From NCBI GenBank assembly GCA_025266875.1, contig JALLLT010000035.1, forward strand, positions 392,360-456,359: a stretch of 64,000 bases of DNA, written 5' to 3'. This stretch comes from Fennellomyces sp. T-0311. Lineage: Eukaryota; Mucoromycota; Mucoromycetes; Mucorales; Lichtheimiaceae. Positions 1-64,000 of the stretch are shown here, one piece after another. Position 1 is the first letter of the stretch. Every line of letters starts with the position of its first letter. The translations under genes were made by a program, and so were the position numbers. The notes under the pieces are model-generated. The model saw only the letters and a list, made by a program, of their open reading frames with translations, made no database searches and was not told the origin of the DNA.

Positions 1-1450
1 ACCAACTTAACGGAGTTGTCTTACATTGTCAGTAAAGCCGTATCAGGGTTGCATATAGGAGCAAATAAGGCAATCGATAACTGTATAGTTGCTGATGTCG
101 TAATAACAATGTATATAACCAAGGACTAAGGGAAAGCATGTAGCCATGGTGATGATATGTCGAGGATACGACACTGCCGAAAAAATTATGACGACAAGCC
201 TATATGCTACCACGGAGAACTTACATTGGTACCTGTCGATGTTGCTGTTGTTGCTGCACAGGTACGTCGTCTGCTGTAGTGAGTAGGCGCGATATTGATT
301 CACTGACGAACCAATTCCTTACCGTAATGTTTGTATCGCTTCAACGGCTAACCATAAGCAGTGTGTATCGCAAAATAAGAATCCTGCGCCTTACACCTCT
401 TGCATAATAAGTCGTGCCATCTGTATGATTCCGCAGTAGTGATGTATTGACCGCGAGAGCAATTAAAAAATCCTCCAACGAATTGAAGTCGCTGTCATCC
501 AATTTAGATAAATGTCACACATCTGCCCTCACCATATAGCCAATTGTAAATGATATGTATGACGAGTTTTCTTCGTAATGCTTGTAATACTTTGGACGGC
601 AAACCAGATAGGAACTCAAGTGCTTATGTCGAAAATTTCCAGGAACACATTTTCGAAAGGATCCAATGGTTAAATCGGTACAGGAAGAATAGCCGCTGAC
701 CGGGGTACCCAAGTGATAGCAACTCACGGCCAACTAATAGCACTTACATATTTTGGTGCTGAATATGTAATGCAAAATCAACGATAGAGCAGCTTTTGGT
801 ATACATAAGCGCAAAGGAACCTTTGTGCGGTGAAGTACAAAGGAGCTATTAGTAAGATCGGGACCTTCACTTGCTAGACTACCATTTTTCTGATACAAAA
901 TTTTCGTTAGAAGCTTGATTGCAAGTTTGCTTGTACAGTGGCCGCTTCATATAATGATATTTATATAACGATAATTCGATATAACGATGCAATTTTCGAT
1001 GCACCAAAACAGTAATCACTGCCAAGTCCCATTTTAAATAATGTAACGATAAAGTTTGGGGTGCACCATCGTATCGTTATGTAAAGCGGCCACTGTAGTA
1101 AGTTTATGTATGACTTTCATATACATGAAAGCATCAGAAAATTGGTTAAGAATGCCAGCAAAAAGGAGTCGTTTTCTTTGTGTTCTCTTAATTCAAGCAG
1201 CGACATCGGTTCCTCGCTCTGGACACCCAGTACTTATTCGCGACATTAGCAGCCATAGTTATAAAACACGGCGCGCAGCTACCTCATATGTAGTATCCGC
1301 GGTATCATTTACAATAATGTTAGAGTCAAAAACATAACGGCGCTGAAACAATTGTACTACCCTTATTATCTATTTCGTATCGACGTGTATAAGCAAGTTG
1401 CGAGTAGCAAATTTATTAAAGGTATGGTTTATAATTACAGTGCGAAAATG
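1..1450. other. Intergenic, no gene supported
   Basis: I see no convincing coding region here. Open frames are short, lack recognisable motifs and have no plausible splice partners. The only structured item is the MITE at 936-1095. The stretch lies beyond the 3' end of the first transcription-factor gene. Confidence 0.6.
936..1095. mobile_element. 160-bp MITE with Tc1/mariner (pogo)-type ends
   Basis: The left end CAGTGGCCGCTT is repeated as a perfect inverse (AAGCGGCCACTG) at the right end. The similarity continues inward imperfectly over the following ATAACGATA-like bases. The element is flanked on both sides by TA (934-935 and 1096-1097), the target duplication expected of Tc1/mariner/pogo transposases. 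It is too short to code for a transposase, so it would be a non-autonomous derivative. The family assignment is inference from TIR sequence and the TA duplication. Confidence 0.8.
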
Positions 1451-3434
1451 TTAAGATGATAAATGTACAATAGAGTTTAATTGCCTAAAGCAAGTGTGAA
1501 AAATATCGGATAGCATGGCTAGTCGCGGCATTGGAAATTGTTCATAGATTACAATGGGGTTAGATTTACGAGTGGTGATGAAAGATAGGAGCTTGGTAGC
1601 TGATTCTGGAATATGATGACCTGAAAGGACCATTGAGTGTAGTTGGGTGAAACAGTATAAGAGCATGCTCTGCATCTCTGGGGGGAGTTGGATATGTAAA
1701 CAGCTGACAATGTTACAAACCGAATGAAGGACACCCATCATATAAGTGAAAGATACTACGTATATCGATGTGAGCATGAGGATACGTGAAGCTTGTTTAA
1801 GATAGCAAGATACACTTACAGGGAACAGCATCTATATCAACTTCCAGATTCTTCTTCATGATATGAATAAGAGCTTGAGTGGAAGTCATAGTAAGCGATA
1901 AAGCTCTCTCGCGTAGGATTCGAATAATATCTTCATTTCCTTGCTCATCAATTGGAGAAAGTGGCTGCAACAGGGTCGACTGAATCATTGCTGTGATCAC
2001 ATAGAACACTGCAAGTGTCATTAGATGAGTAGATGATGGGGCATTCTCGATTGCCTGGCGCGCGGATTTCAGGTCGAATGGATCTTCACATAGCCGAAGT
2101 TCTTTTGGAAGATTCTTCCACCACGTTTGAATCGTCGGCTCGTATTGCAGGATAAGATCGAGACTCAATTCACAAGTGTCTCCATGTAGAACCGAGTAAC
2201 GCACGCGCTCCTATTAATGTAATTAGAATAGCGCTTTATCAACCTAGCATATTAGAATCTTACCATCAGAGTTGTAATATACGGAGATCCAGCTAAATCC
2301 AGCAAATTATACCACATGATAAAATATACCCGCAGCGATTTCGGCTCATCATCGAATATGACTACTGGTTGATCATTGATCCAACTAAAGTCGAATTTAT
2401 CCTCAACTATCAAATCGATACTGCATGACCAGACCTGTAAAGCGATTAGAGCCCGATGAAGCAGAACGCTTTCAAGCAGCGATAGCTCTTGGTTTTCCAA
2501 CTCGTGAGATGCCAAAAGAGCGATGGTAATCAATCGACGAGCCTCTGAGTGTTCCAGCAGCACATCCATCAAATATTGCATCAGTAGGGCAGTTGCTATA
2601 ACCGCTTCCCATCTTCGTGTTGGATCGTCGTACATGTCGAGTAGCAAGTCCCTACAGCGAGTATAGAAGAATTCCGCAAGCTCTCGCTTCTCCTGCACCG
2701 AATATTCGAGTTGTGGATAGAAATAGGCAATGGTATCGACACAAACGGCTAGGGCGAGAGCACTGGATAGTGGATCTTCCAATCTACGATAGTAGGCGCG
2801 GAATGTAGGAGCATGAAGAAATCCCACAAGCGGATTGTACCGCGTCATATACAAATAGATAAGGCTATTCATCCGTTCGCGTGCCTTCTCATGAATCCCA
2901 TGGCAAATTAAATGTCGTGAAGCTTTGTTCGGTGTTGCGTGGCGTACGATCAACCCTGTGGATGCGAGCGCGACACTGGCGGATACTCCTTGGAATTGAA
3001 TATGTTCCCTGCGGATAAAGTGTTGAAAAGGAGAAAGATAGCGAATTGATGCCCGGTTGTATTCAATCAGTTCGTGTAGACTTCGTATTCGGCTCTCCAG
3101 ATAGATGGAACCATTCACTATGCGCAAATCCCAGCCAGAGTACATGTCCATAAGTTTGTGCATGGAATCAAGATCGGCATCGAGTTGGTTCAATTGCCGT
3201 TGCCACTGTTGTAGTTGGTGGTCGCCATCACGACACGGAAGATCGTCAATGTCGTCAAGTTCACAAGGAACACAGTCGACTTCCATTTCCACGCATAGTT
3301 GGCAGGTAGTTGATTCGCCTGTATAAATGCATTTACGTCGGCGACTTTTACAGTCTAGAAGACAGCATTAGATGTTCACTGTTATAAAAAGGGGTGATCA
3401 CCTACTCACAGGTACAGGGATAGTCGTTGCGCAT
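1451..3434 (-). CDS. Zn2Cys6 fungal transcription factor, paralogue A
   Basis: Four exons on the minus strand: 3434-3410, 3354-2264, 2210-1820 and 1755-1451. They join in frame to 603 aa. The N-terminus carries a Zn2Cys6 binuclear cluster with cysteines near residues 7, 10, 17, 26, 29 and 36, and a basic KSRRRKC stretch, the DNA-binding domain of fungal Gal4-type regulators. A leucine/glutamine-rich helical segment follows (likely dimerisation). A middle homology region then begins around residue 180, with the pattern typical of the fungal-specific transcription-factor domain (FLHAPTF and an EDPL...AL segment). Intron 1 splits the zinc cluster between its first two cysteines, as in the three paralogues nearby. 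The start is set by the short first exon, which matches the other copies. A nuclear regulator is expected; its targets are unknown. Confidence 0.88.
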
Positions 3435-3753
3435 AGAAACCAACAGCGCACAACAATGGTGACCCCCTGCTCAGAACTGTGATCATGTTACACAAGTTGA
3501 TTCATCTGTTTCAGCCAGCCACTGAATAGGATGAACCATTTGAAGAGTAGTGTACGATTTAGTGCATCAACTTTCGATCTAGTCAGCTGAAAATATCCTT
3601 TGACTGCATGTCCATGCATAGCTTTATTCATGCTAACCATGGCGCGTGCTCAAAGCACTTGTTATTAGTATCGGGACATCTCTTTTCGTTTTGTACTTTA
3701 TTCAAGTAATACTGTTATTGTTCTTACGTAAATAAAGTGCTCATAAAATAATA
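3435..3753. other. Spacer between TF paralogues A and B
   Basis: This stretch lies upstream of paralogue A and downstream of paralogue B, both on the minus strand. It should hold the promoter of A and the terminator of B. I could not pick out a clear TATA box or operator. Confidence 0.5.
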
Positions 3754-5717
3754 TCATAATGACGATGTATCTATTATAGAATTTAATTGCTTAAAGCATG
3801 TGTGAAAAATATCGGATAACATTGCTACTCGAGGCATTGGATAGCGCTGATAAACATCGATGGGGTTAGATTTTCGTGTGGTAATAAATGATTGAAGTTT
3901 GGTTGTTGATTCCGGTATATAATGACCAGAAAGGACCTTTGAGTGTAATTGCGCGAAGCAGTTTACTAGCATACTTTGTATTTCAGGAGGAAGCTCAATC
4001 CGCACACTGCTGACAACATTGCAGACAGCATGGAGAATTCCCATCATATAATTAAGCGATACTGTCGGAATGTAAGTATAAGTATACATATGCCAATATA
4101 TCAAATTACTCACAAGGCATGGCTTCGATATCAACTTCCAAGTTTTTCTTCATGATATGGATGAGAGTTTGAGTGGAACACCAAGTAAGAGTGTGGACAC
4201 GTTCGCGCAAAATGTCAATAATATCGTTGTTGCCTCGTCCGTCGACAGAGGAATACGGTTGCAACAGTGTCGACTGAATAATTGCAGTGAATACATGGAG
4301 GCCTGCAAGAGGAAGCATATGAGTCGACGATGGAGCGTTTTCGATTGCTTGATGCACAGATTTTAAGTCGAACGGATCATCACACAGTCGAAGCTCATTT
4401 GGAAGATTTTTCCACCAAGCGCGGATGGTTGGTTCAAACTGTAGAATAAGATCAAGACTCATTTCGCAAGGACGCCCATGGATGATAGAATCGCCTACAC
4501 GCTCCTAATACCTATACGTTATCAACCATGGAGCTAGTCACAGTACATGCTTACCATCACAGCTACAATATATCGAGATCCAGCAAGTTCAATCACATGC
4601 TTCCACATCAAACAATAGATTAGGATCGCTTGCGATTCATCACTCAGTATGATCATGGGCACGGAACTAACTCTACTATAATCGAATCTATCTTCGAGTA
4701 TAGCATCAACGGTACACATGGAAGTCTGTAAGCAGGTTCGCGATCGTTCAAACATAGCCCTTTGGACCAAGGATAGTTCTTGGGATTCCACTTCGTGGGC
4801 TGCTAAGAGCGCAATGGTGATCAGTCTTCTGGCCTCTGTGTATTCCAGTAATACATCCATCAAATATTGTACTAGCAAGCTGCTGGATACGACAGCCTCC
4901 AATCTTCGTTCCGGATCATCGTGCATATCCAATATCTTATCCTTGCAGTGAACATAGAAAAATTCCGCAAGATCACGTTTCTCCTGTTCCGAATACTCGA
5001 GTTGTGGATAGAAGTATGCGATGGCATCGACACAGATGGCCGAAACAAGAGGGCTAGTTAATGGATCGTCCAACGAAAGGTAATAGTTAATAAAAGTTTC
5101 AGCGTGGATAACGCCGACGAATGCGTTATAGCGTTCCAGATAAAGAGTAATAAGCCCATTTATCGCGCTGTATGCAGTGTCCCGAATGTCATAGCGGATC
5201 GTATGGTGCGGTCTGCTGCGTGGAGCCGCATGGCGTACGACCAGGCCTGTAGATGCCAACGCAATGCTTGCGGGTATTTCTTTGAATTTGATATTCTGTT
5301 CATCGATAAAGTGTTGAAAGGGAGATAGATAGCGAATAGATGCCCGGTTGTACTCGAGTAGTTCACTCAAGCTTCGTATCCGACTTTCCACATATATACA
5401 GCCATTCTCGATCCGTAGATCCCACCCGGAAAACTGACCCACAACCTCATTGATTGCGTCCAAATCGGTATTGAGCTGATTCATTTGTCGTTGCCACAGT
5501 TGCAAATGGTGGTCGCCATCGCGAACAGGTAGCTCGCCAAGATCTTCCAGTTCACAAGGAACACAAACAACTTTCATTTCAGTACATAACTGGCATGAGG
5601 TCGGATCGCCCGAGGAAACACATCTACGATGGCGACTTTTGCAATCTAATCCGAGCTGTTAACCATTGATCATAATAAATAAAATCACTTACAGGTGCAT
5701 GGATAGAGGTTGGGCAT
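3754..5717 (-). CDS. Zn2Cys6 fungal transcription factor, paralogue B
   Basis: Exons on the minus strand are 5717-5693, 5645-4555, 4504-4114 and 4061-3754, encoding 604 aa in frame. The first 25-nt exon reads MPNLYPCT. The cluster then continues as YCKSRHRRC with the remaining cysteines spaced as in paralogue A. The basic loop has one arginine-to-histidine change compared with A and D. The middle homology region (VIHAETF, LDDPLTS) and the C-terminal block around NYMMGILHAVCN are conserved among all copies. Exon 3 is exactly 391 nt, as in A and D, so the copies arose by duplication of the whole gene with introns. No frameshift or stop is seen, so the gene appears functional. DNA targets are unknown. 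Confidence 0.87.
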
Positions 5718-6055
5718 ATTGATTTGTAATACGCAGCGGAAACACCATACCGACAACCTAAATTTGTATCGTTCCACATAAATACTTTCAACCGCACCGT
5801 AATGACACAATTATCGATGCACAAATGAAGCCATGCATTCGTACGTTTGGAAGTGTCACTATACATCATATCATCTACCATAGTAACTCTGTAGAGAGCC
5901 TGTACTTAACTCCCGCCAATGAATCACACTCTATATAGTTACATCTGTAAACTGACGAAGCCGTTTGGTATCCGGGGCATGTTATTACTAGCGCTAGACA
6001 CGTACTTACCCATAGCTTTGTAGCTCTTTTTTATTATACAGATCGCACCACAATG
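5718..6055. other. Spacer between TF paralogues B and C
   Basis: No gene is seen. It should contain the promoter of paralogue B and the 3' end of paralogue C. The short open frames in it have no recognisable motif. Confidence 0.5.
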
Positions 6056-8027
6056 CTACAATGATGCATTTAGAGTGGCCTTAAATTGTCTAAAACAGGT
6101 GTGTAGAATGTCGGATAATAATGCAACTCCGGGCATGGGATATCTATTATACATTTCAATAGGGTTAGACTTACAGGTAGCGACAAAAGATTGGAGTATT
6201 GTCGCTGATTCAGGAATGTAATGATCGAAGAGAGCGATCGAATGTAACTGCGTAAAGCAGTAGAAAAGCATATTCTGCATTTCCTGTGAAAGCTCGACTT
6301 CAAGGCAAGTAACGATGTTGCAGACTGCATGCAGAACTCCCATCATATAACTGAGTGACACTGTATCGATCTTCAGCAAACCAATATAATATGAGAGAGC
6401 AAATTTAAACACTTACCAGGTATTGCTTCAATATCGACTTCCAGGTTTTTCTTCATCGTGCAAATTAAAGCTTGAGTGGAACATAGCGTGAGCGAGGACG
6501 CCCGCTCGCGTAAGATGTCGATAATATCTTGGTTGCCGTCGGCAATCGTTGCTTGTGGCTGTAACAGCGCTGATTGAATCATTGCCGTAATGACGTGGAT
6601 GGCTGCAAATGGCATCAGATGGACAGATGTCGGAACACTTTCGATCCCTGCGCGCGCAGATTTTAAGTCAAATGGATCTTCACACAGTCGAAGTTCGGCA
6701 GGGAGACTTTTCCACCATGATTGGATAGTCGGCTCAAATTGCAGAATAAGATCAAGGCTCAGTTCGCAGGGACGCCCGTAGACAGCCGAATAGCCCGCAT
6801 TCTCCTATTGCTAGATATTAGAAAACCCTATCGCTCAGTTGTACCCGAAAACTCACCATTATGGTTGTAATATACGGAGATTTAATAAATTCAAGCAAAC
6901 TCGCCCATGTTATATTATATAATTTGATCGATTGCGGCTCATCATCAAGTGTCTCGGTAGGATATGGATCAACTTTGGTGAAATCGAACTTTTCCTCAAT
7001 CACTGCGTCGGTAACGCCCTTGCAAAATTGTAAATTGACTCGTGCTCGTTGAAACAGAGTGTGTTCAATCAACGGTAACGCTTCAAATTCCAGTTCGTGG
7101 CAAGTTAGGAGTGCAAGAGTGACCAATCGACGACATACGGCGTATTCCAATCGCACGTCATGCAGGTATTGTACTAACAGGATAGTCGATAGAACGGCCT
7201 CCAACCTTCGTTTTGGATCATCGTAGATGTCGAGCAGAATATCTCGACAACGTACATAGAAAAACTCGGCCATATCACGTTTTTCTTGTGCCGAATATTT
7301 GATTTGTGAATTGAAATAAGCGATGCTGTCCACACAGATCGATAGGGCGAGAGGGCTTGATAATGGATCTTTCAATGCACGATAATATGCGAAAAATGAT
7401 CGGTCATGAAGCAAGCCCACATATACATTGTATCGTTCCATATATAATCTGATAAGGCTGTCCATACGTTTGAGTGCCGTTTCTCGAAAGCCATGGGGTA
7501 TAATATACCGCGGGGTAAGATATGGTGCAGCATGGCGTACGATTAATCCTATGGATCCCAGTGCAACGCTAGCGGGTATCCCCTTGAACTGAACATGTTC
7601 CCTGCGGAACTGAAAAGGCGAGAGGTATCGAATGGAGGCTTTGTTGTACTCGAGTAATTCGTCCAAGTTTCGTATCCGACTCGTCAGTTGCACGTAACCA
7701 TCGACAATTTGTAGATTCCAACCAAAAGATTGATTCATGTCCTCATACATGTTGTCTAAATCGGTATTGAGTCGCTTCATTTGTTGCTTCAACTGCTGCA
7801 GTTGTTGATCGCCGTCGCGAACAGGCAGCTCGTCAATGTCCTCGGGTTCGCATGAAACACACTCGAAGTCGAATTGCGTGCATAGTGTACATGCGCTTGA
7901 ATCGCCTTGAAAGACACACTTACGGTGCCGACTTTTGCAATCTAAAATGAAACACTAAGGATTAATTACAAGAGATATCGAGATCGCTTTACTTACAAGC
8001 ACATGGATAGGCTTTACGTATAGCCAT
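6056..8027 (-). CDS. Zn2Cys6 fungal transcription factor, paralogue C
   Basis: Four exons on the minus strand (8027-7997, 7941-6857, 6804-6417, 6360-6056) join in frame to 602 aa. The first exon is 31 nt rather than 25, giving MAIRKAYPCA before the intron. The cluster then continues YCKSRHRKC, with further cysteines in TLC, EC and SC. The middle homology region is present (LLHDRSF, LKDPLSS). It has lost two residues near FQFRREHV and one codon in exon 3 relative to the others, making it the most divergent of the four. All splice sites are GT-AG and at the same places as in the paralogues. It is head-to-head with paralogue D across about 1 kb. Confidence 0.86.
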
Positions 8028-9032
8028 TATGACACTTAGCTGAGATACCTAAATTCAGATCTGGGTTGCTGCACAACTCACCTGGTACGTGATGAAGAGT
8101 TTGTTTCAAACCAACTCAGCCGTTTCATCCATTCGAAGATTGTAGCGTCCACTGCTCGCATTAGTAGTTCGCCAGATCGTTGACTTCATTTTACGAGCAG
8201 GGTATTCAGTACACAACTCTACCTTCAGGTCAGGTGATGCAGGCTGGATTCAGGCTATTAGGCAACTCCTTATGTATAAAAAATATTCGGCTGCCTCTTT
8301 GTAGTGTATCTACGAAAGAGAAAAATACAAACATTAAAGGGGATGTATGCACATGTACGATATAAAGCTTTGGCTAATATTATTACATTAAAATCAGAAT
8401 CTCGCTACAAAATCCGGCCTTCTCTCAACTTCTCTTGCCTATCGGCGTAAGCTGTTGATGCACTATATGTGGTTAGGTGGTTAGGTACGTAAATGCCTCC
8501 TCGGCCTCAGACGCAGATAAACAAGGCTGCCAATTCCAAATATGCCTGAATAAATATAAACCCACGTATTCGGACCTTTCACTACCCATACTTACCTTTG
8601 TTCTTCAGAAGCGTTCACTATCAGTTTAAGACAGAGAAGTCAGACACATTACTTGACTTGTTGTAGGGTATGTGCTGCCTTTTTTATATTATTTTTACAT
8701 TGTTTAGAAAAGGTGCTTGGTTCTGTAGATGCTGGAGACGTTATTCATCGTATCAGTCCAATTCAGAGGATGGAACGATGTTGGTATACCCGATATACGT
8801 AGCTTATGAAAAGAGCCCGTGTAGAACATTGATTGCAAAAAAGCGTCTGAAATTGCGGCAAAGTGCTCCGCTTGGTATAGGATTCTCAGGCCACAACATC
8901 GAACGTTTGGTCTTGGCGTACGCCAAGGCACCAGCCATTCAAAATTGTAACTTCGGAACCGTTGACAGCAAATTTGTGTTACCAGCCAACCAGTTTTAGA
9001 CAGGATCGCCACAAGCGTCAGCCGCAGGTTAG
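8028..9032. promoter_or_regulatory. Divergent intergenic region between TF paralogues C and D
   Basis: This 1-kb stretch separates the starts of two divergently transcribed regulator genes and therefore holds both promoters. Open frames near 8670-9012 exist on both strands, but they overlap each other and have no conserved motif, so I do not call a gene. No repeated operator could be defined by eye. Confidence 0.45.
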
Positions 9033-10999
9033 TATGCGCAACGACTATCCGTGCACCTGTGAGTATAATGCCATGATTTCCCCCCTTTTACAATTTCATT
9101 ATTAAATACGTCAATGCAGACTGCAAAAGTCGACGGCGGAAATGTGTCTATGCCGACGATTTTGACGATTGTTTGCTCTGTATGCAAATGGAAGTTGATT
9201 GCATTCCTTGTGGATTGTCTGACGGCGAGCAGCCGCTGCGAGATGGTGATCATCAAGTAAAACAATGGCGAAGACAAATCAATCAGGTGGAACATGATCT
9301 AGATACTCTCCGACAGCTCATGAACGAACATCTTCAGTGGGATCTACGCATTGTCAACGGCTGTATCCAGGTAGCAAGTCGAATACGAAACTTGGATGAA
9401 CTATTCGAATACAACCAAGCTTCCATTCGATACCTTTCCCCTTTTGAACAATTTTTTCGCAGAGAGCTTATCCAATTCAAAGGAGTATCTGCAAGCGTTG
9501 CACTGGCGTCGACAGGACTGATTGTGCGCCATGCAATGCCGCACAGCACGACACGCCATATCATATGTCACGGACTCCACGAAATTGCTCACGAACGGAT
9601 GGACAGCCTTGTCAAGCTCTATATGGAGCGATACAATTCATACACCGGTCTACTCCATAGTCGATCATTTCTCGAATACTACCATGGATTGGAGGATCCA
9701 TTGTCAAGTCCTCTCGCACTGGCCATCTGTGTCGATTGTATCGCATACTTTTATCCACAACTCAAGTACTCAATCCAAGAAACACGAGATATGGCCGAGT
9801 TTTTCTACGTTCGATGCAAAGACATGGTACTCGATATCCTCGATGAACCGAGAGGAAGGCTGGAAGCTATTGTAGCGACCAATCTGTTGATGCAGTACTT
9901 GCTGGACATCCTGTTGGAATATGGCGAGGCTCGTCGATTGGCTACTATTGCCCTGTTGGCTTGTCACGAATTGGAATCTCAAGATCTATCACACATACAA
10001 AAGGTCTTACTTCAGCGATCACGAGTTAGTTTGCAACTATGGATATGTTATATCGACCTCATAATCGAAGACCGATTCGATTTTACAAGCATCAAGGCCG
10101 ATACCGTATATATGCTGGATGATGATCCAGCACCAGTCCTTATTTATTTATCCATGTGGAGACACGTAATAGGCTTGGTAGGATCTGAATATATTACAAC
10201 ATTGATGGTAAGTTTTCTGGAACAGGTTATTTCGGCCTGTATTCTAATACCGAAAGTAGGAACATGTTCGATATTCCGTACTTCATGGACGTCCATGCGA
10301 GTTGAGTCTTGACCTTATCCTGCAATTTGAACCAACCATTCAAAAATGGTGGAACAACCTTCCATCGGAACTTCGGTTGTGTGATGATCCGTTTGACTTG
10401 AATGCGTCACGTGAAGCAATTGAAAATGTCCTGTCATCCACGCATATGATACCACTTGCACTCGTCCACTTAATCACAGCCATGACACAATCAACGCTGT
10501 TACAGCCACATTCACCGACTCAAGATCAGGGGAATACCGACATTATCAACATCTTAAGGGATCGTGCGCAAACCCTTACTTTATGTTCCACCCAGGCACT
10601 TATCTATGTCATGAAGAAAAATCTAGAAGTCGATATCGAAGCTATGCCCTGTAAGTCACTCTAATTGGCCAAGCATAGATTCACTGTATTGACACGGATG
10701 TAATAGTGTCGTTCGGTTATATGATGGGCGTACTTCACTCAGTTTGTAACATTTTCACCTGCCAACGAATCCAACTTCCATCCGAAATGCAAAGCATGCT
10801 TATTTACTGTTTCACACAGCTCCACTCGATAGTTCCATCAGATCATCACATTCCAGAATCCTCAACCAAGCTTCTCTCCTTCGTCAAAACCTACGAGTCG
10901 AATCCCATTGTAGTGTACAGTAGGTATCCAATGCCGCGATTAGCCATGCTATCCGATATTCTCCACACTTGCCTTAGACAGCTTAACACTCCTGCATAA
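9033..10999 (+). CDS. Zn2Cys6 fungal transcription factor, paralogue D (inverted copy)
   Basis: Exons 9033-9057, 9120-10207, 10260-10650 and 10707-10999 give 598 aa in frame. The Zn2Cys6 cluster has cysteines at residues 7, 10, 17, 26, 29 and 36 with the basic loop KSRRRKC. Residues about 56-77 (QWRRQINQVEHDLDTLRQL) look like a short coiled coil for dimerisation. The middle homology region begins near residue 180 (LLHSRSF, LEDPLSSPLALAIC). The copy lies on the opposite strand from A-C, so at least one inversion accompanied amplification. Its closest visible relative is paralogue A, with which it shares the first exon MRNDYPCT exactly. Nothing suggests inactivation. Confidence 0.88.
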
Positions 11000-11528
11000 T
11001 GACAACTTGTACTATATTTTGCATTGTACCACTTAATAATAATTCTGCTATTTAAACCTGTGACCCACGACAAATCCAGTGCGACGAAAGGGTGGCATGC
11101 AATTTTGCTGCTAACTTAATTGTGTTTCAAAAGCAGGTGATGTTCTTGAAGCGTACATAAGGGCCTTGTGTCACACATACATTACCAGCTAAGATAAGCT
11201 TTTCGACGTTTTACCACGTTTTTTTTACTCAAGTAGCAAACCTGCAGAGGATTTGCTACCTAAATACCATCTTTCAATCCAAGTTCTCTGGGTAGTCTTA
11301 TCAGTTTGAGAACAACCAGATCAAGGAGCTTAATATAGGGTTACCTGACGTACAATGTGATGGCATGGGTGATAATACGTATGATCTGATGGGTTGTCGT
11401 CATGCACACAGTCGGAGAGCCATTACATTTTATGAGTAAAATTCCTCAATGCAGCTTGTTCCCGAGAGCGCGAGTACCAACACGAACGAAAAAGAATCGC
11501 CGAGTTAAAAGCGCAGTTGTGAAGTGAA
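11000..11528. other. Intergenic between TF D and VPS39
   Basis: Tandem-oriented spacer with no coding signal. It includes a short T-tract near 11220 and should hold the VPS39 promoter. No TATA-like element stands out close to the VPS39 start. Confidence 0.5.
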
Positions 11529-14500
11529 ATGCCTTTCACACCGTACACTCTACAGACCATTCTTCCCTCGGTCAGCAACAGTGTTTCTGCAGAAGATCAA
11601 CCATCACCACCGACAAGCACCAGCGGGAGTCCAGCACAATCATCGTCACCGACCTCGTTCTTTTCACGTCGCTTACCTACTTCTCCTCCACCTTCTGATG
11701 TATCCAAGTCATTGCCTTCCAGCCCATCACGTCTCAATAATTTACTTTCAGGCCAGCCATCTCTTGTAGGGAACTTGCCATTTACTATTGATGCTGCCGA
11801 AGCCTGGGGTAAGATCGATCGGCCCTTTTTTCATGTTCGGTACCTTGACGTTCTTTTACCAGATACCAACCTTTATTTGGGCACCTCGGATGGTCAAGTG
11901 CTTCATTATATGCTAGAGGAGCATGGGAAAGCGGAAGAAGTAAGGATAATGGTAATAAGAGGGGAGTGCATGGCTTGCTTATGATATCAAGGTACCTTAT
12001 GCATCACGGCTCGAAAGCAAGGTCAATCTCGGTTTTGGACGCAAACCAGTCGAGCGCATCCTAGTATTACCCCAAGTTTCGAAGGCCGTCGTGCTGTGCG
12101 GTAAGTTGAGAATCATTTAAAAAGGGGAGGTCAGGTAAAGCTAATAAGCCAAGCGTTTAGATTCGACATTGAGCTTCTACTCGCTGCCCTTCTTTGATCC
12201 TATCCCAGTATCCGTAATTCCACATATCAAAGGCGTGGCATGCTTCTCTCACGATGTTGCGGAAGAAGGGCGGATTGGGGAGGATGGAACAATCGAATTG
12301 TGCATTGTTAAGCGACGGGTATTACAGGTTCTGAAAATTGGTGAATTGGTCCATACAAAGAAGGTAAACAGACGGACCCAGAAGAAGGGAGCGTGAAGGC
12401 TGATATCCAATTAGGAACTTCCTTTGCCGGATGGAGCCATTACCATAACACGACATAGTCGAAATTTGTGCCTAGCGGATTTCAGCAATTACAAGCTGAT
12501 TAACCTGCAAATGCCCAATCCCACTCCACTCATCCCAACCCCTCAAGTCCCTGCGTTCTCTTCTCCTCCAACATCCATGCTAGGCTCAGGTCCGCAAATG
12601 GTTCCTCGTCCAGTGCTTGCCGTCATCAAAGCTGACGAATTCCTCGTGGTTAGCGGAAATATTTCTGCCAATAATCATATCCTTTTTTTATGTGCTACAT
12701 GAACCCTTCTTCAACGTTATATGAAACCTTAACCGATTACTATACAGACAACAATAGGTATCTTTGCTGATTCGATGGGTTCACCTATTCGAGGCACTTT
12801 GCAATGGTCCAGCTATCCCAAAGCATTATGTGTCGAGTTTCCTTACATTGCAGCTCTGTTACGGAACAATACGATTGAAATCCATAACATTCTCGATCAA
12901 AAGCTACTTCAGGTGATGTCAATGAGCACATCGTTTGAACCTAGAGGAATGTCGTTCGGTCATGGTATTCGGGTATGGATGGAAGGGATGGCAGCGCGGT
13001 TGTCACGGCGACCGTGGCCTAACAGCAGTAACGTGGACGAGGAAACAATGTTTGAATTGAAACGGCAAATTGCACGATACTCGACAATGCCGGCACGTAT
13101 ACTGGTGTATGGTCGAGACAGTGTGATGGCACAAATCGTTACGCCTTTGGTTGTGCAGGTGGATGCATTATTGGATAACAAAAATTTCGAAGAAGCATTG
13201 GATATGGCGGATCAAGCACGCAACACATTATCAACCGACAATAATACCCATGTAGAGCGTATGGTAAGTTAAATATCGCAAATCATATCCCAAGCCTTCT
13301 TTTTTAAACAAAGAAAAAGCAATCGGAATTAGACTTTATATATCAAAAAGCTGGGTTACTTTTACTGCAAGAAACTCTGTTTGAAGACGCCTTTGCCCTG
13401 TTATCAAAAGGAAACCTCGACCCACGTGTAGTTATCCATCTCTTTGGTGATTTGTCGCAACCTGCTTGGGTTCGCGAATCACCACGAGTACTCCTATTTG
13501 ATGGCATCCGCGTGTTACTCGAAGGTATTGGAAAAATCGAGGATGTGGTGGCAAGGACCATGGAGAAGAACTATTCGCCGCATTTGGAGGAAGATGAGCA
13601 AAGATCAGGACCTGCGACGGAAATGCGACGTGTTTTGCTTATGAATGCAAGGGAGGCTTTGGAAAGATACCTTTCAGTGGAACGAGGAAAACACAGGACA
13701 TTAATAGGGAAAGGAAACGTTCTGTGCAAAGTAAGTAAAAGCCAATGTATTCAACAATACCAAATTCATTATCTGTGTTAGGCCATCGATACCGCGCTGC
13801 TGAAGCTCTATGTGGGTGCTAGCAATGATCAATCTATATTTACCCTTCTTCAACGACCCAATGACTGCTGTCTTGAAGATTGTGCTCATGCACTTAATCG
13901 ATCAAAGGTTGGTTTATCGTACATCTTTCGATGCATCAATTACTTAACATATTATAGCGTTACTACGCTTTATCTGTACTATACCAATCCAAACAAATGT
14001 ATGAAAAAGTACTGGAAACGTGGACGAAAATATACAGCGGTGAGTTACCAGACGCACGATTTACAGACGGCCTGGATCAGGTCAAACGGCTGCTTTTACG
14101 TAACACCAACGAGGATATCGAGTTATCATTGGGGACGTTGGTGAAATATATTTGGTGGCTTATGGACAATGCACCTAGCGATGGTGTTGAGGTCTTCATC
14201 CGGTCTCCAAGGGCATCTGAGATGAACTCTGACGAAATTTTGGAACGACTGGAGAAATATGGCAACGAACCTGTCCGGACATATCTAGAATACTTGGTGC
14301 TAACGAGAGAGAGCGACCGTGCAGAACATCATACACGGCTGGCATGTAGCTATGTTCATGATGTAAAGCGGGAAATTGAAGGTGCACAGACCGGAGAAAT
14401 GCAACGACTCGGTATGTGCTACGTTTATTAGTTTCTTTTTTTCCGTGAAATGTTTAACGTCAGAAAATTACATTTCAGTTGACGAATTCAGACAGTCAGT

Positions 14501-15645
14501 CAATCCTGCAGAAGCTAGTGGCAATGACCAAACATTTGTCGCGTTTCTGGGAAGATATCAAGAGTCAGCTTTGGTTCGTAGACGTTTGTTGTTGATAAGG
14601 CTGTTACAGCGATCATCTCTTTATGATCCATCAAAGCTTTTTCAAGCTATCTCAGAGGCTGGGCCTTTGAATATTGAAACAGTAATTCTTTATGGACGGG
14701 TAAATTGTTTTTGTTTTCCAGTACATATTGGGGAGAAAGCTAATATATGTTGTAGATGAAGAAGCATGAGGAGGCTTTACAGATTTTGATACACGAATTG
14801 GAAGACTTTGTTGGTGCTGAAACGTATTGTGTTACAAATGGGCGAAGCACGGGCGTGGTACCGGACATTGTGGCGATGCAAACACCGGCAGTTACACCAG
14901 CACGTACATCGTCGCTGAACCGAACTGCAGCGCCTTCCAAGAAAAAGAAGAAAAAGGCCAGTGACAAAATCAAGCCCCTAACAGAGGAAGAGTCCACGCA
15001 GCAACTGAATGAACGTCGACAACTGTTCTCCATGCTGTTACGGACGTACTTGGCTATAAAGGAAAAGTATGCATAATGCACTACTGTGGAATGCTTTTTT
15101 CGTTCTCAACCTGGCTTATGTTTTTTAGACAGTTGATGTTAGTACGTACCATGCATTTGTTAACGACACAAGGATGTTACTTGGATATATTAGAGGTGAC
15201 AATTTGCATAACTTTTTTTCCATGTGATGAGAACGGCGCAAGCTTAAAAATTTTTTACAGGTATTACAACTGATCCCTGATGATTGGCCTATCGAGACAC
15301 TGCAAGAGTTTCTGGTACATTCGTTACGTCGCTCACTACACGACATGCGCGAAAAGCAGATCATGGTTGGCTTAAGTCGCGGGGAGAATGTGCTGGTAAG
15401 TTAGCAAAAGGAAGAAAGTGGCACTAATTTTCACATAACTATACAACTAGGTTGGTAGCCAGCTAATTGAGATCTACAAAGATATCGGTCCTATATACGT
15501 TGATCCCCGTTCCGAATGCCACCGTTGCCATCGATATTTAGGAAATAGCATAGTGGTTCGTGACCATCAAAACGGACATTTACTACACCTACAATGTGCC
15601 AAAGCGATTGGTTTAATAATAGCCGATGATACTACTACTAGATAA
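11529..15645 (+). CDS. VPS39: Vps39/Vam6, HOPS complex subunit
   Basis: Thirteen exons join in frame to 1140 aa: 11529-11939, 11992-12100, 12161-12363, 12415-12676, 12746-13263, 13320-13730, 13782-13907, 13958-14411, 14479-14699, 14756-15066, 15129-15195, 15261-15395 and 15451-15645. Residues about 1-90 are a Ser/Pro-rich extension. A CNH (citron homology) beta-propeller follows, with recognisable stretches such as ELPLPDGA and FLVVSGN. A Vps39 domain 1 starts around YQKAGLLLL, and clathrin-heavy-chain-like repeats follow. The C-terminal Vps39 domain 2 has zinc-ligand candidates in CHRCHRYL and the final HLQC. Known role of the family: a HOPS tethering subunit at the vacuole/late endosome that acts with Rab7/Ypt7 in membrane fusion. 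Exon 10 encodes a lysine-rich loop (KKKKKKAS). The intron between exons 4 and 5 is non-canonical (see 12677-12745). Confidence 0.93.
12677..12745 (+). other. U12-type AT-AC intron in VPS39
   Basis: No GT donor restores the frame here. The 69-nt segment starts ATATCCTTTT, the U12-class 5' splice-site consensus. It contains CCTTAAC at 12727-12733, the U12 branch-point core, with the branch adenosine about 13 nt before a terminal AC. Removing it joins C to AG (codon CAG) and keeps the Vps39 frame, reading SANNQTTIGIF. All other introns of the gene are GT-AG. This directly implies a working minor spliceosome in the organism (inference). Confidence 0.88.
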
Positions 15646-18600
15646 TAACATTAGCAACAATACTTAAGAGTGAAAAATGGGGGGAGGATGGAAAGGTTGA
15701 ATTTTCATGGGGACCAAGCATTACTCGGCTGAGATTCAAGGAAAAGGCTAAACGGTGTGCATACAAACAGCGAGATACCGTAGCATTAAAAGTAGCACAA
15801 GGAAAGGGGGACTCGGTCAAAATAATATAAATACCGTCACTTCTCGCGACTCCCTCTTTTCCCTTCCTTTTCGTTTCTCGTTTCCCGTGCGTGGTCCCGT
15901 GTTCCGGTGACCCAAATCTTTTGGGACCTTTTTGGATCCGCTGTCCCGGGGCTTGAAGAAGCCGTACAGTTATAACTATTGTCGGCGCGGTAAGGAACTT
16001 GACGCGACAAACATTCGAAAGGAACCTAACGTATTATTCTGCTCTTTTTTATTGGTTACGTAGCCCCCAAATCCCCCTCCCTTCCTCTCCTTCGTCGCCT
16101 CCTCCTCGTGGTGTGTTGGTGGGCGCAGCAGTTCCAGTAGTAAACCGCGCGCTGAGGGCCGTTTTTTATTATTAACGAGCGCAAGCTTACAAACACAGAG
16201 CTTAGCAATAAACATTTATTTTCGTTTTCAAAATCAAAAAGAGTACGCAAGTGCCTATACATGGTATTGAATACCAGACTATAGAATACATAACTTTGGG
16301 TTACACCATGAAAACAACAACTGATCGCCTGCAGCTCACTGATCGCAGCAATTGATCCCAAGTATTCGGACCTACAGTGCCGATGTGAATAATACCTGTG
16401 TCGTCGCACAGTGCGGCCATACCAAATACTTTTGGCAGTTAATACATCATTGTGTATCCACCAACTTCCTTATCATCTGTACGGATCCGACTCATCTTTT
16501 TATACACCTGCCAATTATTTTCCGCAAACCCAGCTGCCCTCAGAACGTTTTGGCGCTAAATACTCCCATACTCGAAACGTTATGGTCTCACAAAAAAACA
16601 AGTCTTTAATATCGTTGCATTCAGAACATCGGGCATAACACTCAGGGGGGGGCATTGGCTGCATACCAATGTATGACGTTGACGTAAATTTGCTTTTTGA
16701 CATGCTAGAAAAATGCCATTTTGATACGTATGGCAAAGAAAAAAAAGTTAGTAACGATAATAGATGGCTGCCTTTCTAGAAAACCTTATTATAAAATTAG
16801 TCAATACTTTTTATCTGTACTCATGCCAAGTCCACTTTATTTTACGCCATTGAACGCTTTTTTGCCCAGATAGAGTTTAAAGTTTGGGTTTGGCCCCATC
16901 ATCCGCGCGATAGGTTGCACAAACTAAAGGTGACTGGAACTTTCTTGACGTATTTCGAGAACCGTTTTGTTATTGCAAATACATCTCGTTTAATAAATGC
17001 CGTCTGATTCCTACTATATGTATATATACAAGTAGGCACTCGCTATGTATCCAGTACGCAATTAGTTCAAATAGTTCGTCGGTAAGTCATTTTAATCAGG
17101 GGAAACTTTGTCAAATAACGACAGTATATTACCTTTTGAAAAGTTTTATTTAGAGCCAGAAAGATGTAGATCGAATGTTATGGAAGTATCGACAATATAA
17201 ATATCATAGAGTAACAATAGAAGATTATAGAAACTTTCAATAAAACACAAGCAACTGGCAAGCAGACTGGTGGCTCATTGATCTGTTGGTGTTTGCTGTG
17301 ATGCCAGCGGAAAATCTTAGTACTTTAACAAACAAGCACGGCGTTCCTGAGTACATGATGAACGACATACCAGATATTAATAAACTGCAAAACGCGTGTT
17401 ATTCAGCTTTCTTTGCTATGTGTCAATAAACTGCTTCGCATTAACACTAATCTTGTTGTTCTCAATGATGTTCTGGACTAAGACCCTTCGGATGTATTGG
17501 GAGCCAGCAACTGAGGGCTTAAAACCAATGCTTCTTCTAATAATGCGTATTCCCATGGCCTGGGTACTTATTGCATATGCCCTACTTATTGATGTAGCTT
17601 TACTATGAGATATTCGTAATCTTTACAACTTGAAGGGAAGGTAATTAAAATGTGATGTATCGAATGAAATCGTTATAGTATATCAATTAGCTCGTAACTT
17701 ATCGAGGTTTCTTATGATTTTCATGACTTTTATATTATCGCACAAGTTTTTCAATAGTTTTTCCGATGTGATACAACCCCAAGTAATCGGTTGGGATATA
17801 AAATTTACCCTGACCATTGCCGATCTTTACTTTTGAAGCGAAATTGTAAGACTTCCCCATAGTTGCACAATATAGGAAATCACTGTACATCGATCACAGT
17901 CTAATGTCGGGCAGCAGGAAGTTGTATATTCAGTTGAAAAGTATTATTTTTATTATGGAAGACTTGCTGACCTGCTTCTGTAGGTATGTGGTCGCTTCAT
18001 TTGGGTACGAATGTTTAGAGATATATAAGGTAGATCGAATGCCATGTCTGGAAAAGCCTAATGGGGAAAAGACAGGCAGAGGTGGAAGAAATGATGATAT
18101 AAAAAATAAGCTGTGGAGGCTTAACGCCTGAGAGATGATGCTACTTGATAATATAATTTTATATTTATCTCGCAGACATGGACTGCTGTTAAAAAAGTCC
18201 TCCCACCAGTCTGGCAGATGTGAAATATGATATGGAAAGGAAAGGAAAGCTCGTATGCATTCTCCCATCGAAGTTAATGTAAATGTCGTTGTACTGGAAT
18301 TTGATAGAAGAATCCCGTTTAGTTTTATTCACGTTTATTACGACTCTTCTTGGGCAGATATTTACAAGATCAACTGAACGTTAAGTTACCCGTTTACATC
18401 ATGCCAACCATTAAATTACTTCAACCTTCCAGTATCTCTTCATCATATCACAATTAAGCGGCATTTTTCTGTACTTGTGAATGATACTGTATCGAAGCGC
18501 ATGTATATGCATTAATTTCTTAAAATGCTGCGATCTGGACATAGATCGGCAAGACTTCGAGGATACCGATATTGTTGCCGTTCGCTTGAACATCTTATAC

Positions 18601-20356
18601 CTTGATCACTGGGCAAGGGGCATCTTATGCATATCTAATCTCATCCAGGGATATGTATTGACGCGCACTAAATGTTGGTAATTTGTGGGTCATAGTTCTT
18701 TATTAGGCAATAGTAAGCATATCAAAAACGCCTAAGCTGGTGCTATTGAAAACGTCACCGTGATAAATTTGCTTGAAATGCCAAATATATGGGTTTAACA
18801 TATCATCGGGGCGACTATTGTTCATATAACGGCTGATATAGCATAGACCTTGAGTTCGCTTACCATGAAATATATCGTTTAGGCATTGACATTAAAATTC
18901 GTTTATAGAATTCTCATATAAACTTGATCAGTTTGAATACAAACAGTAAGATGAACCACTTTTAGTAAAGCGAAACAATTTTTTCTGATACTTATTTTTA
19001 TTCGCTTGCTGTAAACGATCGGCAAGGGGTCATCCTACGTAATAACTTTTTTCTACCTTATATCTATCGGGAGTCGATCATCGGAAGTGCTTTTTTTTAT
19101 GAAAATTTACTTCAGTTTATCCTTGAAGGTAGAAGTAGAACCACGTTTAATACCCAATTATCCGATGATTGAAAAAATGTGGCAACAGCTCTCTTTCTCA
19201 CATAAGCTAGCCTTAATTAGGTACTTTGCATTGCATGCATGCAAGATGTCCACACGACAAATTATATATTAGGAAAAGTATAAAAATTGTTGTCCCTCGT
19301 TTAGGACACGATCGACAAGTAGCGTGGAAGCACAATACAGATTTCGAGTTATAATCCTGTCGCATGGATGCACAATGTGAAACGGCTGCACCAAACTTTC
19401 TTGATCCTTTGTCCACAATGCCAAATAATCTAGTGCCGTATTTGGGCTAACATTATTCTAGATGTTCTTCTTTGAAGAAGAAAAGTACATATGGAGCTGT
19501 TCTACTGCAAAGACGCCTGCATCTGTTTTCGATTGAATGACATGCATCATCTGGTTATGTGCTCGCATCAGAATTATGTGGTATCACAAAAGTCCAAGTA
19601 GTACGTCATACAAAAGAAAGAGGATATCGCGATCTAATGAGATTACCATGCATGGTAACTATATAACAGTCAGGCTCGTTTTTAAAATTTGTTGCTAAGC
19701 CGAACTTGTTCCCTGATCCAAAGCAACGGTTATACTTTTTTCTATTAAAAAGCATATCAGTGTGGCTGTGCTAAGAAAAAGGTGTTTCAACTGTCAAACA
19801 GCCCTCGACATCATGCAAGCCATGAAGAAGAAAGTGGTGGCTGTGTGACATAGGGATAAACTAGTTCCAAAGGGAGAAGAAAAGGCTTTGCGGGTATAAC
19901 AAAAAGCAACGTACATGCGGGTACAGTCTATGACAGCAGCGAGCGTACTGCGACAGCCTATATCACCCCTGAAACGGCGCTAGAACGAGTTTTTTACAAC
20001 CAAAAATATGATTTAATTTCGAATATGAAAGCAGGCTTTTGGTTCTCATTACCCTTGAAATGACACCATCAGGTTTGTTTCGCTAAGGTTTTTTTAGGTT
20101 CTTCGAATCGAATGTCTGTTCTCTCTCCTTACTAACCGTAATAGGCTTCGAGGGGAGGAGGGCGGAAAGGGATCAAAAGGCTCCCTAAAAAAGCAAGATA
20201 GGCTGTGTTACCAATGCTGTCATTAAGAACGTATATGCTTGTCTAAGGCTTGACGCCACGAAAAAAGCACCCTCTCTTTTCTTACTTTTTCTTTTACTTT
20301 TTTCTCTTATACTTTCAAACTATCGCTTGGGAACGATTCCCTTTTTTTCTCGACAA
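15646..20356. other. 4.7-kb gene-poor interval
   Basis: I find no supportable gene here. Short open frames, including a hydrophobic one near 17396-17608 that lacks an ATG start, have no recognisable motifs. Pyrimidine-rich tracts occur near 15840-15890 and at 20270-20320. The second lies just upstream of the histidine-kinase start, a common fungal promoter feature. A stretch near 16815-16920 weakly resembles part of the MITE at 936-1095. Confidence 0.5.
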
Positions 20357-23300
20357 ATGACAAACTCACAGTCGAGTAGTTCCGGATCAGGTTCCGTTGG
20401 AATGACCAGTGTCTTGACTGGTCCGCTCCATATACCCGGTTACCATTTCAAATCGGCAACGACGCCAAGTCTGGCACATGGCGAAAATGTCGACATTGTC
20501 TTCGGTTACAGGTACGCCATTCACAATTTGAATCAAGAATGCGATTAATTTTTATCGAATACAAAAAAGGATCACCAACAAAAGCGCCGTTGTCGCTAAA
20601 GGTAATTCTTTCTACATACTGTCGCACAGAGATTAACATTGTATGAAATAGTCTCCACGGACTCGTTACGATTTGAACGTGAGTTTTATATCATGAAGAA
20701 ACTCTATCAGTATAAGGATGGATCGTCGCATATTGGTAAGGTGTTTTCTGCATGAAACTATGACCGTAAGTTATTCGATCCTGAAAGTCTATGTTAGTCC
20801 GACCATTGGAATACATCAATATGCCCAGCGGATTAACGGTTGCCATCTATGCTGATGAGGGGCAAGGCTATCTCAAACAGCAGCTGGATGACAGCATAAA
20901 GTCATCAACCACGAGCTATAGCGATGGAGCATCATCTATTGGTAGTGATAACAGTGCAGGCACTTTTCGATCTTGGGCTCGCAGCAATCGTAAGAAAGCT
21001 TACGACATGTTCGATGATGAGGGACACAGTAATACACCTGCATATGACCTCTGCACATTCCTTCGATTTGCTATCAAGTGCACGGACTGCCTGGAATTTA
21101 TTCACCGTCATGGTGTCACTCATGGCGAAGTAAGACTGTCTTCTTTCCAATGGAACGGAAGCGATGACAGTTATGTAAAGATGTGGAACTTTGGTTCCGG
21201 TACGAAGTCTCTCGAAACCTACTTAACGAGTGAAGGGTGGCGCAAAACTGCTAAGAGCAAGGAGTTAATGGGGATTCTGCAGAATTTACTCACTTACATG
21301 AGTCCAGGTAAAGTTGATATATATGGCAATATGCAGGAAGAGCTTAATATTGTATAACGGCCCAGAACAAACCGGCCGTACTACCTATACCCCTGATCAT
21401 CGATCCGATATTTATTCTTTGGGCATCGTGTTTTATGTTCTTTTAACTGGCCGCAATCCTTTTGACGGAGGTCCGTTAGAGATTTTAAATGGTATTTTGA
21501 GTCGCAAGATCACATTGGTACACGAATTGCAATTGGATGTCCCAGAAGTGCTCTCACGTATCATTGAAAAAATGACCAATAAGGTAAATGCTTTAGACGG
21601 TTTTGCTTTTTGCTTTGCCACATTGTACTAACGACACAAAGGCACCGGATGACCGCTATACAAGTGCTCATGGTGTTCGGTCTGATTTGAAAGAGTGTCT
21701 CAAACGCTTAATGTCATCAGGAGAGTCAACCACGGAAGAGGTAATACATTATTGACTACTGCCTTTGAAGAATACCCTCTAATGGTTGACGTGAAAGATC
21801 ATACCGATGTTTCCGTTAGCGGAGCATGATATTGCATCTGTGTTTACATTACCAAAGGCAATTTATGGACGACAGGATATTCTCTCTGAAATGACCTTTA
21901 TTATCGAGCGCTGCGCGGGTCTATACAAGCCATTCCGTCTTCGAAGCAAATCAAAGAACCCAAGCACACCTGGTACAAGCACCATGGAAAATTTACCTGA
22001 ACTACTAAGCGATGCTTCGGGTGATACAGAAAGTAATGGTGATATGGTCACACACAAGTCAACAGCATCCCCTAGTCGATGCAGTGCTGGAATCGACGGA
22101 AGTGAAGTATCCAGCGTGAATGGTCGCGTAGTTGGTGGTAATTCCAAAGCAACTACTACAATTGTCGGTGTCTATGGACCCGGTGGCATAGGTAATCCTC
22201 ACATTGCAACATTTGGTAGTTATAGTTTACTAATTTATTTCCGCAGGAAAGTCGACATTGTTTACTGCTGTGCAACCAACAGCACGACAAAATGGGTAAA
22301 GATCATCAATGGTTTTAAACATACACCATAATGTAACATTTTTTTGTATAGTTATGTTGCAGTGACAAAGTTTGACTCCAGAAACAAAGTGCCATACAGC
22401 GCAGTTCTCCGGTCACTTTCTCAAATCCTGCAACAGATTCTATCTGAATCAGAAGAAGAAATCACTGCATTTTATGAGCATCTCAAGATATCGCTCGGTG
22501 CTCAATACTGTAACGTGGGCCTAATCACAAGCTTTGTGCCGGAGCTGAAGCCGCTTTTGGAGGATGGTGTTGATGATACTATTCAATCCATTCAAATGGA
22601 TAACATTGAAGCGCGAATGCGGTTCCATAATCTCTACGTAGAAATCATTCGTGCTATCACTCATTGGCGCATGACAACTTTGGTAAGTGTCCTTCCTTTA
22701 TTAGTGTTGCATATTCCTGATAGATGCACATTTTTAGTTCCTCGATGACTTGCATCAAGCAGGTAGATATCCAGAAAGTGGGCGATAAAGCGTAGCTTAT
22801 TTCTAAGCCATATATATATATATATATATGTATACAGACGAACCATCCTTGGAAATCATGGAATCACTTATCACCTCGCGTGTCAAGATTCTGATGTTTT
22901 TATCATACCGAGATGAAGAAGTGACAAAACAGCTTTCCGAGCTTTTGGAGAACAAGATTGCCAATGTTCACTTCATTCCAGTGACACCTATGAGTCAAGA
23001 TCCTCTGGTCGACTTTATCTGTGACACCTTGCATCGACCACGCGATGTGAGCCGGGAAGCAGTGATGCCTCTGGTCGACATTATCTACAAAAAGACCCAA
23101 GGCAATGCATTCTATACCGCTCAATTGCTCCGTACCTTAGAACGCAAAAAGTTCATCTTTTTCAACTGGGAAAAGAATGAATGGGATTACGATTTGCGTG
23201 AAATTGAAGATGCAGCTATTTTTGAACACGGTGACTTCCGTCCCGATGCTCAACTGGATGTTTCGTTTATTGTTGCCAGATTACGTGAACTACCACCCGC

Positions 23301-26300
23301 AGGTCAGGCTTTGTTGAAATGGGCATCGTTTGTCGGCGGTAAGTTTATAAAATATGTACTGGTAAACGGTCTTCTGATCGCTTTTAAATGAAGATACGTT
23401 TTCATGGAGCACGGTCAAGAGCTTGATGCTTGATGGTAGCAAGGAAATATCACCGTCATCGGATGATGACATTTTATCGGTGGTATCAGATCATCACAGC
23501 AGTTCCGGTAGTAGCACAACGAGTGAGCCGACAATCAAGTCCTACAAGTCGTTGTATTCGCCTCTTTCCAAGGATACGAGTTCCAAGGATACTAGTTCAA
23601 AATCATCGTCATCGCATCGATCCGGGAGCAATGATCCCATGAGTGGTCTCCAAGCTGTTCTTCAAGAAGGTTACATTATGCCCGTCAGCATGGATGAATT
23701 CAAGTGGAGTCATGATCGTATTTCGCAAGCGGCTGCTGAACTGGCTAACCCAGATACGCGAAGCAAAATCCACTTGACCATTGCACAACACATGATGAAA
23801 GGTATACGTAAAGTTCATAATAATAACAATGAAATACACTAAAAGCTACATATAGAATCCGTCGTGGACACGTTCTTGGTAGCTGACCATTTGCTTAAGT
23901 GTCATGACTTGCTTATGGCAATGGAAGATCGACAATCGTTTCGCAAAGTAATGATTGAAGCCGGCGACAAGGGTCGGGCATCTGGTGCCTTGGGTATGGC
24001 CTTTGCGTACTATCTCTCCGCGATCCGACTTGCCAAGCAAGGAGAGGAGTGGATAGATGATGTAGAATACAATACCAGTCTCAGACTCTACATCAATGCA
24101 GCAAGTTTGAGTTGGACAGTCGGCGAAAACGAAACGACTGAAGCGTTTCTCAAAGTCATTTTTGACAACGCTCGCACACCATTGGATCGATTACCCGCTT
24201 ATGCCGTTCAAGCCAAATATTATTTTGCATGTCAAGTCCACAACAAGGCTCGCGAAGCTTTGTTGCAAGGCATTGGCGAATTGTCTGATGAAGCGTCCAA
24301 AATGGATACCAGTGACGAAGGATTGCAAGTCGTGTTCGACGAGACCGAGAGGTTGATGAACGAAATTGGTACCGATGGCATTTTGAATATGCCACCTTGT
24401 GAAGATCGAACTTTCAAAGAGATGATGAACCTTATGGATGAGCAGTATGTTTATTTGTGTGGTTTTCCTCTTTGTTTACTCACATATATGTCATAGAATT
24501 GCCGTCAATTATTTTAGTGGACAGAAACGTGACATGTACTATTGGTCATGTCGTGTCTTTATCTTATCATGCCAGAACGGGCCAACAAGTGCCACTGGCA
24601 GTGCTTGTGTTGCTGCAGGATTAGGTTTTTCAATCATGTGCAAGAAGTACGCCTTGGCCGAGGTAAAACTTTAATCCCATCTTTTTATTTCAGGAAACTT
24701 ACCATTACTTTTTTTATAGAAAATCGGTAGTCTCGGTGTCATATTGGCAGACAAGTATGGTAGTAACCAAGACAAGGGACGTGCATTGTGTCTGCATATG
24801 GCATTTACTGCCCAATGGGGCAATCATCTCCAAGATAACATCCCGAAACTGATTCGTCCTGGTATCCAATACGCTTTATCCGCCGGTGATCGTATCTATG
24901 GAACAGCCTTGCAAGCGCATACTACCATTTGTATGCTTTATTGTGGCCATCATGTCGCCGACACATTGCGAGAATCTGAAGAAGTCTTTCAAGATATTCA
25001 CGCATGGTCACCTACAACTGAAATGTGTAGCTTTGTCATGTGTGTTATCCGCACATGCAAAGCGTTACAAGGCCATACCTACGTTGATACACCCAAAGTA
25101 TTTGATGGTGATGATGGGTTCAGCGATGAACATTTTATGAACGAAAGTGCGCGACACAATACCAACCCAGAAGTCGCACAAAACTGGTACGAGTCATACA
25201 AAATGATTCCATTGACCATCTATGGTCACTATGATGCGGCTATCGAGACCGGCTATCGATGCTTTGCCACTATCGAAACACATCCCAATCATCGGCATAC
25301 TCGATTGATGCTGGCTTACTTTTCCTTGGCATTGATCGAAAAGGCTCGCAATGACCCCAAGAACAAGCAACAATATTTGGATCAAATCAAGATTAACCAG
25401 GAAATGTTGCACGAATGGGCTATTCATAGTCGAATCAACTATGTCATGTACTATACATTTGTCGAGGCGGAATTGGCATCCTTGGGAACCGATGTGTTGA
25501 AGGCCGGCCAACTTTATGAAGAAGCGATTACTCAAGCTCGCGAAGGTTCCTGGTATTTGGAACTTTGCGTCATCCACGAATATGCCGCAGCATTTTATGA
25601 TCGGATTGGATTCCGGCATGTTGCTTATGGCTTCATTATCAAGGTATGCATACGCAGATTTTTAAACAGAAATATATGTTTAAACTGTACAAAATATCGT
25701 AGGCCGCAAAGATGTACATGTCGCATGGATCGTACGGTAAAGTTCGTCATATCAATGCCAAGTTCGCCGATCTCTTGAGTGCCTTGAGTGATGATAGGAT
25801 GGAACGCCATGATATGGGTATCCAAACTGATCCTATACCATTCCACAGTGGAGGTGCTTGGAGTACCACATCTTCTTCTCAGGATAATGCCGGCAACGGG
25901 GTATCCAATGATCCGTATCTGAACGAATTGATTCCGCCCGTGACGACCGAGCATACGCTCATGACACTGGACATTGTAAGTACCTATATACTTTTGGCTT
26001 TAAGTATATATATTCATGCGTATAATTTAGCTCGATATGGCATCCATTTTGCGCAGTTCACAAGTCATGTCATCCGAAGTCAAGTTCGAGGGCTTATTGA
26101 CATCCATGATCAACATTATCCTGGAGAATTCGGGTGCAGACAGTGGCACAATCATTGTTAAAGATGAAAAATACGGTGTTGCAGCTTACGGAAGTCAACA
26201 AGAGGCTTCTGCTACGTATGATCCACCCAAACCCTTGTCTGAAAATGACCCATTGGTATCGAGTCGAATCATTAATCACACAATCCACACTGGCGAAAGC

Positions 26301-28653
26301 ATCTTTATCCATGACGTGGAACAAGACCCTCGATTTGCAGTGGGGCCTTGGTTTGAACGCACAGGCAACAAGTCAGTGATCTGCATGCCAATCACGCACA
26401 AGTGTACGACAGTCGGATGCTTATTGATTGAAGGCTCTGTTGGAGTATTCACTCAACGTCATGTCACTGTATTGAGCCTACTATGTCAACAGATGGGTAT
26501 TTCCATCACCAATGCGTTCTTGTTCAAGTCGGTGCAACGCGTTACTATGGCAAATATGCGTATGATTGAAATGCAGAAGCAAGCATTGGAAGAAGCACGA
26601 AAGAGTAAAGAAGCGGCTGACAAGGCGACTCGACTAAGAGAAATCTTTTTGGCTAATATGAGTCATGAAATCCGTACTCCGTTCTCGGGTTTCTACGGCA
26701 TGATTTCATTACTGGCAGAAACAAAGTATGTTCTCGGCTGTAAATATGTATTAGAGAAACTAATTTTTTTAGATTGGATGCCGAGCAACGAGATCTTGTA
26801 CGAACTGCCAAAGAATCATGTGAAATGCTACTGCAGTTGATTGATGACTTGCTTAACTTTTCCAAATTGCAAGCTGGAAAAGTATCTTTGGATCTATCCC
26901 CGGTTGTCATTGAAGATTTGGTCGCCGATGTTGTGGAAATGCTGATTGCTATGGCGATACAGAAGCGTATCAATATCACATACACAATTGCCGAGGAGGT
27001 GCCGGCGGTTGTCGTTGCAGACGGAAATCGTCTTCGCCAGTAAGCTTTCGGAATCCGCTCACCTTCGATATGACATTTACTAAATGCAAGTATCTAGGGT
27101 AATCATCAATCTGCTAGGCAATGCTATCAAATTCACACACGAAGGAGAAATCGTGATTCGGTGTTCCGTCGATCGAGAAAAGCCTATTGAGGATCAAGTT
27201 CCGCTGCTATTTGAAGTGATTGATTCCGGTATTGGTATCAGCAAGGAGCAGCGTAAAGCGCTTTTTGTACCTTTCTCCCAAGTCGATGGAAGTACTACGT
27301 AAGTCTATATATCAATTTGAAAACTGGAATTTAACAGGAAAAAAACTTTATTTAGGCGTAAATACGGTGGTACAGGGTTAGGTCTCTCGATCTGTTTGCA
27401 ACTTGTTCAGCTGATGTCGGGCAAGATCGATGTCAGCAGTGAACCATCCAAAGGTTCAAGGTTCTTCTTTACGATATCAGCTACACGCCAATTGGATCAA
27501 ACCAAGCAACGATTGGAAAGTGTTCAAAATCATTTGAAAAGTTTGAAAAACACAAGAATCTTGATTGCTGACAAGCACGCATCGACTATCACCATGGTGA
27601 GACAGCTGTTGCCAGGCATCGCAGTGGATGGTGTATGTTCAGTTGACGAACTCCAATCGCACCAAGCAACGGATTATCCAATTATCATTGTCGGCCTGTT
27701 TTTGACGCATGATCCCAAGTTTGAAGTCTGGGCAAACAAGTTGAAGCAGTTTTTGGAACGAGCAAGGTGTATTGTTGTCATGCATTATCCGACCGGTGCA
27801 TTGAGTGAATTGCTGGGTGGCAAAGCGAGCAAGGATTTGGTGGCTATACATGATGAACGAAGTGATGAACCTGTATCGACAATACTGAGTGCAACGGGTA
27901 TGCAAAACAAGCAACAGGCGATTGTGCGCATGCCAGTGCCCATCCGTCGCAATACCTTGCTAAAAATTATGATGGAGATGGTGCGAAAACCTGAAGAAAA
28001 AGAAAAGCGATCGAACCGACCTGCCATGACAACTCGTGCAAGCTCAGAAGGCCAACGGTTGGTGGACTCCTTGACACCGCAAGAACGAGGGCTTTTTAGC
28101 TCTCAACATATCCTTGCTGCAGAAGGTAGGCGGCCGAGAACAAAGAGAGAGCTGACTTATTAACATCATAAATTAGATAATCCTGTTGCTCGCAAGTTGT
28201 TGTATAAACAATTGACAAGGCTCGAATTTGATGTGATATGTGCGAGCAACGGTCTAGAAGCCGTCGAGGAATGGGCCAAACAGCCGCCTGGTTACTTCAA
28301 GATGGCATTCTTTGATCACCATATGCCAAAGGTAAAACGATGTCATATAGTAGCAAGTTTGGATTACTAACAGAAAGCAAAGTGTGACGGTGTGGAAGCT
28401 ACGAAACGAATCCGGAAGATCGAAAAGGACAGTAAAATCGATATACGACTTCCTATAGTAGCGCTTACGGCGGACATCCAGGACAGTGCCAAAGAAATAT
28501 GTATGAATGCTGGCATGGATGAGTAAGTTACTACGATGTAAAAGCCAAGATATAGTTACTAAGCAACAACAAAATAGCTACTTGACAAAACCTATGAGCC
28601 ACAAGAACCTTGCCGAAGCGCTACGAAAGTACTGTTGCGATGTTTTGGAATAA
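20357..28653 (+). CDS. Hybrid histidine kinase, Chk1/Mak-type (pseudokinase-ATPase-GAF-HK-REC)
   Basis: Twenty-three exons (20357-20511 to 28578-28653) join in frame to 2346 aa with only GT-AG introns. Order of domains: a protein-kinase-like fold (about 30-365); an AAA/STAND-like ATPase with Walker A GPGGIGKST (near 495) and Walker B LFLDDLHQ (near 625); long helical repeats (about 800-1550); a GAF domain (about 1600-1745); HisKA with H-box SHEIRTP (His near 1790); HATPase with N-box NLLGNAIKF and G-boxes DSGIGI and GTGLGLS; and a C-terminal receiver (about 2223-2345) with phospho-acceptor Asp in FFDHHMP and Lys in YLTKP. The layout matches fungal group X histidine kinases (Candida Chk1, S. 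pombe Mak2/Mak3), which feed the phosphorelay controlling stress MAPK signalling. The kinase-like domain lacks the HRD and DFG aspartates. Start chosen at the first ATG; no ATG precedes it in the frame. Confidence 0.92.
22810..22829. repeat. (TA)n microsatellite inside a histidine-kinase intron
   Basis: About ten TA units lie in the intron between exons 10 and 11 of the histidine kinase, shortly before the 3' splice site at 22836-22837. Length polymorphism here could change the distance to the acceptor. Confidence 0.85.
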
Positions 28654-28978
28654 TGAAATAAAATAAGCTGTATAATTTATCACATATCTCGATGCTATCA
28701 TTTTCGTTGAGATATGCATGAGTGCCCTGTGGCACATGTATGATCAGTAGCAAAGCAGGTATGTAATAAGATGCTACGTATTACGTATGTGCGCATAATC
28801 ATCGTCTGCCAAGTTATTAGATCCTTCTGGTCTACTACTTCAACGCTGTCCTCAATAAAATGAACTCTGAACAATCGATCATTGCAAAACACTCTTTTCA
28901 ACATTGCTTCTCGCGCAGCCGAAGTCTGATCCTCCTGATTCAGACAGTTAATCTCCGCTGCAGAACTCTTCCTGCAAA
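28654..28978. other. Intergenic between histidine kinase and F-box gene
   Basis: A 325-nt tandem spacer without coding signal. It contains the end of the kinase gene and the promoter of the F-box gene. Confidence 0.5.
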
Positions 28979-30965
28979 ATGACGGACAAGGGCAATAAAA
29001 AGATGCCATCCTCCACAACTGACAGTCATGAAGATTACGATCAAGTCATTAACGAGACATCGACTGCAATCAGTCGAATGTTTGAAAACGATTACGTTGA
29101 ACTACTGGACAAACGAGCATTTGCGCAAGCAATGAAGAGTCGATTTGCAGCAGCCGAACAAGATGCGCGTGAAATTATCAAACACACGCCACAGTCCGGA
29201 CGAGGATATGTTCGAGCCGGTGAACTATACGCGATGCAAGGCAAGCAGGATAAAGCAGCCGAAATTTATGCTATAGGATCCACAGTAGTGCCAAAGACCG
29301 ATACATTTTACGCACGACTCATGGCCCACGAAAAGTTGGCTACCGAAAAGGCCAACCTGAAACTGGATATGATCGCACGTCTCCCCTTGGAAACCACCTT
29401 TAACATTTTTGATCGATTGCCATTGGCAACAAAAGGTGCCTGTTTGAACGTATCCAAAGTATGGCGCGAACGACTCATCAAGTGTGCCTCGGCTTGGAAT
29501 ACACTGACGGCGCAAGGAGGCGTAGAAGATATGGCCATTTGCAACGCAATTCCGAAAATCGGTACTCATGTCAAGGAGCTGACTTTGGCGTGCAAAACTA
29601 AACAATTGAGGGCCATCTACTTGACCCATATGCGGAACGGATATTTCAAGAACCTGAGCACTCTCATCATGACCAGTGAGCTTTTTGTTGCCCCAATGAT
29701 ACAAGAGAACAACAGGCTAACCTATCGGTTTAGAGGACATGACATATACGGTTAATCGTGAACTAATATCATTGGCCTTGTGGGAAACGCGCAACACCTT
29801 GACACATCTTGATGTCGACCTGACTGACGCCAAAGTGTTTATTTCCGTTTCATCAATTTTGATGTCCTCACCCAATCTGCTCTGGCTATACTACAAGGCA
29901 TCCAATTCGATGCGAAAGGTGGTGGGGGATAGCTCTGGGCTATTGTCACCGAGCAAACTAAAGCAATTGAGGATACAAGTGGAGTTTATGCGTGGCGAAG
30001 ACATTCACCCCATCTTGTTAAACTGCCCAGACTTGCGACAACTGACGCTCATTGGCTGCGAGCCCACTGTTTTGGATGTGGTACGAACGACATGCGCCAA
30101 CCTGGAACATTTCGGATACAACGACGATCCACTCAGCACCGCATTGACCATCACAGCAGCCGGTCGCCCGCATTCTGTCGGACTCAAAAGTATCAAGATT
30201 GCCACGCAGGTGCATCTCACTCAGGTCATGCCGTTCTTTGTCGATCACTGCAACACCCTGCGCTCAGCCCATATACAACTCAATGAACTGTTCGATGATG
30301 GCCAAGCATGGACATACCCGGTCATGAAGGAACTGCGACTCTTGATTTGCTCATTTGCGATTGGTACCGAGCCTGTCATGGCCAGGATAATAAAGGAATG
30401 TCCCGAACTACGGGTTGTATACCTAGAGAACGTCGACAATATGGATGTCCTATCGCGCGAATTACTCAAGGCTGAGAAGCTGACCAAGATATCGATCAGC
30501 AACACGCATTGTCCCCTCGAGGACGAGCTTCAGCGGTTGTTTGACAAGCATGTGCTGCTGAACCAAGATTCAAGTTTGGCCAGCATTCGGTTTGCAACAT
30601 GTTACACTGTGTCGGATTCGGTATTGTCCGGATTACGGTGTCTCAAGGCTCTCAAGGCGCTCGAATTGACTAATTGTGAAGGCATGAGCGTGATGGGCTT
30701 GAAGAATGCGCTGTCAGAACTCAAAACGCTGACGGAAATCAAATTAGCAAGAATGGATATCGTTACAGATACAGTGGTCAGCACGTTGACGCATATTCCA
30801 ACAGTCCGATTGAATAATCTAAACAGCGTTTCGGATAAAGCGGTCCGAAGTTTGGTCGCCCAATCTAAATGTTTGCAGACTTTGGAACTTCGCACCTGTT
30901 CCAAATGCACTCCAATGACCATTTTGGAAGCCAGAGCCAAAGGCATTGATGTTATTGTAGCCTAG
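28979..30965 (+). CDS. TPR/F-box/LRR protein, Dia2/Pof3-like
   Basis: Two exons (28979-29675, 29734-30965) joined by a 58-nt GT-AG intron with a clear CTAAC branch site encode 642 aa. Without this intron the frame would appear to break near 29755. Residues about 45-115 look like TPR repeats (a stretch around GRGYVRAGELYAMQGKQDKA). An F-box follows at about 122-160 (ARLPLETTFNIFDRLPL). The C-terminal two thirds show leucine-rich repeats with spacings such as LKALELTNCEGM. TPR plus F-box plus LRR is the architecture of S. cerevisiae Dia2 and S. pombe Pof3, SCF ubiquitin-ligase receptors linked to genome stability at replication forks. The orthology is inference from domain order. The gene converges on the minus-strand SYLF/SH3 gene, with about 105 bp between the ends. 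Confidence 0.85.
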
Positions 30966-31069
30966 ATGGGCTATCTTTGACGTAGACTGTATATATATAT
31001 AAAAAAAGTATATTTGTATGTACGTAGTTATTCCAATATATATATAAATACAACGCTCCCTCACTTCTC

Positions 31070-32728
31070 TTAAAGTAACTCTACGAAGTTGGCAGGGAAC
31101 TAAAAAGTGAGCAGGTGAGTAATATGGGCTTTTTTGCATATGAAAATATATAAACTTACAATGCCGGTACGTGAATTCAGGGTACCTGTCCACCAGTCGT
31201 TATTGGTGTCGGTCTTTTTGGTAATGATGATAATGTCACCCTTTTTGAAAGGCAAATCGCCATCCTGTTCGCCCGCAAAGTTAAACATTGCACGTGCACG
31301 AGTTTCGTTGGAGTTGCGCGATGGCGAGTCAAATCCTTGCGAAGTACCGTATCCGCCGCCATATCCATCATTGCCACGACTATATTGCGACGCCTGCTTA
31401 TCCACAAACGTTTCGCCATATACCGGCTCGCTATTGTACATTGCACCGGACATTGTATTGGAACGACCAAGTCCACGTCCGTAATCGTTGTTGTTTCGGC
31501 CATAATCGCTGTTGCCTCGGCTGTAATCATTACCACCGCGTCCAAAATCATTGTTTCCGCGTCCATATCCGCTATCATTGAAATCGTCTCGACTGTTGTT
31601 GCCGTTCATAAATGAAAATCGACCACCAGTAGTAGCGCTTCGATTCAGTCCAGAATTGTAATCACCAGCTGAACTGCGACCATGGAAACGAGCGTCAAGC
31701 GCTCGATAAAGTGGATCGGCTTGTGGGGGTGGTGGGATGGTACCGTTCAACAAATCACGTGTGGAAACTTTGCGGCCGTACATTTTCGCATTGGCGTCGA
31801 AGCGTTCAAGAATAGCTGAACCTTCCAGGGACACCCCGGCAAAAAGACCTCGTGTTTTGCTGTACGAGTAGACTGCGGCAACACTTTTTAGGGATGCTGT
31901 GCCTGAAGCCTCGGCGTTTCTTCCAATGGGACCAGCAGCCACTAAAATATATAACTTTTATGAGCTATGCCTGCTTTTTTCTGAAGTGATTCCAAATTAC
32001 CTGAAATGTTGCCACCCAACGTGATGCTACCATGGTGCATAAATGTCTTTACGGCAGCAGTGGTGTTTAATACCATGACAACATCCGTCAACTCGGCACC
32101 TGATTTAATTCATTAGGAGCCTTTACAGAAAAGGGTAACCAAGGAGACTTACCGACTTGACCACCAAAGCCCATACCACCCGTCATAATAGCAGCAGGAG
32201 CAGACCATGCTTTTTAATAAGGGTTAATAAACCTGTTATTTTTTTCAGTGGCGTGTGTGCGTGTGTTACTCACATCCATCCGGAAGTCTATTTTAATTTT
32301 AGATAAGCTTGCGAAAAAAAGAATGAGAATTTTCTTGTTCCATACCTTGCAACCACCAGACCAGAGCCTGCTCTGCCTGAAAACAAGAAGCCCTGCACCA
32401 CATGATCAGCTCTTTAGTTCCAAACTGCCCTTTGCTGACGACATACTGCTTTCAGGATAGTTAAGACTGCAAGTCCTTTGGCGTTATTGAGGATACCCGG
32501 AGGGATAATCTTGTCAAGCCCCTGTCCAGGGTCTACCACGTTTCACGTTAGCCCGCATGTAGGACCCCGGCTTGTGCTTTCCTTACCAATAAAGCCGTTG
32601 AGAATGCGAGAAGCCTTGCGACATTCCGCTAAAACCCGAGTTAATTGCCGTTTAACCTTTGACTTCGGTTGAATTGCCAACTTACAAGCAAGACTCGAAG
32701 GTAATGGCGAGTTAATTTGAAATGACAT
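31070..32728 (-). CDS. YSC84: SYLF-SH3 actin-binding protein, Ysc84/Lsb3 type
   Basis: Nine exons on the minus strand give 399 aa in frame: 32728-32686, 32628-32587, 32532-32447, 32392-32346, 32287-32274, 32209-32153, 32099-32001, 31941-31160 and 31099-31070. The N-terminal 200 residues form a SYLF (Ysc84 actin-binding) domain: ECRKASRIL, GLAVLTILKAGFLFSGRAGSG, GSWSAPAAI, GAELTDVVMVLN and GSITLGGNISVAAGP. A Gly/Asn/Asp/Tyr-rich repeat linker follows. A C-terminal SH3 domain starts at ARAMFNF, with NDWWTG and FPANFVE. The family binds lipids and actin at endocytic patches and recruits partners through SH3. Exon 5 is only 14 nt but is required to join RLPDGSW. The last exon encodes just nine residues completing the SH3 fold. 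Confidence 0.92.
31479..31562. repeat. 21-bp coding minisatellite in YSC84 linker
   Basis: Four consecutive units of 21 bp, imperfectly conserved, each encode seven residues of the type (N/S)DYGRGN on the minus strand. They form most of the low-complexity linker between the SYLF and SH3 domains and could vary in number between strains. Confidence 0.75.
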
Positions 32729-33037
32729 GATTTGCCTTTTGAAAAATAAAAGAACAAGAGGAAAAAAGAAGAGTGAAAGAATAGGGCCGTCTGGAAAAAA
32801 TACTTAATGCCGAGCGGCTAAAAGCCAAGCGTTTCCATGGAAATTCGCCGCGAGTCTAAAAGTGGCAACACAACGTGTCTGGATGAAAGACACGCACAGA
32901 CCCTTTTCTTTCTTGTTCCCCTTTATTGCCTTGGCTCTCACTTTTTTTTTACTGCGTGCTTTTTTTAAAAAAAGAGCTATTTTTAATTTGCCATAGCGTC
33001 GCCAAGAATCAAGTTATTTGCTTCAGGTACATAACGT

Positions 33038-33699
33038 CTAAAGTTTGCTTGATAGTGACAACAAATGCTCGTTTTGTTGAACAAACTCAATCGCACGCTT
33101 GTATAAAATTAATCAGGCCATGTTGCAACAACGATGTCTTTTTTTCTTTCTTTACCTCGCGACCACCAGCTTTCTCGAACAGTTGTTCCAATCGTTGGGC
33201 AAGCACCAGATCACCCCGAACCTTGATGCGGCGTGCCATGTAGGCCTTCACGCCTGTCAAACTAATGTTGAAAAGGTGAATATACGTAGTCGGCAACCGG
33301 AAAATTAATAAAATTTACCCTCCTGCAACGAAACTGAGAACATCTGCATCTTCCAACTGCAGCTTCACCACAGGTACTTTTTCCGTGGGCTGGCGTGACG
33401 TTTGCTTAATTTTGGTAATCACTGGCTTGATTCCTTTTCCTATATGTTTTGTACACAACAGCGGTCAATAATTAAATATTGACAGTCCAAAAAACGCATT
33501 TACCTCGGAATAGAAGGTACCAAGTGGTTGCCGGCTTTCGTCTTTTCGTCACATTCAGGACATATAGCCCTTTGAGGTTCGGCCACAGAGCCGGGTCGGC
33601 AGTTAACTGACGATCCAGCTCCGGAAGCATCAAGTCAGCTACTAGTTGTTTTGGCGGACGGACTTTACGTGGCTGTGAAGCTGGATACCAAAACGACAT
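33038..33699 (-). CDS. SCP2 sterol-carrier domain protein with peroxisomal SKL end
   Basis: Exons on the minus strand are 33699-33504, 33439-33319, 33261-33156 and 33097-33038, joining to 160 aa in frame. The C-terminal half is an SCP2 fold: VVKLQLEDADVLSFVAGG, then LTGVKAYMARRIKVRGDLVLAQRLEQLF. The last exon encodes only RAIEFVQQNEHLLSLSSKL and so ends in SKL, the canonical type-1 peroxisomal targeting signal. Proteins of this family bind fatty acids, acyl-CoA or sterols. The peroxisomal location is inferred from the tripeptide. The N-terminal third (MSFWYPASQPRKVRPPKQ onward) is shorter and not specific. It is tandem with YSC84 on the minus strand, 310 bp upstream of it. Confidence 0.88.
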
Positions 33700-36600
33700 G
33701 ACTGGACCACAAAAAAAGGAGAAGAAAAAAGAGGAATAAAGCGGAAAAGAAAATTTATGCATTATAAGGGATGGGAAAGCCATGTGCTTTTCTTTTTGAA
33801 ATTGTGTGAGAACCCAGAGATGGACCCCTTTTGTGCAAATAAAAACACGACCTGTTCAACTACTTCTCACGCCGTAACTTTTTTCCGCGCGATAGATCGG
33901 CTATGTGCTCTCAATAGGGAAAAGAAACTGACCTAATTGTTATCGACCAATATATTATGGAACGGTGCATGAATCTTTTATCGTAACGATTAGCACTTTA
34001 AGACAGTAGCTATAATTTATGCTATTTCGATGGACTTTTCGTACCAGTGCTGCTCCTTTCGTCAAGATCTTGAATATTCGATGCCGCTACCTCTGATTTT
34101 GTGCCAATGAACAACACGGTATAGCCTCTGGACGCTTTCTCGAATATATTAGTCAATATTGGTACTTGCTAATCCGTCTGGCTAACTGTACCTTTACTTG
34201 TCCTATAAACATGATAAGGGCATGTGTCCAATACGAGAACTGACGTTATAAAAACATGTCGTTGGGTTTTGCAATTCGAGCCAAATTTACGGACGTTGGT
34301 GCACCCTCAAGCATCATCTTTGCTTTTCGTTTTCTCACTGTTCTTTTTTCTGTACATAATTATAATTGGTTTCTGGACTGGATCGAATCGCTTGGATTGG
34401 TTGTCAGAACAAACTTGCACCATGCTTATTATCCTGGCCGTATTATATATCCCTTCATTCCTGATATGCCATACATGTGTAAACGAGGCCAGCTTTGAAA
34501 TTGTCGGCCGTGGTACCACGTCGCCTTTCTCAAGACATTTTAAGACCGTATACGGATTGTTGACTTACCCCTACTACGTTGCAATCACACGCCACTGTGC
34601 CCATCATTTTTTAACACACATACGCCTCGTAATACAAGTAGAATCGGGTAGCTTTTTTCATTCTCATCTCGTACTCTTTGGTGGCTGTAAAGGCCATACA
34701 GCACTTTAGGCCGACGCCATTGCTTAGTTTGCGGACGTCGTAACATTACTTTAATAACTAAAAATAGACTGGCAATCCATATAGCTACTGTTGCTGAGCT
34801 CGGCCTCGTCTGCAGTGTTATAACTTCCCCAATGATATAATATTCTGAATAAACTTTGATATATACATTATGTGTTGAGCTGAGCGGACCTTGCTAACAA
34901 ATAAGTCAAGGGAGCACACAAGTTGCGTTGACTTGATTGAGAGATATAGGTAATATTCACATCAAGCTTTCTGATATTTTTTTCTTGTAGTATCTTGAGC
35001 ATTCTTCTATGGGTAGCTGTTCACGTAGCTTAATTACTATAATTTACTGCGAATATTACATTACCGTTATCTCGACTGGCTCTGGTCGAGGGTCATCCCC
35101 TGCAGTGTACCTTTATCCTTGAAACCTTGGAATGAGGTGTGTATAATACAATAATTTAATGCGGTTTCGACTGTTTCGGGTTTATGGGGAGCACAAGCAT
35201 CTATTGCTTTCATCGATACCCCCTTCTTAAAAATCGCTTGACGCAGCAATATGAATGCTTGAATTGTACAATTACTTCTTGAAGATAGCAGCGTGCGTAA
35301 GTGAAAAGTTTTCATTCTGCGAATCCCTGAAGTGGTTTTACTCAAACAATGTCCAATTACGCTTGACGATATACTTGCAGCAGGATCCAATTAAGACTTG
35401 GGGGAAAAAGCAGAGAAACAGCAATTTTAGTAAGTTCCAGAGCACTGAAGGATGCTGCGCAGACACTGCGATGCCTTGGAATAGCTCGTGTTTGCAAAGG
35501 TTATGTGTACATTTCCGTCTTTCGCTTGCTACCGAACATCCGACTGTTTGATAAACCTGGAAATATCTCGGCAAGGTCACCACATTCGTCTAAACTTTGA
35601 TATCTAAACTCTGTATCCTTGCTTCCTTGCCCGTTAAAAGCAGCATTTAATTGGCGTCTCTTATGTTTGATTTTGTTTCAGTAGTAGTAGTATGGTGACG
35701 AGAAGTGAAATTGTAGTATGTCGCTTTTCAACAACTGGGCGATTCTCTAATGTCATTTTCAAGCACTTTTACTTTAACCTCCACAGCATCATCGACTGCT
35801 CGTCGTGTTTGGTAATTCATTCAGAGCGACGCGTCTTGTTTATTATGTTACATTGTCTCTGAATAATAGTACGTATTGAATGCACGGTTATTTATTTGAT
35901 TTTTATCAATAGTGCGAAAATACTTACACCATATACACAGAAATTTATCAGAAGCTTTCAGCTAAGGGATGTAGACGGTGTTTGTAAATATACCGTCGTA
36001 TACGTACATAGCACTGGACCAGTTTACAGACGATGCCAGTCCAAGCTTTTGTACCGTATAAGGTATATCTCAATCTTCATGGGTTTCTTGCATATCTATT
36101 CAATTCAATGTAAACTAGATGCAATGCTTTTGGTCCTTTCGAAGGTCGACAGAAGCTATGATGCGTAATTAAAACTTGAAACCATGACACGTTCGGTAGA
36201 ATAGAAAACAGGCAGTGTAAGCATCGGGCCTCGGCTAAACAAGGGTATGAGAACGAGATGTAACTTCCATATATTTGCTAGGCTATCCACATAAATTAAA
36301 TAAATAGTTAGTTTACTGGCATCATGTTGTAGGGGCACCCATAGTTTAGGCGGGTCTACTTGAGAAGAATGTCAGTGGATAAACAAGTTGATGAGTGTAC
36401 ATGCTATTAAAAACAATTGTGGCACTGGTTTAGTTTGTGGCAAAACGTATAATGATGGGGTAGATTTATTGTAAATATGTATGATACCGGAAGAATGGAC
36501 TGAAAACAAGAAGAGTCGGGACATGGCATGTGCTTTTCTTGAAAACCGGTGGGAAACTACGGATGGACTATGTTCTATATACTTTTTAGCATAACAAACG

Positions 36601-37175
36601 ATGAATCAAACTAAACCACCTCAAAGCGGTTAAATTCTCACGATAGTCTTCTTTCCGTAGTTACATGTAGATACTTAAACGATATTTACTTTTCCGATAG
36701 CGCTAACATGTATTCTGCGTCCCTTTCCTTTATTGAGCGGCCCAAATGACTCGAGTATTTAGTAGAATATCCATATACGTACGGTTTAGCCAAATGTATG
36801 CAAATAGAAAAGTAGTAGGCTTGTTAGTCGACTGCAAATGATATGACAGTTACACTGGTATACCAGCAGAACTCTGACTGCTGGTGGTAGAGTAATTAAG
36901 TGATGTGATTTATATCGTAGCTGGGGATCTATATATCGATGGCAATATCAGCACAAGATGCGTATCAAGCAGATAGATGAACACAGGTTCACGCGTTGGC
37001 AAGCATACAGCGGTCTACTTGGTCGAATCAAACTGGAACGCATGGACGCAGCGGGGCAAGTTGATATAAGCCAATCAGCTTGAACGGACTTTTTGCGGGC
37101 TCCACGTCGCTGTTTCACTTGTCGCGTTGTTCCTATCTCCCTTTCTCGACACACACCATCCGATAGCGCGTTGCC
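33700..37175. other. 3.5-kb gene-poor interval
   Basis: No gene is supported. Open frames near 34224-34709 are hydrophobic by composition and lack convincing starts or homologous motifs. The right part carries the SEC23 promoter and the left part the SCP2 promoter. No tRNA, inverted repeat or transposon end was recognised by eye. Confidence 0.5.
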
Positions 37176-39913
<2,738 letters not shown>

Positions 39914-40183
39914 AAATGAAAATTCAAAAAAATAGGATATAGAAATAGTCTCACCCTCGGTCACTTTCTCTCTTTTCTTTCCATGTCTCTAATCTCTTCA
40001 TACTACATTCTACACTTTGTATCCATGGAGATTTGTTTCGTCACTACGCGTCCTAATGCTTTGGAAATTGCTGCCAAATGGTTGCTATGGCGCTGTTTGA
40101 ATTTATCGGCGCGTTGATGATGGATGGCTTATAATTTGAAAGGCTGCTTGCCCTTGGATTGTAAACAGCGACAAACAATAATA

Positions 40184-40708
40184 ATGGCCAGCAGCATGTG
40201 GCAATCCCTCCGTAAGGGCACCAGTGCACTTTTCCGTTCATACTCGACTGCCGTCAATGAAACACGTGTACCGAACGATCCTTTGGTGACCCAACTTGTC
40301 AACACAATTATGCGCGATGGCAAAAAAGCGCGCGCACAACGATTGGTGAGCGACAGCATGCTTTGGTTACAAAAAAAGCACAGTGTCGAAGAACCTTACA
40401 CCATGTTGAACGAAGCCATTGAATCCGCCTCACCAATGTTGAAATTGACCACGACCAAAAAGGGCAGTAAAGCTATCCACGTCCCAACTCCTTTGCGGTT
40501 ACGCCAACGTCGTCGACGAGCAATTATTTGGATGCTTGACTCGGCCGCCAAACGGCCAGAAAAGACCTTTGAACAACGATTCGCTTCCGAAGTATTCGAT
40601 GTCATCCAAGGTACCAGCCCAGCACTCCAGAAGAAGGCCCAGATTCATAAGCAGGCTCTGGCTAATCGTGCCAATGCTCAAGTCTCCTACAACACCCAGT
40701 CGCGATAG
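40184..40708 (+). CDS. RSM7: Mitochondrial small-subunit ribosomal protein uS7m
   Basis: An intronless 174-aa protein. The first 25 residues (MASSMWQSLRKGTSALFRSYS) are basic and hydroxylated without acidic residues, a typical mitochondrial presequence, so I start here. An upstream in-frame ATG at 40124 would add 20 residues and hide that signal. The body carries the S7 signature: NDPLVTQLVNTIMRDGKKARAQ near the N-terminus, then MLNEAIESASPML and PLRLRQRRRRAI. uS7m nucleates assembly of the head of the mitochondrial small ribosomal subunit. It lies 270 bp downstream of SEC23 on the same strand. Confidence 0.92.
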   Translation: MASSMWQSLRKGTSALFRSYSTAVNETRVPNDPLVTQLVNTIMRDGKKARAQRLVSDSMLWLQKKHSVEEPYTMLNEAIESASPMLKLTTTKKGSKAIHVPTPLRLRQRRRRAIIWMLDSAAKRPEKTFEQRFASEVFDVIQGTSPALQKKAQIHKQALANRANAQVSYNTQSR

Positions 40709-40929
40709 ATTTTATTTGGTGTAAAAAAAAAAGTAAATAAAAAGTGGATATATATGAGGTAATGCCCTTGGTTCGGATGGGTGCTTAATTTAAGGTTTTG
40801 ACAGGTGAACGATTGACAGCTGGTTGGCCTGATCAATTTAGAAGAAGGCTTATTGCTGATCTATCTACACAAATTGACAATCTTACCGGCATATACATAT
40901 ACTCGTTCGATCGGCTGCGGTGCCCTAGG

Positions 40930-41295
40930 CTCTGCTGCAGTGGGCACTTCCTACTCTACTTTCTTTTTTTCTCCTTCTGCCTTATTTTTTTCTTTTTCTG
41001 CCTCCTTGGTTTTGTCCCGGATAAGCTGCTCAAAGAATCTGTAGGCATTGGGGCCTGGGCAAGGCTACTTGTTAGGATCCAACCCTCGTACATCATGATA
41101 GCTGACTTTGACCAATGGTCGATAAAATGCGGATGCGGCTGGTTCCTGGAAATCCACCTCTTGCAACATGTCGCTCTCCGGCTGTCCTACGCGCCATAAG
41201 ACCATATAGCGCTGAGAGAGACAATACTGAGCGTCTAGTACAATCGATTTCGTCTGCCTTTTATACTTTTTGGATCTTTGAGTTACGCTTAACAT
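40930..41295 (-). pseudogene. C-terminal fragment of the tandem unknown family (copy 1)
   Basis: Read on the minus strand, this encodes only the last ~110 residues of the family seen at 44-51 kb. It contains QRYMVLWRVGQPESDML, then a stop codon after GLDPNK, then NAYRFFEQLIRDKTKEA in the same frame. The N-terminal three quarters are missing. It is the edge copy of the array, next to the housekeeping gene uS7m. Confidence 0.75.
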
Positions 41296-42401
41296 TCGTT
41301 CTTACTACCCAGTCTTAGGCAAAGTAATTCTAGACTGTACGATATTGCACCCGACGGTGCTCCGCGTGTTTAATTGTGATACATAAACCCTTTCAAAATG
41401 TCGACCGAGTGTTTCAGGAATTGACGGGTCAACAGCTATTGTGACACTACCAAGGTTATACATACAGTGTCAAAGTGTTTAGATATAACAAAAACTGGTA
41501 TGATACCAGAAAGATGCTATAATTTCGGTTCTAAAAACGAGTGCAGTTGATGGCCAAAGTGACTGATATATAATGACACGGAAATAGCCCAGAATCATCA
41601 TATTCACTAATGTATGGCATGCTTCAGCACCCAGAGACAAAGTGAGCTGCGCATACTAGTATGCTGACATGATACATGAGCGTGAACTTTTAGTGTGACG
41701 AAAAGGTCAACTTTCAGGTGGTGTGGCTGATCTTTGAAAGCGAAACAGTACATGCAGCAACAGAAAAAAGCAATCTTCAAGATATGGCGGGATCGTGTAG
41801 TGTGGGTCATTGTTCATTTTAATTTATGCGTGGCTAAAAAGTAAACGGACGATAGCAAACAGAAAATCCTGTACAGAGCGTAATAAATTCATCCTAACAA
41901 CCTGGCCTTCTTGTTGACCCTAGTGCCTCAAGATGCGAGGCGATTTACTAAGAGCACTCCAAAATTTTATGCCACAACATTCCATTTTTCCTAAAAGAAG
42001 ACATAAATTGCAACACCTTGACTTACTTTAAAATGGTAATACGCAATAGAGCTGCAATAAAGTCCATAACGACCATACAAAGTATCAAGTGGAGTGTAAA
42101 AGCAACTTGCCGTTTTATAAAGATTTGGAGAATCCGCCCAGATGCGGTGTAGGCAACGTCACTGATGTAAATTACGTTAATGCCCTGTCATCCGTTATGT
42201 CGTTAGGTTCCTGGCCTCCATGTTGCGACCTATCTTTCCCATCGTCAGCCAATTGTGGTTCGGCACTTTGATAGACTGCCACTTGCTACACTGTTGTATT
42301 TGCGGTGATAATCTTTAATTTTGAATCTCCGGCTCACATGAAGAACTGCTTGGAGGTGGTCCAGTTCGAGAAAATGAGCTTGTTACTAGTACTGGACCTG
42401 G
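41296..42401. other. Spacer between family copies 1 and 2
   Basis: No gene is seen. The sequence is probably decayed remains of the array, but no family motif could be recognised in any frame. Confidence 0.45.
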
Positions 42402-43650
42402 TTATGATCTAGATCCCGGTAATCGAAGTGGTGATGGCAACCTAGTTAAGGTTTCCTCACTTTTGTTTCTAGTGAGTTCATCGAGAAATCCATATACCTT
42501 TGGCGTTGCGTCCTTTCCATTGCTTCTTGCTTTTGCTATTTCCATTGACGCAAATAATACAGTTGGCCTTGTCAAATGGTTTGCAATACTTTTGGAAACC
42601 TTCAATATACGTTGCATCTGGAAAATCGACATCTTCAAGCGTATTTGTTCAAGCTGTCTGATACCCAATAGTGCTATATATTTGTGGAAATGCAGATGGA
42701 TCGTCATGCTGCATCGATACGTGCAGCCAGTGTATGTGCAGGAGGCTTGAACCTTGGATCCTTGATTTTACGGTCAGTCAACTCATTTCAACCCATACTT
42801 ACCCACCAGCTGCGTAGAGTGATGAACCCGTATAAGGTGATGTTGATAGCTATGCAATTATTACCATCTTCTACGGCCAAATGCTCCTTGATTAGTTAGG
42901 GTCCACCATTTTCGCTTTTCTATGAAGCAACTTTTATGCGCTCACAAATTTGTACTAACTGGATGATGTGTCTTGACCTATATGTTTCTTCCGAAATCTA
43001 TATGTTTTCGGCGATAGCCCTGTGTTGAACTTTTCTAGACCTTTTTCCTTTCGTGCCTTGGCATATGTGGTGGCTTTCCTCCAGTTCGCCAATCCAACGT
43101 CGTATATTCTCGGTTTCCTCTTGAGTTGGCTTTCTGATTTTGTTTGATTTAGTGGTGCGTGCAACAACACCATCATACCATGATAGAACGTCCCCTTGTT
43201 GCTCGACTTTGGCAACACGATTCTCGAACTCTAACCAAGTCCTGATAATCGTCTTGGAAAAGTTTTGACTTAGATATCTTTTATTCAGTCATCAGTTGAG
43301 CACGAATTCTGGCACGGATAACAATTCTTGATTTCTGATAACTTCTTCACCAATTCCGTCTTGGTAGATCAAATTTTGGCAGGAAATATTCTTCTCAGTA
43401 GGGCTTCCAGTTGTTTCACCTCGTCGGTTCCTTGCTGGTTCACTGCTCCTGCAACATTGGAGGCTTGTTGATCTGTTTGTTTAGGTTTGTCGCAAAAGTA
43501 TCATTTGGATCTGGATCCTTCTTATTCCTAATATCAAGGCTCTCCACCTGGTCACTACGTTTCCAAAGAATCAGCGTCTTGATTTGGGGCCTTGATACCG
43601 CTATTTCGGTTTCCGACAATTTTGCCGATATACGTATAGCCAGTGTTATG
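42402..43650 (-). pseudogene. Degenerate copy of the tandem unknown family (copy 2)
   Basis: Scattered family motifs appear in different minus-strand frames, in the right order. There is KVYGFLDELTRNKSEE (C-terminal motif, near 42430-42520), and GLSPKTYRFRKKHIGQDTSSS (central module, near 42960-43030). A region resembling the N-terminal helical part lies near 43440-43640. Numerous stops and shifts separate them, so this is an old pseudogene. Confidence 0.6.
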
Positions 43651-43754
43651 TGAAGTTTATGACTTTTAGGGCGTTGACATAGTTACCAACTTCCTTTTGA
43701 AGAAAATACTGATAAACGAACCTTTGTTACGTACGCTACAGAATCCCCAGTTAC

Positions 43755-43858
43755 ACTGCATATAATTTCGATGGTTAAAAGTGGTTCAGCGGTTAGACAT
43801 AAGCTTTCTAACCACTTCAAAAACCATTCACCAAAATTCACCAAAAATTATATGCAGT
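43755..43858. mobile_element. 104-bp MITE-like foldback element
   Basis: The ends ACTGCATATAATTT and AAATTATATGCAGT form a perfect 14-bp inverted repeat. The inner part contains a second inverted pair (GGTTAG and CTAACC) around AAGCTTTC. The size and symmetry suggest a small non-autonomous element. A target-site duplication could not be defined with confidence. Confidence 0.6.
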
Positions 43859-44170
43859 TTTAAATACTTGGTTAACCAAGGCAGGAATTTGGAATCTTTA
43901 ATATTCTCACAGTGTACCTATAAGTAGTTTGTCATAGGCTGAAGCAAATGTTACCATCGTAATACACACAATACTTGAGATTTCTTTGTCTGGTCTACTG
44001 TACAATATCCCAGCCGACGGAACTTTGCAATATGTAATGAAGGTACGTACATCCACCAAATACATTATATCATGCATCAACTTGTCATAAAACAGCAGCT
44101 TTGATTATTTTAAGTTGCAAAAGCGCATTTCAATACATCTTTGGATAAATTTGGGATCTTTAAAAATGTT

Positions 44171-45664
44171 TCATGGGCCAGGTTGTGGACTTTGCGGCTC
44201 CATAGTATCCGTCTCGTCTATCGCATGTTCCTGTTCAGGTCCTCCTGTAGTACCCTCTTGGTCTTTGGCCGTATCTGCTTCCTCCTTTGTCTGCTGTCCA
44301 GTTTTCTCTGTGATGTCGTTTTGATCCTTGGTATGGCTCCTGACTAGCTCTTCCAAAAACTTGTAGACTTAAGGTTTTCCGCTTCCCCATCGTTCAGGAT
44401 CTAGTCCTCGCACGTAATGATAATTGACATAGTCCAGTGGCTCATAATATGCCAAAAATTCTCTGATTCGTCCTTTTCCTGGGAAATCAACCTCCCGCAG
44501 TACATCTCTCTCCAACTGGCCCACCCGGTAAGTGACCATATAGCGCTGGTAGAGAAACGACACTGATCTCCTGGCGAAGTCCACCTTGTCCGCTTTTCTG
44601 TGCTTTTCGTCCTTCTCTTCTTCCAACCGCACCCGCGATTCCTTTCGGTCTTTGCCTCATTCCGCCGCTTTTTCCTTGATCCTCGCCTCATCCTTTCTTC
44701 CGATACCGTCATACAATTTCTCAATCTCCAAGAAGCTCTTTTGCATTTCCTTGGATGTAAACTGGTCCATAAGATTCAACACCATTTTGGCAACCTCCAC
44801 CCGAGCTTCAGGAGACAATTCTCTTCTACGCATTGCAAGTTGCTGGGAGTTCTTGACAAAAGGAAATCCATGTGTGTTTGTCAGTGCTATAAACCCATAG
44901 AGAGTCATTTTTGTGACTGGTTCGTCGCCAATTCTTGCTTCCTGGACAGCCAGATGCTCCTTGATACGGTTCAGATCAATTGTATTGAAGTCACCATAAA
45001 GTGCGGTATATGCTTGTGCAAATCGATCCCAATCGGTCCACGTAGCTTGGCCAATATGTCTCTCCCAAAATCGAAAAGCTTCAGGCAGTAGCTTAGTTCT
45101 AAACTGCTCAAGCTTGGGCTCCTCATTGCGTCGAGCAAGGTCGTTGCTTGTCTTAAGAAGATCAATCAGCCTTTGTATTTCTCGGTTCTGCTGTTCAATT
45201 TGTGCAAGGATTTCCGAAGACTGAAAAAGACGTGCACCAAATGCTTTGAATTGCTGACTTGAAAATCTCTTGCTTTTGCTTTTGCATGGTTTAACATCAT
45301 CGAGAAACTTGTCGAGGTCCATGCGGGTTTGGTCAATAATTTTAATAATAGCCTTTATGATATGCTTTTCGCCATTCATGCCTTCTTCGTATCCTTGTAA
45401 TAAAATATCTTTGGCAGACATGCTATCAGATTCCGTAGGCTCCTTGTCAAAGTTTTCTATATATTTGCGTAGTTCCTCGTCAAATCCTGCGTATTGTCGT
45501 ATGATTGGTTCGATTGCATCAACAGCAATTCGAGCATCGCGTTTGAACACGTATGCGGCAGGGACAGATTGATTATAGTCGTCAATGGTGTCCACCGCAA
45601 AAAGAAGTACTTCTTGAACTAATGTAACCGGATCGTCTGTAATAAGCGGAACAAAACGTGCCAT
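44171..45664 (-). pseudogene. Tandem unknown family, copy 3, with two in-frame stops
   Basis: From ATG 45664 to the stop at 44171 the frame is continuous (498 codons) except for a TGA at 44657-44659 and a TAA at 44369-44371. Reading through these restores the family sequence on both sides: LYDGIGRKDE before, VDFARRSVSFLYQRYM after, and VYKFLEELVRSHTKDQ beyond the second. The N-terminal half is intact, with helical segments, a central AFRFWERHIGQATWTDWDRFAQAY module and LYGFIALTNTHGFPF. This copy has a longer acidic, Thr/Gln-rich tail than the intact one. I read it as a recent pseudogene; a truncated 335-aa product from the first part remains possible. Function unknown. Confidence 0.8.
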
Positions 45665-45666
45665 AC

Positions 45667-45777
45667 CTATGCACAAGTAAGTAAAATAACTTTCATACGG
45701 TATCAGCTCAACTTACTAAGACCTTGGCAGCTCTAAAGCACAAAAGATGCTTTAAGAAGCTCCTCAAGCATTTTATA
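45667..45777 (-). promoter_or_regulatory. TATA box and 5'UTR intron of copy 3
   Basis: On the minus strand a GATATAAAA box lies at about 45772-45777. About 56 nt downstream is a GTAAGT donor (45716), with an acceptor at 45667 two bases before the ATG. The same layout occurs upstream of copies 4 and 5, which supports both the start codon and the promoter. Confidence 0.65.
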
Positions 45778-46807
45778 TCTAAGGTTGGAAATTTTTAAGT
45801 GTAACACATATGACATGATATCGTCGGACAAGCCGAAGAATTCGAGGGTGTACAGACTTTTGTCGTTCTTTGGTAAACTACATAAAATTTGGATTTTTAA
45901 CGGTCGATAGCACTTGCCTTCAACAAAACAAGAAAAGGCTCACTTGCTTTATATAAGGTTGATTGTATTAAATGCACGCACCATATAATATTTGATTCTG
46001 TATGCTGATCACGAGTTCGGTGTACGATGTACCCGAGCCGTTGTGCGATGTTACGTTAACCTCCTTTCTTTGATATTCCTTTGACTTTTGCAAGCATTTG
46101 TCAACGAAATTACCAGAGCCTGATTAAAAGCTTGAGAAATCATTCAAATACTAGTATTAGAATAGTGAGGGAATTTTTAAATGCTTACTAAACACTGATT
46201 ACATGTTAAGCCAGCTTGAAGGCAAGATAAAGATGGTTTCCTACTAAAATAATATCTATTAGTAGTCTAAACGCATATACACTAGAAGATGTACTACCGA
46301 AATGGTGAATCAAAAGTTACACAACCGTACTACTGAGGTCACAAAAGCTGATCACTACAAACCCCCGGGATAACATGCATGCGCAGCCTATAATGAGATA
46401 GCAATTTTAATCACTACTCAAGCTCTTCACCTATTACATATGTAATTTCTATGAAGACAAGCAACGACCCTCTATCGAAAATCGTCGTATAAAATCTATA
46501 TGTCAGAAGATAAATTTTGGCTTTCAGCCAATAAACATTCTGGCATGATTCAGATACTTTAGGAGTAACATACTTAGCAATATATTTAGTTATTAACTAC
46601 TTATGACAAGCTGACTAAGACATATAGCTAACGTATATTAAAACTATAAATACAAGTATCATAGTGAAAGATCAGTACATATACTGGATGAAAATACAGT
46701 ATAGTTCTAGCTATAAAAATAGACTCTGTGTGTTTGAGACCCATTCGTAAATTCGCTGGTTTGTAACGGGTTTTTTGTTGTCAAATACAGAAGTCATACA
46801 ATACTAA
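45778..46807. other. AT-rich spacer between family copies 3 and 4
   Basis: About 1 kb with no coding signal. A TATATAA element near 45948-45957 could be an alternative distal promoter for copy 3. Nothing else is recognised. Confidence 0.45.
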
Positions 46808-48102
46808 CTACTTGGCTTCTTTTGACTTATCAACCACTAGCTGCTCCAAAAAGTGATAGACATCAGGTTGCGCTGTAGGCCATCTCTCTGGCTCCAGATC
46901 AAGCACGTAATGGAAATTGGAATAATCAAGCGGCTTGCAGAAAGCAATAAACTCTCTCAGGCGGCCTTTTCCTGGAAAGTCAACTTCACTCAACATGTCT
47001 CGTTGTGGCTGCCCAACTCGCCAGAGTACTCTATATTGTTGATAGAAGAACGAAATGGAACGCCGTGCAAAGTCAACTCGATCGGCTTCCAGCTGCTCCT
47101 CGGTTTTCTGACTGTCGTTTAGTAACTTTCGCGATGCTTTTCTTACTGCTGCCCAGTGGTCGGCACGTTTTTCGATTGCTTTGGTGTCCTTTCTGTCAAC
47201 ACCTTGAAACCACTGGTAGATGGCCAAAAAGTGATCTTGCATGTCCTTGGACGCAAACTTATCCATAAGCGATTAACCATTTTGGCGACTTCTGTACGTA
47301 TCCCATCTGTGTTTTCTTTTTTGCGATGGCGCGGCATAGTTTCAGGATTCTTGGCAAAAGGAAATCCATGCTTCTCTGTAAGTGTAATGAATCCATATAG
47401 AGTCATTAGTTCGTTTCCTTTGTCTGTTACAGATAGATATTCCTTGATCTCCTTCAGATCCAGCATATCATGTGTGCCAAAAAGTATGGTATAATTTTGT
47501 GCAAACATATCCCAACTAGTCGATGTCGTTTCTCCCACATGCTTTTTCCAGAAATTGAAGGCCGTAGGCGTAAGTCTAGTTCGAAATTGTTCAAGCTTTG
47601 GGTCGCTTGCGCTTTTGGCACAATTTTTGCGCTTCTCCAGGAGGATAATCAAATCTTGAAGTCTCTTGGTTTTCTCTTGAATATCTCGTCGTATGGTTTT
47701 GTATCTTGTAACGCTGCTAACGATTGCTTTGGCATTCTCTGTTGCTAAACGCTCTTCTGCGCCTTTGACGGCCTTACGAAACTCGTTGATATTGTATCGT
47801 GTTTGGATGATTACGGCAACAATTTCTTTTACAATTTTTTTATCGTCGTCTATGTCTTTTGCATTGTCCTTCTCGTGCTCCTCATATTGTTCGATATAGC
47901 GTTGCAACTCCTCGTCAAATCCTTTGAAGCTTTGTATGATCGGCTGAATAACGTCAATAGCTAAGCGGCAATCACGCGTGAATCCGTAAACATCGGGAAC
48001 CGCCTCGTCCCATGCTTCGATAGTCTCAACAAACAGTAACAGTGACTCCTTCACAAAGGCCGCATGATCATTGGTAGTAAGTGCAACGAGCCTAATGGTC
48101 AT
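46808..48102 (-). pseudogene. Tandem unknown family, copy 4, with a 1-nt frameshift
   Basis: Starts at ATG 48102 (MTIRLVALTTND) and ends at the stop at 46808. The length is one base short of a multiple of three. By comparison with copies 3 and 5 one base is missing around 47267-47268, just before the ATGGATAAGTTTGC segment (MDKFA). Both halves are otherwise open: GFTRDCRLAIDVIQ and FNFWKKHVGETTSTSW before the shift, VDFARRSISFFYQQY, FPGKGRLREF and QPDVYHFLEQLVVDK after it. It could be a real pseudogene or a base error; corrected, it would be about 431 aa. Family function unknown. Confidence 0.8.
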
Positions 48103-48225
48103 CTCTACATTATAAAGTAAGCAAAATGTGTAAACTAAAACCACATATGCATATCTTACCAAAGAAAAAATATACTTGTTCAAGCCTTCGGAAGTGGCAA
48201 GCAGAACGAAGCACCTTTATATAAG
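48103..48225 (-). promoter_or_regulatory. TATA box and 5'UTR intron of copy 4
   Basis: A TATATAA element lies at 48216-48225. About 57 nt downstream is a GTAAGA donor (48159), with an acceptor at 48105 two bases before the ATG. The layout is the same as for copies 3 and 5. Confidence 0.7.
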
Positions 48226-50071
48226 ATTTCGCAGATGTAACATGACACCTTAAGCACAGCATGATAAGCCATACCTGGTGATAAAAGCTTGTGTATCAAC
48301 AATTCAAAGACTGTCTTAGATACCAAGAGATAGGTAAATGGGTACTAAATTCCGTAACATGGCTATATTCTGAGCTATTAAATACTTGCATTGTTCGTTT
48401 TTTATTACCGTTCATCTGGAAAGATATGAAAAAAAATTTAGGCGCCATGAAGTGCCCACGAAATTTTGTGTCACATTACACCGACTTTCCTTTTGTCACT
48501 TTTAACCGAATCATGTGGGCTGATGGTGGCGCGCAATGGCTGAAGCTGTGTATTCCTGCATAGCCTGATACTATAGGCAGCTTATGCTCGGCTACCGATT
48601 ATCCTATGTTATTACCCTATGAATAGGCATTCATCTCAGGTTTCAAAAGAAGCTGCGATAGCGAGCCACCTTCTATTCGACCACATTTCAACAATAAGGG
48701 TCATGAGCATAGACATATATTATCTCAGTTTAATCTTTGGGAATTTGGCTGTAACAAGTTTCGTTGTATAAGTCGCCAGATTTTGACGCCTATATTTCAT
48801 AGAGTTAGTGATGAGCTTCAGAAATGGTATTCATATGTCCATAGCAATATATAAAATCTTGGCACATTAAGTTATGCCATCCAGGATTATCCTTGGGGAC
48901 CACAATCTCACGAAATATTGATCAGTCATTAGGCATACCATCTTATGACGCTCATTTCATGGTGGCGCACACTTCTAGAAAAGCGTATCAATTTTCTTCG
49001 CCTCATCTATGGAGCGAAATCTGCATTGGCGCTATTTTGCTCTTGGCAAATTGCCAAAGGTGACATTTGTTATCGATCAATATTCCAAACTAGTGAGATT
49101 GAGATCCACCAGCCATCACTCTTGACTACGCTGGAGCATTTATTGCTATCGCAGTTTGCATCAGCCGCTGGCAACTGTCACCATAATTTGGTACTTGCGT
49201 GCATGCTTCTCTAAACAATGTTGGCTATGCGTAGGTTGTATATCGTCAACCTTTACAGAAATGTAAGGGTAGCGAACCACTTTTAGGAATCAGCAAATTA
49301 GCTTTACCTTTTCTAACAGCATCATCGCTGCAGAGTAAGGTTTTGAAGTTTCTAAAACCATTTCCATAAGCAAAAACTACTGAGTATAGAACCATTGTAG
49401 GTAAAATTTATTCCCGGACAGCTCATCGAAAGCTCAGCTTATGTGTGTTGTGTTCCAACAGAATGCCAAGTTACGTGCTTTCTTTTAGCTTACTTCCAAA
49501 ATCGTTTACTGGTCAATAAATGCATGCAGCCGTCTCTGCATGTACTGCCCAATTTATAATGGAACGAAATTCATACCGGATGGACTGCTTTATGCTTTAA
49601 CGTTGTTAATAATGTACTCCTTTGTACCACAAATGAAGAGGTATGTGAGGCCAGTTCTTAATGTATCTTATGCCTATATCTGCCGATCATAGCTATATAG
49701 ACTTCTTCGTAGATTTATTGGTGCCAGGCTTTGCGCAGGGGTTAGGCTTATCTGCGTGCTATGCAAATGACAACTTAAATGTGATCTCAACACGGCAATC
49801 ATCAGTTAATTTTTTTGTCATAGGGCCTTCGTGTTTATTTCATGCTTACGTTGTGTAGGGTACATACAGGCGTAGGTTTGAAGAGATGTAGTTATATAAA
49901 AAAGAATGCGGGTATTCAAATGACAAGATATATGAAACGACTATAAAGAATGCTGCTGAAGTAGATGATGAAGGGATGGGGGTATTCGAAACAGAGTCAA
50001 TATACAAATTACAAGTGATGTTGGGTATTTTTTCTGGTCAAATTGTACGATAGTTCCTGCTTGTCAGTATA
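48226..50071. other. Spacer between family copies 4 and 5
   Basis: About 1.8 kb without a supportable gene. Two occurrences of the decamer ATGGTGGCGC lie near 48523 and 48954. The first sits at one end of an imperfect inverted repeat (about 48440-48545, GGCGCCAT against GTGGCGC) that may be a MITE remnant. Confidence 0.45.
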
Positions 50072-51400
50072 TTACGGATTTTCTTTCACCATTCCAGGCT
50101 TTGGTGTGCTTGGTGCAGTCGTATCCATCTTCAGTCTTGGTGCATCTTTTGTCTTGTCAACGAGTAGCTGTTTCAAAAATCTGTAAACGTCGGGTTGAGC
50201 AGTGGGCCATCTCTCGGGCTCGAGGTTGAGAACATAATGAAAGTTGGCGTAATCAAGCGGCTTGCAGTAAGCAACAAACTCACGCAAACGTCCTTTGCCT
50301 GGAAAGTCGATTTCGCTCAACATATCGCTCTGTGGTTGACCAACGCGCCAGAGAACCATATATTGCTGATAGAAAAACGATACCGATCGTCGTGCAAAGT
50401 CAACTCGGTCAGCCTCCAAGTGTCGTTCAGTTTTTTGGTTTTCATCTGTAATCATGCGAGACTCCTTTCTGGCGACTGCCCATTCGTCCGCACGCTTTTC
50501 AATAGCACTGCTTTCTGTCTTGTCGATGCCGCGATAGTAGTGTGCAAGGGTCAAAAGATTTTGCTGCATTACACTGGACGCGAACTTGTCCATCAATCCG
50601 ATAACCACCTTGGCAAGGTCCAAACGGTCACCGCCTGTTACGTCTTGACTTTGCTCCGCGGAGCTTGCAAATGGAAATCCATGATGTCTCGTGAGTGTGA
50701 GAAAGCTGTAAATGGTAAATATGTTGAGTCTTCCATTGCTGTTTCCGAACAAGTATCCTTCGATGCGCGCAAGTTTGACGGGGCCGCCCTTGCCATAGAG
50801 TAGGACATAGGCTTGTGCGAATTCGGACCACGTTACTGAAACGCTCGAACCCAGTTTTTTAGCCCAAAATTCGTAAGCTGGGATTGGAAGTTCATCCGCG
50901 AACTGGTTTAATACCGACTTTTCCGTCAGTGCAGCAAACCTCCTATTTTGCTCCAGACTTGCGACTTCCACTCGAAGATTTTGGGCTTCGATATCAAAAG
51001 CTGTCCGGTAGTCGATAGCGGGTTCAGAGCGGCGAAAGAATGACTTTTTTGGTTTTTGTGGCACCAAGTGCTGATTACTTTCTTCGAGAATTTTGCTGAA
51101 ATACAGGTGACCTCGTGAGATGGCTACGAGGACTCGTTTGATAATTTCCTGGTCACCGTGATGGGTGCTTCGGTCCTTAAAGCCTCCTTTGATGTATTTC
51201 TCCAGGTACTTGTAAAATCTCTGATCGTGCTCCCCAAGTGATCGCACGATGTCCTGAACAAGTCGACAATCGCGCTCAAATCCGTATCCCTTTGGGACAC
51301 TGCTGATCCAATACTTTTCGGTTTGTTCAAAGTACCGTATTGTCTCTTGCAAACGGAGAACTGGATCGTTTGTAGTAATACGTGAAGTTAAAATTGACAT
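50072..51400 (-). CDS. Tandem unknown family, copy 5, intact 442-aa protein
   Basis: The only uninterrupted copy. The start MSILTSRITTND at 51400 is chosen because it aligns with the starts of copies 3 and 4 and sits one base after a 3' splice site. An in-frame upstream methionine at 51448 would lie inside the 5'UTR intron. No known domain is certain. Residues 1-170 are predicted helical, with a conserved GFERDCRLVQDIV motif and a basic loop. Residues 175-245 (AYEFWAKKLGSSVSVTWSEFAQAY ... FLTLTRHHGFPF) resemble the EF-hand-like module of Cbl proteins. Residues 255-310 form another helical block. Residues 330-415 are the best conserved part (VDFARRSVSFFYQQYMVLWR, FPGKGRLREF, QPDVYRFLKQLL). There is no signal peptide or membrane segment, so it is probably cytosolic. 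A role in signalling or cell-death-like adaptors is speculation. Confidence 0.8.
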   Translation of the reverse strand: MSILTSRITTNDPVLRLQETIRYFEQTEKYWISSVPKGYGFERDCRLVQDIVRSLGEHDQRFYKYLEKYIKGGFKDRSTHHGDQEIIKRVLVAISRGHLYFSKILEESNQHLVPQKPKKSFFRRSEPAIDYRTAFDIEAQNLRVEVASLEQNRRFAALTEKSVLNQFADELPIPAYEFWAKKLGSSVSVTWSEFAQAYVLLYGKGGPVKLARIEGYLFGNSNGRLNIFTIYSFLTLTRHHGFPFASSAEQSQDVTGGDRLDLAKVVIGLMDKFASSVMQQNLLTLAHYYRGIDKTESSAIEKRADEWAVARKESRMITDENQKTERHLEADRVDFARRSVSFFYQQYMVLWRVGQPQSDMLSEIDFPGKGRLREFVAYCKPLDYANFHYVLNLEPERWPTAQPDVYRFLKQLLVDKTKDAPRLKMDTTAPSTPKPGMVKENP

Positions 51401-51401
51401 G

Positions 51402-51529
51402 CTGAAATAGTAAGAGCATATTAGTTCTCTGTGCTTGAATCCAGACACACTGGCAGCATTTCATACCTGAGTAAAATTTATGGGAAAAGAGTCGAATTGG
51501 TTTTTTATAATCGGGAGGCTATATTTATA
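51402..51529 (-). promoter_or_regulatory. TATA box and 5'UTR intron of copy 5
   Basis: A TATAAATA box lies at 51522-51529 on the minus strand. About 56 nt downstream is a GTATGA donor (51466), with a TTTCAG acceptor at 51402 one base before the ATG. It shares its spacing with copies 3 and 4. Confidence 0.7.
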
Positions 51530-53722
51530 CATGCACCCGGCTCACTGTGTAACATTCCTAAAAAGGATGGATCTAGTCCATGAGTGTTGCGCCAAGCTGG
51601 CTGAGCACATGCTTAGGCAGACTAATGGAGTTAAACCTAGGCTAGAGACTAACAATCCGGTATCCCTGCCCATTTACTTTATTGTTCCAATCTGATATAC
51701 GTAGCAATACGGTTCGTATTCTTCTTAATACTTATCTTAATAACAAGGTAACATACGAAGCAATACAGTTTTCTGAAGCGAGGTACACAACACATGTTTG
51801 TTTACATTAACACAGTGATAACGAGCGAATGTACAGTACGAAACGCCGTTAGTGCGGTCGGTTGGGCATACCTTTTAATAAGGCCTATTTAACTGTCAAT
51901 CTTTTGCAGCAGTGTGTGAATTATCCGCTTTAATGATAACTTAGTTTAATTTTATGCCACAATGGGACATTATTGCCACATATCCGTAATGCTGCGGATT
52001 CGTATTTATATACTGCCTAGAAGCATATATCATTATGGAACCCTGGATACATTATGTTGAAAGGAACTATTTTGTGGAGTTTTAATGATGTCCTTCTACG
52101 ATGAAAGACACGTTGGCATGTGAATACACCGGAAAACAGTTTCTGGATTTTTCCACTGAATTGATCTTTGGTTCAGACAAGCGAGGTAATCAATTTCTGG
52201 TCCCACTTTCAAATTATGACGCTGGCGCTTGATACGGCAGGTTCCTTTCGTATGATCTATCAATAATAGTGGACACCTCCTGCGTTTTGTCATGATCATT
52301 TGACTCAAAGGTCAAATGAAAATCCGTTCCCTTTACCTTACTTTATAACCGTGTTTCTCATATTTTGTCACTTGATAGAGCTGACAGAACTAGATATTAT
52401 TGCGCATCAACGATAAAATTGCTGTAGTATAGCACAGAAGCTTTAAAAGATAATTAAGTTACGTATGACGTAGCACATGCCTAAATAGGAAGATGGTGGC
52501 GCTAAGTGACTGAGGTTATTTATGCACCCTGTTTCTGAAATTAAAGTGCTCTTCTGTTACACTGGTACGATTACTTCTCCGAAAAAAATGAAGAAGAAGA
52601 ATACAACAATAAGGCTCATAATGGAAAAATGCGCAGATGAGAATGCCAATTAAGCATTGTACGCTAATCAACAATTTATTCGAAGACTGAGATGTAATGA
52701 CTCACGGCTTGTTCAGACGACTACCGCAGTTTACGGGACTGAATCGCATGAGTGAAAAATTCCCGTAGCGCCATAAGTACTCGGATAAGAAAAAAAAGGC
52801 CGCGCCCGGTTGTACTAAAAATACTTTTAAGCTAACCAAGCCCAGCAACTCAATTCAAGCTTAACTTTCAACCAGATAAACGATACAGCTATACGATTAG
52901 ACCGAATAACTATATATTGTTCCAAAGAAAAATTCCAGTTCTCACACATGTACTTGCTTGCGGTTCTGATCCTCTGGATTTTGATTAAACATAACAATGC
53001 GTTGCGCTAGAGTACCTAAAGCTTTTTTCCATTCATGGATTGCGTGGTCCCTTGCTTAATTTTTTCGAAAATTCTTAGAACCCCCACATGGCGCCATCGT
53101 GAAACTTAAAGTGGGCATCAGAATGTGGCGCGCACTCCGGAATCGTAATAAGTGGGTCTGACCTTAAAGGTTGACTATTTGTACAGCGTAATCACAAACC
53201 ACAAAGCTATATGGTGCATATATTGACGGACCTGTAACGGCTGTGAAATAGTTGTTCTTTTCACCGCATCCCTTGCTTCCCATAATTTTTGGGGTTTTTT
53301 AAAGTAACACCACTACCATTTTAAAGAATCCGTTCGATTGCTCGCTTTAACTGTGCATTTGCAATACTGACCATGAGGCAACCCTTAAAGTTTTTTCGAC
53401 TAATTTTCTTTCGTGCCATTCACCTATGGATGTGCCAAATCATGTCCGACATTTTATCCATGCGTAGATTGTCTATTTCTGCTGACCGGAAAAAGCTGTT
53501 CATGGCGCCATCACAACGCGAAGCACCAGTCATCAAAGTAATTTCGAACGAGTTATTTCTCCTCGTTCCCCTCTTTCCAACAAAGGACAAGTCGGCCAGC
53601 CACATTTCACGATTATGGCGCCTCCCTAGATGTTTATTTATTCAATGATGGAATATTGTATGTGAGATATATATGAGTCTAACCAAATTTGATATTAACG
53701 AATCAAGGGATACTGGGTATGT
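51530..53722. other. Spacer between family copies 5 and 6
   Basis: About 2.2 kb without a recognised gene. It holds another ATGGTGGCGC near 52494. A GC-rich patch at about 53087-53140 contains the palindrome TGGCGCCA and a GTGGCGCGCAC motif, like the one near 48523. It is probably debris of a small repeat. Confidence 0.45.
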
Positions 53723-55050
53723 TCAGACCTCCCCATGATGACTGCTGTAAAATTCTGCCATTTGGGACTGCGTAGGTGCTATTGGTATCAATGACTTCCG
53801 ATTGATACTCGAACATTCTGGTTTTGATGATTCTTTGTCTTGGGTTCGCTTCGTCTCCACCCCATTATTTTCTTTCTCTAATTTCTGTTGTTCCCCCTTG
53901 GCCTTGTTGATGATAAGCTGCTTCAAAGAACTGTGAGCTTTCGGCCTTGCTTAGGCCATTGTTTGGAGTCGACACCATATAACATGTAGTGGTAACTGAC
54001 ATGATCCGAAGGCAGGCAATACGCCAGGAGCACTTTATCTGCCATTTGCCAGGAAAGTAACCGTAGGGGTTTCTCGCTGTAACAGACTGATACGTCACAC
54101 CGCCATGCACTTTTGGAAGAAAAACGATATCGATCGCCTTGCAATATCAACATGCTCGGCTTTGTTATCCTCTTTTGTTATCTCTTTATCGTCATTGGCA
54201 TCCCACGCTTGTCTCTTCAGCATGGCCCACTGAAAAGTTTGTTCATCGATCAGTTCCTTCTGGTTTTTAGAGATACCGTTGTACCATTGAAAAATAGCTG
54301 TAACGTCATTTTTGCGTTTCAGGAGACGTAAACTTCTCCATCAGCTTTATAACCATGTAGGTGACGTCCATCCATGCGCTGTTAGACAACTTTGAGCTCT
54401 TTCGAAGCATGGCCCGCCTCAGTATTCTCCTGAAGTGCAAAGCCCTGTTGCTTGGTCAGGTATTGAAACTGTAGATGGCGAACGATCGGTCCTCGCTCGC
54501 GTTCTCGGCCAGGTATTATTTGCCCGTTGTAAGGTCAATAGTTCCAACATTACCATATAGTATGGTATACGCTTGAGAAAAGATAGTCCAAGTAGTACAA
54601 GTGCCGACACCGATATGCTTTTCCCAGAAAATATATGCTTCGGTTGGCATATCTTTTCTGAAGTCTTCCGGCCTAGGATTTACGATCATCTATTTCAAGT
54701 CCAAGTATCCCTCTAGATCGTCTATATATCCCCTTATTCACTCGTGTTCGTCTCAGACGTGCTGACGGTAATCCTTGGCAACAGTGATTCGAATGAAGAA
54801 CCATTTTACACTCTCTCGAAATGACTTGGTTCGGTTGCTTTCTTCGATAAATCGGTGTACATAATGCTGGGCTTCTAGATGCTCTTGACGATTTCGCAAA
54901 TAATCCTCTTTTCGTTTGAGTACTCACCTTGATCCTTAAGGTTACCTCTAGTAAACTTGACAAGATAGATTTTGAACTGGGGATTCCTTTTCAAGGCTGG
55001 CCCAATCATGTCCAACAGTAAGACGACAGTTGCATGCAAAGGGATAGGCT
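53723..55050 (-). pseudogene. Degenerate copy of the tandem unknown family (copy 6)
   Basis: Family motifs occur in order on the minus strand but in changing frames with many stops. An N-terminal part near 54900-55050 (QFKIYLVKFTRGNLKDQG) resembles the copy-5 segment RFYKYLEKYIKGGFKD. A central region lies near 54540-54640. The C-terminal ARRSISFF-like part is at about 54120-54160, with remnants of the last helix near 53900. It is an old pseudogene, most like copy 5. Confidence 0.65.
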
Positions 55051-55558
55051 TCGGATATAACTTTTACCTAGTCCTCGTTTGTCTGTTCCAAAAATAAAAA
55101 CACCCCGTGAATGAAAAACACAATACCCAGGACAACAAAACGTGTTCCAAACATTTACATGATGACTAATAATCAAAATTAGTAAACTATTATAACTTTG
55201 CATTTTTAGTAATCCGCATTTACTAGTTGAGATCGTAAAAATCGCATGAAATAATGAGCGATGCACAAGACATGAAGTGTATATATAGTAATGAATCCCA
55301 AATGTTGTTATGCATTCAATGTTGAATTAAGTGGAATTATGTTGAGCCACCAAACGCAATGGTTGAGCCGGATGTGGTCGTTGATTAGGGCAAAGCTAGG
55401 CGCACCCCCTCTCGCGCGTCCCTCCTTCACATCTCTCTCGCATTTTAATATAATCGTCGTTATGTTGCTTACTACGCACCACCTGTATCCCTATCGCATT
55501 TAATTTTAGTATAGCACAAATCGAAAAGTCAAAAATAACATCTTATTCATATACTATT
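55051..55558. other. Spacer with possible left end of MULE-1
   Basis: No gene is seen. A GC-rich stretch at 55401-55425 (CACCCCCTCTCGCGCG core) is a weak inverted match to 58838-58864 (GTGCGCGAGAGAGGGG core). It may be the left terminal repeat of the OTU-containing MULE. A TATATATAG sequence near 55280 may be the relic promoter of copy 6. Confidence 0.4.
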
Positions 55559-58500
55559 CTAATTTTCCGTACTACGATCTTTTACAGTTAACCTGATTCG
55601 AAGTGGCTTTGGTGTTAACACAGGCACATTATCTACCTTTGGTTGTGAAGCCGACAAGACACTTATATCCATGAATTGATGTGACTTATTGTTAATGTTG
55701 AAATTGCGGCATTTACTTTCATATATGCAATAAATATATGGGTGTAGATATTTGCTTTTGACAGTAACGCCATAGAAATGTGGTGAATGAAGCTGCAAGT
55801 CAATCGGCTTATACTTGGCATATCTTGTGTTGGTAAATAGTAAGAAGAGCGTATTCCCCAATGGTGTGTAGACCTTAATGGGAATTCGAAAAGTGTCACT
55901 TGCAAGCTGGGTACAATCAGGGGAAGAAAACCATAGTTCAGGATCATCGACACAGTTACCCTTTGAACTGATGATGTTGCGCAAAGGACGAATATCATCC
56001 ATGATAAAAACACCAGATTCCAAATACCAATCTTGCTTTGAAACGAGATATTCCATCATTTCATCCTTTATATCGCCGAATGCGCTTTGGCCAGATGGTT
56101 TAAAGACATGGGCAAGATATCGGAACCCACAATGTCCATCTCCAGCTGGACTAAATGCACCGGTTACCTTGCTGGTCGGCAAGTCAGGAGACAGGAAAGG
56201 TTATCTTGTTGCACGATCCCTAATCAATATTAGGTGTGTCGGGTACCCTGATTGGTTTTAGCAATATCAACTTACAATTTATTCCACTGCTTCGTTTTCT
56301 TATTGGCGCGTTCTTCATGCAACTCGAATGCGGATTTGTTGCGCTTGGTGGATGGGCATCCTTTGGATGAAATAACTGGAAGAGGGTGCTTTAACTCAAT
56401 TATGGGCGCACCTGAAGTAGGAATTAATGACTGGAGCGAGTTGATAAGCTGGAGACGCTCTCGATCCGTTCCCGAATGTAGGTGATCCTCGAGCTGCAAA
56501 AGAATACTGGATCCTTTTTGGAGCAGCGACATGCCTGGCATGGTGTCATTGATAGCATCAGAAATAGGGATATCAATACCTGGGGGTAGAGTAGCTATAG
56601 ATGATAGGTTAGGATACTATTGATTACTAATTTCTATTTGGTACCTTTGTTTGCTTCCAGATCGTCAATTAACTTGGTACCCAGAAACCAACGGCGGTTA
56701 AACATCTCCAAGGTAACAGGTAAGGAGACATAGGGATGAATATGCTTACAGGGAAGCTTGAATTGGACCTCCACTTTGCAATGACATGCTTCATAATCCG
56801 TTTCCCATGCAGATGATAATTTTTTGATAACCATATTGTATGCAAAAGTGGAAACCTTACCGCATACTGGCTCCATTCTTTTCGCAAGATTGGTCCCTAT
56901 CAGTGTGGGGTCATGGCTCAAAGCGTTAACATCTTGATGGCGCACAAGTACATCTTCCTAAGGTAGTTACTACATGTTAATTACTTCCGCCGGTATACTG
57001 AGGAATCATATTAATGAGCAATTACCAGTCCTTTATACCAGCGATTAATATCATCAAAGGCTTTTTCAAGGCTCACATTTGCACGCTTCAGTGTGTTGTT
57101 GATGTTGGCATGACTGCCTTGCACTAGGTTTGTGGTAGTGTTACCGAAATGAGGCAACTTGTTCATGAACACCTACCCATTTCTCATTGATCTTCAACAT
57201 ACTGAGAACAAACAGCAATTAGTGTGCATAGCAACAATATCTTGCAAAAAAGATCACCGATCGAGATATCCTTGACAAGCTTTACCTTTGTCATTGGCAT
57301 ACACTATGTTTTCCTTGAAAGCGGTCATAGCATCGTCAAATTCGCGCGGATGAAATGAATCAATCATGCGTCCGATTGCATTCACGGTGTCGTTGAACTT
57401 TTCCTCGTTGTTTTTAGCAAAATGCTTGGAAAGGTTGCTGCGGAAGTTGCGCTTTATATGGAGCGAACAGAGGATGTGGGTGGACTCCGGAAAAATTTCA
57501 GTAATTGCATTTGAGAGAGCTTTGTCATTGTCAGTAACAATAACTGCAGATTGCACGCTCGATGGGTATATGACTTCGCGTAGTTGCGTCAGTACCCACA
57601 CAAATGATTCCGTTTTCTCATTCGATATCCATGCACCAGCGATACCAAAGGTTGCCAAAAAATTTCTGGTTCTGCTGACATTGTTGACACCGACGATGTT
57701 GAATAAAGGAAGTTTGTATCGGTTATTCTTGTAGGTTGCATCCATCAAAAGTATTTCGAATAAGCGTCTGGCGTGTTGGACACAATTTTCATATGTGAAG
57801 AAAACGACACAGGGCCTGTCCCGTTGATGATGTATCTAATGTGATATCCAGCATTGCGAAGCTTCATAATGAAATACGCATATCGGAAGTATCTTTGTAA
57901 GAGACACCTTCAAATCGTTGCCGGATATTAGAGATATCCTTTGATACAATTTGGATGCCATTGTATCTTGTATTGACCATATGGACAATAACCTTATTTT
58001 CCGCGTTTTGACTGATCAAATCCAGGACGAAGTCAGTCTGCTCGTCGTTCATTTTTCTGTGCTCGGCGTATGTGGCCTTAGATTTGGTAGTAGGATGATC
58101 ATGTGTATCGCACATGCTCTCCAAACCCCAGTTGCCATCGGTTCCTTGACGCTTAAATCGAAAGAAACACGGGCAAGATAACTTGACAGTGCTTCGTGGT
58201 GCTTGGTCTTCGCCTGCTCTCTTTGTTCCAAGGGCTCCTGCAACTCCTTGGCCTTGTATTCACCAAGATGCTTACAGGCCATGATCAATGTCCCCTTCTT
58301 CTGATCACTACGTTTAGTCACCATTGCAGTGTTTATGGCTTTGCCAAACGCGTTAATGTGCTCCCGGGCATCGTTCATGGAAGAGAAAGTCATGCCCAAG
58401 TGCACGGCATTAGCATGGCTTCTGGTGCTGTTAACGCCAAGGTTGGAAGCACAGTCGATGTTGGTGGCGTCAGTAGCAGAAAGGTTATTCGTAATGTTCG

Positions 58501-58588
58501 ACGTGTCAGATAAATTGGTCTCATTAGAGTCTAAATTACATGAGTAAAATGATGTCTGCTTTAATGAACTTGTAAATGACTTTGCCAT
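55559..58588 (-). pseudogene. MULE-1 transposase with C-terminal OTU domain (decayed)
   Basis: On the minus strand, domains occur in the order of a fungal Mutator-like transposase. A FAR1-type N-terminal part comes first (CKHLGEY, CPCFFRFK, CDTHDH, around 58300-58050). A MULE DDE core follows with Asp candidates in MDATYKNNRY and VTDNDKAL and a CSLHIKRNF motif (about 57750-57250). Then a SWIM zinc finger CHCKVEVQFKLPCKH (about 56790-56745). The last domain (56182-55559) is OTU-like, with GDGHCGFRYLA supplying the Asp/Cys pair and PHFYGV the His of an OTU cysteine protease. At least one frameshift near 58190 separates the two halves of the FAR1 domain. Introns or further lesions separate the other blocks, so the element is probably dead. 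Exact splice sites were not resolved. Confidence 0.8.
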
Positions 58589-58600
58589 TGGTGAAATCAA

Positions 58601-59232
58601 TTGTTTCGATTGAATCGAGGCTGTTCATGTTCATAATCCGAGTTACTTTCGTATAGAGAGAGAGTATAAGGAGGTGTGTGACCTCGGTAGAAATTTTATT
58701 TCTGCGACACCGTGTGCAAAGCAGTGGCGGGACGCAAACGATCTAAATGTTATGTGCGAGTGGAATACAAAAATCTGATGCTGTAAGACTAGCGAGGTCT
58801 CGAGCATTTACAAATCGGAGGTCAATACTTTCGTATAGAGAGGTGCGCGAGAGAGGGGTATGCGATAATAATTTTAAATACCGCTATAACCATGTCTGGG
58901 TCGGCTCGAATTAATTTTTGGAAGGTCCATATAGTGAGCGCCGCAACGCGCTTACTATATGGACCTTACAAAAATATAATTACGTTAGACTAATTGTACT
59001 GGGATACGTTACGCATATTTAGTTGAGCATATCTAGCACAAAAGAAAATTACTCAGATAATGAAGCAATTGACGAATTTTATGTAGTAAGTCTGATATGA
59101 AAGGCCAACAAAAGGAACAGAGTATAGTATAATGTAGATGGGCACCCGCGGATATAGCGTAAAATGTAACCCGACTATGTGACAAACTAGGGTTCCAAAT
59201 GGGCCATACCCGACGGGCATCGGCCAAGTGTT
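58601..59232. other. Intergenic between the two MULEs
   Basis: No gene. The 17-mer TACTTTCGTATAGAGAG occurs twice (58644-58660 and 58826-58842), the second copy within the putative right end of MULE-1. A near-perfect hairpin follows at 58922-58967. Confidence 0.5.
58922..58967. repeat. Hairpin: 20-bp inverted arms, 6-nt loop
   Basis: The arm at 58922-58941 begins AAGGTCCATATAGT. The arm at 58948-58967 is its inverse complement with one mismatch, and the loop is CGCAAC. No coding frame crosses it. It could be a tiny foldback element, a transposase-binding end, or a structured RNA. Confidence 0.85.
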
Positions 59233-59331
59233 CATAGAGGCCGCTGAAAATTTACGAATCCCATTCCCGGAAAATAAATTACCCGGGGGGAAATTGAGAG
59301 AGTTACGTATCGGGGTAAATATTACCCGGTG
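59233..59331 (+). repeat. MULE-2 left terminal inverted repeat
   Basis: 99 bp, inverted copy of 63367-63465. It ends internally at ATTACCCGGTG. Confidence 0.88.
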
Positions 59332-61863
59332 TTCAAGTAGCTTTTGACTTTTTTCTTTCATGCCTGAAAAAAAGTTGCTTTTTCTTGTTCTCATTACTAC
59401 CAAACAATGGCTGACAACAACTTAACAACAACTAATACCAACGTTGCACATGAAAACGGAGGTGCATTACTCATTAGGCAACTTGCACCCAGTGAATTTC
59501 ATGTGGATAATCAATACTATTGCACTACTGGCAGACACGTCAGACCTGGCGTTTTGTTTGCTGGTGGCGAAAGGCCATTTAAGGTCTGTTTGCCTTGCCG
59601 CCGTGTGAGACATCACCGCGAGCCAGTTAGTTTGGACTATATGACGTTTATAGACTCTTTAGGTGATGTTTATCCTATCCATGCTGATGATGGCAACGTA
59701 TGTACCATCATGGTTATCCCATGCTATATTATTTGCTAAGTTTTCAATTGACAGACCTACCAGTTCCATGGGTATATTTGCATTGAACCACATATGGAGA
59801 GTATCACCGATGATGCATTGATTCAACGGATTATGGACGAAATCATGTTATTGGATGACTACTGTTATGTTCTCAAGAACGTTGGAACTCCTCAGTTGCA
59901 AACCAACAGATCTTTTACTGTGTACTGCCATCAATCCCATGAAATCCAGAACCAAACGCCTAGACATCTTCGACAGCGTCTACATGCCCGCCTTCCCGAG
60001 TTCGACTGTGGTGGCCGTATAAAAGGCACTATTAAAAGGGATCTTGGCTGTGTTGAACTTTCTGTGACGCACACCGAGCATATCCGAGTTGATTCGGAAC
60101 GTCAAACACTGCGCGAGTCTGTTCCTCAGGAAGTGATTGATTACATCACAGAAGAGAGCAATACTCTACATGCAGCAGACGTGTATCACAACGTTGTTAC
60201 GCGTTTCCCAGCTCATGACATAACCTGTATGCAGGTTTACTACTGGTGGGGCGTGTCCTTCCAAGACCAATATCGGCTGCATGATGATCAAGTCGTTTCC
60301 TCGCGAATGCTCCTTGAACGACATCGCGAAAATGGCTTCCATGAGGTATGTAGAAGAGCGTTTCTTACTAATGACAAGCCTTGTTTTTGCTTTACAAGCT
60401 AGAAATAGGCGTAGAATAGTGGTATAAAAGTCTCATGCAATTATAATAAAATTAGGTGTATTGGAGACATGATTTTCACGCTGTTGCATTTGGTTTCATT
60501 ACCCCGTTTTTTAACACTCTGGTTGGATGCGAACATGTGGAAGAGTACTGTATTGATTCCACCTTCAAAACAAACCGCCTTGGATGCGAGCTCTATGGCA
60601 TCATTGCCAACGTTAATGGTGTGTGATTTCCGATCGGCTACCTTGTGTATACCTCGTTCGCTGGACACCCTCTACTCACCAAGACCGACACGCTGAAAGG
60701 GTTCTTTCGCGCACTGAAGGCCCGCGGCTTCAATCTGACGTTCATGTTTTCGGATAAGGACCAAGCCCAGATTAGCGCTATCACAGACATTCTGGAAGGA
60801 AGCCATCTACGATTGTGCCTTTGGCATTTGCAACGCCAGATTGATCGTAAGCTGTCACAGCGAAGATCCAATTCGCTCTCAACGAGCTATGTTCCAAGTG
60901 TCACGCAGGAAGAATTTCCTTTCATTGGCGATGACTTCAATCCGTCCATCGGAGGCCGTGGCAATGGTGTGATCTGTCAGCAGCAATATCGCGATAGGAT
61001 TGTTGCAATTGTGACTAAACACTATCATATGCATCCACTGATTCCAGATGGTATGGACATATTCGCCTTACGTGTTATGTATTCTTCGTTGCTAACATTC
61101 TCTAATATCACTCTATTTTTTTTTTAAAAAAAAACGACTAATATCACTTATATAGGAGTGCAACGACGTACATCTGAAGAAATCTTTCAGTATGCCGCAA
61201 GGGAAATGTACGATTATTGTCGTGAAAACGGGTTGATCGATGCATGGGTCTACCTATACCGCCAATGGTACACCAGAAGTCGCTGGAATCAATGGGCACG
61301 AAGCGTGATTCCTGACAGGATTCCTGCAGGAAAAACCACTATGTTTATTGAGGCACATTGGAAGGTATTGAAGCGCAACTACCTATATCGCCGGCCCAAT
61401 GCACGATTGGACATGCTGGTATATGTCATCGTTGCGAAGTATGTACCTAGCTTGTGCCATAAATTCATGAAGGACACCGTTCGCTCTCATGAGGCCACTA
61501 GATGGGAGCGAAAGTTTGTCGCTGAATGGAAAAAGTGCTATATGTTGTATCCAACATGAACACACCCTAACAAGCTTCTTTGTCATCTACGTTGTCCGTC
61601 AGCGAATAAGAGCTTTCCATCCTTACCACCGCTTCCCACTTCCGACATCGGAACGTTGAGCTTCATGCTTACCAAATACTCAGCCAATCAGGTTACTCAT
61701 AGACACGACCTTCCGGTCAACGCGTCTCTTCACGGATATGCTCTGTCAGCATTCATCCTATCGATCATCACGATCCGTAACTGCTCAATGATAATAAGGT
61801 TGACATTACACATCACTCACGGAAATACCGGCTTAAGGAAATCCCATCATGGATAAGCATTTA

Positions 61864-61877
61864 TTATAAATAGAGAG
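61864..61877 (+). promoter_or_regulatory. TATAAATAGAGAG box, first copy
   Basis: Plus-strand TTATAAATAGAGAG is identical to a second copy at 62454-62467. It lies between the transposase core and the SWIM finger. It could be an internal promoter or chance AT-rich intron sequence. Confidence 0.4.
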
Positions 61878-62453
61878 AGCAAAACATATGAAATAAATCA
61901 GTTACCTTTTTGAGTCTCGTTGACACATTTGTCTTTTACACTTGCTTCTCTCTGATTTAACACTATAATGCACTTCGAACAACTGATCAGGATTACTGGG
62001 AGACATTCCAGACATCAGTTACGGGATGGACATGTGGCTGTAGAAGCTACTTATATAGCCCTTTCTTGCTATGCAAGCATCTCATGAGAAATGCAGGTTG
62101 GGGGAAATTTGCTGTTCGTCAACATTTCATTCAACGGAAGAGTACCTGTCGTATCCTGACATACCAGTCATCCATTGTCTACAGACCTTTCCATCTCAGC
62201 CTTTGTTACATCCGTTCCTTTATTTCGACATCAACAACCGCACAGTTATCTATTGGCCTGTTCACTGGCTTGTGTGTCAGTGAGACCTTGATCTGGGTTC
62301 AGACTTCAAGAAGGACCATTCACGTTAACTCAGTCTCTGCATGATTATCCGCTCCTTCGTAATAAGGCAGTATGGTCATTAGGGATTACAGCGATAACAC
62401 GGATTCGGCTCTGATAGAAAAGCATTCACCTTCTCCGTCCCGACTCATCATCA

Positions 62454-62467
62454 TTATAAATAGAGAG
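62454..62467 (+). promoter_or_regulatory. TATAAATAGAGAG box, second copy
   Basis: Identical to 61864-61877. It is placed about 200 nt before an ATG (62662) that opens the acidic/coiled-coil segment. Confidence 0.4.
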
Positions 62468-63195
62468 TAGTTCTCTTCAATAAAACATTATCTTATTTTT
62501 GGTCTCGTCATTTGAAGCTTTCCAATTGAGCGATACCACAGTACCCCTCCATTTCTTTTCATACACGATTCGGTAATGAGAAACATGGTATTGCTTGCTT
62601 ACATTATTGATATTGAACACTTTTTCAACCTACGCAGCTTGCTGAGAACGTTTTTTGTGGTATGGATGTGGCTGCAAACTTACAGCCTCCACCTCTCATC
62701 GCCAACAGAGCCGCGGTTGCCACCACCAATAATGCCACCGAAACGGATATAAACACTGCTGCCGACCCCATCGTTATTGTCATCGATATCTCTGACGATG
62801 AAAACGAAAACCAAGAATACGACAACTTGCCAATTCCCTCAAATGCTGCCCCCACAAATCTCACCATCCTTTTGGACCAACAGCGTGAGCGTTTACAACT
62901 AGAACTGCAGATGCAAGCTCATAGGGAACGGCAACGTCAGCTACAACGCCGAGAAGAGCAGTTGCAACAGCAACTACAAGAAGTACAATGATAAAGAGAG
63001 ATTACAGATCGGCGGTTCAACACCGCAGTTGATAACTATAAATTGCATATTACTGACGAGCAGAACGATCGCTTTCAACAAGCAATTGATCAAGATCGTG
63101 TTGACACTTTTCTCGCTGATGTGATCCGCCACCGCTGTAGAAGAACTATGCCAACTACATATGGTGAAACCAATCATAATATGCGACATGCATAG

Positions 63196-63580
63196 TTTTT
63201 TTTTTAAAGTTTTTCGATATAGACCTTTTCTTTTTCTTACCTTTAAATTGTTATAAATATTATATACTTCTTCTTATTTCTTAAGCTTATGTGTCACAGA
63301 ATATATTTTGAATTATATACTTATTTTTAAAAAATATCTATAGCTATCACTTACTTCCATCCATTTCACCAGGTAATATTTACCCCGATACGTAACTCTC
63401 TCAATTTTTCCCCAGGTAAATTATTTTCCGGGAATGGGATTCGTAAATTTTCAGCGGTCCCTATGGCACGTGCAATTACGTGTTCACGGTGGTACAGACC
63501 AAAAAAGGACTGCCTGCCATTTCTGGCTACGACAATAACACAAAACAAATAAATTAAGCATATTTAATATATGCTGCTTA
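63196..63580. other. 3' part of MULE-2 and flank
   Basis: T- and AT-rich sequence after the transposase stop, likely its terminator, then the right TIR, then about 115 bp of flank before the tRNA gene. No further gene. Confidence 0.5.
63367..63465 (-). repeat. MULE-2 right terminal inverted repeat
   Basis: 99 bp, inverted copy of 59233-59331, starting internally at CACCAGGTAATATT and ending CAGCGGTCCCTATG. Confidence 0.88.
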
Positions 63581-63653
63581 AGCTCTCATCCGGGATCGAA
63601 CCGGAGACCTTCTGCGTGTAAAGCAGACGCGATAACCACTACGCCATGGGAGC
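63581..63653 (-). tRNA. tRNA-Val (anticodon UAC)
   Basis: A 73-nt cloverleaf on the minus strand. The 7-nt anticodon loop TTTACAC lies between TCTGC and GCAGA, giving anticodon TAC. The A-box TGGCGTAGTGG and the B-box GGTTCGATCCC are intact, and there is no intron. Oddities: a C-A mismatch at the fifth acceptor pair and a U rather than A at the discriminator position. A TTTT tract near 63542 could terminate Pol III. Confidence 0.88.
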
Positions 63654-64000
63654 TAGTGTTAGCTAAGACAAAATAATATTAAAAAGGAGGACAACAAATA
63701 TCACGTGATTGCTATATATGTAATAATTTTAATTAGAGGTTATTATTGAAGTGTTTAGTGAGTTTATATGTGTGTGTGAACGAAGTAATTCGTGTGTCTC
63801 TCCAGAGAAGAGATTTATTTCAGAAAAAAGAGTAAGATAAGAGCAAAGTAGCAAGTATTGAAAAGGAATAGTAATATTGTATCTAATATAAATATACTCT
63901 AATAAGTAAGGCTTGCAACGGGCGTGGACCGACGGTCTTCGGGCATATCGGTCGGTCCATACCCAAGGACCGAAGACCGTCGGTCATCTCTAAACGGGCA
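63654..64000. other. Flank of tRNA gene with an inverted repeat at the window edge
   Basis: No gene is seen. AT-rich sequence is followed by a GC-rich patch with 16-bp perfect inverted arms (63927-63942 and 63970-63985). This may be the end of another element that continues past the window. Confidence 0.5.
63927..63985. repeat. 16-bp inverted repeat, GC-rich
   Basis: GACCGACGGTCTTCGG at 63927-63942 is perfectly inverted at 63970-63985. The spacer carries a related GGTCGGTCC motif. It stands out against the AT-rich surroundings. Confidence 0.8.

Follow-up and report, generated by a model that had tools for sequence, protein, structure and literature searches.

The window, by which we mean the whole stretch of 64,000 nucleotides of Fennellomyces sp. 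T-0311 DNA analysed here, contains six copies of one gene family, arranged head to tail on the minus strand between approximately 40.97 and 55.15 kb. The copies were located by tblastn over the window with 19 family proteins as queries (E ≤ 1e-3). The best E value is 3.4e-17 or lower in five of the six copies and 9e-5 in the smallest relic, copy 2. The array and its surroundings comprise the following features:

38565-39836, parts of a Sec23-type gene, before the array
40124-40708, ribosomal S7 gene, before the array
40972-41298, minus strand, copy 1, a relic consisting of a fragment of the EP-like C-terminal domain (tblastn best E 3.4e-17; three-frame translation)
42517-42642, minus strand, copy 2, a strongly decayed relic with a piece of the EP motif (tblastn best E 9e-5)
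44207-45658, minus strand, copy 3, near full length, with two in-frame stops at 44657-44659 and 44369-44371 (tblastn, translation)
46811-48262, minus strand, copy 4, near full length, with one frame change at about 47266-47275 (tblastn, translation)
50072-51400, minus strand, copy 5, an intact gene of 442 amino acids from ATG to stop (open reading frame)
53801-55154, minus strand, copy 6, a full-length relic with 14 in-frame stops and a frame change (tblastn, translation)
57254-57748, minus strand, piece of a MULE transposase that flanks the array and lies outside the family (Pfam MULE, E 3.6e-23)

The tblastn results bear out the initial annotation in describing six separate head-to-tail copies, and the state of the reading frames fits its division into one intact, two freshly broken and three old copies. 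The match to copy 5 covers 50075-51400 on the minus strand. Copy 4 is open over 46811-48102 apart from the single frame change and corresponds to the public gene model P0002, which has its first exon at 48161-48262 and omits the residues at the frame change. The breaks in copies 3 and 4 could be assembly errors. In copy 6 the 14 stops are distributed over two matched stretches with the frame change between them, and more pieces of copy 2 can be recognized by eye in a stretch spanning approximately 42.4-43.2 kb. The MULE piece has 102 matches in the genome, the closest (93%) on contig C161. It is adjoined by an open frame of 207 codons (55559-56182, minus strand) with no Pfam match at E ≤ 0.01, the start of which, judged by eye, has the look of an OTU-type protease. 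A tRNA-Val gene with anticodon tac lies at 63580-63654 on the minus strand.

In the 45.6 Mb genome (182 contigs), the intact protein places the window at positions 392360-456359 of contig C112. Genome searches with two different members as query gave 16 and 14 match rows, respectively. After merging of the rows by hand, nine loci remain outside the window, five on contig C121, two on C144, and one each on C110 and C57, so that the family comprises approximately 15 loci including the six in the window, one of which was found by tblastn only. Six of the nine outside loci contain a single uninterrupted frame of 431-559 codons, and the C57 locus and both C144 loci are in pieces; one of the latter corresponds to a spliced public gene model of Fennellomyces sp. 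T-0311 (P0011). Two of the C121 loci, L002 at about 222 kb and L003 at about 185 kb, form an inverted pair with 98.8% identity over 2683 bp and share a further piece of 532 bp (95.5% identity) that lies in the opposite orientation; the frame of L003 lacks the first residues of L002.

Three protein searches yielded 8, 6, and 10 matches, representing 18 different proteins. These searches find only relatives that share short exact words with the query, and one of them scored only the 7994 candidates with the most shared words. All 11 homologues that carry an organism name are from Mucorales, representing the eight genera Fennellomyces, Circinella, Zychaea, Phascolomyces, Halteromyces, Apophysomyces, Absidia, and Cunninghamella, and the remaining seven include the protein of the window itself. 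The relatives are multi-copy and divergent, and no identical single-copy orthologues were found. Two patterns from the C-terminal domain matched 23 stretches in contigs of bacteria and archaea, none of which encodes a relative. A tree was built from 26 C-terminal domains, and good support was obtained for 7 of its 23 inner branches. One of these (98/95) unites the window copies included, namely copies 3, 4, and 5, and the Fennellomyces members are spread over several groups, as expected from repeated duplication. The supported branch of window copies, the near-identical pair on C121, and the neighbouring MULE piece uphold the earlier proposal of a multi-copy family in turnover.

Divergence is distributed unevenly along the protein. 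The adjacent copies 4 and 5 are 32% identical in their N-terminal halves compared to 72% in their C-terminal halves, with synonymous sites saturated in both, and copy 3 is 36% identical to copy 5. Among the window copies, synonymous sites have reached or nearly reached saturation (pS 0.72-0.81), which rules out a test for positive selection. Of four dN/dS comparisons among these copies, two were saturated and gave no value, and the other two (dS 2.5 and 2.8, ratios 0.31 and 0.17) are not taken as evidence. The pair L002 and L003 (dN 0.017, dS 0.023) has too few changes for interpretation. Judged by these sequence comparisons, the C-terminal half is the constrained part of the protein.

Searches against known families were mostly negative. 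Nothing above a curated cut-off or otherwise of note was found in Pfam (8 proteins, and the best 25 of 33 families for 23 members), NCBIfam (3 proteins), or PADLOC (3 proteins), the one exception being a six-frame genome match to Cbl_N2 at its cut-off, described below. Profiles of transposases, integrases, and reverse transcriptases gave no match at E ≤ 1 in 8 proteins, and the members scanned showed no match to any profile of a transposon or housekeeping family. A transposable element identity was considered and set aside, as there is no profile match and the family has about 15 loci compared to 102 matches for the neighbouring MULE. Among the CC-licensed PMC papers retrieved by searches on the subject, a collection outside which preprints and most subscription papers fall, no title or beginning of an abstract reports a fungal EP-like domain or this family, and within that scope the description of the family as new stands. 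The statement that it belongs to no named family holds for the family as a whole and needs amendment for its parts, which resemble known domains of CBL and of EDS1-type proteins. The parts are placed on copy 5 as follows:

50921-51370, minus strand, residues ~11-160, helical region like the four-helix part of CBL (AlphaFold model; Foldseek, VIA-align)
50648-50914, minus strand, residues ~163-251, EF-hand-like pair as in CBL (AlphaFold model, structure match; Cbl_N2 in relatives)
50141-50635, minus strand, residues ~256-420, EP-like helical domain as in EDS1, PAD4, and SAG101 (structure and sequence comparison)

The model of the N-terminal half shares with the tyrosine-kinase-binding domain of CBL both the order and the fold of the four-helix and EF-hand parts, and there is a good probability that this half is CBL-like, with a four-helix region followed by a degenerate EF-hand pair. 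Among the best 25 of 33 Pfam families, Cbl_N2 matched 12 of 23 members with a best E of 0.0016. In a six-frame genome search with Cbl_N2 all seven matches are family members, one of them reaching the 22-bit cut-off. Pfam Cbl_N gave no match at E ≤ 10, although the fold is similar to the CBL four-helix domain. Differences from CBL concern the second EF loop, where a calcium-ligand position is occupied by G, S, or A in all 23 members and by an acidic last ligand in CBL, and the C-terminal half, where an EP-like bundle takes the place of the SH2 domain; SH2 and RING families gave no Pfam match at E ≤ 1 in 8 proteins. Residues ~47-155 also show weak, non-significant profile similarity (E 0.13-0.96) to the coiled coils of the plant helper receptors NRC2a and NRC3, whose NB-ARC domain and leucine-rich repeats are unmatched in the family. 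Profile matches to BIN1/amphiphysin and prefoldin are confined to the long helices of the N-terminal half, BIN1 being top-ranked in one profile search (E 0.0024), and the structural rows for IncA, TMEM175, and SPECT cover the N-terminal half only; we take all of these as long-helix matches.

The C-terminal half of the model very probably has an EP-like fold. In the structural comparison the top 13 entries are EP domains without exception, with a gap of 4 Z units between them and the row that follows, and the model of a second paralogue agrees. The EP match is not significant by Foldseek itself, and the structural alignments have an identity of approximately 8-15%. That other folds are missing from the structural lists is no evidence that they differ.

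Similarity to plant EP domains can be followed into the sequence. The plant sequences, obtained via PDB matches, were Arabidopsis EDS1, PAD4, and SAG101 and rice PAD4. In the merged alignment, P467, L468, D469, and Y494 of EDS1 are matched in all 23 fungal rows and A471 in 21. N472 and P491 are likewise matched in 23 of 23, the four plant rows having N, N, E, D and P, P, S, E, respectively, at these positions. The register agrees with that of the structural alignment between copy 5 and PAD4, whose last aligned residues are 416 and 431: by counting back, P403 of copy 5 falls on P418 of PAD4 if the interval is free of gaps. A local hhalign comparison of the fungal and plant profiles scored 36.55 over 38 columns (probability 58.7%, P 9.5e-5) and a global one 25.5 (probability 33.5%, P 7.8e-5), compared to 16.4 for a reversed control and a maximum of 28.38 among 500 full and 500 windowed column shuffles. 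When the plant profile was run in HMMER, all shuffled decoys were outscored by 10 of the 23 fungal domains, and the other 13 ranked between 13 and 728 of 4546, with the window's P0001 at rank 318. In the reverse direction EDS1 ranked 3rd, PAD4 19th, SAG101 53rd, and OsPAD4 121st of 4576. The Pfam family EDS1_EP (PF18117) had no match in the Fennellomyces genome, nor did it match in the control genomes; it was absent among the families at E ≤ 1 for 8 proteins and among the best 25 of 33 families for 23 members, and the C-terminal profile found no EDS1 chain in PDB at E ≤ 10.

It is likely that the fungal domain and the plant EP domains descend from a common ancestor. An unrelated helical bundle could have converged on the EP shape, which would make the protein a Mucorales-specific scaffold with a CBL-like front and no tie to the plant domain. 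The lack of significance by Foldseek, the unmatched EDS1_EP and PDB profile searches, the modest hhalign probability, and the lack of a basic residue at the R493 position (see below) would all fit such convergence. We nevertheless consider it unlikely in view of the uniform set of best structural entries, the agreement of the second model, the motif found in the same register, and the fact that none of the 1000 shuffles reached the hhalign score.

Common descent would not imply a common mode of action. R493 of EDS1 is required for immunity signalling, as stated in an excerpt of PMC6377607, and the corresponding position is V or I, not basic, in all 23 fungal rows. The position of K478 is basic in only 6 of 23. 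R352 lies opposite K440 in 21 of 23 rows, in a region where the register is less sure, and a set of arginines peculiar to the fungal domain is near-invariant, among them R259, R303, R315, R337, and R371, each present in 23 of 23. Lipase families gave no Pfam match at E ≤ 1 in 8 proteins, and the N-terminal half is helical and CBL-like instead, so the family differs from EDS1 proteins in having no lipase-like domain. In the EDS1 family, the EP-domain heterodimer binds TIR-made nucleotides. No TIR match at E ≤ 1 was found in the Fennellomyces genome with two Pfam models, which did find matches in a set of 14 control genomes (in 5 and 2, respectively). The result argues against a pathway copied directly from that of plants, although other signals may be at work, and together with the differences at R493 and K478 it indicates that a ligand, if bound at all, is probably recognized in a way unlike that of EDS1.

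These results lead us to propose that the family is one of Mucorales proteins, neither CBL nor EDS1, in which a CBL-like N-terminal half is joined to a C-terminal half of the EDS1/PAD4/SAG101 EP fold, the intact protein most likely being a cytoplasmic signalling adaptor (probability roughly 0.6). The adaptor-type function by itself, which is inferred, has somewhat less than an even chance. The constrained EP half would be a platform for docking or dimerization, through which paralogues might pair in the manner of EDS1 and PAD4, and changing partners would be bound by the rapidly diverging CBL-like half. Duplication in transposon-rich surroundings would supply new copies, most of which decay at this locus. 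The conserved C-terminal and divergent N-terminal halves fit a signalling platform that stays constant and carries an arm that changes; the same pattern would result if constraint on the arm had been relaxed.

The initial annotation linked the turnover to genes under changing selection, such as those of allorecognition or defence. Such a role is possible, with the variable N-terminal half recognizing and the EP half signalling, possibly to cell death. The lineage-specific expansion and turnover would agree with it, as would the contrast between a variable and a constrained half and the service of plant EP domains in immunity (an excerpt of PMC6377607). As a full account of the family we regard it as improbable, since synonymous saturation precludes the selection test, the two Pfam models found no TIR domain in the genome, and no nucleotide-binding oligomerization domain matched in the members scanned. 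Turnover beside transposons is equally the outcome of neutral duplication and decay. Segmental and tandem duplication followed by loss of spare copies, with no link to recognition or changing selection, is a serious contender, if still short of even odds; it agrees with the five broken copies out of six, the MULE piece beside the array, and the long open frames at six loci elsewhere. It accounts less well for the very different rates of divergence of the two halves and for copy 3, which is almost wholly open despite its distance from copy 5 and must therefore have been constrained long before it broke.

What appears to be new is the domain make-up itself, a CBL-like four-helix/EF-hand unit together with an EDS1-type EP domain in a fungus. 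The literature drawn on, in excerpts, comprises PMC6377607, PMC9806590, PMC12856790, PMC10834447, PMC8813719, and PMC10442000; in such excerpts, that of PMC10834447 among them, EP domains are said to occur only in the EDS1 proteins of seed plants. If a fungus has an EP domain joined to another kind of N-terminal half, the origin of the plant immune module becomes an open matter again, and there would be an outgroup for EP function apart from a lipase-like partner or TIR signals, and a CBL-like unit without SH2 or RING would bear on the assembly of the CBL domain. More speculatively, and with a rather small chance of being correct, the EP domain could be older than seed-plant EDS1 or have been exchanged with it, and the Mucorales protein could be a one-protein counterpart of EDS1 and its helper, in which an EP platform is fused in cis to a four-helix arm and paired paralogues, on sensing a partner or small molecule, set off cell death, a stress response, or allorecognition.

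A viral structure library gave no match to the EP-like domain at E ≤ 0.001. Among the best 50 of 140 viral matches, the uncharacterized Pandoravirus dulcis protein S4VNY3 stands out, with prob 0.69, TMq 0.41, rmsd 4.7, and E 1.9.
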